Virus record (IMG/VR): IMGVR_UViG_3300028829_001063
Location: 1-41,957 of that record
Direction: 5' to 3' (one strand)
DNA length: 41,957 bases
Source of the DNA: a virus
In this document: one piece after another, positions 1 through 41,957 of the stretch
Layout of the letters: the number at the start of each line of letters is the position of its first letter
How positions within the stretch are numbered: position 1 is the first letter of the stretch
The notes under the pieces: generated by a model
Databases searched by the model: none
What the model saw: the letters and a program-made list of their open reading frames with translations, nothing else
What the model was told of the DNA's origin: nothing
Translations under genes and position numbers: made by a program

Positions 1-144
1 ACAGCATATAGAACTAAGGACTTTCCATCCTTTGAAAGCTTTTATAGGCATAGTGTCGATAATGTGATAGTGTTTTCAATAGATGGTGCTGATTGGGTAG
101 AATATGGGGAGAATGTAGAAAACCCAACAAACAAATCCACAACA
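1..144. repeat. 144-bp terminal redundancy (left copy)
   Basis: Bases 1-144 are identical to 41814-41957, the last 144 bases of the window. The repeat lies inside the coding frame of one early gene, which reads correctly when the two ends are overlapped. That is what a circular assembly with an untrimmed overlap looks like. A true T7-type terminal repeat would be expected in the non-coding region between the lysis genes and the early genes, not inside a gene. Confidence 0.95.
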
Positions 145-528
145 ACCCACGAACGGTTTTTACATCACTTCTTGTCACAGTTTGGATGTAGCGAAATAGC
201 ATTACTTGTGGGCTGTTATGATGGCCGTAAAGAATATTCTTATGCTGTCAGCATCAAGAATTTTTATGGTTTCGTTAAAAAGCTTGGTTATGTAACAGAG
301 CAACATAGCTATCTATTACTAGAAGTACTAAACACAATCGAATACTATGCTGGTGTATTCGGTACAAACCGAGCACCTCAAATAAAACTAATCGAAAACG
401 ACATAGCACGTACTGGTGATACACTAGCTACCTACAGTAGCATGGGGCTATTATCGGGTTCGTTAGATACATGTTTAGGTTGGACGTACTGCAATAGGTC
501 AGATACTTTCTACGAATTAGTAAAATAA
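1..528 (+). CDS. Hypothetical early protein, 3' part (5' end wraps from 41760)
   Basis: This is the C-terminal 175 codons plus stop of a gene that begins at ATG 41760 and continues across the contig junction; base 1 equals base 41814 and the frame is kept. The joined protein is 193 aa. A GTG at 64 could be taken as a start, but the upstream reading frame is open right through the junction and has a proper ATG with a GGAGA ribosome binding site, so the long form is preferred. The product is acidic, has no membrane segment, and matches no family I recognise. It is the last gene of the early cluster 40927-528. Confidence 0.8.
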   Translation, partial: TAYRTKDFPSFESFYRHSVDNVIVFSIDGADWVEYGENVENPTNKSTTTHERFLHHFLSQFGCSEIALLVGCYDGRKEYSYAVSIKNFYGFVKKLGYVTEQHSYLLLEVLNTIEYYAGVFGTNRAPQIKLIENDIARTGDTLATYSSMGLLSGSLDTCLGWTYCNRSDTFYELVK

Positions 529-535
529 TAATAAC

Positions 536-645
536 TACCCTGCCTTGTACTATAGTCGCTATGGACTGTCTTCAATCCGTGAAGTTTAAATACAAGAGTA
601 ATGAGACAAGATACTGTAGGTCAGACTGTAGTACTAGGTAGGGTA
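536..645 (+). other. Long RNA hairpin downstream of the early gene
   Basis: Bases 536-544 pair with 637-645 (nine pairs, one G-U). After a 2-nt by 2-nt internal loop, 547-557 pair with 624-634 (eleven pairs, one U-G). A smaller inner pairing of 568-573 with 603-608 is also possible. The element fills the gap between two early genes. T7 early transcripts are processed by host RNase III at intergenic hairpins, and this long duplex would suit such a site. It is not followed by a T tract, so it does not look like a terminator. Confidence 0.65.
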
Positions 646-669
646 TGAGTACGCCTGTATTCATTTACA
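645..669 (+). repeat. 25-bp dispersed repeat, copy A
   Basis: ATGAGTACGCCTGTATTCAT followed by TTACA. It recurs at 5750-5774 with only three differences, all C/T changes. It starts on the last base of the long hairpin at 536-645 and lies about 40 bp before the next start codon. Both copies precede an AT-rich stretch and a gene with an AATGGAGA ribosome binding site. Its function is unknown; a leader, regulator-binding or recombination element is possible. Confidence 0.7.
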
Positions 670-708
670 TAATTTTGACAAAAAATATTAACAACAATGG
701 AGAGACTA

Positions 709-888
709 ATGACTAAAACAGAATTTATGATTGAATGTGAAGAAAGATTAATTTTTAGAGGATTTATGATTGAATGTGGAGAAAGATTAATTTGTATCAA
801 TACTGCACTAGAAAATGAGAACATACTAGAGGCATTAAAGGCCAGAGATTATAACCTAGTGTGTGAATTATTAGATAACGAATTTTAA
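709..888 (+). CDS. Small early protein with 13-residue tandem repeat
   Basis: 59 aa, not recognised. ATG 709 is preferred over the in-frame ATG 697 because the sequence at 697 is the ribosome binding site itself (AATGGAGAGACTA directly before ATG 709), and the same leader precedes the next gene. Residues 6-18 and 19-31 are an imperfect 13-residue duplication (FMIECEERLIFRG and FMIECGERLICIN). The protein is acidic and probably helical. Its position in a run of very small early genes is typical of host-takeover or accessory proteins, but nothing in it shows a specific role. Confidence 0.65.
   Translation: MTKTEFMIECEERLIFRGFMIECGERLICINTALENENILEALKARDYNLVCELLDNEF
724..801 (+). repeat. 39-bp tandem duplication inside a gene
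   Basis: Two adjacent 39-bp units, 724-762 and 763-801. The first 31 bases are nearly identical, with a single difference (A to G at the Glu/Gly codon), and the tails have diverged. The unit is 13 codons, so the frame is preserved. Confidence 0.85.
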
Positions 889-898
889 GGAGAGACTA

Positions 899-1099
899 AT
901 GACTAAAAAATACAAATTAAAGCTTTTGAATTTACAATTTTACATGGAAGATGACGATGGTGATGAATTATTAAATAAAGATGGTAGCGTTAAAATTTTT
1001 ACGGATGCCAATGGTAGATTTAATTTTACATGGATAAATGACATATTGGCAGATATTGATGTAAAAGAATTAGTTGAGGGAGAACCTAATGACACATAA
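899..1099 (+). CDS. Small acidic early protein
   Basis: 66 aa, unrecognised. The start ATG 899 follows AAGGAGAGACTA, nearly the same leader as the preceding gene, ten bases after that gene's stop. There is an acidic cluster at residues 17-23 (MEDDDGDE region) and a likely beta-rich core. The C-terminal codons overlap the ribosome binding site and start of the next gene (ATG 1089), which suggests translational coupling. Confidence 0.7.
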   Translation: MTKKYKLKLLNLQFYMEDDDGDELLNKDGSVKIFTDANGRFNFTWINDILADIDVKELVEGEPNDT

Positions 1100-1379
1100 T
1101 AAACTATTTAATGAGGCAGACGCCTCCATAGTGGAGGATATAACTGTAGAACTATTACAGCGAGAAATACAAGCGAACGTAGGCGCACCCTTCCAAGATT
1201 GCGTTATCCCATTCAAATTTAATGGTAAAGATTACGACGCTGACTATTGGCAGGAATGCACGTCAGAAGGTGACACTATCTGGTGCTGTGAGGTCACTGA
1301 ATTTGATATTGAAATGAACATGCGCGATTATAACACTGAATTCATGTGGAGCGATTACATAGCTAACATAGGAGAGTAA
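1089..1379 (+). CDS. Hypothetical early protein
   Basis: 96 aa, acidic, unrecognised. ATG 1089 is chosen because GGGAGAACCTA precedes it. It overlaps the end of the previous gene by 11 bp. The C-terminal half is rich in Trp, Tyr, Cys and acidic residues (YWQECTSEGDTIWCCEV). No signal peptide or membrane segment is seen. The next start codon follows the stop by one base, so the gene is part of the same early operon. Confidence 0.65.
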   Translation: MTHNKLFNEADASIVEDITVELLQREIQANVGAPFQDCVIPFKFNGKDYDADYWQECTSEGDTIWCCEVTEFDIEMNMRDYNTEFMWSDYIANIGE

Positions 1380-1380
1380 T

Positions 1381-1530
1381 ATGTATTTAATACTAGGATA
1401 TAACAATGAATTCCAAGCATGGGAACCTGTTAAGTTTAATTTTACTAGCAGGGAATCCGCTAAGGTTTACGCTAGTAAGTTGACAACAGGTAAAAAGTAT
1501 AGTACCTATAGAATAATTGAGGAGAAATAA
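1381..1530 (+). CDS. Small early protein, 49 aa
   Basis: Reads MYLILGYNNEFQAWEPVKFN and on to a TAA at 1528. The ribosome binding site ATAGGAGAGTA lies at the end of the preceding gene, one base upstream of this start. The protein is basic, with an aromatic N-terminal half and a Lys/Thr-rich C-terminal half. It has no known family that I recognise. Tight packing on both sides, with the next ATG immediately after its stop, supports it being real. Confidence 0.55.
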   Translation: MYLILGYNNEFQAWEPVKFNFTSRESAKVYASKLTTGKKYSTYRIIEEK

Positions 1531-1608
1531 ATGTCACTAGGATTTATAATTGAACTTGTAATACTTTCATATATTATATACGAAGGTGTTAAATATCTTT
1601 ACAGCTAA
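1531..1608 (+). CDS. Tiny membrane peptide, 25 aa
   Basis: ATG 1531 directly follows the stop of the previous gene, and TTGAGGAGAAATA gives a strong ribosome binding site. The peptide is MSLGFIIELVILSYIIYEGV followed by KYLYS: essentially one hydrophobic helix with a small charged tail, so it probably sits in the host inner membrane. Short single-span peptides are common in phage early regions. Nothing assigns a function, and a gene this short remains uncertain. Confidence 0.45.
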   Translation: MSLGFIIELVILSYIIYEGVKYLYS

Positions 1609-1622
1609 CCAACGGAGAACTT

Positions 1623-2123
1623 ATGAATATATTTTACTTAGATAGATGCCCACGTAAAGCCGCTAGGATGCACTGTGATAAGCATGTAGTTAAAATGATA
1701 CTTGAGTACGCTCAATTACTTAGTACCGCTCACCACGTCTTAGACGGGGCTGACAGCCCTATTGCAGACAAGCTTTACAAGGTGACGCACAAGAACCACC
1801 CTAGCGCTGTATGGGTAAGGCAGTCGACGCTTCATTACTATTATGTATATGAGATGTTTAAACAATTATGCTACTTGTATACAGAGATTTATGGTAAGGA
1901 ACACTTAACACAAACAAAGCTATTAGATGTATTGAAACGTCACCCTAATGAGATGGAATTAAAACAATTCCAAGAGCCACCACAGTGCATGCCAGAGGAG
2001 TTTCACAGCGATAGCGCTGTTAAATCATACCAAGACTATTATAGAATAGCTAAGTCGGCTATTTTAAAATACAAATCAAGAAACCTACCTAATTTTTTAA
2101 TGGAGAACTTATGTGTAAATTAG
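1623..2123 (+). CDS. Conserved phage protein with Cys/His-rich N-terminus
   Basis: 166 aa. The N-terminus MNIFYLDRCPRKAARMHCDK and the following HVVKM(I)LE...QLLSTAHHVLDG pattern looks like a family often seen in marine and T4-like phages with no settled function. The clustered Cys and His residues (positions 9, 18 and 21, then 37-38) and the conserved HP..VWVRQS segment suggest a metal site or an enzyme. The start follows AACGGAGAACTT. The last 13 bases overlap the next gene. I cannot name an activity from the sequence. Confidence 0.7.
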   Translation: MNIFYLDRCPRKAARMHCDKHVVKMILEYAQLLSTAHHVLDGADSPIADKLYKVTHKNHPSAVWVRQSTLHYYYVYEMFKQLCYLYTEIYGKEHLTQTKLLDVLKRHPNEMELKQFQEPPQCMPEEFHSDSAVKSYQDYYRIAKSAILKYKSRNLPNFLMENLCVN

Positions 2124-2371
2124 AATATGAAATCATAGAGGACTATACGTGGTGTATAGATTGCAATAATTCATTAGACCTTGATTCCATTCCATGTGAA
2201 AGGCAAGCAGGAGAGGGAGCGCCTCTATACAAGGGTTACATTTGCCGTGATTGTCAGTTAATGGAATGTGATAAATGTGGTGATGCTACCCTTGACTATT
2301 CACTTGAGGATAACCATGTAGTATGTGATTGGTGTTCCCATCAAGAACAAGTATCAAAAGAAAGGAACTAA
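2111..2371 (+). CDS. Small zinc-ribbon-like protein
   Basis: 86 aa with a run of CxxC pairs: CIDC (residues 15-18), CRDC (45-48), CDKC (53-56) and CDWC (72-75), plus Cys 29. These are the ligand patterns of paired zinc ribbons, so metal binding is likely and nucleic-acid or protein binding is possible. It starts inside the previous gene after TGGAGAACTT. The whole protein is acidic. No specific family recognised. Confidence 0.65.
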   Translation: MCKLEYEIIEDYTWCIDCNNSLDLDSIPCERQAGEGAPLYKGYICRDCQLMECDKCGDATLDYSLEDNHVVCDWCSHQEQVSKERN

Positions 2372-2372
2372 A

Positions 2373-2702
2373 ATGGATATAAATAATAAATATAATGCAG
2401 TTGAGGATTTAGCTGAGGTAATCGCTAACCATATCGAAGCGCACATAATGGAGGACTCTGGTAATTCTATGTATGACTACCTTAACATTATGGATGGAGT
2501 GCATCAATACGCAGAGACTGTTGCGATGAAGACGCAGACTATGTTGCGTGATGTAGAACTTGATGTGTTAGGAAGTTATCATTTCCTAGATGATATGTAT
2601 AAACAAGCTAGCAAAACCTTCGATAAAAACCAATTAGACAGACAATATGAAATGGACGCATGTGAAGATAAACCTGTACGACGTGCCCCTACTTTTAGAT
2701 AA
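2373..2702 (+). CDS. Hypothetical early protein
   Basis: 109 aa. ATG 2373 is preferred over the upstream ATG 2325, which lies inside the preceding gene, because AAAGGAACTAAA sits just before 2373. The protein is acidic, probably helical (NKYNAVEDLAEVIANHIEAH), with a basic C-terminus (PVRRAPTFR). No family recognised. It lies in the early operon immediately upstream of the primase block. Confidence 0.6.
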   Translation: MDINNKYNAVEDLAEVIANHIEAHIMEDSGNSMYDYLNIMDGVHQYAETVAMKTQTMLRDVELDVLGSYHFLDDMYKQASKTFDKNQLDRQYEMDACEDKPVRRAPTFR

Positions 2703-2716
2703 CAATGGAGAGAACT

Positions 2717-3055
2717 ATGCCTAAAATAAATTATGAACATTTTGATGATAAAATTAAACTAACTGCTAGCCTTGTCAGGCTAGTAGATATGAACAACCCA
2801 TCACTAGCTAAGGAATTCTATGAGGATACTGGTATCCAATTAGTATACGTTAGCAACCCATTCTATAATTGTTGGGTAGCTATAACAGGCCAAGAATGGT
2901 TAGTAGATTTATCTGAAGAGATAGATAATGGAATGATAATGCACAGGCTAAGCTTAGAGCAAGCTGAGTCCAAGGATGAATACTACATGGTAGTAGGCGA
3001 GAAAGTCTCTAGTTTCTTATCTGAAGATGATTTATACGACATGGATTTAATATGA
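2717..3055 (+). CDS. Hypothetical early protein
   Basis: 112 aa, acidic, unrecognised. The start is placed at ATG 2717, because the upstream in-frame ATG 2705 is part of the AACAATGGAGAGAACT leader used as ribosome binding site by this cluster. It probably has an alpha/beta fold with a hydrophobic central strand (IQLVYVSNPFYNCWVAITG). Its stop TGA overlaps the primase start ATG in an ATGA arrangement, so the two are probably translationally coupled. Confidence 0.6.
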   Translation: MPKINYEHFDDKIKLTASLVRLVDMNNPSLAKEFYEDTGIQLVYVSNPFYNCWVAITGQEWLVDLSEEIDNGMIMHRLSLEQAESKDEYYMVVGEKVSSFLSEDDLYDMDLI

Positions 3056-3810
3056 TGTGGAAAGATATGGCTAAAGCCTTAGACTGTGGCACTAAGCGTA
3101 AAATTATGTGCTGTGGTAGCTCACCCTCTGCCCTGATATCTAATAACAGATTCGGTATCAGGTTCCATTGCTTCAGGTGTACTGATTTCAATACCTTTAT
3201 ACCTCATGGTAAGCGTAGTGTTGCTGAGATACTTGCCGCGCGTAAAGCAAGTAATGAACTTAAAACAAGCCTAGCTAAACCACAGCGAGCAATACCCCTT
3301 ACTGACCCTAGTGTACCTACAGAGGCGCATGCTTGGGTACTACAGGCAGGATTGCTTCCAGAGGATGCTAGTAGTACTTATGGTATGTCATATGACCCTT
3401 ACACTAGACGGGTACTTATACCTCTGGAAAATGGTTTCTTGGCTAGGGCTGTGTTTAATGAACGACCTAAGTATATCAAATCCTCAAAAGCAAGTGTTTA
3501 TGAGTTACCCGTAAATGACTCGACAGTTGTAGTTACTGAGGATATATTATCCGCTATAAAAGTTAATTCATTAGGATACAGTACCCTTGCTATACTGGGT
3601 ACGGCTGTATCCCCTACCATTGCAAGTAGGATAGCACGCTATAAAAATATTATTATATGGACAGATAGCGATAAAGCTGGAGATGCTGCTTATGTTAAGT
3701 TGCGTAAAAAGTTAGCCCTGTATCCCGTCAGTGTCAGGCGTATAGTAACGGATGATGACCCTAAACTCATTCATAAAAAAACAATAAGAAAATTAATGGA
3801 GACTATATGA
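3052..3810 (+). CDS. DNA primase (zinc ribbon plus TOPRIM)
   Basis: 252 aa, corresponding to the N-terminal primase half of T7 gp4. It would make the RNA primers for lagging-strand synthesis. Cysteines 20/21 and 40/43 fit a zinc ribbon for template recognition. A TOPRIM domain follows, with the catalytic acidic residue in VVVTEDILSA (E163) and the metal-binding pair in IIWTDSDKAGD (D205, D207). The protein ends without a helicase domain; the helicase is a separate gene 3.5 kb downstream. The start ATG overlaps the previous stop, and its stop overlaps the nrdA start (ATGA), so it is in one operon with the reductase genes. Confidence 0.9.
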   Translation: MMWKDMAKALDCGTKRKIMCCGSSPSALISNNRFGIRFHCFRCTDFNTFIPHGKRSVAEILAARKASNELKTSLAKPQRAIPLTDPSVPTEAHAWVLQAGLLPEDASSTYGMSYDPYTRRVLIPLENGFLARAVFNERPKYIKSSKASVYELPVNDSTVVVTEDILSAIKVNSLGYSTLAILGTAVSPTIASRIARYKNIIIWTDSDKAGDAAYVKLRKKLALYPVSVRRIVTDDDPKLIHKKTIRKLMETI

Positions 3811-5753
3811 AAATTAAAATAGATAAACACAGAGATAGCCTATTAGAAAGTTATGCTGTAGGTATGTTAAAAGATTTCTACCTATTAGATACAGAGCAGT
3901 CGCCACAAGAGGGATTTGCTAGGGCTTCTACGGCTTGGGCAGGTGGTGATAAGAAACTAGCACAGAGGCTGTACGATTATGTAAGTCAAAAATGGTTTAT
4001 GTTTGCCAGCCCCGTACTATCCAATGCCCCTGCAGAAACTAAGCCTAAGGCGTTACCTATATCATGTTTCTTAACTTATGTACCAGATACTGTAGAGGGA
4101 TTGATAGAACATAGCAGTGAACTTCGCTGGCTGTCTGTTAAAGGTGGTGGCGTGGGAGGCCATTGGGATGATGTTAGAACTGTGTCCGATATAGCCCCTG
4201 GCCCGATTCCATTCCTACATACTGTAGACGCTGATATGATAGCCTATAGGCAGGGTAAGACACGTAAGGGGAGTTATGCTGCTTATATGTCAGTACATCA
4301 TCCTGACCTAATGGAGTTCTTAAATATAAGAGTTCCTACAGGTGACGTTCAGCGTAAGGCTTTGAATATACATAACGCCATCAATATCACTAATGAGTTC
4401 ATGAGAGCTGTGCAGGATGACCTAGAGTATGAGCTAAGAGACCCTAAGGATAACTCTGTTAAAGAGAAACTAAAGGCTCGTAAGGTATGGGAGCGCATAA
4501 TGGAGGTACGCTTCAGGACAGGCGAGCCGTATCTGAACTTCATAGATACTGCTAACAAGTTTTTACCTAGAGCTTTAAGAGATAAAGGTTTAAAAATACA
4601 CGGCTCTAATCTGTGCAATGAGATACACTTACCTACCAATAAAGATAGAACTGCTGTGTGTTGCTTATCCTCACTTAACTTGGAATACTATGATGAGTGG
4701 AAAGATACCTCTATAGTAGAAGACCTAGTAACTATGTTAGATAATGTATTAACGTACTTCATAGATAACGCCCCTGATGTGCTTAGTAAGGCTAAGTATT
4801 CCGCTATGAGAGAGCGTAGCATAGGGTTAGGAGCTATGGGATTCCATAGCCTATTACAGCAGAAGGGTATCCCTTGGGAAAGTGTAGAGGCTAGTGTAAT
4901 TAATCATGACGTATTCAGTCTAATTAAGGATAGGGCTGTAGCTCAAAGTAGAGTATTGGCTAAGTCCAGAGGTGAGTATTTAGATGGTGTAGGTACAGGC
5001 AAAAGGCACAGTCACTTATTAGCGATAGCCCCTAACGCATCTAGTTCAATTATACTATCTACATCCCCATCTATAGAACCTGTTAAGGCTAATGCTTATA
5101 CGCATAGGACTAGAGCAGGGTCATTTTTGGTTAAGAATAAATACTTAGAGAAGTTGTTAGAAGACAAAGGCGTCAATACTGATAGCGTATGGACTTCTAT
5201 TATAACCAATAAAGGTTCTGTACAACATCTGAAGTACTTAACAGACGAAGAGAAAGCTGTATACAAAACAGCTGATGAACTTAACCAATCTTGGGTAGTT
5301 AGACATGCCTCTGATAGACAGCCTTATATATGTCAGGGCCAGTCTGTTAACCTATTCTTTCCTAGTGGGGCTAGTAAGGCTTATGTTAATAGGGTACATA
5401 TACAAGCATGGGCTGATGGTCTTAAGGGGCTATACTATCTAAGGACTGAGAGTACTGCTAGGGCAGAGAATGTATCTGAGAAAGTTGAGCGTGTGGCCTT
5501 GAAGTCTGATAACAGAAGCATTATATATGGTAAGGACGATTGCCCATACTGTCAATTAGCTAAGGTGGAACTTACATTGAGAAACATTGATTACGAATAC
5601 ATATCCCTAACGGATATTAATAAGACTGCTAGTGAAGTAACAGGCAGAGATGTTTATACAGTACCCCAGATATACATAGATGGACAATACATAGGAGGAT
5701 ACGCTCAACTGATGGAAACTGAAGATGATGATTGCCTAGCGTGTGAAGGATGA
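3807..5753 (+). CDS. nrdA: Ribonucleotide reductase class I large subunit with inserted glutaredoxin
   Basis: 648 aa. Reduces ribonucleoside diphosphates to dNDPs to feed phage DNA synthesis. Family residues visible: the catalytic NxCxE set N268, C270, E272; the redox pair C87 (PISCFLTY) and C285 or C286 (AVCCLSS); and the tyrosine relay Y543-Y544 in GLYYLRT. No N-terminal ATP-cone is present, so dATP feedback inhibition may be absent. After residue ~565 comes a glutaredoxin domain with CPYC (579-582) and TVPQIYIDG, and then the usual NrdA redox tail CxxC at 643-646 (CLACEG). The reductant domain is thus built into the enzyme. It partners with NrdB at 5815. The start overlaps the primase stop and is preceded by AATGGAGACT. 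Confidence 0.95.
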   Translation: MKIKIDKHRDSLLESYAVGMLKDFYLLDTEQSPQEGFARASTAWAGGDKKLAQRLYDYVSQKWFMFASPVLSNAPAETKPKALPISCFLTYVPDTVEGLIEHSSELRWLSVKGGGVGGHWDDVRTVSDIAPGPIPFLHTVDADMIAYRQGKTRKGSYAAYMSVHHPDLMEFLNIRVPTGDVQRKALNIHNAINITNEFMRAVQDDLEYELRDPKDNSVKEKLKARKVWERIMEVRFRTGEPYLNFIDTANKFLPRALRDKGLKIHGSNLCNEIHLPTNKDRTAVCCLSSLNLEYYDEWKDTSIVEDLVTMLDNVLTYFIDNAPDVLSKAKYSAMRERSIGLGAMGFHSLLQQKGIPWESVEASVINHDVFSLIKDRAVAQSRVLAKSRGEYLDGVGTGKRHSHLLAIAPNASSSIILSTSPSIEPVKANAYTHRTRAGSFLVKNKYLEKLLEDKGVNTDSVWTSIITNKGSVQHLKYLTDEEKAVYKTADELNQSWVVRHASDRQPYICQGQSVNLFFPSGASKAYVNRVHIQAWADGLKGLYYLRTESTARAENVSEKVERVALKSDNRSIIYGKDDCPYCQLAKVELTLRNIDYEYISLTDINKTASEVTGRDVYTVPQIYIDGQYIGGYAQLMETEDDDCLACEG

Positions 5754-5774
5754 GTACGTCTGCATTCATTCACA
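5750..5774 (+). repeat. 25-bp dispersed repeat, copy B
   Basis: Matches 645-669 at 22 of 25 positions, with only C/T differences. It begins on the last codons of nrdA (its TGA contains the nrdA stop) and leads into an AT-rich gap before nrdB. Unlike copy A it has no long hairpin before it. Confidence 0.7.
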
Positions 5775-5814
5775 AAAATATAACAAAATTTTTTAAGCCA
5801 AAAATGGAGAAAAT

Positions 5815-6777
5815 ATGTCATTATTAGACTACAGTAAAGCCTACAAGCCTTTCAAGTACCCTTGGGCAGTAGAGCTATCAAAAAAACATGAAGAGGTACA
5901 TTGGATTGAGGATGAGGCAGAATTATCTGAAGACATTCAAGACTGGAAGACTAAGCTGACCCAGGAGGAGAAAACTTTTATCACACAGGTGCTGCGGATG
6001 TTTACACAGGCTGACGTACAGGTAGGACAGAACTATCATGAGATGCTTATCCCTGTGTTCAAGAATAATGAGGCTAGGAATATGTTATCCTCATTTGCAG
6101 CTAGGGAAGCTATCCATCAGAGAGCCTACGCTCTACTGAACGATACTTTAGGACTACCCGATGAGGACTTTCATAAGTTTCTTGAGTATACTGAGATGGC
6201 TGACAAGATAGCGTTCATGAGTGACAAGACTAGTAATACTTTTCAGGGAACTGCCCTTGCATTAGCTAAGTCTGTGTTCAATGAGGGCCTGTCTGTGTTC
6301 GCGTCTTTTGTGATGCTGCTTAACTTCCAACGCTTTGGTAAGATGAAGGGTATGGGTACTATTGTTGAGTGGTCAATACGAGATGAGAATTTGCACGTAC
6401 AAGGTAATGCAAAATTGTTCAGAGAGTTCTGTGCAGAGCATCCCAGAATTGTAACAGATGAGTTAAAGTCTAAAGTATATCAGATAGCTAGGGATGTAGT
6501 GTCTCTAGAGGATAAGTTTATTGAACTGGCATTTAATGGATTAGATATGGAAGGACTAACCGAGAAAGATGTTAAACAGTACATAAGACATATAGCAGAT
6601 AGGAGGCTGCTGCAATTAGGAATGAAACCTAACTTTAAAGTGAAAGACAACCCTTTACCTTGGCTTGATTGGATATTGAATGGTGCTTCACATGATAATT
6701 TCTTTGAGAAACGAGTGACGGAATATTCTACTGCAGGTATGTCAGGCTCTTGGGGATGGGAGACTATAAATGGATAA
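5815..6777 (+). CDS. nrdB: Ribonucleotide reductase class I small (radical) subunit
   Basis: 320 aa. Carries the diiron centre and tyrosyl radical that start catalysis in NrdA. The ligands line up with the E. coli spacing: D67, E98, H101 (AAREAIHQ), radical tyrosine Y105, E157 (NEGLSVF), E191 and H194 (RDENLH). The radical tyrosine is present, so it looks like an ordinary class Ia/Ib-type subunit rather than a Tyr-less variant. ATG 5815 follows AAATGGAGAAAAT. The end overlaps the next start (ATG 6770). It forms an operon with nrdA. Confidence 0.95.
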   Translation: MSLLDYSKAYKPFKYPWAVELSKKHEEVHWIEDEAELSEDIQDWKTKLTQEEKTFITQVLRMFTQADVQVGQNYHEMLIPVFKNNEARNMLSSFAAREAIHQRAYALLNDTLGLPDEDFHKFLEYTEMADKIAFMSDKTSNTFQGTALALAKSVFNEGLSVFASFVMLLNFQRFGKMKGMGTIVEWSIRDENLHVQGNAKLFREFCAEHPRIVTDELKSKVYQIARDVVSLEDKFIELAFNGLDMEGLTEKDVKQYIRHIADRRLLQLGMKPNFKVKDNPLPWLDWILNGASHDNFFEKRVTEYSTAGMSGSWGWETING

Positions 6778-7279
6778 TAGAATGAAAATAATGATTAATG
6801 GTTACGCTAGGCATGGAAAGGATGCTGTAGCAGATATCTTAACAAGCTATAACTTTAGAAAGAAAGATGCTTCTATGATTGTAGCACGAGATATCGTGCT
6901 GCATGCGTTACCAAAGAATTACTATGGCTATGGTTGCTTAGAAGACCAGATAATGATGTGTTATCTGGATAGAGTTAAGCGAAGAGAGTGGTGGTACGAG
7001 TACGTGAGAAACTTTGGTCCTGATAAGCTTACTATTGAGTGCCTAACAGGTGGAGACTTACGTGTAGGTATACGTAGGAGGTCTGAGTTTGAAGCAGTCA
7101 AAGAATTATTTGATTTAACTATCTGGGTAGATGCTAAAGGAAGGTTAGGTGAAGAAAACTTAGAGCCTTGGCTTGACATTGGGCCTGGGGACCACGATAT
7201 AGTAATACATAACAACGGAGACTTAAACGACCTCAGGCATGCTGTAGAATGTGTTATGCGGTCTTTATTAACGGAGTAA
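6770..7279 (+). CDS. P-loop nucleotide-binding protein, possible nucleotide kinase
   Basis: 169 aa. The N-terminal IMINGYARHGKDAVADIL is a Walker A loop of the kind seen in deoxynucleoside monophosphate kinases and related small kinases (GxxxxGKD). IWVDA later in the chain may be the core strand before the lid. Located directly between nrdB and the helicase, overlapping the end of nrdB by 8 bp, it fits a role in raising dNTP supply, but no substrate can be read from the sequence. ATG 6770 has GGGAG about seven bases upstream; ATG 6782 is an alternative. The shadow frame on the other strand was ignored. Confidence 0.7.
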   Translation: MDNRMKIMINGYARHGKDAVADILTSYNFRKKDASMIVARDIVLHALPKNYYGYGCLEDQIMMCYLDRVKRREWWYEYVRNFGPDKLTIECLTGGDLRVGIRRRSEFEAVKELFDLTIWVDAKGRLGEENLEPWLDIGPGDHDIVIHNNGDLNDLRHAVECVMRSLLTE

Positions 7280-7281
7280 CT

Positions 7282-8544
7282 ATGATAGACTTAACATTAC
7301 TACAGATGCTTAAGTATCGCGGAGAGTTCTTTAGGATTAAAGGTAGAATACCTAACAAAGCCTTGGACCCTCAGACTATACAGATACTTAAGTCCTATGA
7401 GACATACTTTAAGAACTGTCCTGAGGCTAAGAGCGTAGATGCTCAAAAGCTGCTTACCATATTCAGAGCTAACAACCCTGACATGGCTGAGGAAACAAGG
7501 ACTGCTTATGAAGGTATCATATCTCATATAGTTAATGACGTGTCAGAAGAAGAGAAGTCTGGAGTCATGCGTTCCTTGTTAGAGCTGCGTATGGGTACAG
7601 ACATAGCTAACCTTATTGACAAGTGGGATATGGGTGACGTGGCTAACCTACATGCAGAGCTGAGAGGTGTATCAGATGAGTTCGAGAGAGACTGTGATAT
7701 AAAGTCGTTAGATTATATAAAGCCTGACCTCAATGAGCTGCTAGAAGATAGTAAAGAAACCTCTGGATATCAGTGGAGACTTGAGAGCCTACGTAAATCA
7801 CAGCGCGGATTACGTCCAGGTGACTTCGGTATCATAGCAGGTAGACCTGACAAGGGTAAGACTACTTTCCTAGCGTCAGAGCTAACTCACCTAGTAACAC
7901 AGATACCTGAGGATAAGACTATCCTATGGTTAAACAATGAAGGAAGAGGAGATAGAATATTCCTGAGACTAGTACAAGCTGCATTAGGTAAACAAGTGTC
8001 ACAGATACGTAACACTCCTAACCCTATGGAAGCTTACAAGAAAGCTATTAAATCAGATGACCCCTACAAGATTAGAATTGTAGATATACACGGACAAGAT
8101 ACGTATGCAGTTGAGAACTTAATACGTGCTAACGACCCAGCTATAATAGTTTATGATATGATAGATAAGATAAGGGGATTTAAAAGTGAAGCTAGAACTG
8201 ACCTAGCACTAGAAGAGATGTACTCCTGGGCCAGGGAGATAGGTGTCAAATATGATGCTGTTGGCCTAGCTACATCACAGATAAGTAATGAGGGAGACAA
8301 CCTTTCATTCCCGTCACTGGGTATGTTAAAGGATAGTAAGACAGGCAAGCAGGGAGCATGTGACTTCCAGCTAATGATAGGAGCTTTAAACGAGCCGTCC
8401 TATGAAGGCTATAGATACTTAGGTCTACCAAAAAACAAGCTACGTAGAGAAGGTGCAGCGAGCTGTCCCCGAACTACAGTAGCCTTTAAACCCCAGATAG
8501 CACGCTTCGAGGACTTACCTATTGAAGCAGCGAATTTAGATTAG
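7282..8544 (+). CDS. Replicative DNA helicase (DnaB/T7 gp4-type)
   Basis: 420 aa. RecA-fold hexameric helicase that would unwind the fork ahead of the polymerase. Walker A is GRPDKGKT at residues 187-194 (K193, T194), the Walker B strand lies in PAIIVYDMIDK, and a sensor-like ATSQIS follows. The N-terminal ~150 residues resemble no zinc or TOPRIM primase domain, so this is a helicase-only protein paired with the separate primase at 3052. ATG 7282 is chosen over an earlier in-frame start because AACGGAGTAACT precedes it; the earlier start lies inside the P-loop gene. Confidence 0.88.
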   Translation: MIDLTLLQMLKYRGEFFRIKGRIPNKALDPQTIQILKSYETYFKNCPEAKSVDAQKLLTIFRANNPDMAEETRTAYEGIISHIVNDVSEEEKSGVMRSLLELRMGTDIANLIDKWDMGDVANLHAELRGVSDEFERDCDIKSLDYIKPDLNELLEDSKETSGYQWRLESLRKSQRGLRPGDFGIIAGRPDKGKTTFLASELTHLVTQIPEDKTILWLNNEGRGDRIFLRLVQAALGKQVSQIRNTPNPMEAYKKAIKSDDPYKIRIVDIHGQDTYAVENLIRANDPAIIVYDMIDKIRGFKSEARTDLALEEMYSWAREIGVKYDAVGLATSQISNEGDNLSFPSLGMLKDSKTGKQGACDFQLMIGALNEPSYEGYRYLGLPKNKLRREGAASCPRTTVAFKPQIARFEDLPIEAANLD

Positions 8545-8553
8545 GAGATTAAC

Positions 8554-9771
8554 ATGGGTAAAAGAAAAGATTGGACGGATAAAGAATTAGCGGATGCTGT
8601 TAAGGAATCTAATGGTAACTTAACTCAAGCAGCTAAGAAACTTAATCATATATACAAGTCCTTTATAAGAGCAGGAGAACGTAGTAAGGTATCAAGGCAG
8701 AACCTTCAGACTTGGATTGACCCAAGCGAAGACTTGGCTGAGTTATCTGATAACTTCTCATTACAGAAAACTAATAGAAAGTTAATGCTAACTAACACAA
8801 AGCTGCGAAGGAATTTAAAGGCCGCTGAGACGATTGCTGTGACAAAGGATACAGTACTGCTAGAAATCAAAAAAGCTGCTCAGGAAGCATCCTTGAGGTC
8901 TCTAGGCCCTATTCAGTTACGACCTAACAACTCTAAGGGTAAGGGTATAATCATTGAACTACTCTTCTCTGACTTACAGATAGGTAAGCTGATGTCTGGG
9001 TATGATTCTGATGTAGCCTACCGACGTGTTCAGGAGTGGATTACTGTAGCAATGCAGCGTATCGAACAGTACAAGACCCTAGGCTATAAGATAGATGGTA
9101 TAACTCTGGCATTGCTAGGAGATATTATTGAGTCTGATAAGAAACATGGGTTGCAATCTGCCAGAGCTTGTGATATAGGAACAGCTGACCAGATTAAACG
9201 CAGCATAGATATACTATATAATGTAGTGCTGCGAGAACTAGCTACAGTGAACGCGCCTATGAAAGTTATATGTATCACAGGGAACCATGACTGGGATGGA
9301 CACGGATTGTTTATGTTTAAGCCAGGGAGAGAGCAGCTGTCATGGCCGCTGTATCATGCACTGAAAGCTATGTGTGAGATAAGTGACATGGATGCTGAGT
9401 TCATTATACCTGAGGGAGCATTCCACGTACATGATATCTATGGAACTAAGGTTCTATATGAACATGGTGTAGGTGTTGGAGCTGGGTATACTCAGATGAA
9501 GAACCACCTAGCTAAAAGAACTGACCAGTTAAAAACGTACATCACTCTATTTAGAATGGGTGACAAGCATAACATATGTCAGTTCAATAACAACAGGTAT
9601 GTAGTTAATGGTGCATTCTTTGGTGACAGTAGACACGGAGAAGAGTACTCAGGTATAGTAGGGTACGATGGTGAACCTGCTCAGATTATGTTCGCCCACG
9701 TAAAAAGAAAGGATAACAGAAGAACAACTATCTTTGATAGTTTTGCAATTCAGTTAGGACATATTGACTAA
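8554..9771 (+). CDS. Helix-turn-helix plus metallophosphoesterase protein
   Basis: 405 aa. Residues ~1-55 look like a helix-turn-helix (DWTDKELADAVKESNGNLTQ then AAKKL), suggesting DNA binding. From ~125 on is a calcineurin-type metallophosphoesterase: LLFSDLQIGK, LALLGDIIES, CITGNHDWDGHG (near residue 240) and a late FGDSRHG. Such proteins occur in the replication cluster of marine podophages; a DNA or nucleotide phosphoesterase, perhaps a nuclease of the SbcD/Mre11 type, is possible. The start follows TAGGAGATTAAC. The stop overlaps the next start (TAATGG). Substrate unknown. Confidence 0.8.
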   Translation: MGKRKDWTDKELADAVKESNGNLTQAAKKLNHIYKSFIRAGERSKVSRQNLQTWIDPSEDLAELSDNFSLQKTNRKLMLTNTKLRRNLKAAETIAVTKDTVLLEIKKAAQEASLRSLGPIQLRPNNSKGKGIIIELLFSDLQIGKLMSGYDSDVAYRRVQEWITVAMQRIEQYKTLGYKIDGITLALLGDIIESDKKHGLQSARACDIGTADQIKRSIDILYNVVLRELATVNAPMKVICITGNHDWDGHGLFMFKPGREQLSWPLYHALKAMCEISDMDAEFIIPEGAFHVHDIYGTKVLYEHGVGVGAGYTQMKNHLAKRTDQLKTYITLFRMGDKHNICQFNNNRYVVNGAFFGDSRHGEEYSGIVGYDGEPAQIMFAHVKRKDNRRTTIFDSFAIQLGHID

Positions 9772-9983
9772 TGGATATTTATGACTATATAAATAGTAAC
9801 CTTGAGAATGAATTAAGAAAGCAAGGGCGCGTTGCCCGTATCTCTGGCATAGGTAGAAAGGATGAGATTATACTATGCGAGACTGAGGCAGAGCCTCTTG
9901 AATATCAAATAGAAAAAGTAATACATGACTTAGAATTACAATATAGTAACACATATTTTGTGATAAAAATTTTGGAGGAGTAA
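9771..9983 (+). CDS. Small hypothetical protein upstream of DNA polymerase
   Basis: 70 aa, unrecognised. It starts at the A of the preceding TAA and ends directly before the polymerase start. Predicted alpha/beta with a coiled C-terminal half (EYQIEKVIHDLELQYSNTYF). TTGGAGGAG in its last codons is the ribosome binding site of the polymerase, so the two are translationally linked. No motif shows a function. Confidence 0.65.
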   Translation: MDIYDYINSNLENELRKQGRVARISGIGRKDEIILCETEAEPLEYQIEKVIHDLELQYSNTYFVIKILEE

Positions 9984-12218
9984 ATGTACTTAGTGTTCGA
10001 TAGTGAGACCCAGATACATAAGAAGTATAAGCGTACTGCTAATCCTTTCATACCTGAGAACTACGTAGTAGCTAGGGGATGGAAGAAAGAAGGAGATGCA
10101 CAGAACTCTGTGCAGTTCTACAAACCTTCCCAGGATAACTGGTTAGTGATTGACGATGATGTAACTGTACTAGTAGGACACAACATTAAGTTCGATTTAC
10201 TTTACGAGATGCAAGCTGGGAACCCGTATCTACGTGAGTTCTATAAGCGTGGTGGTAGTATCTGGTGTACGCAGTACGCTGAGTACTTACTGAATGCTAT
10301 GCAGCGACAGTATCACATGAACTCTATGGATGGTATTATAGAAACATATGGAGGTAGAAAGAAAATAGATGGAATGAAAGCCTTGTGGCAAGCAGGAGTA
10401 CAGACCGCAGACATTGACCCAGAGCTAGTCAAAGATTATTTGATTGGTACTGAGGCTGAGGGCAGGAACTCAGGCGACATAGGCAACACGGAACTAATAT
10501 ACCTTGGGCAACTTAAATCTGCCCAGACACTAGGCATGACAGAATCATTACGTTTACGTATGGATGGACTTGCAGCAACAACTGAGATGGAATACAATGG
10601 GCTTAAGGTATGTACTACCACAGCCAAGAAAGACTTATCACTTCTCAATGACCAACTGAAAGCTGCCAAGAAAGACCTGAGTAAATACATAGCAGATATA
10701 CCTGAGGAAGTAGGATTCAAGTGGTCCTCTACCGTATGTAAGTCTGCTATAATATATGGTGGTTCAATACGCTACCGTGTACGTGACACCTACTTAGACG
10801 AGAAGACAGGTAAACTAGCAAGACTCAAGGCTACAGAGAAGTGGCCCCTAGTTAATGCAGTACCTGTAAAACCAGAGCTGCTAGGTACACAAACACAAGA
10901 TGTATTTCTGTCAGGAAAAAACAAGGGTAAGCTTAGGTTTAAGAATGTAGCTGTGGAAGGAGAGCTGAAGACTAGGCTACAAGATAGATACTATGACTTG
11001 CCAGGATATGTTAACCCTACTGAGGTGGGCGCTGAGAAAACTAAGAACACTGATGGCAGGGGTAATGTACTTTACTCAACTGATTCAGAGACAATGATTA
11101 TGTTAGGTAACTCAGACGTACCCTTCCTTAAAGCGTTAGCTGAGAAGATTAGATTAGACAAGGAGATAGGTACGTACTACGTAACTGTAGATGGTAATGG
11201 TATCATGAAAGGTATGCTGACTTGCGTAAGTCCTGAGGATAATGTCCTACACCACATGCTTAACCATACTACTACAGTAACAAGCAGACTATCTAGTTCT
11301 AATCCTAACTGTCAAAATATACCGAAGTCACCTTCGCGTGTCAAAGCTATGTTCGTATCCAGATTCAAGGACGGTATGGTGGGAGAGATAGATTACTCCC
11401 AGCTAGAAGTTGTAGTTCAAGGGCTGCTTACTAATGACAAGCAGCTAGTCTCTGACTTGATTAATCGTGTAGACTTTCACTGCAAGCGTGTATCCGCTAA
11501 GTTTAATATAGACTACAAGGATGCTGTGAAGTGGTGTAAGGATGAGACTGACCCGAACTACAAGACATGGCAGCCACGCAGACAAGGTGCTAAGGAGTTT
11601 AGTTTCCAACGTACCTATGGCGCAGGGGCTAGTACCATTGCACTATCAACAGGTATGTCCATTCAGGATGTAGAAGAGTTGATAGAGGCAGAGAATAAAC
11701 TCTATCCAGGCGTTATAAAATTTAATGCTGATGTAGAGCGTACAGTTACTGCTAGTGCTCAGGGATTCAGAGACCCTCTCATGGGATACCGAGCATTCAG
11801 GAGAGGCGAGTGGCAGTCACCCACGGGTACAATGTACTCATGGAGAACATATGATGCACCATCCTTTCTCAAGAAGCGTGGTATCATAGACACGTTCAGT
11901 CCACCTGAGCTTAAGAACTATCCTGTTCAAGGCACAGGCGGTGAGATAGTACAACTAGTACTAGGTAAACTATGGCGTTACTTCATGAAGAAAGATAACT
12001 GGGATGGTAAAGCGTTCTTAGTTAACACAGTACATGATTGTGTGTGGTTCGATATGGATGCGTCAGTCGCAGAAGAAGTCTTAAAGACTGCTAAAATTAT
12101 TATGGAAGGAGTACCAACTTATCTAAAGAAACATTTTAACATAGACTGTCCTGTCCCATTCCCTGTGGATGTAGAGATGGGTAGGAATATGTTAGACCTA
12201 CATCACTTAGAAGCTTAA
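9984..12218 (+). CDS. Family A DNA polymerase with 3'-5' exonuclease
   Basis: 744 aa, about the size of T7 gp5 (704). The exonuclease domain at the N-terminus shows motif I FDSET (D6, E8) and motif II VGHNIKFDL. The polymerase domain shows motif A GEIDYSQLE (D470), motif B RQGAKEFSFQRTYG (R533, K537, F541) and motif C TVHDCVW (H684, D685). The residue equivalent to E. coli Phe762 and T7 Tyr526 is phenylalanine (F541), unlike T7. The exonuclease residues appear intact, so proofreading is expected. Start ATG 9984 follows TTGGAGGAGTAA. A phage promoter overlaps its stop codon. Confidence 0.95.
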   Translation: MYLVFDSETQIHKKYKRTANPFIPENYVVARGWKKEGDAQNSVQFYKPSQDNWLVIDDDVTVLVGHNIKFDLLYEMQAGNPYLREFYKRGGSIWCTQYAEYLLNAMQRQYHMNSMDGIIETYGGRKKIDGMKALWQAGVQTADIDPELVKDYLIGTEAEGRNSGDIGNTELIYLGQLKSAQTLGMTESLRLRMDGLAATTEMEYNGLKVCTTTAKKDLSLLNDQLKAAKKDLSKYIADIPEEVGFKWSSTVCKSAIIYGGSIRYRVRDTYLDEKTGKLARLKATEKWPLVNAVPVKPELLGTQTQDVFLSGKNKGKLRFKNVAVEGELKTRLQDRYYDLPGYVNPTEVGAEKTKNTDGRGNVLYSTDSETMIMLGNSDVPFLKALAEKIRLDKEIGTYYVTVDGNGIMKGMLTCVSPEDNVLHHMLNHTTTVTSRLSSSNPNCQNIPKSPSRVKAMFVSRFKDGMVGEIDYSQLEVVVQGLLTNDKQLVSDLINRVDFHCKRVSAKFNIDYKDAVKWCKDETDPNYKTWQPRRQGAKEFSFQRTYGAGASTIALSTGMSIQDVEELIEAENKLYPGVIKFNADVERTVTASAQGFRDPLMGYRAFRRGEWQSPTGTMYSWRTYDAPSFLKKRGIIDTFSPPELKNYPVQGTGGEIVQLVLGKLWRYFMKKDNWDGKAFLVNTVHDCVWFDMDASVAEEVLKTAKIIMEGVPTYLKKHFNIDCPVPFPVDVEMGRNMLDLHHLEA

Positions 12219-12236
12219 TGCTTCTCTATAGAGAAC
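12215..12236 (+). promoter_or_regulatory. Phage RNA polymerase promoter 1
   Basis: TTAATGCTTCTCTATAGAGA with the expected start at G12231. Compared with the T7 consensus it keeps CTATA at -5 to -1, the C and T at -7 and -8, and the G at -11. The copy at 17000 is identical over 20 bases, and related copies lie at 40173 and 40391. It overlaps the polymerase stop codon and drives the ssDNA-binding, exonuclease, endonuclease and RNA polymerase genes. Confidence 0.85.
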
Positions 12237-12247
12237 GTAAGTTTCTC
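12231..12247 (+). promoter_or_regulatory. 5'-terminal mRNA hairpin
   Basis: GAGAA at 12231-12235 pairs with TTCTC at 12243-12247 across a 7-nt loop. The first paired base is the predicted transcription start of promoter 1, so the mRNA would begin directly in a hairpin, an arrangement known to slow 5' decay. Confidence 0.5.
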
Positions 12248-12282
12248 TTAATTAAAACCAATTATTATATAACGGAGCTAAT

Positions 12283-13176
12283 ATGACTAACTCATTACTA
12301 AACGACATTAAAGAACTAGCATCTTCTGGTTCATTAGAAAACCAAACAGTAACTAAATCTGCATACGTAAGACCTGTAACACCTGAGGGTGTAACTACAG
12401 CTAGGCTTATAGGATATGTTGAATTAGGATATCAACCTCAGAGACCATATCAGGGACAAGAGAAACCTGATGCACCTATGGTAACATTAACATGGGAGCT
12501 TAACGGCCCAGCCTACATGAAGAATGTAGCTAAGGATGGGGAAGCTGAGAAGATAGTACCAACAATTCATAGAGAAACAATTAAGCTTTCTACTAATGAA
12601 CGTGCTAAGTACTTTAAACTGTTTAATAAAATGCGTAGACCTAACTCGGATGTCGTTCACATGGCACAGATGGTAGGGTCAGGATGCATAATAAGAATAA
12701 AACATAACACCTCAAAGAAGGACCCTAGTATTAAGTACGCTAACATCTATACTCCTGTAGATGGCTGGATGGTTTCACCACCTATCGAAACATCTGCAGC
12801 TACTAATGAGACTAGAGAAGTTCCTGTACCTGCTGCTGTCGGACCATTACAAGTATTCCTTTGGTCTGCACCTAGCATGGACCAGTGGAACTCACTGTAC
12901 CAAGACGGTACATATACCAGAAAGGTTGATGGTGTTGATGTAGAACTAAGCAGAAACTTCGTACAGTTTAAAATACTAGGTGCATCTAACCTAAGTGGTT
13001 CTAAGCTAGAGAGTATGCTGATTGAGAACAATGCACTCAAGACTACACTGGAGGCTAAGGCTATATCAGACTCGGCTTACAACAACACTAAACCTGTTGT
13101 AGTAGAGACCCCTGCCCCTGTAGCAGTAGCTGCAGCAGTAGAGGATAACCCTCTAGAGTTACTTGGTCTTGCATAA
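12283..13176 (+). CDS. Putative single-stranded DNA-binding protein
   Basis: 297 aa. No clear family match by eye, but it sits between the DNA polymerase and the exonuclease, where T7-like phages carry an ssDNA-binding protein. The middle is beta-rich with basic and aromatic residues. The end is a flexible Ala/Pro/Val linker followed by an acidic tip (VEDNPLELLGLA), similar in style to the acidic tails through which such proteins contact polymerase and helicase. It is the first gene after promoter 1, with AACGGAGCTAAT before the start, and is likely highly expressed. The function is inference from position and tail. Confidence 0.55.
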   Translation: MTNSLLNDIKELASSGSLENQTVTKSAYVRPVTPEGVTTARLIGYVELGYQPQRPYQGQEKPDAPMVTLTWELNGPAYMKNVAKDGEAEKIVPTIHRETIKLSTNERAKYFKLFNKMRRPNSDVVHMAQMVGSGCIIRIKHNTSKKDPSIKYANIYTPVDGWMVSPPIETSAATNETREVPVPAAVGPLQVFLWSAPSMDQWNSLYQDGTYTRKVDGVDVELSRNFVQFKILGASNLSGSKLESMLIENNALKTTLEAKAISDSAYNNTKPVVVETPAPVAVAAAVEDNPLELLGLA

Positions 13177-14141
13177 TGACTAACTTGCTAGACCAGATAG
13201 ACTTCTCTGATTTAGATAACAACGTACACTCTATGGTCCTGGGCAGTTATGCTGCTCAGGTTCCAGGGAGAGTTGCACACATAGATGCTGACTTCATAGC
13301 GTATCAAGTAGCCTGTGAGACAAGAGATGAACTCGATGGATTGAAACCCAGGAGAACTCTGGAGCAGATGAAAGAACAAGTCAGGTCTATAGCAGACTAT
13401 CAAACTAAATTAGTGGGAGCTGAAAGCTATGTATTATATATCACTCCACCAGCCTCGACTAAGGGCGGACGGTCCGATACTGCGGTTGCCAAGGAGTACC
13501 AGGGTAATAGGAAAGGACGGGTTAAACCTGAACACCTTGATACCATTAGAGCCTACATGGGTGAATCTTTGCCTTCTAACATCTCCCTCAATCAAGAAGC
13601 GGATGATGCTTTATGTCAGGCGATGTATAAGGCAATGGAAGAAGGCAATCCAGACCTTCATGTCCTCTGTTCTAAGGACAAGGATTTAAATATGGTCCCA
13701 GGATATTACTGGGATTACAATGAACAACTAGTACTTAACTGTGAAGATACATTCGGATGGATAGGATTAGATAGAAGTAAGAAGTCACCTAAGGTAGTGG
13801 GTAGAGGAACCAAGTTCTTCTGGGCGCAGCTGTTAATGGGTGACGCAGCAGATAACATATTAGGATTACCTAGCTACCATGAGAACGGTAGAGACCATAA
13901 GTGTGGGCCTGTTACTGCATATAACTTCTTGAAGGATGCTAAGTCAAACATAGAATGCTATGACATAGTAAGAGATTTATATAAAGGAAGTAAACATGAA
14001 TGGATTAATTGGAGAACTGGTAGCAAGACTACTTGCTATCATAGTTTGTATGGTGATGCTAATAGCCTATGGCTTTTACGTTATCCTGGTGACAGTATCG
14101 CTGCTTTTCTACGGGAGACTCTGGAGGAGAAAGAAAAATGA
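13176..14141 (+). CDS. 5'-3' exonuclease (T7 gp6 / FEN type)
   Basis: 321 aa. Removes primers and degrades DNA ends; T7 gp6 also helps break down host DNA. FEN-type acidic motifs are visible in order: AHIDADFIAYQ near residue 35, NQEADDALCQAMY near 140, VLCSKDKDLNMVPG near 165 and LLMGDAADNILGLP near 220. The start overlaps the previous stop (TAATGA). The last ~145 bp are overlapped in another frame by a candidate membrane-protein gene, and the stop overlaps the endonuclease start. Confidence 0.9.
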   Translation: MTNLLDQIDFSDLDNNVHSMVLGSYAAQVPGRVAHIDADFIAYQVACETRDELDGLKPRRTLEQMKEQVRSIADYQTKLVGAESYVLYITPPASTKGGRSDTAVAKEYQGNRKGRVKPEHLDTIRAYMGESLPSNISLNQEADDALCQAMYKAMEEGNPDLHVLCSKDKDLNMVPGYYWDYNEQLVLNCEDTFGWIGLDRSKKSPKVVGRGTKFFWAQLLMGDAADNILGLPSYHENGRDHKCGPVTAYNFLKDAKSNIECYDIVRDLYKGSKHEWINWRTGSKTTCYHSLYGDANSLWLLRYPGDSIAAFLRETLEEKEK

Positions 14142-14208
14142 AATACGAGAAACTGAGAACAAGCCAGATAAAAAGCGTGAGAGCTTTACTATTAAAGAAA
14201 CAAAATAA
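13996..14208 (+). CDS. Candidate overlapping small membrane protein
   Basis: 70-aa frame nested out of phase across the exonuclease 3' end and the endonuclease 5' end. AAAGGAAG lies five bases before ATG 13996, a good ribosome binding site inside another gene. Residues ~4-42 are almost continuously hydrophobic (LLAIIVCMVMLIAYGFYVIL), enough for one or two membrane spans, and the C-terminal third is strongly charged (WRRKKNEIRETENKPDKKRE). That layout suits a holin- or spanin-like protein or a membrane regulator. It could still be a chance frame; conservation would decide. Confidence 0.4.
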   Translation: MNGLIGELVARLLAIIVCMVMLIAYGFYVILVTVSLLFYGRLWRRKKNEIRETENKPDKKRESFTIKETK

Positions 14209-14536
14209 TACTTGTCCTTTATGTGAAGGTAAGATAGGTACAGCTAGGTCAAAGAAGAGACCTGCTTTAGACCATGACCATACTACAGGTATAATACGTG
14301 ACGTGTTATGTATTAACTGTAATGGTATGGAAGGTAAGATATGGAACCTGCTTAGACGTATGAAGAAAGGAGAGGCTAGAAATATTTTAAGTAAGCTACT
14401 TGAATATTACGAGCGTCATGACCATATGCCACATGGAGCTATACTACATCCGACACATTTAACTGACGCAGAGAAGAGAGACAGACGTAACTTAAAGCAG
14501 CGCAAGAAAAGAGCTGAGGCTAAAAGGAACAAGTAA
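14138..14536 (+). CDS. Endonuclease VII-like HNH nuclease
   Basis: 132 aa. Resembles T4 gp49 recombination endonuclease VII: a CPLC zinc pair near residue 26, then PALDHDHTTGIIRDVLCINCNG, which supplies the second zinc pair and the His/Asp active site. It would resolve branched DNA before packaging, the job done by gp3 in T7. The C-terminus is very basic (RNLKQRKKRAEAKRNK), fitting DNA binding. It starts within the exonuclease stop (AATGA), and its stop overlaps the RNA polymerase start. Confidence 0.88.
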   Translation: MKYEKLRTSQIKSVRALLLKKQNNTCPLCEGKIGTARSKKRPALDHDHTTGIIRDVLCINCNGMEGKIWNLLRRMKKGEARNILSKLLEYYERHDHMPHGAILHPTHLTDAEKRDRRNLKQRKKRAEAKRNK

Positions 14537-16998
14537 TGAAAACCATAGGAGAGCAACTAGACTGGGAGCACAACATGGCTACTCGCGGAGTCGAAAGATT
14601 TCGCAAGCAGCAAGCTGAAGCTACTGAGTCTAGAGGACACGAGACTTCTGCTGGCAGCAGACTTCTCAAGTCCTACGTCATAACTATATCAGATAGAATT
14701 GCTCTTTACTTAAAGGGCAAGCACCCTGACAGTAGACGTAGGAACAAGTTCAGTAAGTTACTGGACACAATAGATACAGATAAGGTTGCTATGATAGCCT
14801 TAAGGAATGTTATAGCATCCGTGTTTAAGAATGGTACAGGCATAGCAAGCATATCTATTCAGATAGGTAGACAGTGTGAGGACGAGCTGCGCTTAACCAA
14901 GTTTCAAACAGAGTACAAAGAATACTACGATAGTCTTATACGAGACATGCAGCGTAAGAACATAGCTAACTACAGGCACAAGAGAACTGTACTTACTGCT
15001 AAAGGTAAGGACAGAGGATTACTGTGGGAGAGTTGGTCGGAGCAAGATGCCTTTGGTGTTGGTGCTCTGGTTATATCTTTGCTCATGGAAGTGTGTGACC
15101 TAGTAGAGCGCAATGATGCCCCTGCTAGTAAAGGCTACATGAAGGGACAATCTATGTTAGTACCTACTCAAGCATGTTTAGATTGGATATCTAATCATGA
15201 TGAGGTAGTAGAGCTAACTAGTCCAGATAGAATGCCTTGCATAATACCACCAGCTAATTGGATATCGGTAACAGATGGAGGCTTCTGGTCTCCTAACCTA
15301 CGTAAGAGAACGCCTTTGATTAAGTCTAAGCTTATGAGTAAAGAGCGAGAGATTATGTATGCTGAGGCAGATATGCCTGGGGTATTGAATGCAGTTAACA
15401 CAATGCAAGCAACTGCTTGGAGAGTTAACACTAGAGTTAAGGCTGTCTTAGATGAGGTATGGGCTAAGAACTTGGGCTGTGGTATGCCACGCTCTGAGCC
15501 TTATGTATTCCCACCTTGTCCATTAGAAGAGCACCAGATAGCAGCTGAGCTGCCTTACGATAGCCCTGAGCTTGCTATGTTCAATGAATGGAAAGTAGTT
15601 ACTAGAGAGCTGCATACCCAAGAGAAAGAACGAGTAGCCAAGAACCTAGCTCTCATACGTACTATGAGACTAGCTAGAGAGATGGAGAAGCATGATAACT
15701 TCTGGTATGTATACCAGTGTGACTTCCGTGGTAGAGTATACGCAGCTAGTGCTGGGTTAACTCCGCAGGGTACTGACCACAGTAAAGCTTTGATTGAGTT
15801 CAGTACAGGCGATGCCTTGACTGATGAGAATGGGCTACGCTGGTTCATGATAAACGGTGCTAACAAGTACGGTAATGATAAGGTAAGCTATGAAGATAGG
15901 ATTGCTTGGGTACAGGACAACAAAGATTTTATTATAGAATGCGCTAAAGACCCTATAAGTAACAGAGGTTTCTGGGCTAACTCAGATAAACCTTTCCAGT
16001 TCCTTGCTTGGGTCTTTGAATGTGCTGATATGTTTAAGTTGAGTAACCCTTATGAGTTCGTATCTCACTTACCTGTAGCACTAGATGGTAGCTGCAATGG
16101 ACTACAACACTTCTCTGCTATGCTATCAGATGAAGTAGGTGGTAAGTCAGTTAACATATCCCCTAACACTTTACCTGCTGATATATATCAGGACGTAGCT
16201 AACGTGTGCTATGCTAAACTATTAGACCGAGCAAAGCTAGGAGAGGCTCCTGCTATCAACTGGCTAAAGGCTCTAGGTCCAAAGGGTATGTCACGTAAGC
16301 TACCTAAGAAACCTGTAATGACCCTGCCTTATGGGTCAACTCAGCAGGCATGTACTACTAGTATATACAACTATGTGACTGACAATCTTTCAAACAAGTT
16401 CGACAAGAATACATTCTTTAAACATTCTATATACCTTAACCCATTGCTATGGGCCTCTATAAACGAGGTAGTTATAGCAGCTAGGGCAGCTATGGATTGG
16501 ATACAAGAGTGCAGCGTTATACTTGCTAGGAAGAATATACCATTGAAGTACTACAGTCCATTAGGATTCCCTGTACTACAAGCTACACAGAAGTACAAGT
16601 CTAAACAGATACGTACACAAATCAATGGTAACTTACAGGTCAGAGTAGCTACTTACACAGACCAACTAGACACCAGGAAACAGCGTCAGGGTAGTAGCCC
16701 TAACCTAGTACACCATGTGGATGCTTGTCATATGATGATGGTTGTCAATGCGTGTTCAGGTAACGGGGTATCTAACTTCGCTATGATACACGATGACTTT
16801 GGTGTACCAGCTAAGTACGCAGCAGATTTACAGAAGAATATAAGGCAGCAATTTGTAGCATTGCATAACTACAACGACGTACTACAAGACTTTAAACAAC
16901 AACATGAAGACGTTTATGACGTAGAATTACCGAGCTTACCTAGTAGAGGAAGCTTGGATATAACGGAGGTACTTAACTCAGACTACTTCTTTAATTAA
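14536..16998 (+). CDS. T7-type single-subunit RNA polymerase
   Basis: 820 aa (T7 enzyme 883). Transcribes phage genes from the TGCTTCTCT-type promoters in this genome. Catalytic motifs align with T7: DGSCNGLQHFSAML with D517 (T7 D537), KKPVMTLPYGS with K591 and Y599 (T7 K631, Y639), and IHDDFG with H752 and D753 (T7 H811, D812). The gene lies after the replication genes and before the structural genes, not at the start of the early region. Promoter 1 is upstream and promoter 2 follows its stop by two bases, so the enzyme can boost its own transcription and that of the virion genes. Confidence 0.96.
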   Translation: MKTIGEQLDWEHNMATRGVERFRKQQAEATESRGHETSAGSRLLKSYVITISDRIALYLKGKHPDSRRRNKFSKLLDTIDTDKVAMIALRNVIASVFKNGTGIASISIQIGRQCEDELRLTKFQTEYKEYYDSLIRDMQRKNIANYRHKRTVLTAKGKDRGLLWESWSEQDAFGVGALVISLLMEVCDLVERNDAPASKGYMKGQSMLVPTQACLDWISNHDEVVELTSPDRMPCIIPPANWISVTDGGFWSPNLRKRTPLIKSKLMSKEREIMYAEADMPGVLNAVNTMQATAWRVNTRVKAVLDEVWAKNLGCGMPRSEPYVFPPCPLEEHQIAAELPYDSPELAMFNEWKVVTRELHTQEKERVAKNLALIRTMRLAREMEKHDNFWYVYQCDFRGRVYAASAGLTPQGTDHSKALIEFSTGDALTDENGLRWFMINGANKYGNDKVSYEDRIAWVQDNKDFIIECAKDPISNRGFWANSDKPFQFLAWVFECADMFKLSNPYEFVSHLPVALDGSCNGLQHFSAMLSDEVGGKSVNISPNTLPADIYQDVANVCYAKLLDRAKLGEAPAINWLKALGPKGMSRKLPKKPVMTLPYGSTQQACTTSIYNYVTDNLSNKFDKNTFFKHSIYLNPLLWASINEVVIAARAAMDWIQECSVILARKNIPLKYYSPLGFPVLQATQKYKSKQIRTQINGNLQVRVATYTDQLDTRKQRQGSSPNLVHHVDACHMMMVVNACSGNGVSNFAMIHDDFGVPAKYAADLQKNIRQQFVALHNYNDVLQDFKQQHEDVYDVELPSLPSRGSLDITEVLNSDYFFN

Positions 16999-16999
16999 C

Positions 17000-17021
17000 T
17001 TAATGCTTCTCTATAGAGATA
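17000..17021 (+). promoter_or_regulatory. Phage RNA polymerase promoter 2
   Basis: TTAATGCTTCTCTATAGAGA, identical over 20 bases to promoter 1, with the expected start at G17016. It lies between the RNA polymerase stop and a strong AAAGGAGG ribosome binding site and would drive the whole structural block. Confidence 0.88.
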
Positions 17022-17038
17022 TAACGAAAGGAGGTATT

Positions 17039-17185
17039 ATGTCTTATGCAGATTTATCTAAAGACGACCAGGTACTTACCGCTATTAAATTTATAGCTAT
17101 AGGTTCTGAGATACCCTTAGAGTTACAAGAAGAACTAGGTTCTGAATTAGTTTATGAGGTAAGTAATCCTATTAAAGGAGACTAA
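17039..17185 (+). CDS. Small acidic protein after promoter 2
   Basis: 48 aa. ATG 17039 follows GAAAGGAGGTATT, a very strong ribosome binding site immediately downstream of promoter 2; the upstream in-frame start at 17003 would lie inside the promoter and is rejected. The peptide is acidic and helical (LSKDDQVLTAIKFIAIGSEI). It is the first gene of the late transcript and so probably abundant. No family recognised. Confidence 0.6.
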   Translation: MSYADLSKDDQVLTAIKFIAIGSEIPLELQEELGSELVYEVSNPIKGD

Positions 17186-17186
17186 C

Positions 17187-17381
17187 TTGAAAATAGAATC
17201 GAAGACTACAGACGGACACGTTAGCCAGTCGGTTAGACGTATCCTGACATTTATGACTGCACCCTCTACCTTACAACGAGGTGAAGGTGAGTTTGGTATA
17301 GGCTCTGAACATGCTAAGGCTGAAATAAGAGCTGCATTGTCAGAAGTATTAGGGAGGTATCCGTGGTACGAAGGGCCTTAG
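17187..17381 (+). CDS. Small hypothetical protein with TTG start
   Basis: 64 aa. No ATG is available; TTG 17187 is preceded by AAAGGAGACTAAC. It carries TTDGHVSQSVRRILTFMTAP and an acidic/basic C-terminal helix. It overlaps the start of the acetyltransferase gene by 19 bp. Position just before the portal block suggests a late accessory protein. No function recognised. Confidence 0.55.
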   Translation: MKIESKTTDGHVSQSVRRILTFMTAPSTLQRGEGEFGIGSEHAKAEIRAALSEVLGRYPWYEGP

Positions 17382-17794
17382 TATCAGACGTAGACCATAT
17401 ATTAGATATCGCAGAGGTATTTAATGATGACTATGGACTACCAAAAATAAATAGAGAAAGAGCGCGTATAACCTTGTTAGGTTTTATCAAACATGGTGTA
17501 GTGTTCTGTTCAGACGCTGGGGCTATAGTAGGCATGACCTACGCAGACCCCTTCAGAGATAGAACCCTGCTGCTAGAAATAGGTTGGTACGCTGATGGTG
17601 GAGGAATGACTGGCGTTAAGTTACTTAACACATTCATTAAGGAAGCCAAGAAATTAGAGGTAGATGCAGTTATTATGAGCACCTTAAGCAACAGTGATTT
17701 ACGAATTGGTAAGTTACTAGAGCGACAAGGCTTCTCAGTATCTGAAACGTCCTATACTCTAGAACTAGGAGGACATATAAAATGTCTATTATAA
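17363..17794 (+). CDS. GNAT-family acetyltransferase-like protein
   Basis: 143 aa. GTG 17363 follows AGGGAGGTATCC. The fold pattern is GNAT-like: an N-terminal helix after VRRALVSDVDHI, central strands (GVVFCSDAGAIVGMTYADPF), LLEIGWYADGGGMTG where the acetyl-CoA loop would be, and a C-terminal LERQGFSVSETSYTLEL ending. It would transfer an acyl group to an unknown target. Such genes recur beside the portal gene in marine T7-like phages. The loop is not a textbook Q/RxxGxG/A, so activity is uncertain. Confidence 0.6.
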   Translation: MVRRALVSDVDHILDIAEVFNDDYGLPKINRERARITLLGFIKHGVVFCSDAGAIVGMTYADPFRDRTLLLEIGWYADGGGMTGVKLLNTFIKEAKKLEVDAVIMSTLSNSDLRIGKLLERQGFSVSETSYTLELGGHIKCLL

Positions 17795-18075
17795 CAGGAC
17801 TACTTGCTGCAAAGCAAGCTAAGAAAACTAGAAAAGCACAAGAGCGAGCCAACCAAGAGGCAGAGACAAGAGCTATAGAAGCAGCTGCTTTATCTGAGAC
17901 TCAGGAAGATACTGGTGCGGATATAATATTTGGTGCAGCTAAAGGTGGACGGACGTTACTACGTAGACGCCCGACACAAGGCCCAACAACAGGGCCTAGA
18001 CCAAGGCTTATGGGATTAGGTGGCTTCGGTGGAGGAGACCCTGGCAGAGGCTATAACAATATGAGGCTGCTATGA
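17782..18075 (+). CDS. Small Gly/Arg-rich virion-associated protein
   Basis: 97 aa. The N-terminal half is an alanine-rich charged helix (AKKTRKAQERANQEAETRAI), and the C-terminal half is basic and glycine-rich (PRPRLMGLGGFGGGDPGRG). T7-like phages have a small protein of this sort just before the portal gene (compare T7 gp6.7/7.3, which are head or tail components). It overlaps the acetyltransferase end and the portal start (ATGA). Assignment to the virion is inference from position. Confidence 0.55.
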   Translation: MSIITGLLAAKQAKKTRKAQERANQEAETRAIEAAALSETQEDTGADIIFGAAKGGRTLLRRRPTQGPTTGPRPRLMGLGGFGGGDPGRGYNNMRLL

Positions 18076-19655
18076 GTACTTATCCAAACCCTAAGGGAAA
18101 CATTGGTCAAGTCTGGATGCAGATGTACCAAGAGAAGGGTGACTTACTGGAGCGCAGTGAAGCTTATGCTAGATGGACTCTAGCTAATATACTTCGTGCT
18201 GATAGAGAGACACACCAACAGAATACAGAAATGACTAAAGGTTCTGTGATGATGGGAGCTAAGTGGGTTAATCACTTAGCCAATAGAATAGTAGATGTAC
18301 TGTTCCCCTTATCCAGACCATTCTTTACTGTGTCTTTAACACCTAAAACTAAATTAAAATTAGAACAAGAAAATGGCCCAGACCAAATGGCCGTTGTGAA
18401 AGAACAGATAAGAGAAGCTACTACTAGGATAGAAGAAGAGGCTATAAGAAACCTTAGACTAGTAGAATACAGACCTGTAGCTATTGAAGCATGTAAGCAT
18501 CTTATTATTACAGGCAATGCTTTACTTAGAAGAATGCCGTCAGGCAAAAGAATACTGTACTCTATTGACCGCTATGGAATTAGACGTGATATAGAGGGTA
18601 ATGCCATTGAAGTTGTACTATATGACCGAAAGAAATATTGTACCTTTGACCCAGAAATGCAAGCTATGATTAGAGAAGTGCATCCTAAGGTTAAAGATGA
18701 TGACAAGATGGAATTATTATCTCACTATAAAATGGAAGCTGATGGCCGCTGGTGCTTTAAGCAAGAAGTAGAAGGTGTAGCTATAGGTAAACAAGTTAAG
18801 TATGTTAAAGAAGACTTTGACTTACTACCGTTAGCCTGGAACTTACCTTCTGGTTTTCATTATGCTACTGGCTTAGTAGAAGATAACTCTACTACATTTC
18901 ATAAGCTAGATGTAACCACAGAAGCTCTTACAGATATGGTAGCTATCGCAGCTGACATTAAGTTCTTTGTTAGACCAGGCTCTGCCTTAGGTTTACAACT
19001 AAGAGAACTCAATAATGCACAGCGAGGTGCTTACTTTGCAGGTAATGCAGAGGACATAGCTGTACCAGAGATTAACTTACGTGGTGACTTAGATACTATA
19101 GCTAATATAGTAGCTAAATGGGAAGGTGATTTATCAAGGGTATTCTTATTATCTAATGTACGTGACGCTGAACGTGTTACTGCAGAGGAAATAAGGCTTA
19201 TAGCTAGGGAACTAGAGAGTTCCTTTGGTGGACTGTATTCTCAATTAGCGTTACAATGGCAACAGAAAGAAGCTGACTACGCTTTATCTAAGATGAAGAT
19301 AGGCTCTGTAGGTAATCTTGATAGCCAATTCGAAGTACTTGTTACTACAGGTATGGAGAGTTTATCTAGGGAAGGTCAAATTGATAACCTTAGATTAGCT
19401 ATCAGTGACTTGCAGATGTTAGAAGCTGTACCTCAGGAGATTAGGTCTATATTTAATCCAACTAGATTCGGACAGTTTATCTTTGTAAACAGAGGAGTTG
19501 CATTAGCAGACTTCTTGAATACTCCTGAAGAGTTACAAGCTATGCAGCAACAGGAGATGGAGATGGCTGGTAGACAGGCTGAGATAGACACTGCTGCTAG
19601 TGTAGCACAACATGCTGGTAAATCAGAAATAGATAATATGGACGGTCAACAATAG
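18072..19655 (+). CDS. Portal (head-tail connector) protein
   Basis: 527 aa, close to T7 gp8 (536). Forms the dodecameric ring through which DNA is packaged and ejected and to which the tail binds. Typical family segments: the N-terminal region with RSEAYARWTLANILRA, KGSVMMGAKWVNHLANRIVD, and the C-terminal RVTAEEIRLIARELESSFGG. The end is Gln/Met-rich (LQAMQQQEMEMAGRQAE). It lies before the scaffold and capsid genes as in T7. The start overlaps the previous stop. Confidence 0.93.
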   Translation: MSTYPNPKGNIGQVWMQMYQEKGDLLERSEAYARWTLANILRADRETHQQNTEMTKGSVMMGAKWVNHLANRIVDVLFPLSRPFFTVSLTPKTKLKLEQENGPDQMAVVKEQIREATTRIEEEAIRNLRLVEYRPVAIEACKHLIITGNALLRRMPSGKRILYSIDRYGIRRDIEGNAIEVVLYDRKKYCTFDPEMQAMIREVHPKVKDDDKMELLSHYKMEADGRWCFKQEVEGVAIGKQVKYVKEDFDLLPLAWNLPSGFHYATGLVEDNSTTFHKLDVTTEALTDMVAIAADIKFFVRPGSALGLQLRELNNAQRGAYFAGNAEDIAVPEINLRGDLDTIANIVAKWEGDLSRVFLLSNVRDAERVTAEEIRLIARELESSFGGLYSQLALQWQQKEADYALSKMKIGSVGNLDSQFEVLVTTGMESLSREGQIDNLRLAISDLQMLEAVPQEIRSIFNPTRFGQFIFVNRGVALADFLNTPEELQAMQQQEMEMAGRQAEIDTAASVAQHAGKSEIDNMDGQQ

Positions 19656-19663
19656 GAGAGTAT

Positions 19664-20488
19664 ATGACTGATGAAAGTAACCCACATTCAAATGTTTCAA
19701 CTGAAGAGCGTAAAGCTGCTGAGGTAGCTGAACAAGCAGCTGCTAAAGAAACCCCAGTTGAAGAAGCCCCAATACAAGCTGTGTCAAATACAGAGGCCAA
19801 GGATAAACCTGTAGACCCTGAAGCAGATGCAGCTCTAGTAGAAGATGATAAAGAGGAAGCAAAGCCTGACGATGGTGAGGCGCCTCTTGATACACAAGCT
19901 TGGGGAGATACAAATAGTGAAGTAGGAAATAGTGTTCTGAGATTAATACAGAACGCTGGAGGAACACCCGAACAGGCGAAGGCATTATTGTTTGACGCTG
20001 TACGGGATAATGATATGTCTAAGATAGACAAAGCAGAGCTTACTAATTTAGTAGGTGAATCAAATGCTACAATCATTATGTCAGGTGCAGCCTCCTATGC
20101 TACAGAGATAGCTGCTAAAAACGTAGAGATAGCTAAGACAGTTAATGAAGCCGTAGGCGGTGCAGCTAACTGGGAAGCTATACAGAACTGGTCAGACAAC
20201 TCTGACTTACCTGATGCAGAGAAAGCAGAGTACAATGAACTCTTATCTGCAGGAGGTGCTAAAGCTAGGTTCGCAGCTACAGAACTATTAAGCAAATATA
20301 ATGCCGATTCTGGCAACACACAAATTACGGACACAAACCGAGTTGACCCTGATGTTGATACAACTACCCAGTCCGAAGCTATAACTGCACGCGAATATTA
20401 TAAGCGTATGGCTATGGCAAACCGTAAAGGTCAAGATACAACAGCTATAAAAGCGGCAAGAGCAAAAGGCCGTAAGCTAGGTATCTAA
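19664..20488 (+). CDS. Capsid assembly scaffolding protein
   Basis: 274 aa. Very acidic, Ala/Glu-rich N-terminal half with low complexity and a basic C-terminal tail (AARAKGRKLGI), the usual build of gp9-type scaffolds that bind capsid protein through a basic end. It sits between portal and capsid genes. The start follows TAGGAGAGTAT. The minus-strand frames opposite it are shadows of its biased composition. Confidence 0.88.
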   Translation: MTDESNPHSNVSTEERKAAEVAEQAAAKETPVEEAPIQAVSNTEAKDKPVDPEADAALVEDDKEEAKPDDGEAPLDTQAWGDTNSEVGNSVLRLIQNAGGTPEQAKALLFDAVRDNDMSKIDKAELTNLVGESNATIIMSGAASYATEIAAKNVEIAKTVNEAVGGAANWEAIQNWSDNSDLPDAEKAEYNELLSAGGAKARFAATELLSKYNADSGNTQITDTNRVDPDVDTTTQSEAITAREYYKRMAMANRKGQDTTAIKAARAKGRKLGI

Positions 20489-20497
20489 CCTATAAAC

Positions 20498-20511
20498 TGG
20501 GAATAATCCCA
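20498..20511 (+). other. Short hairpin before capsid gene
   Basis: TGGGA, loop ATAA, TCCCA: a perfect five-pair hairpin in the gap between scaffold and capsid genes. No T tract follows. It could shape or protect the 5' end of a processed capsid message. Confidence 0.4.
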
Positions 20512-20535
20512 CAACATTAAATATAAGGAATTAAT

Positions 20536-21513
20536 ATGCCTATCCCTTCAGACTCAACTCACTTGAGTGCTCAGGCTACATCAGAAATGATTGAAGAGTA
20601 TGCTGGCGCAGTGGATTCACAATTCGCTAAGTCGTCAATCATGCGTGGCTTCGTAAACATAGATAACCTACAAGGTACAGACACAAAGATTAAGCGTCGT
20701 GTCGGACGTACCGTTCTTAAGAAGGTAGTAGCTGGTGTAAGACCCGATGCTTCTCCAACTTCATTCGGACGTACAGCCGTAACAGTCGATACGATTTCAT
20801 TAGCTCGCGATAACCGTGACCTATTGAATGAGTTCCAAACAGACTTTAACGCACGTCAACAGTTAGGTATGGACCACGGTAAAGAACTTGGTAAACTATT
20901 TGACCAAGCTCATATTATCGCAGCTATCAAAGGTGCAGCAGCAGCTGCTCCAACAGATGCCGATGGTACTAACTACAACGGTGCATTCGGTGCAGGTTCA
21001 ACAACTACAATGGCCGCATCTAATGATGACCTAGACCCAACTAAATTCTATGAAGCTATTGCTGCACAGATAACAGCTATGGAAGAAGAAGACATTGACA
21101 TTGAAGAATGCGTTGTGTTCGTACGTCCAACATATCAAGACGTACTACTTAATAATGACAAATTACTTAACCGTGATTTCTCTTCAGACAATGGTGACTT
21201 TGCAAATGGTACATTCAGAACGCTTAAAGGTGTTCCGATTGTGTCTACTACCAGAATACCAACTGCTGCTATTACTGGCCATGTAATGTCTGACGCTAAG
21301 AACTCTAACTTCTATGACGTAACTGCTGCAGAAGCTAGAAGTAAAGCTATCATTATGCACCCTAAAGCTCTATTCGCTGCAGAAACTATACCATTAACTT
21401 CTAAGGTATACTACGACGATAAAGAACTTCAGTGGTTCATCGATTCATACTTAGCATTCGGTGTTAACTATGACAGACCAGATTGCGCTCGCGTAGTCCG
21501 CTCATTCGACTAA
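20536..21513 (+). CDS. Major capsid protein
   Basis: 325 aa, T7 gp10-like HK97-fold shell protein. It follows the scaffold gene and is followed by a strong terminator, both as in T7. Recognisable features are the N-terminal segment SAQATSEMIEEYAGAVDSQF, the central RTAVTVDTISLARDNRDLLN region and the C-terminal VYYDDKELQWFIDSYLAFGV. Codons ending in C or G appear more often here than in neighbouring genes, as expected for a highly expressed gene (by eye only). The start follows AAGGAATTAAT. Confidence 0.93.
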   Translation: MPIPSDSTHLSAQATSEMIEEYAGAVDSQFAKSSIMRGFVNIDNLQGTDTKIKRRVGRTVLKKVVAGVRPDASPTSFGRTAVTVDTISLARDNRDLLNEFQTDFNARQQLGMDHGKELGKLFDQAHIIAAIKGAAAAAPTDADGTNYNGAFGAGSTTTMAASNDDLDPTKFYEAIAAQITAMEEEDIDIEECVVFVRPTYQDVLLNNDKLLNRDFSSDNGDFANGTFRTLKGVPIVSTTRIPTAAITGHVMSDAKNSNFYDVTAAEARSKAIIMHPKALFAAETIPLTSKVYYDDKELQWFIDSYLAFGVNYDRPDCARVVRSFD

Positions 21514-21523
21514 ATAATTAACG

Positions 21524-21557
21524 AGGCTCTCCTGTTTATTCGGGAGGGCCTTTTTTT
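21524..21557 (+). terminator. Intrinsic terminator after the capsid gene
   Basis: AGGCTCTCC (21524-21532) pairs with GGAGGGCCT (21543-21551), nine pairs with one T-G, followed by seven T. The position matches T7 T-phi directly after gene 10. It would reduce, without abolishing, transcription into the tail genes and so favour capsid over tail proteins. Confidence 0.88.
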
Positions 21558-21564
21558 GTTTTAT

Positions 21565-21603
21565 AGATTCCTGAGCTTTTGCTCTCCGTGGGTTCGGGAA
21601 TCT
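21565..21603 (+). other. Second structured element before tail gene
   Basis: Outer stem AGATTCCT (21565-21572) with GGGAATCT (21596-21603), eight pairs with one T-G. It encloses the perfect hairpin GAGC-TTTT-GCTC at 21573-21584. It lies eight bases after the terminator T run and ends 26 bp before the tail tubular A start. It could be an RNA-processing or stabilising structure for the downstream message. Confidence 0.55.
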
Positions 21604-21629
21604 TTACAACAAAAAAGAAAGGAACTACT

Positions 21630-22262
21630 ATGCCTACAACGGCCAACATTAAACTGAGTTTAATAAACAGCATGTTACGTACAATAGGTTCTGCTCCCTT
21701 AGCTGGAGAAGACACGTCACATCCTGATTACATTACAGCCAATGCGGTGCTTGAAGAAGTCATAGAAGATTTCTCAAGTAAACCTCTATGGTTCAACAAT
21801 TCAATAGAAACCCTATCACAAGATAACGATGGTAGGATTCCAGTACCTACTAATGCTGTAGCAGTAGACCCCACAGATGGGTCTAACCTAGCTGTAGCAG
21901 GAAACTTCTTATACAATGTAGATAAGAGAACAGATATTATAGGTAAAGATGTAGAGTGCTACGTCCACAGAGAAATAGAACTAGGGCTTATGCCCAGGGA
22001 AGCTATTAAGTTTATTAGAGCAGCCTGTAGATTTAAGTTCTATGCAGATGAGGATGGTGGTTCACAGAAGCTACAAGTATATGCACAGGCTGCACAGTTG
22101 TCAGAGCTAGAACTTAACTCTGTAAACATAGCCCGTATGGATATGAACTTCTTTGCCTCAGGTTCTGGAAGAACATTCTTTATACCTAGACCCTCTAACT
22201 ATCAACATATTGGTAGTAGTGCTGGTTCAGGTGGAGTTAAAACAATATTTCAAACTAGCTAG
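21630..22262 (+). CDS. Tail tubular protein A (gp11-like)
   Basis: 210 aa, close to T7 gp11 (196). Forms the ring joining portal to the tail nozzle. Family features: the N-terminal LSLINSMLRTIGSAPLAGED, EVIEDFSSKPLWFN, and AIKFIRAACRFKFY in the second half. ATG 21630 is chosen because AAAGGAACTACT precedes it; the earlier in-frame start at 21579 lies in the structured intergenic element. Confidence 0.9.
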   Translation: MPTTANIKLSLINSMLRTIGSAPLAGEDTSHPDYITANAVLEEVIEDFSSKPLWFNNSIETLSQDNDGRIPVPTNAVAVDPTDGSNLAVAGNFLYNVDKRTDIIGKDVECYVHREIELGLMPREAIKFIRAACRFKFYADEDGGSQKLQVYAQAAQLSELELNSVNIARMDMNFFASGSGRTFFIPRPSNYQHIGSSAGSGGVKTIFQTS

Positions 22263-22270
22263 GAGAAGTC

Positions 22271-24853
22271 ATGGCTGATACAAATACATTAGGAAGTATG
22301 TTGCAAGGTATTAGCCAGCAACCTCCTCACATAAGACGCGATGGTAAAGTAACAGAACAAGTTAACTTAATGTCAGACGTTGTAGAAGGAATAAAAACTA
22401 GACCAGGTTCTAAATTAATCGGTGTTATAGAAGAAAATGGAGCGTCAGGCTCTTCAACTATTATATCTAAACCTGGAGCAGAGCTTCCTGTTACAGTAGA
22501 ACCAAAAATTGATACTAGTGGAAAGTATTATACCTTTACTATAGATGGAACCGTGTATCAAATAGGTATAAGTGTAAATGGTATAGAAATACTTAATCAA
22601 ACTGGAGAAGTATTAAACGTAAGTTTAACCACGGCAGCTAATACTTACTTAGCAGATAGTGCTAATGATTTATCTGTTTACGTATATGACAATGGTGAAG
22701 AAACAGTTGCGTATGTATTAAACAGAAATAAAGTAGTGGCTATGGATAACAGTGCTGCTACTATTGCAGCTCAGGAAGCTGAAGTAGTTAAAGATGTAGG
22801 GTTAGTAACTTCTTTAGGAGGACAGTTCTCACATACCTATACAGTAAATGTTGACCATGATGGTGGAAGCTTTAGTGGTTCTTATACAACACCTAACGGA
22901 ACAGGCTCAGGTCACGCAGCCCAAACAACTTCTGATTATATTGCTAGTTCATTAAGAACTTCATTAGCAGCAGCTGCTCCTGTAGGAACTACTGTAGCAG
23001 TAAGTGGTTCTGTTGTAGCTATTACAGGTCTTACTGGGATAACTATTACAGTATCAGATGGTGAAGGTGGTGCTACTTTAGTAGAATCAAGTAACGTAGC
23101 TAAAAACACTGACAAGCTTGCTAACACAGCTCCTCATGGTACACTAGTTAAAGTACATGGGTTAGATGGAACAGCAGATGATTTCTGGATGCGCTTTGAA
23201 TCTAACTACACTAATACAGTAGGCTCTGGGTTTGGAGATGAGGGTATATGGAGAGAGTGGTATAACGTATCAGAAGCAGCAGCTTTAGATGCTGAAACTA
23301 TGCCAATGAAAGTTACGCCTACTACAGGTACATACGATATGGCTATAGATGTAGCTCCTTGGACACAACGACGTGTAGGTGACTCAGAGACTAATCCTGA
23401 ACCTGCTTTTGTAGGTAAAAAAATAAAAGATATAAGTGGCTTTCAATCCAGACTTGTTACTGTAGCAGGACCTGTTACTAACTTCTCTGTTACTAATGAG
23501 CCAACAGACTTCTTTAAGAATTCTGCTGTGGCTGAGATAGCAACTGACCCAATAGAAATAATATCAACAACTGCTGATGAGTTCAGTCTTTTGTATATAG
23601 TACCTTTTGATAGGGACCTAATACTCTTTGGAGATAGAGTACAATTTCTTGTGCAAGGCGGAAGTGCATTAACTGCATCTAACGCTTCATTAGTACAGAC
23701 AACAGCTTATGATATACAAGATGGTGTGCGTCCTGTAGCTACAGGTAGAACTGTTTTGTTTCCATTCTCTATAGGAGAATACGGAGGAGTAAAGGAGTTC
23801 TATACAGCTGGTAACGTAGAGGCTAATCAAGCTATATCAATTACATCTAGTGTACCTAAACTTATATCGGGTACTATAGAACAGATGAAGTACTCTGATA
23901 CTGCGGATACATTACTTATAAAGTCTAGTTTAAATAAATGGAGATTATATGGTTATAAACAACTGTGGGATGGAGAAAAGAAATTACAATCTGCATGGTT
24001 TAAATGGGAGTTCCCTGGAGAAATAATTAATTATAACTTTGATAAGAATAAGTTATATGTATTACACTTTAAAGGTGGGGTAACTAGTGGACATTATGGA
24101 GAAGTATGTCAAGTTGTATTAGACTTAGATAGTCCTAATGCAAGTGGATTAGATTATCCGTTAGCTCTAGATTCATATGAAATATATAATGGGGATGGTA
24201 CAACTGACTACGGTGTTAGTATGGGCAGAACTAATATGCCTAACGATACATCATCCCCATACGGAGATGAATATTCTGTGTATCAATTCCTAGATAACAA
24301 TCTAGTTATTATACAAGGTGCTGGATGTGATAGTCCAGGGCAACCTGCAGAGCATTTAACACCTACTGCTAGTGCATCTAATACTTATACAGATGGTACT
24401 GCTATGTGGTATGACTATAGGTTTCCTATTGCTACTGTACCTAAGAACTCTACACTATATGCAGGTTATGATATAACCTCTACATTTAAACCTACTATGC
24501 CGTTTATACGTGATAGTAATAACATAGTAATAAGATTTATAAGGTTAGTTATATCTAAGTTTATAGTTCATTTTAACAACAGTGGTCCTATGACTGCTAC
24601 CGTAGGTAGTAAATATAGAAGCGCATCTGCACAGATAACATCTGTACGTACTTTATCTAACGATGGAGTAGGATTAGCGTTTGACCCAGACGACCCCGAA
24701 GGGGACGGAATAAAGAGTGGAAGTTTTGATGTTCCTTTTAGAGAACAATCAGATATTTCTGAATTAACAATTACCGCTAATGGTGGTGTACCTATTAACA
24801 TAAATGAAATAGAATGGGTAGGCCAAGTTCGTGGAGGAAGAAGGAGGTTATAA
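22271..24853 (+). CDS. Tail tubular protein B (gp12-like nozzle)
   Basis: 860 aa (T7 gp12 is 794). Forms the tail nozzle. The N-terminus GSMLQGISQQPPHIRRDGKV is characteristic of the family, as are VNLMSDVVEGIKTRPGSKLI and the later IVPFDRDLILFGDRVQF segment. The centre contains a Thr/Ser/Gly-rich beta region near residues 190-300 (SHTYTVNVDHDGGSFSGSYT) that may be an added domain. The last codon overlaps the next start by one base. Confidence 0.92.
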   Translation: MADTNTLGSMLQGISQQPPHIRRDGKVTEQVNLMSDVVEGIKTRPGSKLIGVIEENGASGSSTIISKPGAELPVTVEPKIDTSGKYYTFTIDGTVYQIGISVNGIEILNQTGEVLNVSLTTAANTYLADSANDLSVYVYDNGEETVAYVLNRNKVVAMDNSAATIAAQEAEVVKDVGLVTSLGGQFSHTYTVNVDHDGGSFSGSYTTPNGTGSGHAAQTTSDYIASSLRTSLAAAAPVGTTVAVSGSVVAITGLTGITITVSDGEGGATLVESSNVAKNTDKLANTAPHGTLVKVHGLDGTADDFWMRFESNYTNTVGSGFGDEGIWREWYNVSEAAALDAETMPMKVTPTTGTYDMAIDVAPWTQRRVGDSETNPEPAFVGKKIKDISGFQSRLVTVAGPVTNFSVTNEPTDFFKNSAVAEIATDPIEIISTTADEFSLLYIVPFDRDLILFGDRVQFLVQGGSALTASNASLVQTTAYDIQDGVRPVATGRTVLFPFSIGEYGGVKEFYTAGNVEANQAISITSSVPKLISGTIEQMKYSDTADTLLIKSSLNKWRLYGYKQLWDGEKKLQSAWFKWEFPGEIINYNFDKNKLYVLHFKGGVTSGHYGEVCQVVLDLDSPNASGLDYPLALDSYEIYNGDGTTDYGVSMGRTNMPNDTSSPYGDEYSVYQFLDNNLVIIQGAGCDSPGQPAEHLTPTASASNTYTDGTAMWYDYRFPIATVPKNSTLYAGYDITSTFKPTMPFIRDSNNIVIRFIRLVISKFIVHFNNSGPMTATVGSKYRSASAQITSVRTLSNDGVGLAFDPDDPEGDGIKSGSFDVPFREQSDISELTITANGGVPININEIEWVGQVRGGRRRL

Positions 24854-25413
24854 TGTCAATACAAATGGCACAAGCTGTTATAGGCGCAGGAACAGCTTTA
24901 GCAGGATACTTCCAGGCTAAAGAGCAAACTAGGTTGCAGCGTGAAAGTCAGCGACATAGGAACGCTGTTCTAGCACTAAACTCTAATCTACAAAGAAACG
25001 CCTTAGAACTACAAGAGATAGATGCACGTAACGCTAGCAGAAGACTTGACAAACAAATACAACTACAGAGTATGCAGGATAAAGCAGCAGGAGAAGTTTC
25101 TGCTGCTACTTCTGGTGTTACAGGTGGGTCTGTTACTGCAGTTTTACGTGGTTTAGAAAGAAGCTCTATGTTAGCACAAGCGGCTAGAATGCAAAACACA
25201 TCTACTATGTTTAGGCAGCTTGGACAACAACGCAGAAACATTAACGTAGGTCAAATAATAGGAGAAGACAGAACAGTTATTCCAGGACCTGATGTAGGTA
25301 GTTTACTACTAAGTATGGGTACAGCTGCCTTTGAAGGGTATGGACAAACTAGAGATTTTAAAAGCTCTACTTTAAATAGTTTATTTAAAGCTAATTATAA
25401 AAGAGGAAGTTAA
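24853..25413 (+). CDS. Internal virion protein (gp14-like)
   Basis: 186 aa, similar in size to T7 gp14 (196). It starts with a hydrophobic stretch (MAQAVIGAGTALAGYFQAKE), followed by a long charged helix rich in Gln, Arg and Leu, then an Ala/Gly/Ser segment. In T7 this protein is ejected and forms the outer-membrane pore of the DNA conduit. ATG 24853 follows GAAGGAGGTTATA; an in-frame start at 24814 inside the preceding gene has no such signal. Confidence 0.82.
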   Translation: MSIQMAQAVIGAGTALAGYFQAKEQTRLQRESQRHRNAVLALNSNLQRNALELQEIDARNASRRLDKQIQLQSMQDKAAGEVSAATSGVTGGSVTAVLRGLERSSMLAQAARMQNTSTMFRQLGQQRRNINVGQIIGEDRTVIPGPDVGSLLLSMGTAAFEGYGQTRDFKSSTLNSLFKANYKRGS

Positions 25414-25415
25414 TT

Positions 25416-28400
25416 ATGTCTACAAGTAGAAGACAACAAATACAAGATAATTTACAGAATGCTGCACAAATAAATCCAGAAGCAACTAAACCTGCACAGT
25501 TTCAATCAGGAACTACTGAAGGCGTAGCTTTAAATAACTTTACTGTAAAGGCTCTTAATAGCGTAAATAATTTTTTAACGGGTGCAGCTCAATCATTTGT
25601 TAATACTAAAATAGAAGAAGATTATTTAGATGGACAAATTAAACGTCACCAAGGTGTAGCATTTGAAGACCTTCCTGGAAAAGGAAGAAATAAATTTCTT
25701 AATGAAGGATGGAGAGTAGTAGACGCTAATAATACACTTCAATCTATGTTTACTGAACTTGAGAATGAGGTTGAAAGCAAGCATTTTAAGATATCCCCTG
25801 AAGAATTTAGACCTTTAACTACTCAATTTTTAACAGATAAATTAGACGGTTTAGATGGTCCTACCGCTTCATTAGTTAAAGAGGGTATTAATAAATACCT
25901 CCCTACAATACTAACAAAACAGCTTAATCTTTATGACCAAGAAAGTAAAAAGAATGCAGGTCTTTCTATTAACGAATTTATAAAAAATATACCTTTGAGT
26001 ATTAGTACGGTAGGCCTACAAGATGCTCTTGCTGGTCCAGAAGGTATAAAAACACTGACGGGAAATCTCTATGAAACAGAACAAGAACAGGCGGTCCTAA
26101 ATGCGGTTGTGCAACGTCTTGGTTTAAATGAAGATGGAGTAGACTTTTTTGATAAGTTTAAAAGTACAGAGTATGGTAAAAATATTTATGACTCTTTAGA
26201 TACCGACACTAAAATAGAACTAAGTAATTTTAAAACTACTAGAGTTCAACAATTAAGCCAAAAGATATCTCAAGAACGTCAGAAAGATATTCAGGCAGCG
26301 ACTGAAGATTATTTAAGACTTGATAATAATATGACGGGCGAGCAGTATTTATCTACTATATTTGCTATTTTTGAAGACAAAGGTGTGGCACTTAAAAATT
26401 TAAGTCCTACAATAAAAAATGCTTTTTCTAAAGTAGTAGACAAGAAAGAAGCTGCGATTGAAGATATATTACTAGAAGAGGTTAAGGTTTTTAATACTAT
26501 AGACAACTTTGATGTAGATAATTTTGTAGAACCTTTAGCCGCTTTAATAAATCCAGATAACCCTGTTGCTAGTATAGCACAACTTAAAGAAGGTTTTAAG
26601 AATAAAAAAATTAAAGGTTTAGATAGGGCAGACTCAAGAATGTCTGTTGCTATAGCACTTACTAAACCAGGCATTACAGAAAAAGAGCTTAATAATTGGG
26701 TTGAACAAAAAATGCCGCGTGGAGATATACAAGAGTATGTATCCAGTGTATTTGATAAGAATACTGGTCAAGCTGTAAAATATGTTGATGAAGCACTTAT
26801 TAGTTTACAAATTGAAGCAAAAGACGTTGCGCAACAAAACGCCCTTAATAGTGCGTTAGAATATTCTGACATTGTAATGCCAGCACAAACAAAATATTTA
26901 AATAATGAAATATCAGAAAAAGAGTTTATTGCTACTAGTAAAGACGCTTTAAATATAGATAGCTTAAAAATTACACCTGAAATGTATAAGTTTGTTTCCA
27001 GTTCTGTAAATAGAAAAGGTCAAATAGTTAGGGAGAACAAGAATAAAGAAAGGGCAACTAGGTTGTCAGGAAATATAGACAATATTATTAGCGAGACCAA
27101 GACTCTTATAGACGCAGAGTTTGTTGCAACAGCTTTTCCTGACGTAGAAGTTATAAACAATATTAGAGATAATGCAAAACAACGTATAGTAGAAGCTTAT
27201 AAACAGTCTGGTTTAAATCCAAATATTATTAATAAAGCAGTAGGAGAGGTTAGATTATCTAATCTTGTATCTAGTGCTACTAATAAAAAAGCACTTAATG
27301 TAGCTACTTTCATGGGTATGAATAGTGTAATGAGTAAGACTGGAGCGTGGCCTACTACAATAGATTCCAGTGGAAAAAAAGAAATTTCAAATACTAAATT
27401 ACTAGACAGTTTTGTTATTGAGGCTGCTCAAGAATATTCTGTAGAAAACGCAGCACTTCTAGAAGGAGGAGCGTCTTCAGAGGAATTAGTAAACCCCTTA
27501 GCAAAAGCAATTTTATCTACAAGGTATATACCTACGGAGTTTACAACGTCTGCAGGAATACAAGATGTATTTAATAATCAAAGGCCAGAGGGAGTTACAG
27601 ATACCCAAAAAATGTTCATAGCCTCTCGTGTAGGTACTTACATGGAGCTAATGAATAAAAACCCTGCGTTAGCTAAAAAGTTTGGAAATCATATAGATAG
27701 AGCCTATATGGATTTAATACTAGAGAGGCGAGAAAGGGGTGACGTTACTGCAAAGGAAGAAGGCTTTAATGAAGCTATTGATATTGTAGCTAGTCTAGCA
27801 ACTGAAATAAATAAAGTTAACTTTGAAGAATCTATTAGTGTTATAGATGAAGCAGTAGATAATAAACTTAAAGATTATTCTATTAGTGGAAACTCTTTAT
27901 CTCATATTAAATACGCAGTGACTAATATGGTAATAAAGTCACAATTACGTAACGGTAATATAAATTCTAAACTAGAAGAAAAACTTGCAGTACAAAGTAT
28001 TAAAAACTATATGGCTGATAATGTTCATATAATTAAGTCTTATGATGAAGAGAGTGTGTTTGTTGAATCAGACCCTAATAGTACTATACTTTCTAGGATG
28101 TATGGAGAAAAAGCGCATCTGTATAAACCTAAACATATTGCTAATGATTTAACTGACTTTATGTTTAATAAAGGTGACAAAGATTTAAAAAATGTTTTAA
28201 CAGAAAAAAATAAATTTTGGTCTTCTTTTTGGCCTGGTGGACAAAATACACAGGGCCTTCCTGGATACTTTGGTAAAGTAGGGGCTACATCTAGGCCCGT
28301 TAGGTTTACTTATAATTCAGAGAATGGAAAAATTATTGCTAGAATTAGTAGAGCATTTGAAGACGAACAGGGAATGGATATGATATTTGATATAGACGAT

Positions 28401-28568
28401 GTTCGTAAATATATTGCTGAGCGTGATTATGTAGGCAAGGAAGAAAAAATAAGAAAAGCAGAAAACCTTGCACACATCCGATTAACAGGATTACCTCTTA
28501 GTCATTTTAATCAGGAAGATACTGAGGAAGATTTATTAGAATTTCCGATTCTTTCAAGGAATAAATAA
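25416..28568 (+). CDS. Internal virion protein (gp15-like)
   Basis: 1050 aa, larger than T7 gp15 (747). By position (after gp14-like and before gp16-like) it is the second ejection protein of the internal core. Almost entirely helical and Asn/Lys/Glu-rich with no recognisable catalytic motif. Residues 1-90 (NFTVKALNSVNNFLTGAAQS) resemble the start of gp15-like proteins in marine podophages. The extra 300 residues are not explained by any domain I can see. The nucleotide sequence is more AT-rich than in the replication genes. Confidence 0.75.
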   Translation: MSTSRRQQIQDNLQNAAQINPEATKPAQFQSGTTEGVALNNFTVKALNSVNNFLTGAAQSFVNTKIEEDYLDGQIKRHQGVAFEDLPGKGRNKFLNEGWRVVDANNTLQSMFTELENEVESKHFKISPEEFRPLTTQFLTDKLDGLDGPTASLVKEGINKYLPTILTKQLNLYDQESKKNAGLSINEFIKNIPLSISTVGLQDALAGPEGIKTLTGNLYETEQEQAVLNAVVQRLGLNEDGVDFFDKFKSTEYGKNIYDSLDTDTKIELSNFKTTRVQQLSQKISQERQKDIQAATEDYLRLDNNMTGEQYLSTIFAIFEDKGVALKNLSPTIKNAFSKVVDKKEAAIEDILLEEVKVFNTIDNFDVDNFVEPLAALINPDNPVASIAQLKEGFKNKKIKGLDRADSRMSVAIALTKPGITEKELNNWVEQKMPRGDIQEYVSSVFDKNTGQAVKYVDEALISLQIEAKDVAQQNALNSALEYSDIVMPAQTKYLNNEISEKEFIATSKDALNIDSLKITPEMYKFVSSSVNRKGQIVRENKNKERATRLSGNIDNIISETKTLIDAEFVATAFPDVEVINNIRDNAKQRIVEAYKQSGLNPNIINKAVGEVRLSNLVSSATNKKALNVATFMGMNSVMSKTGAWPTTIDSSGKKEISNTKLLDSFVIEAAQEYSVENAALLEGGASSEELVNPLAKAILSTRYIPTEFTTSAGIQDVFNNQRPEGVTDTQKMFIASRVGTYMELMNKNPALAKKFGNHIDRAYMDLILERRERGDVTAKEEGFNEAIDIVASLATEINKVNFEESISVIDEAVDNKLKDYSISGNSLSHIKYAVTNMVIKSQLRNGNINSKLEEKLAVQSIKNYMADNVHIIKSYDEESVFVESDPNSTILSRMYGEKAHLYKPKHIANDLTDFMFNKGDKDLKNVLTEKNKFWSSFWPGGQNTQGLPGYFGKVGATSRPVRFTYNSENGKIIARISRAFEDEQGMDMIFDIDDVRKYIAERDYVGKEEKIRKAENLAHIRLTGLPLSHFNQEDTEEDLLEFPILSRNK

Positions 28569-28591
28569 TATACTTAATAAAAATAAACAAC

Positions 28592-28622
28592 AAAGGGGAA
28601 GATAATATCTTCCTCTTTTATT
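28592..28622 (+). terminator. Hairpin with T-rich tail between core protein genes
   Basis: AAAGGGGAAGAT (28592-28603) pairs with ATCTTCCTCTTT (28607-28618) around a 3-nt loop: twelve pairs with one G-T. The strand continues as TTTTATTT. It could act as a weak intrinsic terminator or an RNase III site; it is followed at once by the TAAAGGAGGCTA ribosome binding site of the next gene. Confidence 0.65.
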
Positions 28623-28635
28623 TAAAGGAGGCTAT

Positions 28636-31600
28636 ATGTCTGATAAAAAAAGTAATCTTTTTGAGATTAACAGTGACGACATTGTTAGTCCAAACGAAGA
28701 AGTTATAAAAAGTTCACCTAGCATAAAAAGATATTCAGACCGTATAAATTCTCAATTAAGCTTTAGCGAAAACATAGGATTATCTATTGCACCTGTGTAT
28801 AAAGCAGTCAAAAGAAAAGTTACTGATGAGCTTCCTATGTCTATGGAAGAACTAGAAATATCTTACGAGAATTCTATTCTTGACGTACCTGGTGTAGATT
28901 TACTTAACAATGCAATAAAGTTAGGTGCTGCTATAGATATAATAACAGATGCTGAATATGAAAAAAGAGTAGACCCTAATTTAGATAGACGCGCAGTTTA
29001 CGAACAAGTTACTTCAGGTGTACCTGAAGACTATCACGAAGACTTATTATCTTATGGAAACCTTTCAGATATGTTACTGGCTAAACAACGTGTTATTGAA
29101 AAAGTTCAAAAACAACGGTTAATAGAAAAACAACATGGTTTTAAGTTTACTAGATTCATGAGTATGATGGTTGATGTAGATTTTGCATTAATACCCTTTG
29201 GCATGGGTGTAGCTTCTAAAGGTAGACATGCCTACAAAGGCGTTGATATGTTATCAAAAAATATATTAAAAGATAATTTAAAAAGCGGTATGATTAATGG
29301 TACTGCAAGTGGTGCATTGTTAGGCGGATTATATTCTTCTGCAACAGATGGCGCAGGTGTTGATGACGCACTTTTATTTACTGTATTAGGCACTACAACA
29401 GGGGGAATCCTCGGTGCAACTACAGGTTTAATAGGACAGGCTTTTGCTAAAAAATATATGCAGATGGGAGATGAGTTTGTTAATACAGCTAATAAAGGTA
29501 AAGGAGACCTTTACAGTGGCCCTCCTTTATTAGAGGGTACAGTAGAAGCCCCTATACCAATGCGTGATGTAACCCCTGGAAGATTAGAAAGAGACTTACT
29601 TCCACAAGAAGCTGCAGAAATTAGAGGCGGCATATTTATAGAAGGTACATCTAAACCTGTAACTAAAAGAAGAGGCTCCGATGGAAAGCCATTAAGGAAC
29701 GATGTAAATGTTATTATTGATAACGCTATTCAATGGCAGAAAGACACAGACTTTTTAGCTAGGCGGCAAAAAGATTTAGATAATAAAGGCGTAAAGATTT
29801 TAATGTCTCCTATATTTTCTAGGCCCCTTGGAAATGCACTTAACAACAAGGCATTTACAAACCCAGCTGCTACAGTAAATTGGACATACGGAAATATTAT
29901 GGAAAGTTCAAGCGGATTAAATAGAGCATATGACACTGCTAGTGCAGCAGCTACAATGGAATCCTTTGTTTTAAAAGCTTCAGAGTCTTTAGGAGATGTA
30001 TATAAACAACAACTAAAAGCTCTTAACTTTGTTAACGAAAAAACGGGGATAAATAAATCAGTATTTCTTACAAGAAAAGATGAAGTTAAAATTAACAGGG
30101 ACCTTATATTACATAGAAATAACTTGGCTATGGGAAGAGAAGGAACTCAAAACCCAGGCATTATAGAGTTGTCTAAGTCAATAGATAATTCTATGAATAC
30201 CCTTTATAAAATAGAATCAGCTGAAGGTTTAGATATTTCTAAGTCTGTTGCAGGATTTGAAAATAAATTAAATTCTTTTAGAGAACATTATTATCCTGTG
30301 CAGTGGACTAATAAAATAGGAAACTATATTAGGAGTGCGCCAGATAATTTAAAGGCAGATATGACAAAAGCTTTTGTTAAAGGATTAGCTAAACCTTATA
30401 TGGCATTAAACCCTAGTTTTACAGAAGAGATAGCAGAAGCAGTAGCGAATGCTGTAATAAAACGCTCTTTATCTCAAAGTAGTAACATCAACTTAGATAT
30501 GTCTTTAAGTAATCTATTAACTACAGATGGTAAGGCAGCCCTACGAGTAATGTTAGAAGAATCAGGACTTAGCGAAAATAAAATAAATAGTTTTATGGAT
30601 AAATTTAAAACACCTACAGACAAAGCTAAACCAGGTTATGCTAAGAGAAGGGTTGATATAGACTTAGCTGCGGAAATAAACCTTCCTGGCGTAGCACAGC
30701 CTATACAAATAGTAGATTTAATTGATAACAATATACTAACAGTTTTACATAGGCGTATTAGAAATGGTGCAGGTAGAGCAGCTTTAGCTAGAAAAGGCTT
30801 AAGAAGTATACAAGACGAGAAAAAACTTATATCTGCTATGATGAAAGAACAAGACTTTTTAAAAGTTCCTAAAAACGAACAGATAAGTGAGTTAGAATTA
30901 ATTGCACATTTTTCCCATTTTAAAGGTGCTGCAACACAAGGATACGGAAAAATTTTATCTAGCGGTAAACTAGAAAGCCAAGGTCCATTGGTCTCACTTG
31001 CGAAGTCTGGAGTTCAATTAGGCTATTTAAACCAACAATTATTTGTTCAAGGTTTAGAGTTTGGTAATGTTATAGGTCATATAGGATTAATTTCTATGGC
31101 TGAAAGAATGATTAAGCCTATGTTTGCTAGTGCATACAGACAACACGGTAAGAAGGTACTAGAAGAAATAGCTGTATTTTCAGGAAACTTAGGTTATGAC
31201 CACAAGTTTCTTGTACCTCATAGAATGCTAGATGAATTAAATAGTAAAGAAAGAGGAAAGTTTATGGATAAGGCTATAGAGTACTCAGGCAATCTAAAGT
31301 ATATACAAGGCTATACTTCTTTGTTTAATGTTATAAAAGGCTTACAACAAAGAATTACTGCTATAGGATATACAGATAGATTGTTTAGGACTTTACATAA
31401 AAGCTTAGACAAAAATGGAAACCTTGTACTTTCTAAAAAAGATGCTGCTAGATTATTAGATAGTTTTAATATAGGGCCTAAAAGAGCAGAAGAGTATGCA
31501 GATTTAATAAGAAACAATATAGTTAAGATGAAAAAGAGTAAGCTAGGGTATGTGTTTACAGATTCTTTACAACCAAAATTATGGAGTAAAGAACTAGCAG

Positions 31601-32331
31601 ACGATTTTGGTGCAAGTATGCACATGAGAGTAAACCAATCTGTTCAGAAATCTTTAGCAGGTGAACAAGACCCGTTTATTTTTACTAATGCAGGAAGTAT
31701 AATGTTTAACTTAGTTACATTCCCTGCCCAAGCTCTTAATAAACAAGCTCTTAGACAACTTCGTCTTGCAGACTCTGAATCTGTTCTTAATCTTTTACTA
31801 GGTTTATCTATCGCTACTGGAGTATCTTACATAAAAGATTACACTAATGGTAAAGAAGGACGTACTACTGCAGAACATGTTGCAAGAGGTGTTGCTTATT
31901 CTAACATTTTAGGTTGGGTTCCAATGTATACCAATTATCTTGGTACTATTACAGGAGCAGAATTTCTTAGGTTTAATAATCGTTATACAGACCAGGCAGG
32001 TTTAACACCTGTTTCTTTAAAATACGGAGAAGACTTATTAAGGATTCTTCCTGCTTTATCTGCAGGGGCAATGGGAACTGCAGACTTTAAAGATAGACGG
32101 TCTATGGCAGCACTGCCTTATTATAAAACAGTAGGAGTAGGAAGTGCTTTAGATAAGCTGGTAACAAGAAATATAAGTAAAGAAGAAGAAAAAAATATTT
32201 TAGGTGAATTTGAAATACTTGACGGTTGGATGGAAGACACTTCTACCTTGCCTAAAGATTTATATGATGATTTACCAGAAGATTATTTTGAACGATTAGC
32301 TTCTTCAATTATAGATGCTAATAATTATTAA
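28636..32331 (+). CDS. Large internal virion protein (gp16-like)
   Basis: 1231 aa (T7 gp16 is 1318). The third ejection protein, which in T7 spans the inner membrane and ratchets the first DNA into the cell. A glycine/alanine-rich hydrophobic region at about residues 215-275 (ASGALLGGLY, LGTTTGGILGATTGLIG) may enter the membrane. T7 gp16 carries a lytic transglycosylase domain at its N-terminus; I see no such motif here. The start follows TTTAAAGGAGGCTAT. Assigned by size, position and composition. Confidence 0.78.
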   Translation: MSDKKSNLFEINSDDIVSPNEEVIKSSPSIKRYSDRINSQLSFSENIGLSIAPVYKAVKRKVTDELPMSMEELEISYENSILDVPGVDLLNNAIKLGAAIDIITDAEYEKRVDPNLDRRAVYEQVTSGVPEDYHEDLLSYGNLSDMLLAKQRVIEKVQKQRLIEKQHGFKFTRFMSMMVDVDFALIPFGMGVASKGRHAYKGVDMLSKNILKDNLKSGMINGTASGALLGGLYSSATDGAGVDDALLFTVLGTTTGGILGATTGLIGQAFAKKYMQMGDEFVNTANKGKGDLYSGPPLLEGTVEAPIPMRDVTPGRLERDLLPQEAAEIRGGIFIEGTSKPVTKRRGSDGKPLRNDVNVIIDNAIQWQKDTDFLARRQKDLDNKGVKILMSPIFSRPLGNALNNKAFTNPAATVNWTYGNIMESSSGLNRAYDTASAAATMESFVLKASESLGDVYKQQLKALNFVNEKTGINKSVFLTRKDEVKINRDLILHRNNLAMGREGTQNPGIIELSKSIDNSMNTLYKIESAEGLDISKSVAGFENKLNSFREHYYPVQWTNKIGNYIRSAPDNLKADMTKAFVKGLAKPYMALNPSFTEEIAEAVANAVIKRSLSQSSNINLDMSLSNLLTTDGKAALRVMLEESGLSENKINSFMDKFKTPTDKAKPGYAKRRVDIDLAAEINLPGVAQPIQIVDLIDNNILTVLHRRIRNGAGRAALARKGLRSIQDEKKLISAMMKEQDFLKVPKNEQISELELIAHFSHFKGAATQGYGKILSSGKLESQGPLVSLAKSGVQLGYLNQQLFVQGLEFGNVIGHIGLISMAERMIKPMFASAYRQHGKKVLEEIAVFSGNLGYDHKFLVPHRMLDELNSKERGKFMDKAIEYSGNLKYIQGYTSLFNVIKGLQQRITAIGYTDRLFRTLHKSLDKNGNLVLSKKDAARLLDSFNIGPKRAEEYADLIRNNIVKMKKSKLGYVFTDSLQPKLWSKELADDFGASMHMRVNQSVQKSLAGEQDPFIFTNAGSIMFNLVTFPAQALNKQALRQLRLADSESVLNLLLGLSIATGVSYIKDYTNGKEGRTTAEHVARGVAYSNILGWVPMYTNYLGTITGAEFLRFNNRYTDQAGLTPVSLKYGEDLLRILPALSAGAMGTADFKDRRSMAALPYYKTVGVGSALDKLVTRNISKEEEKNILGEFEILDGWMEDTSTLPKDLYDDLPEDYFERLASSIIDANNY

Positions 32332-32337
32332 AATACT

Positions 32338-32357
32338 GGGGGGCCATAAGGCCCTCC
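32338..32357 (+). other. GC-rich hairpin before tail fibre gene
   Basis: GGGGGGCC, loop ATAA, GGCCCTCC: eight pairs with one G-T, just after the gp16-like stop. No clear T run follows. It is one of three GC-rich hairpins that each precede an almost identical TAAAGGAGGCTA ribosome binding site. Confidence 0.7.
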
Positions 32358-32382
32358 TCAACTTTAACTAAAGGAGGCTAGA

Positions 32383-35300
32383 TTGGCCCTAACTACAGTG
32401 GAATACACATACTCAGGACAAGCGTCATTTGCTATTCCTTTCTCATTAGGTATACTTAATAGAGCGTATGTAACTATTCAAATAAACAATCAGGTAGACG
32501 GTTCAGGCGACCCTCTTTACTATACTAACTTTACCTGGACTAGTGACAGTGAAGTTGTAATAAACGGACTAACTAACGGAGATATAATTAAAATAGCTAG
32601 AACTATCCCTAGTAATTTGTTGCTATCAGATTACACGGCAGGTTCTAACATAACAAGAGATAATTTAAATATAGCTAACAAGCAGCTTATAATGCTCATA
32701 CATGAAGTGTTAGATAAGAATGTTACACAACAGACTAAGCTAGATACTATTGAATCAGGAGCTACTGCAGACCAGACTGCTGCTGAAATAAAGACAGCTT
32801 ACGAAAGTAATGCTAATACTAATGCATTTACAGATGCAGACGAGAGTAAGCTAGATGGTATAGAGGCTGGTGCTGATGTAACAGATACAGCTAATGTAAC
32901 TGCAGCTGGTGCTGTGATGGATTCTGAGGTATCAGACTTAGCAGGTATTAAATCTGTTAACGTATCTACTCTACAAGTAAAACCTGCTGAAGGTGCATTC
33001 GTAGATGGCGATAAGACTAAGCTTAATTCTATAGAAACTAATGCTGACGTTACTGATACAACTAACGTAGTAGCAGCTCTAACTGCAGGCACTAATATAA
33101 CTATAGCGTCAGATGGTACTATAGCTTCTACTGCTGCAGGTGGTGGTGGTGGTGGTGTGTCTGATATAGTAGAGGACCTTACTCCCCAGCTTGGAGGAGA
33201 CTTGGACCTTAATAATCAGGATATAACAGGTACAGGTAATATAAGTATTACTGGTACAGTTAATACTAGAGATATGTCTGTTGATGGCGCTAAGCTAGAC
33301 GGAATAGAAGCAGGTGCTACTGCTGACCAAACTAAAGCTGATATAGATGCGTTAAATATAGATGCTGATACATTAGATGGACAACATGGTTCTTACTACA
33401 CTAGTTACGCTGATACAGCGGTAGCTGGTATAGTAGACTCTGCTCCTGGTACGTTAGATACGCTTAATGAACTAGCACAGGCTTTAGGAGATGACCCTAA
33501 TTTTGCTACTACTACAGCTACTAACCTTAGTCAGAAGCTACCTAAAGCTGGTGGCACTATGACAGGTGACATACTGTTTAACGATGGTGTTAAAGCTAAG
33601 TATGGAACTAGCTCAGACTTACAAATATTCCACGATGGTAGTAACTCCTATATTACAGATAGTGGTACAGGAATACTATTTCTTCGTACAAATCAATTAC
33701 AGATACAGAGTGATGATGGATTAGAAACTTATGGTGTTTTTACCGATAATGGCGCTGTTAATTTATATCACAATAATATTGAAAAGTTTGCTACAACATC
33801 TACTGGTATAGATGTAACAGGTGGTATAGATGCTACAGGTACAATTTCTTCTGGTGCTATGGTTATAGAAAATTCTGGTGGTTATGGTAATATAGAGATT
33901 GGTGGTGGAAGTGGTGCATATATAGACTTAAAAGCACCATTCTCTGATGACTATGATTTCCGTATTATAACAGTAGGTACAAGCACTGTTATGAACGGAG
34001 AATCAGGTAATTTAATTCTACAACGAGCAGGTAGCTCAAAACTTACTGTTACAACTTCAGGTATAGATGTAACAGGTGCTATAGATGTTGCTACATCAGG
34101 TGCTTCTAATACATCTAAAGGACTTGCTATTGCTACTAGCGGTACTAACTTTGAAAGCGATGGCGGTATAATAAGTATAGACCATGCGGCAAGTGGTGCT
34201 GTTACAGGCGGTTATTTTAGTAAGTACAGTGCAGGTGGTACATTACGTCATTCGGTCAAAGGTGATGGTACTGGTTACTTTGCAGGTGCTTTTGGCGTAG
34301 GCCACACATCACCAGTTGCTAAAATGGCAATACTAGGTACATCTAACTCAACTATAACTGAAGCTAACTCCAATCTATGTGTTGAGGGTAGTGGTGGTAA
34401 TGGTATGTTGTTTGGTACATTAAGTACAACTGGATTTAAAAGCTATATACAATCAGGCTATGTATCAAGTTTAAGCACAGCAACTTATGACTTATTGTTA
34501 AACCCAGAGGGCGGTAACGTGGGCATAGGTACTACAAGTCCTAACCATGAACTACATATTGAAAGTACATCACCGACTATTCGTTTGGTTGATACTGATG
34601 CAAATAATACAGTAGATTTTAGTCAAAGTGGTTCAGCTCTTTATATAGATTTTGACAACAATGTAAGATTTAGGAACTTAGCTAATGTTGAAAGACTTAG
34701 GATTGATTCAGGTGGTATAGATGTAACAGGTGTAACAAAGACTACTGGTAGTGGTTACAACCCCTCTAATACAGGTTGGGCAACTAATGCGTCACTTATT
34801 ACAAGTGGTTCATATGGTGGTGGACTAACATTTTTAGATGGAAGTGCGGGTTATTCTATTCGTGTAGAAAACTCAGGAGCAGACCTTGTTATTGGACAGG
34901 GTGCTACAAGTGGAGCATTAACACAAAAAGTAAAAATTAATTCTTCTGGGTTAGATGTAACAGGTTCTATCACTAGTGATGCATTAACTGTTGATACAAC
35001 AGCCTCTAATGGTGTTACAATAAATGCGCACGATAATGCAACTACAACATATCCTCTTAAGGTATCTAATGCGGCAGGTTCAGGTAATCTTGAACTTGGT
35101 ACATATGGTATAAACAATAACATAGATTTAAAACTACAAAGGGGTGGAAGTACAAAACTTACTGTAACATCATCAGGTATAGATGTAAATGGTAACTTAG
35201 ATGTAAGTAACGCATTGTATGTAGGTGGAGCAAATGCAACAAATAGCGGATTCATAGAATCTACTGTTGTAGGACCTTCGCGTGCTTTACAAACTGTAGG

Positions 35301-35721
35301 TAATGTTAACACTACTCAGACCCATATAGGATTTGAAAACCTTTCTGGCGAAATAGGTAGAATAGATGTTAGTGCATTCTCAGTCGCCTATGTAACTAGC
35401 TCAGATTATAGGCTCAAGACTGACATAAAACCTATGCAGGGTAGTATTGACCGAGTTAAAGCACTGAAGCCTGTTAACTTTGAATGGACTGGTGATGGCA
35501 CAAGAGTAGATGGCTTTATAGCACATGAAGCTCAAGAGGTAGTACCAGAAGCTGTTAGTGGCGAAAAAGATGCTACTAAAACTAACAAGGATGGTGTAGA
35601 GGTTCCAGACTATCAAGGTATTGACCAGTCTAAACTTGTACCTCTGCTTACATCTGCACTACAAGAAGCATTAGCTAAGATTGATGACCTAGAGTTACGC
35701 ATGGCTAATTTAGAAAATTAA
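32383..35721 (+). CDS. Tail fibre with self-cleaving S74 chaperone domain
   Basis: 1112 aa, receptor-binding trimer. Residues 1-~115 match the T7 gp17 tail-attachment domain (YTYSGQASFAIPFSLGILN). Then come coil repeats of the KLDGIEAGA type (about four copies between residues 118 and 310) and a long Gly/Ser/Thr beta region with five repeats of the SGIDVTG type. The C-terminus is a peptidase S74 chaperone starting near SSDYRLKTDIKP (S1006/S1007, K1012), which helps trimerise the fibre and then cuts itself off. TTG 32383 is used because AAAGGAGGCTAGA precedes it and MALTTVEYTY is the family start. Confidence 0.92.
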   Translation: MALTTVEYTYSGQASFAIPFSLGILNRAYVTIQINNQVDGSGDPLYYTNFTWTSDSEVVINGLTNGDIIKIARTIPSNLLLSDYTAGSNITRDNLNIANKQLIMLIHEVLDKNVTQQTKLDTIESGATADQTAAEIKTAYESNANTNAFTDADESKLDGIEAGADVTDTANVTAAGAVMDSEVSDLAGIKSVNVSTLQVKPAEGAFVDGDKTKLNSIETNADVTDTTNVVAALTAGTNITIASDGTIASTAAGGGGGGVSDIVEDLTPQLGGDLDLNNQDITGTGNISITGTVNTRDMSVDGAKLDGIEAGATADQTKADIDALNIDADTLDGQHGSYYTSYADTAVAGIVDSAPGTLDTLNELAQALGDDPNFATTTATNLSQKLPKAGGTMTGDILFNDGVKAKYGTSSDLQIFHDGSNSYITDSGTGILFLRTNQLQIQSDDGLETYGVFTDNGAVNLYHNNIEKFATTSTGIDVTGGIDATGTISSGAMVIENSGGYGNIEIGGGSGAYIDLKAPFSDDYDFRIITVGTSTVMNGESGNLILQRAGSSKLTVTTSGIDVTGAIDVATSGASNTSKGLAIATSGTNFESDGGIISIDHAASGAVTGGYFSKYSAGGTLRHSVKGDGTGYFAGAFGVGHTSPVAKMAILGTSNSTITEANSNLCVEGSGGNGMLFGTLSTTGFKSYIQSGYVSSLSTATYDLLLNPEGGNVGIGTTSPNHELHIESTSPTIRLVDTDANNTVDFSQSGSALYIDFDNNVRFRNLANVERLRIDSGGIDVTGVTKTTGSGYNPSNTGWATNASLITSGSYGGGLTFLDGSAGYSIRVENSGADLVIGQGATSGALTQKVKINSSGLDVTGSITSDALTVDTTASNGVTINAHDNATTTYPLKVSNAAGSGNLELGTYGINNNIDLKLQRGGSTKLTVTSSGIDVNGNLDVSNALYVGGANATNSGFIESTVVGPSRALQTVGNVNTTQTHIGFENLSGEIGRIDVSAFSVAYVTSSDYRLKTDIKPMQGSIDRVKALKPVNFEWTGDGTRVDGFIAHEAQEVVPEAVSGEKDATKTNKDGVEVPDYQGIDQSKLVPLLTSALQEALAKIDDLELRMANLEN

Positions 35722-35724
35722 ACC

Positions 35725-35742
35725 AGGGGGCTTCGGCCCCCT
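35725..35742 (+). other. UUCG-loop hairpin after tail fibre gene
   Basis: AGGGGGC, loop TTCG, GCCCCCT: seven perfect pairs with the very stable UUCG tetraloop. It is followed by TATTATTAA and then AAAGGAGGCTATT. Lacking a T run, it is more likely a 3'-end protector or processing element than a strong terminator. Confidence 0.75.
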
Positions 35743-35761
35743 ATTATTAAAGGAGGCTATT

Positions 35762-36004
35762 GTGCCTAACTTACCTGAAGAGGATACTCAATTATATATG
35801 CTTCTTGGTTCTATGAGTGCTGACTTAAAAACTGTTCTTAATAAATTTACAGCAGTAGAAGAACGATTAAATAATCATTCAAATAGAATCAAGGTATTAG
35901 AAAAGGCTAGCTATGCCAGAGCTGTAGTATACACAACTACCGTGACAGTAACGCCTATTCTATTTACTGCTTTAGGTTGGTTATTAACTAAAACATTTTT
36001 ATAA
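35762..36004 (+). CDS. Small membrane protein, possible holin
   Basis: 80 aa with GTG start after AAAGGAGGCTATT. The N-terminal half is an acidic coil (SADLKTVLNKFTAVEERLNN). The C-terminal ~28 residues are one membrane span (VVYTTTVTVTPILFTALGWL). T7 has its holin (17.5) at exactly this place between tail fibre and small terminase, so a lysis role is plausible. A second candidate holin lies at 39180; only one may serve that role. Confidence 0.65.
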   Translation: MPNLPEEDTQLYMLLGSMSADLKTVLNKFTAVEERLNNHSNRIKVLEKASYARAVVYTTTVTVTPILFTALGWLLTKTFL

Positions 36005-36014
36005 GGAGATTATA

Positions 36015-36365
36015 ATGGCAAAAGGAGCTGCAACAGAAAAGAATCTTGGTAACTTACATTCAACACTTACAACCATATTTACTAGAGTGTTACAGGGTTA
36101 TCTAGATAAATTAGATAAAGCTCAAGAAGCATTTAACTCAGACGACTTTAACTCAGAGATAATGGGAGAGCTAGAGTATCTAAGTATAGAACCTAGTCCT
36201 GCTATGCTATCGGCTATAGCTAAGTTCTTAAAGGATAATAACATAAGTTATGATTCAGAACAGATAGATGAACTAAGTGAACTTGAACAAAGGCTTAAAG
36301 CTAAGAAAGCTAGTAGACCTGACTTCTCTAATGTTACTGCATTACCTTTAACGGGTACTGAGTAG
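36015..36365 (+). CDS. Terminase small subunit
   Basis: 116 aa (T7 gp18 is 89). Recognises the concatemer DNA for packaging. It contains an N-terminal helix (NLHSTLTTIFTRVLQGYLDK), an acidic middle and LSAIAKFLKDNNISYDSEQI, as found in other podophage small terminases. It directly precedes the large subunit with one base between them. ATG 36015 follows AAGGAGATTATA. Confidence 0.85.
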   Translation: MAKGAATEKNLGNLHSTLTTIFTRVLQGYLDKLDKAQEAFNSDDFNSEIMGELEYLSIEPSPAMLSAIAKFLKDNNISYDSEQIDELSELEQRLKAKKASRPDFSNVTALPLTGTE

Positions 36366-36366
36366 T

Positions 36367-38184
36367 ATGGGGCGTGATGCTAGGGAAATGAATAAGGCAG
36401 ACCGTATCAAGGAGCTGCTACTTATTCAGGAGGCTTACCCTAACTTCCAAGACTTTTTATACGATGTTATGGTTAATCTTATGGGATTTAACTGTACTAA
36501 TAACCAACTAGATATGGCGAACTACTTACAGTACGGGCCATTATACAGAATGATACAGGCGCAGCGTGGCCAGGCTAAGACCACGGCTACTGCTGCGTAT
36601 GCTGTATGGAGACTAATACATAATCCAACAGCTAGGATACTTATTATATCTGCTGGTGATACAATGGCTAAGGAGATTAGTAATTGGATTATTCAAATAC
36701 TAAACGGTATGGAAGAGCTGTCATGTATGCTGCCAGATAAGTCTGCAGGAGACAGGGCATCTGTTACTGCCTATGATATACACTATGTACTTAAGGGGCC
36801 TGAGAAGTCTCCTAGTGTAGCGTGTGTAGGTATTACATCTAACCTTCAAGGTAAACGTGCTGACGTACTTATTGCAGATGATATTGAATCAGCTAAGAAT
36901 GCTTTGACTGCAGATGCTAGGATGAAGCTTACGAACTTAACTAGAGACTTTACTTCTATATGTTCACAAGGTGATATTATATATCTAGGTACACCTCAGA
37001 GTGTAGACAGTATATACAATGCTTTACCTGGCCGTGGCTTTGGTATACGTATATGGCCTGGTAGATATCCTACAGAAAGAGAAGTAGAGAACTACGGAGA
37101 ACACTTAGCCCCTACAATAGCAGAGGCAGTTAAGAAAGACCCGTCACTTGCTACAGGAGGAGGGCTGCTAGGTAACAGAGGTAAGCCAACAGATAGTATT
37201 ATATTAGGAGAAGATATCCTGGTTAAGAAAGAGATTGACCAAGGAGCTGCTTACTTCCAGCTGCAGCATATGTTAGATACTAGGCTTGCAGATGAAGCTA
37301 GGTATCCATTGAAACTAAATAAACTAATCTTTATGAATATAAATAAAGGTAGAAGTCCTATACTTCTTAATCACCAACCGTCTATACATAACAGAGTGCC
37401 GACTCCAAGTGACTATCCTATCAGAGACCCTATGTATATGTGCTCTGACTTTGGTACTGAGTACGGAGAGTTCACAGGTACACATATGTATGTTGACCCT
37501 GCTGGTGGTGGACAGAACGGAGATGAGACAGGTTATGCTGTAACTAGGTTTCTAGGTAATAAGATTTACTTAGTAGCTGTAGGAGGTGTACCTGGTGGAC
37601 TAGAGGAATCTGATTTAGCAGAGCTAACTAGAGTAGCTGTTAAATGGAAACCGAATAAGATATCTATAGAACGTAACTACGGTAACGGTGCTTTACAGAA
37701 AGTATGGGAACCGAGTTTATATAAAGCTTTGCATGAGGTAAATGCTGGAGTACAGATAGATGACCCCTGGGAAACAGGGCAGAAGGAACTACGTATAATT
37801 GATAAGCTAGAACCTGTTATAGGTTCAGGTAGATTAGTTGTAGAGCTAGACCTTATCCAGGATGACTGGGCTTCTGTGCAGAAGTACTCTGCTGTAAACC
37901 GAGCTTCATATAGTTTCTTTCACCAGCTTGCTAAAGTAACCAGAGACCGAGGTAGTCTGTCACATGACGATAGACTTGATGCGGTAGCTGGTAGTGTAGG
38001 TAACTGGATAGACTTACTAGCTGTAGATGATTTGCAAGCACAAGTAGCTGCAGAAGCACAAAGATATAGAACTATGATGGAAGACCCGTTAGGAAACGGT
38101 AGACCTATTAATAACTATAACTCAATGTTCGGCTTGAATACTTTAAGCCCGAATGTACTTAACAATTTAAAACAACGATACTAG
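36367..38184 (+). CDS. Terminase large subunit (packaging ATPase/nuclease)
   Basis: 605 aa (T7 gp19 is 586). Motor that drives DNA into the prohead and cuts concatemers. The ATPase shows Walker A AQRGQAKTT near residue 68 and Walker B DVLIADDIE near 170. The nuclease shows MYVDPAGGGQNGDETGYAV near 375 and the C-terminal SHDDRLDAVAG. The start lies one base after the small subunit stop; the ribosome binding site is weak, so translation is probably coupled. Confidence 0.95.
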   Translation: MGRDAREMNKADRIKELLLIQEAYPNFQDFLYDVMVNLMGFNCTNNQLDMANYLQYGPLYRMIQAQRGQAKTTATAAYAVWRLIHNPTARILIISAGDTMAKEISNWIIQILNGMEELSCMLPDKSAGDRASVTAYDIHYVLKGPEKSPSVACVGITSNLQGKRADVLIADDIESAKNALTADARMKLTNLTRDFTSICSQGDIIYLGTPQSVDSIYNALPGRGFGIRIWPGRYPTEREVENYGEHLAPTIAEAVKKDPSLATGGGLLGNRGKPTDSIILGEDILVKKEIDQGAAYFQLQHMLDTRLADEARYPLKLNKLIFMNINKGRSPILLNHQPSIHNRVPTPSDYPIRDPMYMCSDFGTEYGEFTGTHMYVDPAGGGQNGDETGYAVTRFLGNKIYLVAVGGVPGGLEESDLAELTRVAVKWKPNKISIERNYGNGALQKVWEPSLYKALHEVNAGVQIDDPWETGQKELRIIDKLEPVIGSGRLVVELDLIQDDWASVQKYSAVNRASYSFFHQLAKVTRDRGSLSHDDRLDAVAGSVGNWIDLLAVDDLQAQVAAEAQRYRTMMEDPLGNGRPINNYNSMFGLNTLSPNVLNNLKQRY

Positions 38185-38194
38185 GGAGAACCCA

Positions 38195-38572
38195 ATGTCT
38201 AAGAAAGACAAACCGACCCAGACTAAGCCAACTGTAAGAGTAGTTGGTACTAATTCTAATAAACTACCTTGGCCTCAGGATAACTCAGGCTCAACTCAGG
38301 AACTACGTAGAGGTGCTGTACGCGCTATAGGGCGTATCATGGGTTCAGAAGATAATCTAAAGAAAGTACTAGAAACTTTAGAGGTAGCTAGGCTGTATGC
38401 TATAGAGCGTATGGAAGAGCAGCAGATAGAAATGAAAGTTAAAGTAAAAGCAATGGAAGACCGTAAAGCTCTTAAGGCAGAGCTATTGAAAAGCGAACTA
38501 AGACAAAGAGTAAAGTCTAAGAAGGCTGAGATAAAACGTGTTGAATCCGAGATAAAGAAGTTGTTGAGCTAA
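38195..38572 (+). CDS. Basic coiled-coil protein of unknown function
   Basis: 125 aa. The N-terminal ~45 residues are Pro/Ser/Thr-rich and basic, and the rest is a long charged coiled coil (ARLYAIERMEEQQIEMKVKV) ending in KRVESEIKKLL. No signal peptide or lipobox, so it does not look like a classical spanin despite being next to the lysin. It overlaps the lysin start by one base. ATG 38195 follows TAGGGAGAACCCA. Confidence 0.65.
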   Translation: MSKKDKPTQTKPTVRVVGTNSNKLPWPQDNSGSTQELRRGAVRAIGRIMGSEDNLKKVLETLEVARLYAIERMEEQQIEMKVKVKAMEDRKALKAELLKSELRQRVKSKKAEIKRVESEIKKLLS

Positions 38573-39180
38573 TGGACTTAGCAGCATTCTTTGATTCTGT
38601 ACGTCCCTTTATGAAAGACAGTAAGCTAACTGCTGCACAAGTAGTAGGCTTTGAGTGTCTTATCAATTCTTGTTTAGAGTCCGACCTTACATTAGAGCAT
38701 ATAGCATATGTACTTGCTACTGCTTATCATGAGACAGGTGGACGCATGGAACCTGTAAGAGAAGGGTTCTGTAAGACCGATGCTGGAAGCCGTAAAGCAG
38801 TAGCTAGGTTATACGAGAAGGGTGTAATAAGCGCAGATTACAGTTTACCACAGAGTAACGGTAAGAGCTATTATGGCCGAGGGTTAGTACAGCTAACGCA
38901 TCTAAGTAACTACGCAAGCACAGGGCATGCACTAGGGTTAGACCTGGTAACGTATCCAGACCTTATGCTAGACTTAGAGGTATCAGTACGCGCTATGATA
39001 TGGGGTATGAAGACAGGGAGCTATAGAAACAAGCGTCTGTCTGACATGTTACCTTATGAAGAGCCAACGTATGCAGAGTGGACTAAAGCTAGAGGTATTA
39101 TAAACGGTGACGTAGGAAAGAATGGTCCTATGATTGCTGGGTATGCTACTAAGTTCTACACAGCATTAAAGGAGATGTAA
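38572..39180 (+). CDS. Endolysin, GH19/lysozyme-like
   Basis: 202 aa. Cuts peptidoglycan glycan strands at lysis. The catalytic glutamate is probably E54 in TAYHETGGRMEPVRE, and SYYGRGLVQLTHLSNY is the conserved substrate-groove segment of chitinase-19-like lysins. Unlike T7, which uses an amidase (gp3.5) in the replication region, this lysin lies after the terminase. No signal peptide is visible, so a holin must let it out. It overlaps neighbouring genes by one base on each side. Confidence 0.88.
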   Translation: MDLAAFFDSVRPFMKDSKLTAAQVVGFECLINSCLESDLTLEHIAYVLATAYHETGGRMEPVREGFCKTDAGSRKAVARLYEKGVISADYSLPQSNGKSYYGRGLVQLTHLSNYASTGHALGLDLVTYPDLMLDLEVSVRAMIWGMKTGSYRNKRLSDMLPYEEPTYAEWTKARGIINGDVGKNGPMIAGYATKFYTALKEM

Positions 39181-39659
39181 TGGGTATATTTACAACAGGC
39201 ATCATAGGTGATGTAGTTGGAGGTGTGTTTGGTATAATAGATGACCTACATACATCTGATGAAGAAAAAGCAGCAATGAAGTTCCGTATAACTAAGTTAG
39301 CTAGAGAAGCCGACTTAGCACAGCTTGCTGTTAATAAAGAAGAAGCTAAGAGTGGTAGATTGTTTGTATCAGGATGGAGACCGTTTGTAGGTTGGGTATG
39401 TGGTATAGCATTAGCCTGGACCTTTATAGTTTCTAGAGTTATACAGTCTATTGCATTCTATGTAGCTGAGTTCACAGGAACAGAACTAGACCTATCAGGT
39501 CTACCTGAGTTTGACTTAGGAACATTAATGCCTGTACTACTTGGTATGTTAGGACTAGGGACACTTAGAACCTATGAGAAAGTACAGGGTGCATCACGTA
39601 ACGACATGACTCCTAATGGAGGAACTATTAGAAAAGGGAAACAAAGAAATGGCGACTAG
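39180..39659 (+). CDS. Holin-like protein with three membrane segments
   Basis: 159 aa. Hydrophobic segments at about residues 5-20, 66-95 (WRPFVGWVCGIALAWTFIVS) and 113-129 (LMPVLLGMLGLGTL), separated by a charged helix. The WRPFVGW and LGLGTLRTYEKV motifs are typical of the three-span holin family also used by gene-transfer agents. It overlaps the lysin stop (TAATGG), giving a lysin-holin pair. Its end overlaps the next gene. Confidence 0.8.
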   Translation: MGIFTTGIIGDVVGGVFGIIDDLHTSDEEKAAMKFRITKLAREADLAQLAVNKEEAKSGRLFVSGWRPFVGWVCGIALAWTFIVSRVIQSIAFYVAEFTGTELDLSGLPEFDLGTLMPVLLGMLGLGTLRTYEKVQGASRNDMTPNGGTIRKGKQRNGD

Positions 39660-39909
39660 GAAACCCCGTAAGGGAAAAGCTAAGGTCAAGATAACTGCTT
39701 CTGGTAAGAAGGTTAGTTACGGACAAGCTGGTAAAGCCAAGGGCGGTGGCCCCAGGGTTAAGCCAGGTACAAGTAAAGGCGACTCATACTGTGCACGAAG
39801 CCTTGGTATAAAGAAGAGATTACCTAAATCTAAACAGAACGACCCTAACACACCCAATAACTTATCACGTAAGCGTTGGAAGTGCAGTGGTTCTAAATCG
39901 AGGAGGTAG
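39649..39909 (+). CDS. Small basic conserved phage protein
   Basis: 86 aa, very rich in Lys, Gly and Arg. ATG 39649 (MATRKPRKGKAKVKI) is chosen; the earlier in-frame start at 39616 overlaps the holin more and lacks a signal. The C-terminal part GDSYCARSLGIKKRLPKSKQ then NDPNTPNNLSRKRWKCSG is a pattern I have seen at the end of many marine phage genomes with no known role. The two Cys could bind metal, and DNA binding is likely from charge. Confidence 0.75.
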   Translation: MATRKPRKGKAKVKITASGKKVSYGQAGKAKGGGPRVKPGTSKGDSYCARSLGIKKRLPKSKQNDPNTPNNLSRKRWKCSGSKSRR

Positions 39910-39911
39910 TT

Positions 39912-40079
39912 ATGGCAGCTAAGAAAAAAGGATTGTGGGATAACATCCACGCTAAACGTAAACGCATAGCAAAAGGAAGTGGCGAGAAGATGAGAAAACC
40001 AGGAACAAAGGGTGCTCCAACACAGAAAGCACTAAAGAAATCACAGAACCCTAAGCGTAAGAAGAAGAAAACATACTAA
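39912..40079 (+). CDS. Small basic conserved phage protein, 55 aa
   Basis: Reads MAAKKKGLWDNIHAKRKRIA to a Lys-rich end (NPKRKKKKTY). The start is preceded by GAGGAGGTAGTT. Proteins with the same GLWDNIHAKRKRI and GSGEKMRKPG segments are frequent beside the 86-aa gene in marine phages, so the pair probably works together. Extreme positive charge suggests nucleic-acid binding. It is the last gene before the long non-coding region. Confidence 0.7.
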   Translation: MAAKKKGLWDNIHAKRKRIAKGSGEKMRKPGTKGAPTQKALKKSQNPKRKKKKTY

Positions 40080-40104
40080 GTCTTACTAAGGACTGTAGAC
40101 ATAG

Positions 40105-40152
40105 CCTAGAAAGCTCTGTAACGCCCGTGGAGAGCGATATGGACTTTCTAGG
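40105..40152 (+). other. Two-part perfect hairpin after the last late gene
   Basis: CCTAGAAAG (40105-40113) pairs perfectly with CTTTCTAGG (40144-40152). Inside, CTCT (40114-40117) pairs with AGAG (40131-40134) around a GC-rich loop. It sits 25 bp after the last late stop and 20 bp before promoter 3. There is no T tract. A transcript-end or RNase III-type site is plausible. Confidence 0.7.
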
Positions 40153-40172
40153 TATGATTGTATATTTATGAA

Positions 40173-40194
40173 TTAGTGCTTCTCTCTGAGGATA
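40173..40194 (+). promoter_or_regulatory. Phage RNA polymerase promoter 3 (phiOR-like position)
   Basis: TTAGTGCTTCTCTCTGAGGA: shares TTARTGCTTCTCT with the other three. The initiation end is CTGAGG instead of TATAGAG, so the start (around 40188-40189) and strength may differ. It follows the last late gene, as T7 phiOR does. Confidence 0.75.
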
Positions 40195-40230
40195 TAAGGA
40201 GCGTTTATAAAAAAATGGTACAAAATTGTG

Positions 40231-40268
40231 TGGGGGCATTTAATAAATGAAACGCGCGTACGCCCCCA
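40231..40268 (+). other. GC hairpin between promoters 3 and 4
   Basis: TGGGGGC (40231-40237) pairs perfectly with GCCCCCA (40262-40268). The 24-base loop includes the self-complementary ACGCGCGT. It lies between the two origin-like promoters and may mark or adjoin the packaging cut or terminal repeat. Confidence 0.6.
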
Positions 40269-40390
40269 TGCGCCCGTCTTCCTTTTATCTTTTTAAAAAA
40301 GCTGTATCAGCGCGTTAATACACTAATACATTAACACAATAGCACGTTAAAACGCTTGCACTATCTCTTTTCAATATTGGTTCAATTTGC

Positions 40391-40412
40391 TTAGTGCTTC
40401 TCTCTAGGGAAG
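40391..40412 (+). promoter_or_regulatory. Phage RNA polymerase promoter 4 (phiOL-like position)
   Basis: TTAGTGCTTCTCTCTAGGGA with expected start G40407 and initial transcript GGGAAGGG, the most T7-like start of the four. It would transcribe the AT-rich stretch, the structured RNA, the hammerhead and the early genes, and could prime left-end replication as T7 phiOL does. Confidence 0.85.
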
Positions 40413-40548
40413 GGTTATATATTAAACACACACCCCCCCCTATCAAATACAAATCCAATGGTTATATGTATAAATATATACTTATTTGTCTATCTATCTT
40501 ATTTTTTTTATAGTCTAAAAAGTGCAGTATTATGGGAGCTATAGAAAG

Positions 40549-40557
40549 TTATCCACA
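40549..40557 (+). promoter_or_regulatory. Single perfect DnaA-box-like 9-mer
   Basis: TTATCCACA, the consensus DnaA box, within an AT-rich stretch upstream of the early genes. A perfect 9-mer has roughly a one in three chance of occurring somewhere on either strand of a genome this size, so only the location makes it notable. Confidence 0.25.
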
Positions 40558-40671
40558 GGTAAAATAAAAATAAATTCAATTATTTTGTATTTTTCGCTTG
40601 CAATCAAATTAAGTATATGGTTTAAGTAAATCAACAAATAACAAAACGGAGTTTACATATAGCAGATATTC

Positions 40672-40869
40672 ACTAAATCGGGTTTAGTCGACGCCCTCGC
40701 ATAAAAGTCCTGACTCGCGTCCGTCGGAGGTTTTCGGACGAATTGTAAAAGCATACGTTTCTGAGCAATGCGTAGCGTCTAGGGTAAGGCCGATGACGTG
40801 AGACAGAGGCCTGAGCTTTTAACTAGTAGGGAGGACGGGGAGCAAAATAAACCGTCAGACATGCGTGTC
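40672..40869 (+). ncRNA. Candidate structured RNA released by the hammerhead
   Basis: About 200 nt, GC-rich against an AT-rich surround, with successive hairpins: 672-677/683-688 (last three digits of 40xxx), 718-723/735-740 (CGTCCG with CGGACG) or alternatively 690-694/717-721, 751-757/771-776 with a bulged A, 787-791/808-812 (AGGCC with GGCCT), 834-838/852-856 (GACGG with CCGTC), and 858-861/866-869 (GACA-TGCG-TGTC). The last ends exactly at the hammerhead cleavage site. No open frame with a good ribosome binding site spans it. The 5' end is unknown. The function is inference only. Confidence 0.5.
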
Positions 40870-40912
40870 GTATAGTATTTGTAACTATGCCTGATGAGTA
40901 ACAACGAAACAC
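40865..40912 (+). ncRNA. Type III hammerhead ribozyme
   Basis: Self-cleaving RNA with all core elements in order. Stem III strand GUGU (40865-40868) and cleavage nucleotide C40869 (site GUC). Stem I GUAUAGU (40870-40876) with ACUAUGC (40884-40890), seven pairs with one U-G and a 7-nt loop. Core CUGAUGA (40891-40897). Short stem II GU (40898-40899) with AC (40904-40905) and loop AACA. Core GAA (40906-40908). Stem III ACAC (40909-40912). General base G12 is G40906, general acid G8 is G40896. Cleavage falls between 40869 and 40870, 57 nt before the start codon at 40927. The two-pair stem II and four-pair stem III are short compared with the satellite-RNA hammerhead. Confidence 0.87.
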
Positions 40913-40926
40913 AGAGAGAAAATAAC

Positions 40927-41256
40927 ATGACTAAAATATCAAACAAAGAAATAAGAGCAAAAGTAGAATTCATGGAAGAATTCGACAATAAAAACAGTAG
41001 TTGCTACGGCAGACGCCTTGAGGAGGCAGGCCTTTATGTAGTATATTCATATGGGGAACATTGGCCGCTATTTGTCTATGATTGGAGAGTTAACCAATGG
41101 TATGAGAATAATAGTAAATACGGAAATACTACTAGCAGACATGCCGCGCACAGCAGGCCATATGATTTGACTACATCAGCTAAGGCCAATGGTTTTATAG
41201 AGATGAGCGTCGCGGAAATTAAAGAGTTTATAAACCGTAGAATAATACTAAACTAA
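40927..41256 (+). CDS. First early gene, conserved hypothetical
   Basis: 109 aa. ATG 40927 is preferred because CAGAGAGAAAATAAC precedes it; the in-frame ATG 40894 lies inside the hammerhead core. The segment YVVYSYGEHWPLFVYDWRVN with WYENN...TTSRHAAHSRP resembles a small family common in phages and their hosts, without a known role. The mRNA leader would begin at the hammerhead cut with a 5'-hydroxyl. The C-terminus ends ILN followed by a repeated leader. Confidence 0.7.
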   Translation: MTKISNKEIRAKVEFMEEFDNKNSSCYGRRLEEAGLYVVYSYGEHWPLFVYDWRVNQWYENNSKYGNTTSRHAAHSRPYDLTTSAKANGFIEMSVAEIKEFINRRIILN

Positions 41257-41282
41257 TAACAACAGAGAGAAAAGACTATGAC
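41251..41282 (+). repeat. Repeated gene junction, copy 1
   Basis: The stop, spacer, ribosome binding site and start region AACTAATAACAACAGAGAGA then AAAGACTATGAC recurs at 41500-41533 with only a two-base GA insertion. A related form precedes ATG 40927. The repeat could allow gene gain and loss by recombination. Confidence 0.8.
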
Positions 41283-41505
41283 TAAAACTATTTACACTAT
41301 ACACCTAGAATACTATGTTGAAGACGTTATAAACACTGGAACCCTTTGTTTTGAACTTTTCAGCGCATTCAATAAGGCATTAAGCGCGGTAAGTGATGAT
41401 TTCTTTGATAACCCTAAAACTAATATTGCTAACTATAGTTATTCTATGCAAGGGGTTCTGGATATGAATTCGGGTATGGATGCTATTAAAGAAATATTAA
41501 ACTAA
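41278..41505 (+). CDS. Small hypothetical early protein
   Basis: 75 aa, acidic, unrecognised. The start follows ACAGAGAGAAAAGACT. Predicted beta start (TIYTIHLEYYVEDVINTGTL) and helical end. Like the gene before it, it begins MTK and ends ILN, and both flanks carry the same junction repeat, which suggests it moves or duplicates as a cassette. Confidence 0.65.
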   Translation: MTKTIYTIHLEYYVEDVINTGTLCFELFSAFNKALSAVSDDFFDNPKTNIANYSYSMQGVLDMNSGMDAIKEILN

Positions 41506-41533
41506 TAACAACAGAGAGAGAAAAGACTATGAC
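41500..41533 (+). repeat. Repeated gene junction, copy 2
   Basis: Same junction as 41251-41282 with one extra GA in the purine run. It spans the stop of one early gene and the start of the next. Confidence 0.8.
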
Positions 41534-41636
41534 AAAACAAGAAACAAAAGCAAGAGAAGACTGGGACGCATTGGTAGCAATGGCACTAGAAGAAAACTAT
41601 ATTTATGAATGGGAACTTGAGGAGTTAGACCAATGA
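41529..41636 (+). CDS. Tiny acidic early protein, 35 aa
   Basis: ATG 41529 follows AGAGAGAGAAAAGACT. It reads MTKQETKAREDWDALVAMAL to a TGA at 41634: a single acidic helix with several Trp and Tyr. Its stop overlaps the next start (ATGA), supporting translation. Unrecognised. Confidence 0.5.
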   Translation: MTKQETKAREDWDALVAMALEENYIYEWELEELDQ

Positions 41637-41767
41637 GCAACGCAACCTTACTACTATCAGAGTACAAACTAAATGAATTAATGACGGATGATTGGGTTGA
41701 CATGCCTGACGTATCCGAGCTATACAATACACCTATTAATGAAATCATGGAGAATAACAATGACTAA
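41633..41767 (+). CDS. Small acidic early protein, 44 aa
   Basis: Starts within the previous stop (CAATGAG) and reads MSNATLLLSEYKLNELMTDD to a TAA at 41765. Very acidic with an Asn-rich end. It overlaps the start of the junction-spanning gene by eight bases and supplies that gene's GGAGAATAAC ribosome binding site. No family recognised. Confidence 0.5.
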   Translation: MSNATLLLSEYKLNELMTDDWVDMPDVSELYNTPINEIMENNND

Positions 41768-41957
41768 CACAAACAAAGAATCCCAGAGTATACCAATAAT
41801 ACAAGTAGACGAGACAGCATATAGAACTAAGGACTTTCCATCCTTTGAAAGCTTTTATAGGCATAGTGTCGATAATGTGATAGTGTTTTCAATAGATGGT
41901 GCTGATTGGGTAGAATATGGGGAGAATGTAGAAAACCCAACAAACAAATCCACAACA
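41760..41957 (+). CDS. Hypothetical early protein, 5' part (continues at base 145)
   Basis: ATG 41760 follows ATGGAGAATAACA. The frame runs to the contig end and, through the 144-bp overlap, on to the stop at 526-528, giving 193 aa. The first 18 codons (MTNTNKESQSIPIIQVDE) exist only at this end. No known domain is recognised. Confidence 0.8.
   Translation, partial: MTNTNKESQSIPIIQVDETAYRTKDFPSFESFYRHSVDNVIVFSIDGADWVEYGENVENPTNKSTT
41814..41957. repeat. 144-bp terminal redundancy (right copy)
   Basis: Identical to bases 1-144. Removing one copy gives a closed circle of 41813 bp in which the early operon is continuous. Confidence 0.95.

Follow-up and report, generated by a model that had tools for sequence, protein, structure and literature searches.

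A type III hammerhead ribozyme heads the early operon of a T7-like phage known from IMG/VR record IMGVR_UViG_3300028829_001063, whose full 41,957 nucleotides (the window) were analysed here. We think it likely that the early transcript cuts itself at this ribozyme, between 40869 and 40870, releasing a leader RNA and fixing the 5′ end of the early mRNA. An initial annotation, made from the sequence alone, had proposed a complete hammerhead of this type at the head of the early operon, and the comparative evidence described below bears that proposal out.

The window encodes a T7-type RNA polymerase (phrog_414, E 5e-259), a DNA polymerase, a portal, an internal virion protein and a terminase. The combination of a single-subunit phage RNA polymerase with T7-like replication and virion genes identifies the phage as an autographivirus. 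The assembly is circularly closed, with positions 1-144 repeated at 41814-41957, and the ends of the record are not physical genome ends. A gene for the large subunit of ribonucleotide reductase (3807-5753) lies upstream of the replication genes.

The hammerhead motif upstream of the first early gene

The features of the early region, in the order in which they occur, are listed here.

40391-40410, + strand: phage RNA polymerase promoter-like repeat TTAGTGCTTCTCTCTAGGGA, an exact 20-nt repeat with a second copy at 40173-40192
40598-40626, + strand: probable host-type promoter, TTGCAA, 17 nt, TTTAAG (weak match), placed by the alignment of relatives
40658-40832, + strand: leader RNA core inside an insert, identical at 169 of 175 positions in the relative L015 and absent from four close relatives
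40834-40856, + strand: hairpin GACGG/CCGUC directly 5′ of the ribozyme, read as UGCGG/CCGCA in L015 (two compensatory pair changes)
40865-40912, + strand: type III hammerhead ribozyme, from sequence, Rfam, covariation and a phage covariance model
40869-40870, + strand: predicted cleavage site after C17, from its position in the hammerhead core
40870-40890, + strand: stem I and loop I AUUUGUA (7 nt), from sequence and the covariation alignment
40880-40903, + strand: loop I/loop II pseudoknot, 40880-40882 with 40901-40903, covarying across phages (pairs 17-40 and 19-38 of phage alignment A3)
40914-40919, + strand: Shine-Dalgarno-like GAGAGA, starting two bases after stem III; the AGAGAGA module precedes other early genes too
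40927-41256, + strand: first early gene, an open reading frame of 109 aa

The motif reads GUGU-C-GUAUAGU-AUUUGUA-ACUAUGC-CUGAUGA-GU-AACA-AC-GAA-ACAC. Stem III has 4 bp (GUGU 40865-40868 with ACAC 40909-40912), stem I has 7 bp including one U-G pair (GUAUAGU 40870-40876 with ACUAUGC 40884-40890), and stem II has 2 bp (GU 40898-40899 with AC 40904-40905) closed by a 4-nt loop II, so the stem lengths of 7, 2 and 4 bp and the type III order first reported were right in every coordinate. All invariant core positions, also claimed at the outset, can be read directly: C3 U4 G5 A6 N7 G8 A9 in CUGAUGA (40891-40897), G12 A13 A14 in GAA (40906-40908), and the pairs A15.1-U16.1 and G10.1-C11.1, with the core invariant across the phage alignment. 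Position 17, which may be any base except G, is C40869. Three helices meet at the junction with stem III open, an arrangement backed by covariation. The distance of 57 nt to the first early start codon was confirmed when counted from the predicted cleavage site at 40870 to the ATG at 40927.

The earlier reading had overlooked a pseudoknot between loops I and II, formed by the pairs U40880-A40903, G40881-C40902 and U40882-A40901. The pairing of the two loops covaries in other phages, and the contact is the one expected of a fast hammerhead. The motif is real and, judged by its features, is a hammerhead of type III.

A strict type III descriptor search of the window returned 40865-40912 as its single site. 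Among 400 Markov shuffles, 12 contained any descriptor match and two contained one with at least the 13 pairs of the window site. The covariance-model check proposed in the initial annotation gave a divided answer: no Rfam family matched the window at its gathering score, but Hammerhead_3 (RF00008) produced a sub-threshold match of 20.7 bits against a cut-off of 48.5 (E 0.061 when 401 nt were searched, E 0.0015 when the entire genome was searched with this family alone). Two other phage hammerheads also fell below gathering with RF00008, at 26.3 and 27.9 bits, and RF02276 (Hammerhead_II) did not match the window with E values of up to 1 allowed. Because 20.7 bits lies below the cut-off, the site is filed as a hammerhead by its features and not as a member of RF00008. 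It shares with that family, the tobacco ringspot satellite type, the type III topology, the core and the GUC cleavage triplet, whereas the subfamily to which the window site belongs has a 2-bp stem II with a tetraloop, a fixed 7-bp stem I and a 7-nt loop. Since its Rfam-matching members all score below threshold, this subfamily is probably under-annotated. Taken alone, the descriptor and Rfam evidence is suggestive only; the comparative evidence decides.

For the isolated sequence, a non-hammerhead fold was better by 1-6 kcal/mol in nearest-neighbour energy, a measure that ignores the tertiary contact, and in longer contexts the competing fold contains a GACA/UGUC hairpin. As folding energy gives no support, covariation was used in its place.

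Covariation and distribution of related phage hammerheads

A pattern scan of IMG/VR with CTGANGAGTN{4}ACGAAAC found 51 sites in 50 stretches, and about 18 of the sites, that of the close relative L015 included, have both other stems, a 7-bp stem I and the same spacing. Since the core and stem II were prescribed by the pattern, independent evidence comes only from stem I, stem III, the loop and the pseudoknot, and the invariance of stem II in 14 of 14 aligned sequences is a product of the search. In the alignment of these 14 sequences (the window, L015 and 12 from other phages), 98.7% of cells pair, compared to 29-54% in slid controls, and two-sided compensatory changes occur at 12 of 17 pairs. 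The outer two of the three loop I-loop II pairs covary, one appearing as G-C, C-G, A-U and U-A and the other as U-A and C-G. A covariance model built from the 12 other phage hammerheads, with the window left out, scored 61.3 bits on the window (E 4.5e-18) and 66.6 bits on L015.

A second IMG/VR scan enlarged the set to 32 distinct sequences. All three pseudoknot pairs are present in 30 of the 32, a start codon with a Shine-Dalgarno-like site lies 1-36 nt 3′ of the ribozyme in 30, and many have a hairpin directly 5′ of it. A slightly stricter pattern run against 257 Gb of bacterial and archaeal genomes matched once, in an Aliivibrio MAG, which marks the subfamily as a phage feature in the collections scanned. 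A blastn search with a 48-nt phage hammerhead query gave no match. Tandem hammerheads of the same subfamily were also seen on two phage contigs, one of 195 kb (L077; coding-strand positions 4807, 5109 and 5738) and one of 68 kb (L098; coding-strand positions 3846 and 4165), each preceding a small gene.

A T7-type polymerase was found in one of 16 and in none of 29 other hammerhead-bearing records, many of which are fragments. The sole such record, G013 (L064; 44.9 kb), has a TerL only 34% identical to that of the window. Along the coding strand of G013, a long and mostly non-coding stretch that contains a TTGACG element comes after TerL (9020-7386), and after it come a first hammerhead at 5609-5560 and a small gene; two weaker hammerheads, at 5318-5267 and 4976-4940, precede the next small genes. 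The layouts of the window and G013 show early genes headed by a hammerhead in two distantly related lineages. None was found in 22 named autographiviruses, including T7, SP6, phiKMV, P-SSP7 and Syn5, where the best scores (10.9-11.2 bits) were at chance level. Given these 22 phages and four close relatives that lack one, the ribozyme is not essential to T7-like phages.

The insert in close relatives and the early leader

Close relatives were collected from IMG/VR through TerL and the first early gene. Only L015 keeps both leader and ribozyme. Of the 48 ribozyme positions, 4 differ from the window: two changes, U40876 to C and A40884 to G, compensate each other within one pair of stem I, a third (G40889 to A) turns U-G into U-A, and the fourth (U40895 to A) falls at core position 7, where any base is allowed. 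In four others (L003, L005, L007 and L008), the promoter region and the shared TCAACAAATAAC are retained, as is the first gene, but the entire block of about 255 nt that lies between them in the window (approximately 40651-40907) and contains the ribozyme is missing. L006 has the first ~30 nt of the block in common with the window and then diverges before its contig ends. The phage covariance model found no hammerhead in L003, L006-L008, L011 or L012. Relatives that lost the core and kept the flanks had been named at the outset as a point against the motif, and on this the relatives are divided, four having lost the entire insert while L015 preserves the ribozyme through compensated change. 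Because L015 keeps insert and ribozyme with compensatory changes, we regard the ribozyme as an accessory element, not a decayed one.

The claim of a phage promoter upstream is supported by the exact 20-nt repeats TTAGTGCTTCTCTCTNNGGA at 40173 and 40391, for which shuffles predict none. Weaker promoter-like copies (TTAATGCTTCTCTATAGAGA) occur at 12215-12234, before a gene at 12283, and at 17000-17019, before structural genes. At the position aligned with the weakly matching host-type promoter, L007 and L015 have TTTACA-16-TATGTT just before the shared TCAACAAATAAC, and we infer a transcript start near 40630.

Between this putative start and the ribozyme, identity with L015 is 97% in the leader core, against 85-90% in flanking DNA, which suggests that the core is under stronger constraint than its surroundings. 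At the same place, L012 (5910-6175) and L011 (4673-4937) carry another GC-rich leader, which shares with window 40700-40740 the element GCAUAAAA and a hairpin with loop UCGGAGGNUUU and a covarying stem. A pattern scan for this leader hairpin gave 11 matches, of which only L015, L011 and L012 (= L048) were judged real. The leaders of L011, L012 and the window are possibly a new leader RNA family of these phages; a four-sequence alignment of the two leader types yielded no trustworthy common structure, and a blastn search with the leader found nothing useful among 50,697 phage records. The first early protein had only sub-threshold matches in Pfam and PHROG. A second structured RNA of the early region was noted at 533-651, where the 131 nt of 530-660 fold at -43.2 kcal/mol (z -4.0) into a long interrupted stem with UACCCUGCCU closing with AGGUAGGGUA. 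It has no Rfam match, is 86-90% conserved in relatives without the ribozyme, and could serve for processing of the RNase III type or act as an sRNA.

The conserved core and the shared GCAUAAAA and hairpin of L011 and L012 would also fit an active ribozyme that serves mainly to free the leader RNA (40630-40869) as a phage regulatory RNA, with the mRNA end as a by-product. We consider this unlikely, though worth keeping in view, since the leaders of L011 and L012 come without a ribozyme, ribozymes of the same subfamily sit between genes that have no such leader, and single-sequence folding of the window leader is no better than that of shuffles. Still less probable is a translation switch in which stem III or the alternative fold hides the ribosome site until cleavage opens it. 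By a mechanical rule, 15 of the 32 members have a Shine-Dalgarno-like site that overlaps stem III, and an alternative fold does compete in the window, but the window's own site lies outside the 4-bp stem III and half of the members show no overlap.

The absence of the ~255-nt block from relatives with conserved flanks, and the similar TAACAAC..AC(G)GAG stretches on either side of it, would be expected of a retrozyme-like remnant of a mobile or circular RNA element inserted into the leader. Such an element requires two flanking ribozyme copies, and the window has one ribozyme match and no second copy of the leader anywhere in the genome, which makes this origin very improbable. Chance resemblance, in which a ribosome-binding module and a hairpin mimic a hammerhead, is strongly disfavoured and has hardly any weight: TAACAAC...AGAGAGA is indeed the phage's usual module, so that part of the 3′ half of the motif is not independent evidence, and shuffles do yield occasional descriptor matches where Rfam yields none at gathering, but the score of the independent covariance model, the compensatory changes in L015 and the covarying pseudoknot all stand against it.

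Predicted processing of the early transcript

In the reading that we prefer, self-cleavage that sets the end of the early mRNA, the leader would fold as the polymerase passes and the RNA would cut itself between C40869 and G40870. The 5′ product would be a leader RNA of ~240 nt that carries a 2′,3′-cyclic phosphate and has the GACGG hairpin close to its 3′ end, and the 3′ product an early mRNA with a 5′-hydroxyl and the stem I hairpin at its very 5′ end. RNase E is slowed by 5′ hairpins and by ends that are not monophosphorylated. As the ribozyme lies downstream of the phage promoters and of the likely host promoter, both kinds of transcript would be cut alike and receive one uniform, probably protected, 5′ end. 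The suggestion that cleavage separates host-made from phage-made transcripts was therefore dropped.

In T7, RNase III cuts the early RNA just upstream of gene 0.3. That site likewise has phage and host promoters upstream of it, immediately precedes the first early gene and splits leader from mRNA; in the T7 record, the phage promoter, the host promoters and gene 0.3 are laid out in the matching way. The difference is in the agent and the end it leaves, a host protein and a 5′-phosphate in T7 as opposed to predicted self-cleavage and a 5′-hydroxyl here. Self-cleavage may take the place of T7's first RNase III cut. We give somewhat less than even weight to the tentative proposal that, in some T7-like phages, this hammerhead subfamily has replaced host RNase III in cutting the start of the early transcript and, in one lineage, in cuts between early genes as well.

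Phages and prophages are known to carry hammerheads, and a stem II of 2 bp and pseudoknots occur in each of the three types described; tandem arrays of them cut in vitro, and one array did so in E. coli (Perreault et al. 2011, PMC3088659). That survey proposed processing into operon- or gene-length mRNAs and left the biological function open (PMC3088659). The hammerheads it describes have the same core, 2-bp stem II and pseudoknot as the window's and likewise sit before or between phage genes; compared by description, the survey stresses (pro)phage regions near integrases or ardA, whereas the window site is in a T7-like early-operon leader (PMC3088659). The theta (HDV-like) ribozymes of gut phages are also phage-encoded and self-cleaving, but belong to another ribozyme class and are tied to tRNAs and recoding (PMC10879173). 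In the open-licence literature we found no report of a hammerhead in a T7-like early leader. Hammerheads that divide phage operons have been described before; the T7-like early leader is a new and informative place for one.

The simple timetable of a T7-like phage, together with near relatives that have the ribozyme and others that lack it, offers a clean test of what early self-cleavage is worth. If the ribozyme has indeed replaced the host RNase III cut, early mRNA would mature without the help of host enzymes, and the structured leader RNA that is released would have a function of its own.
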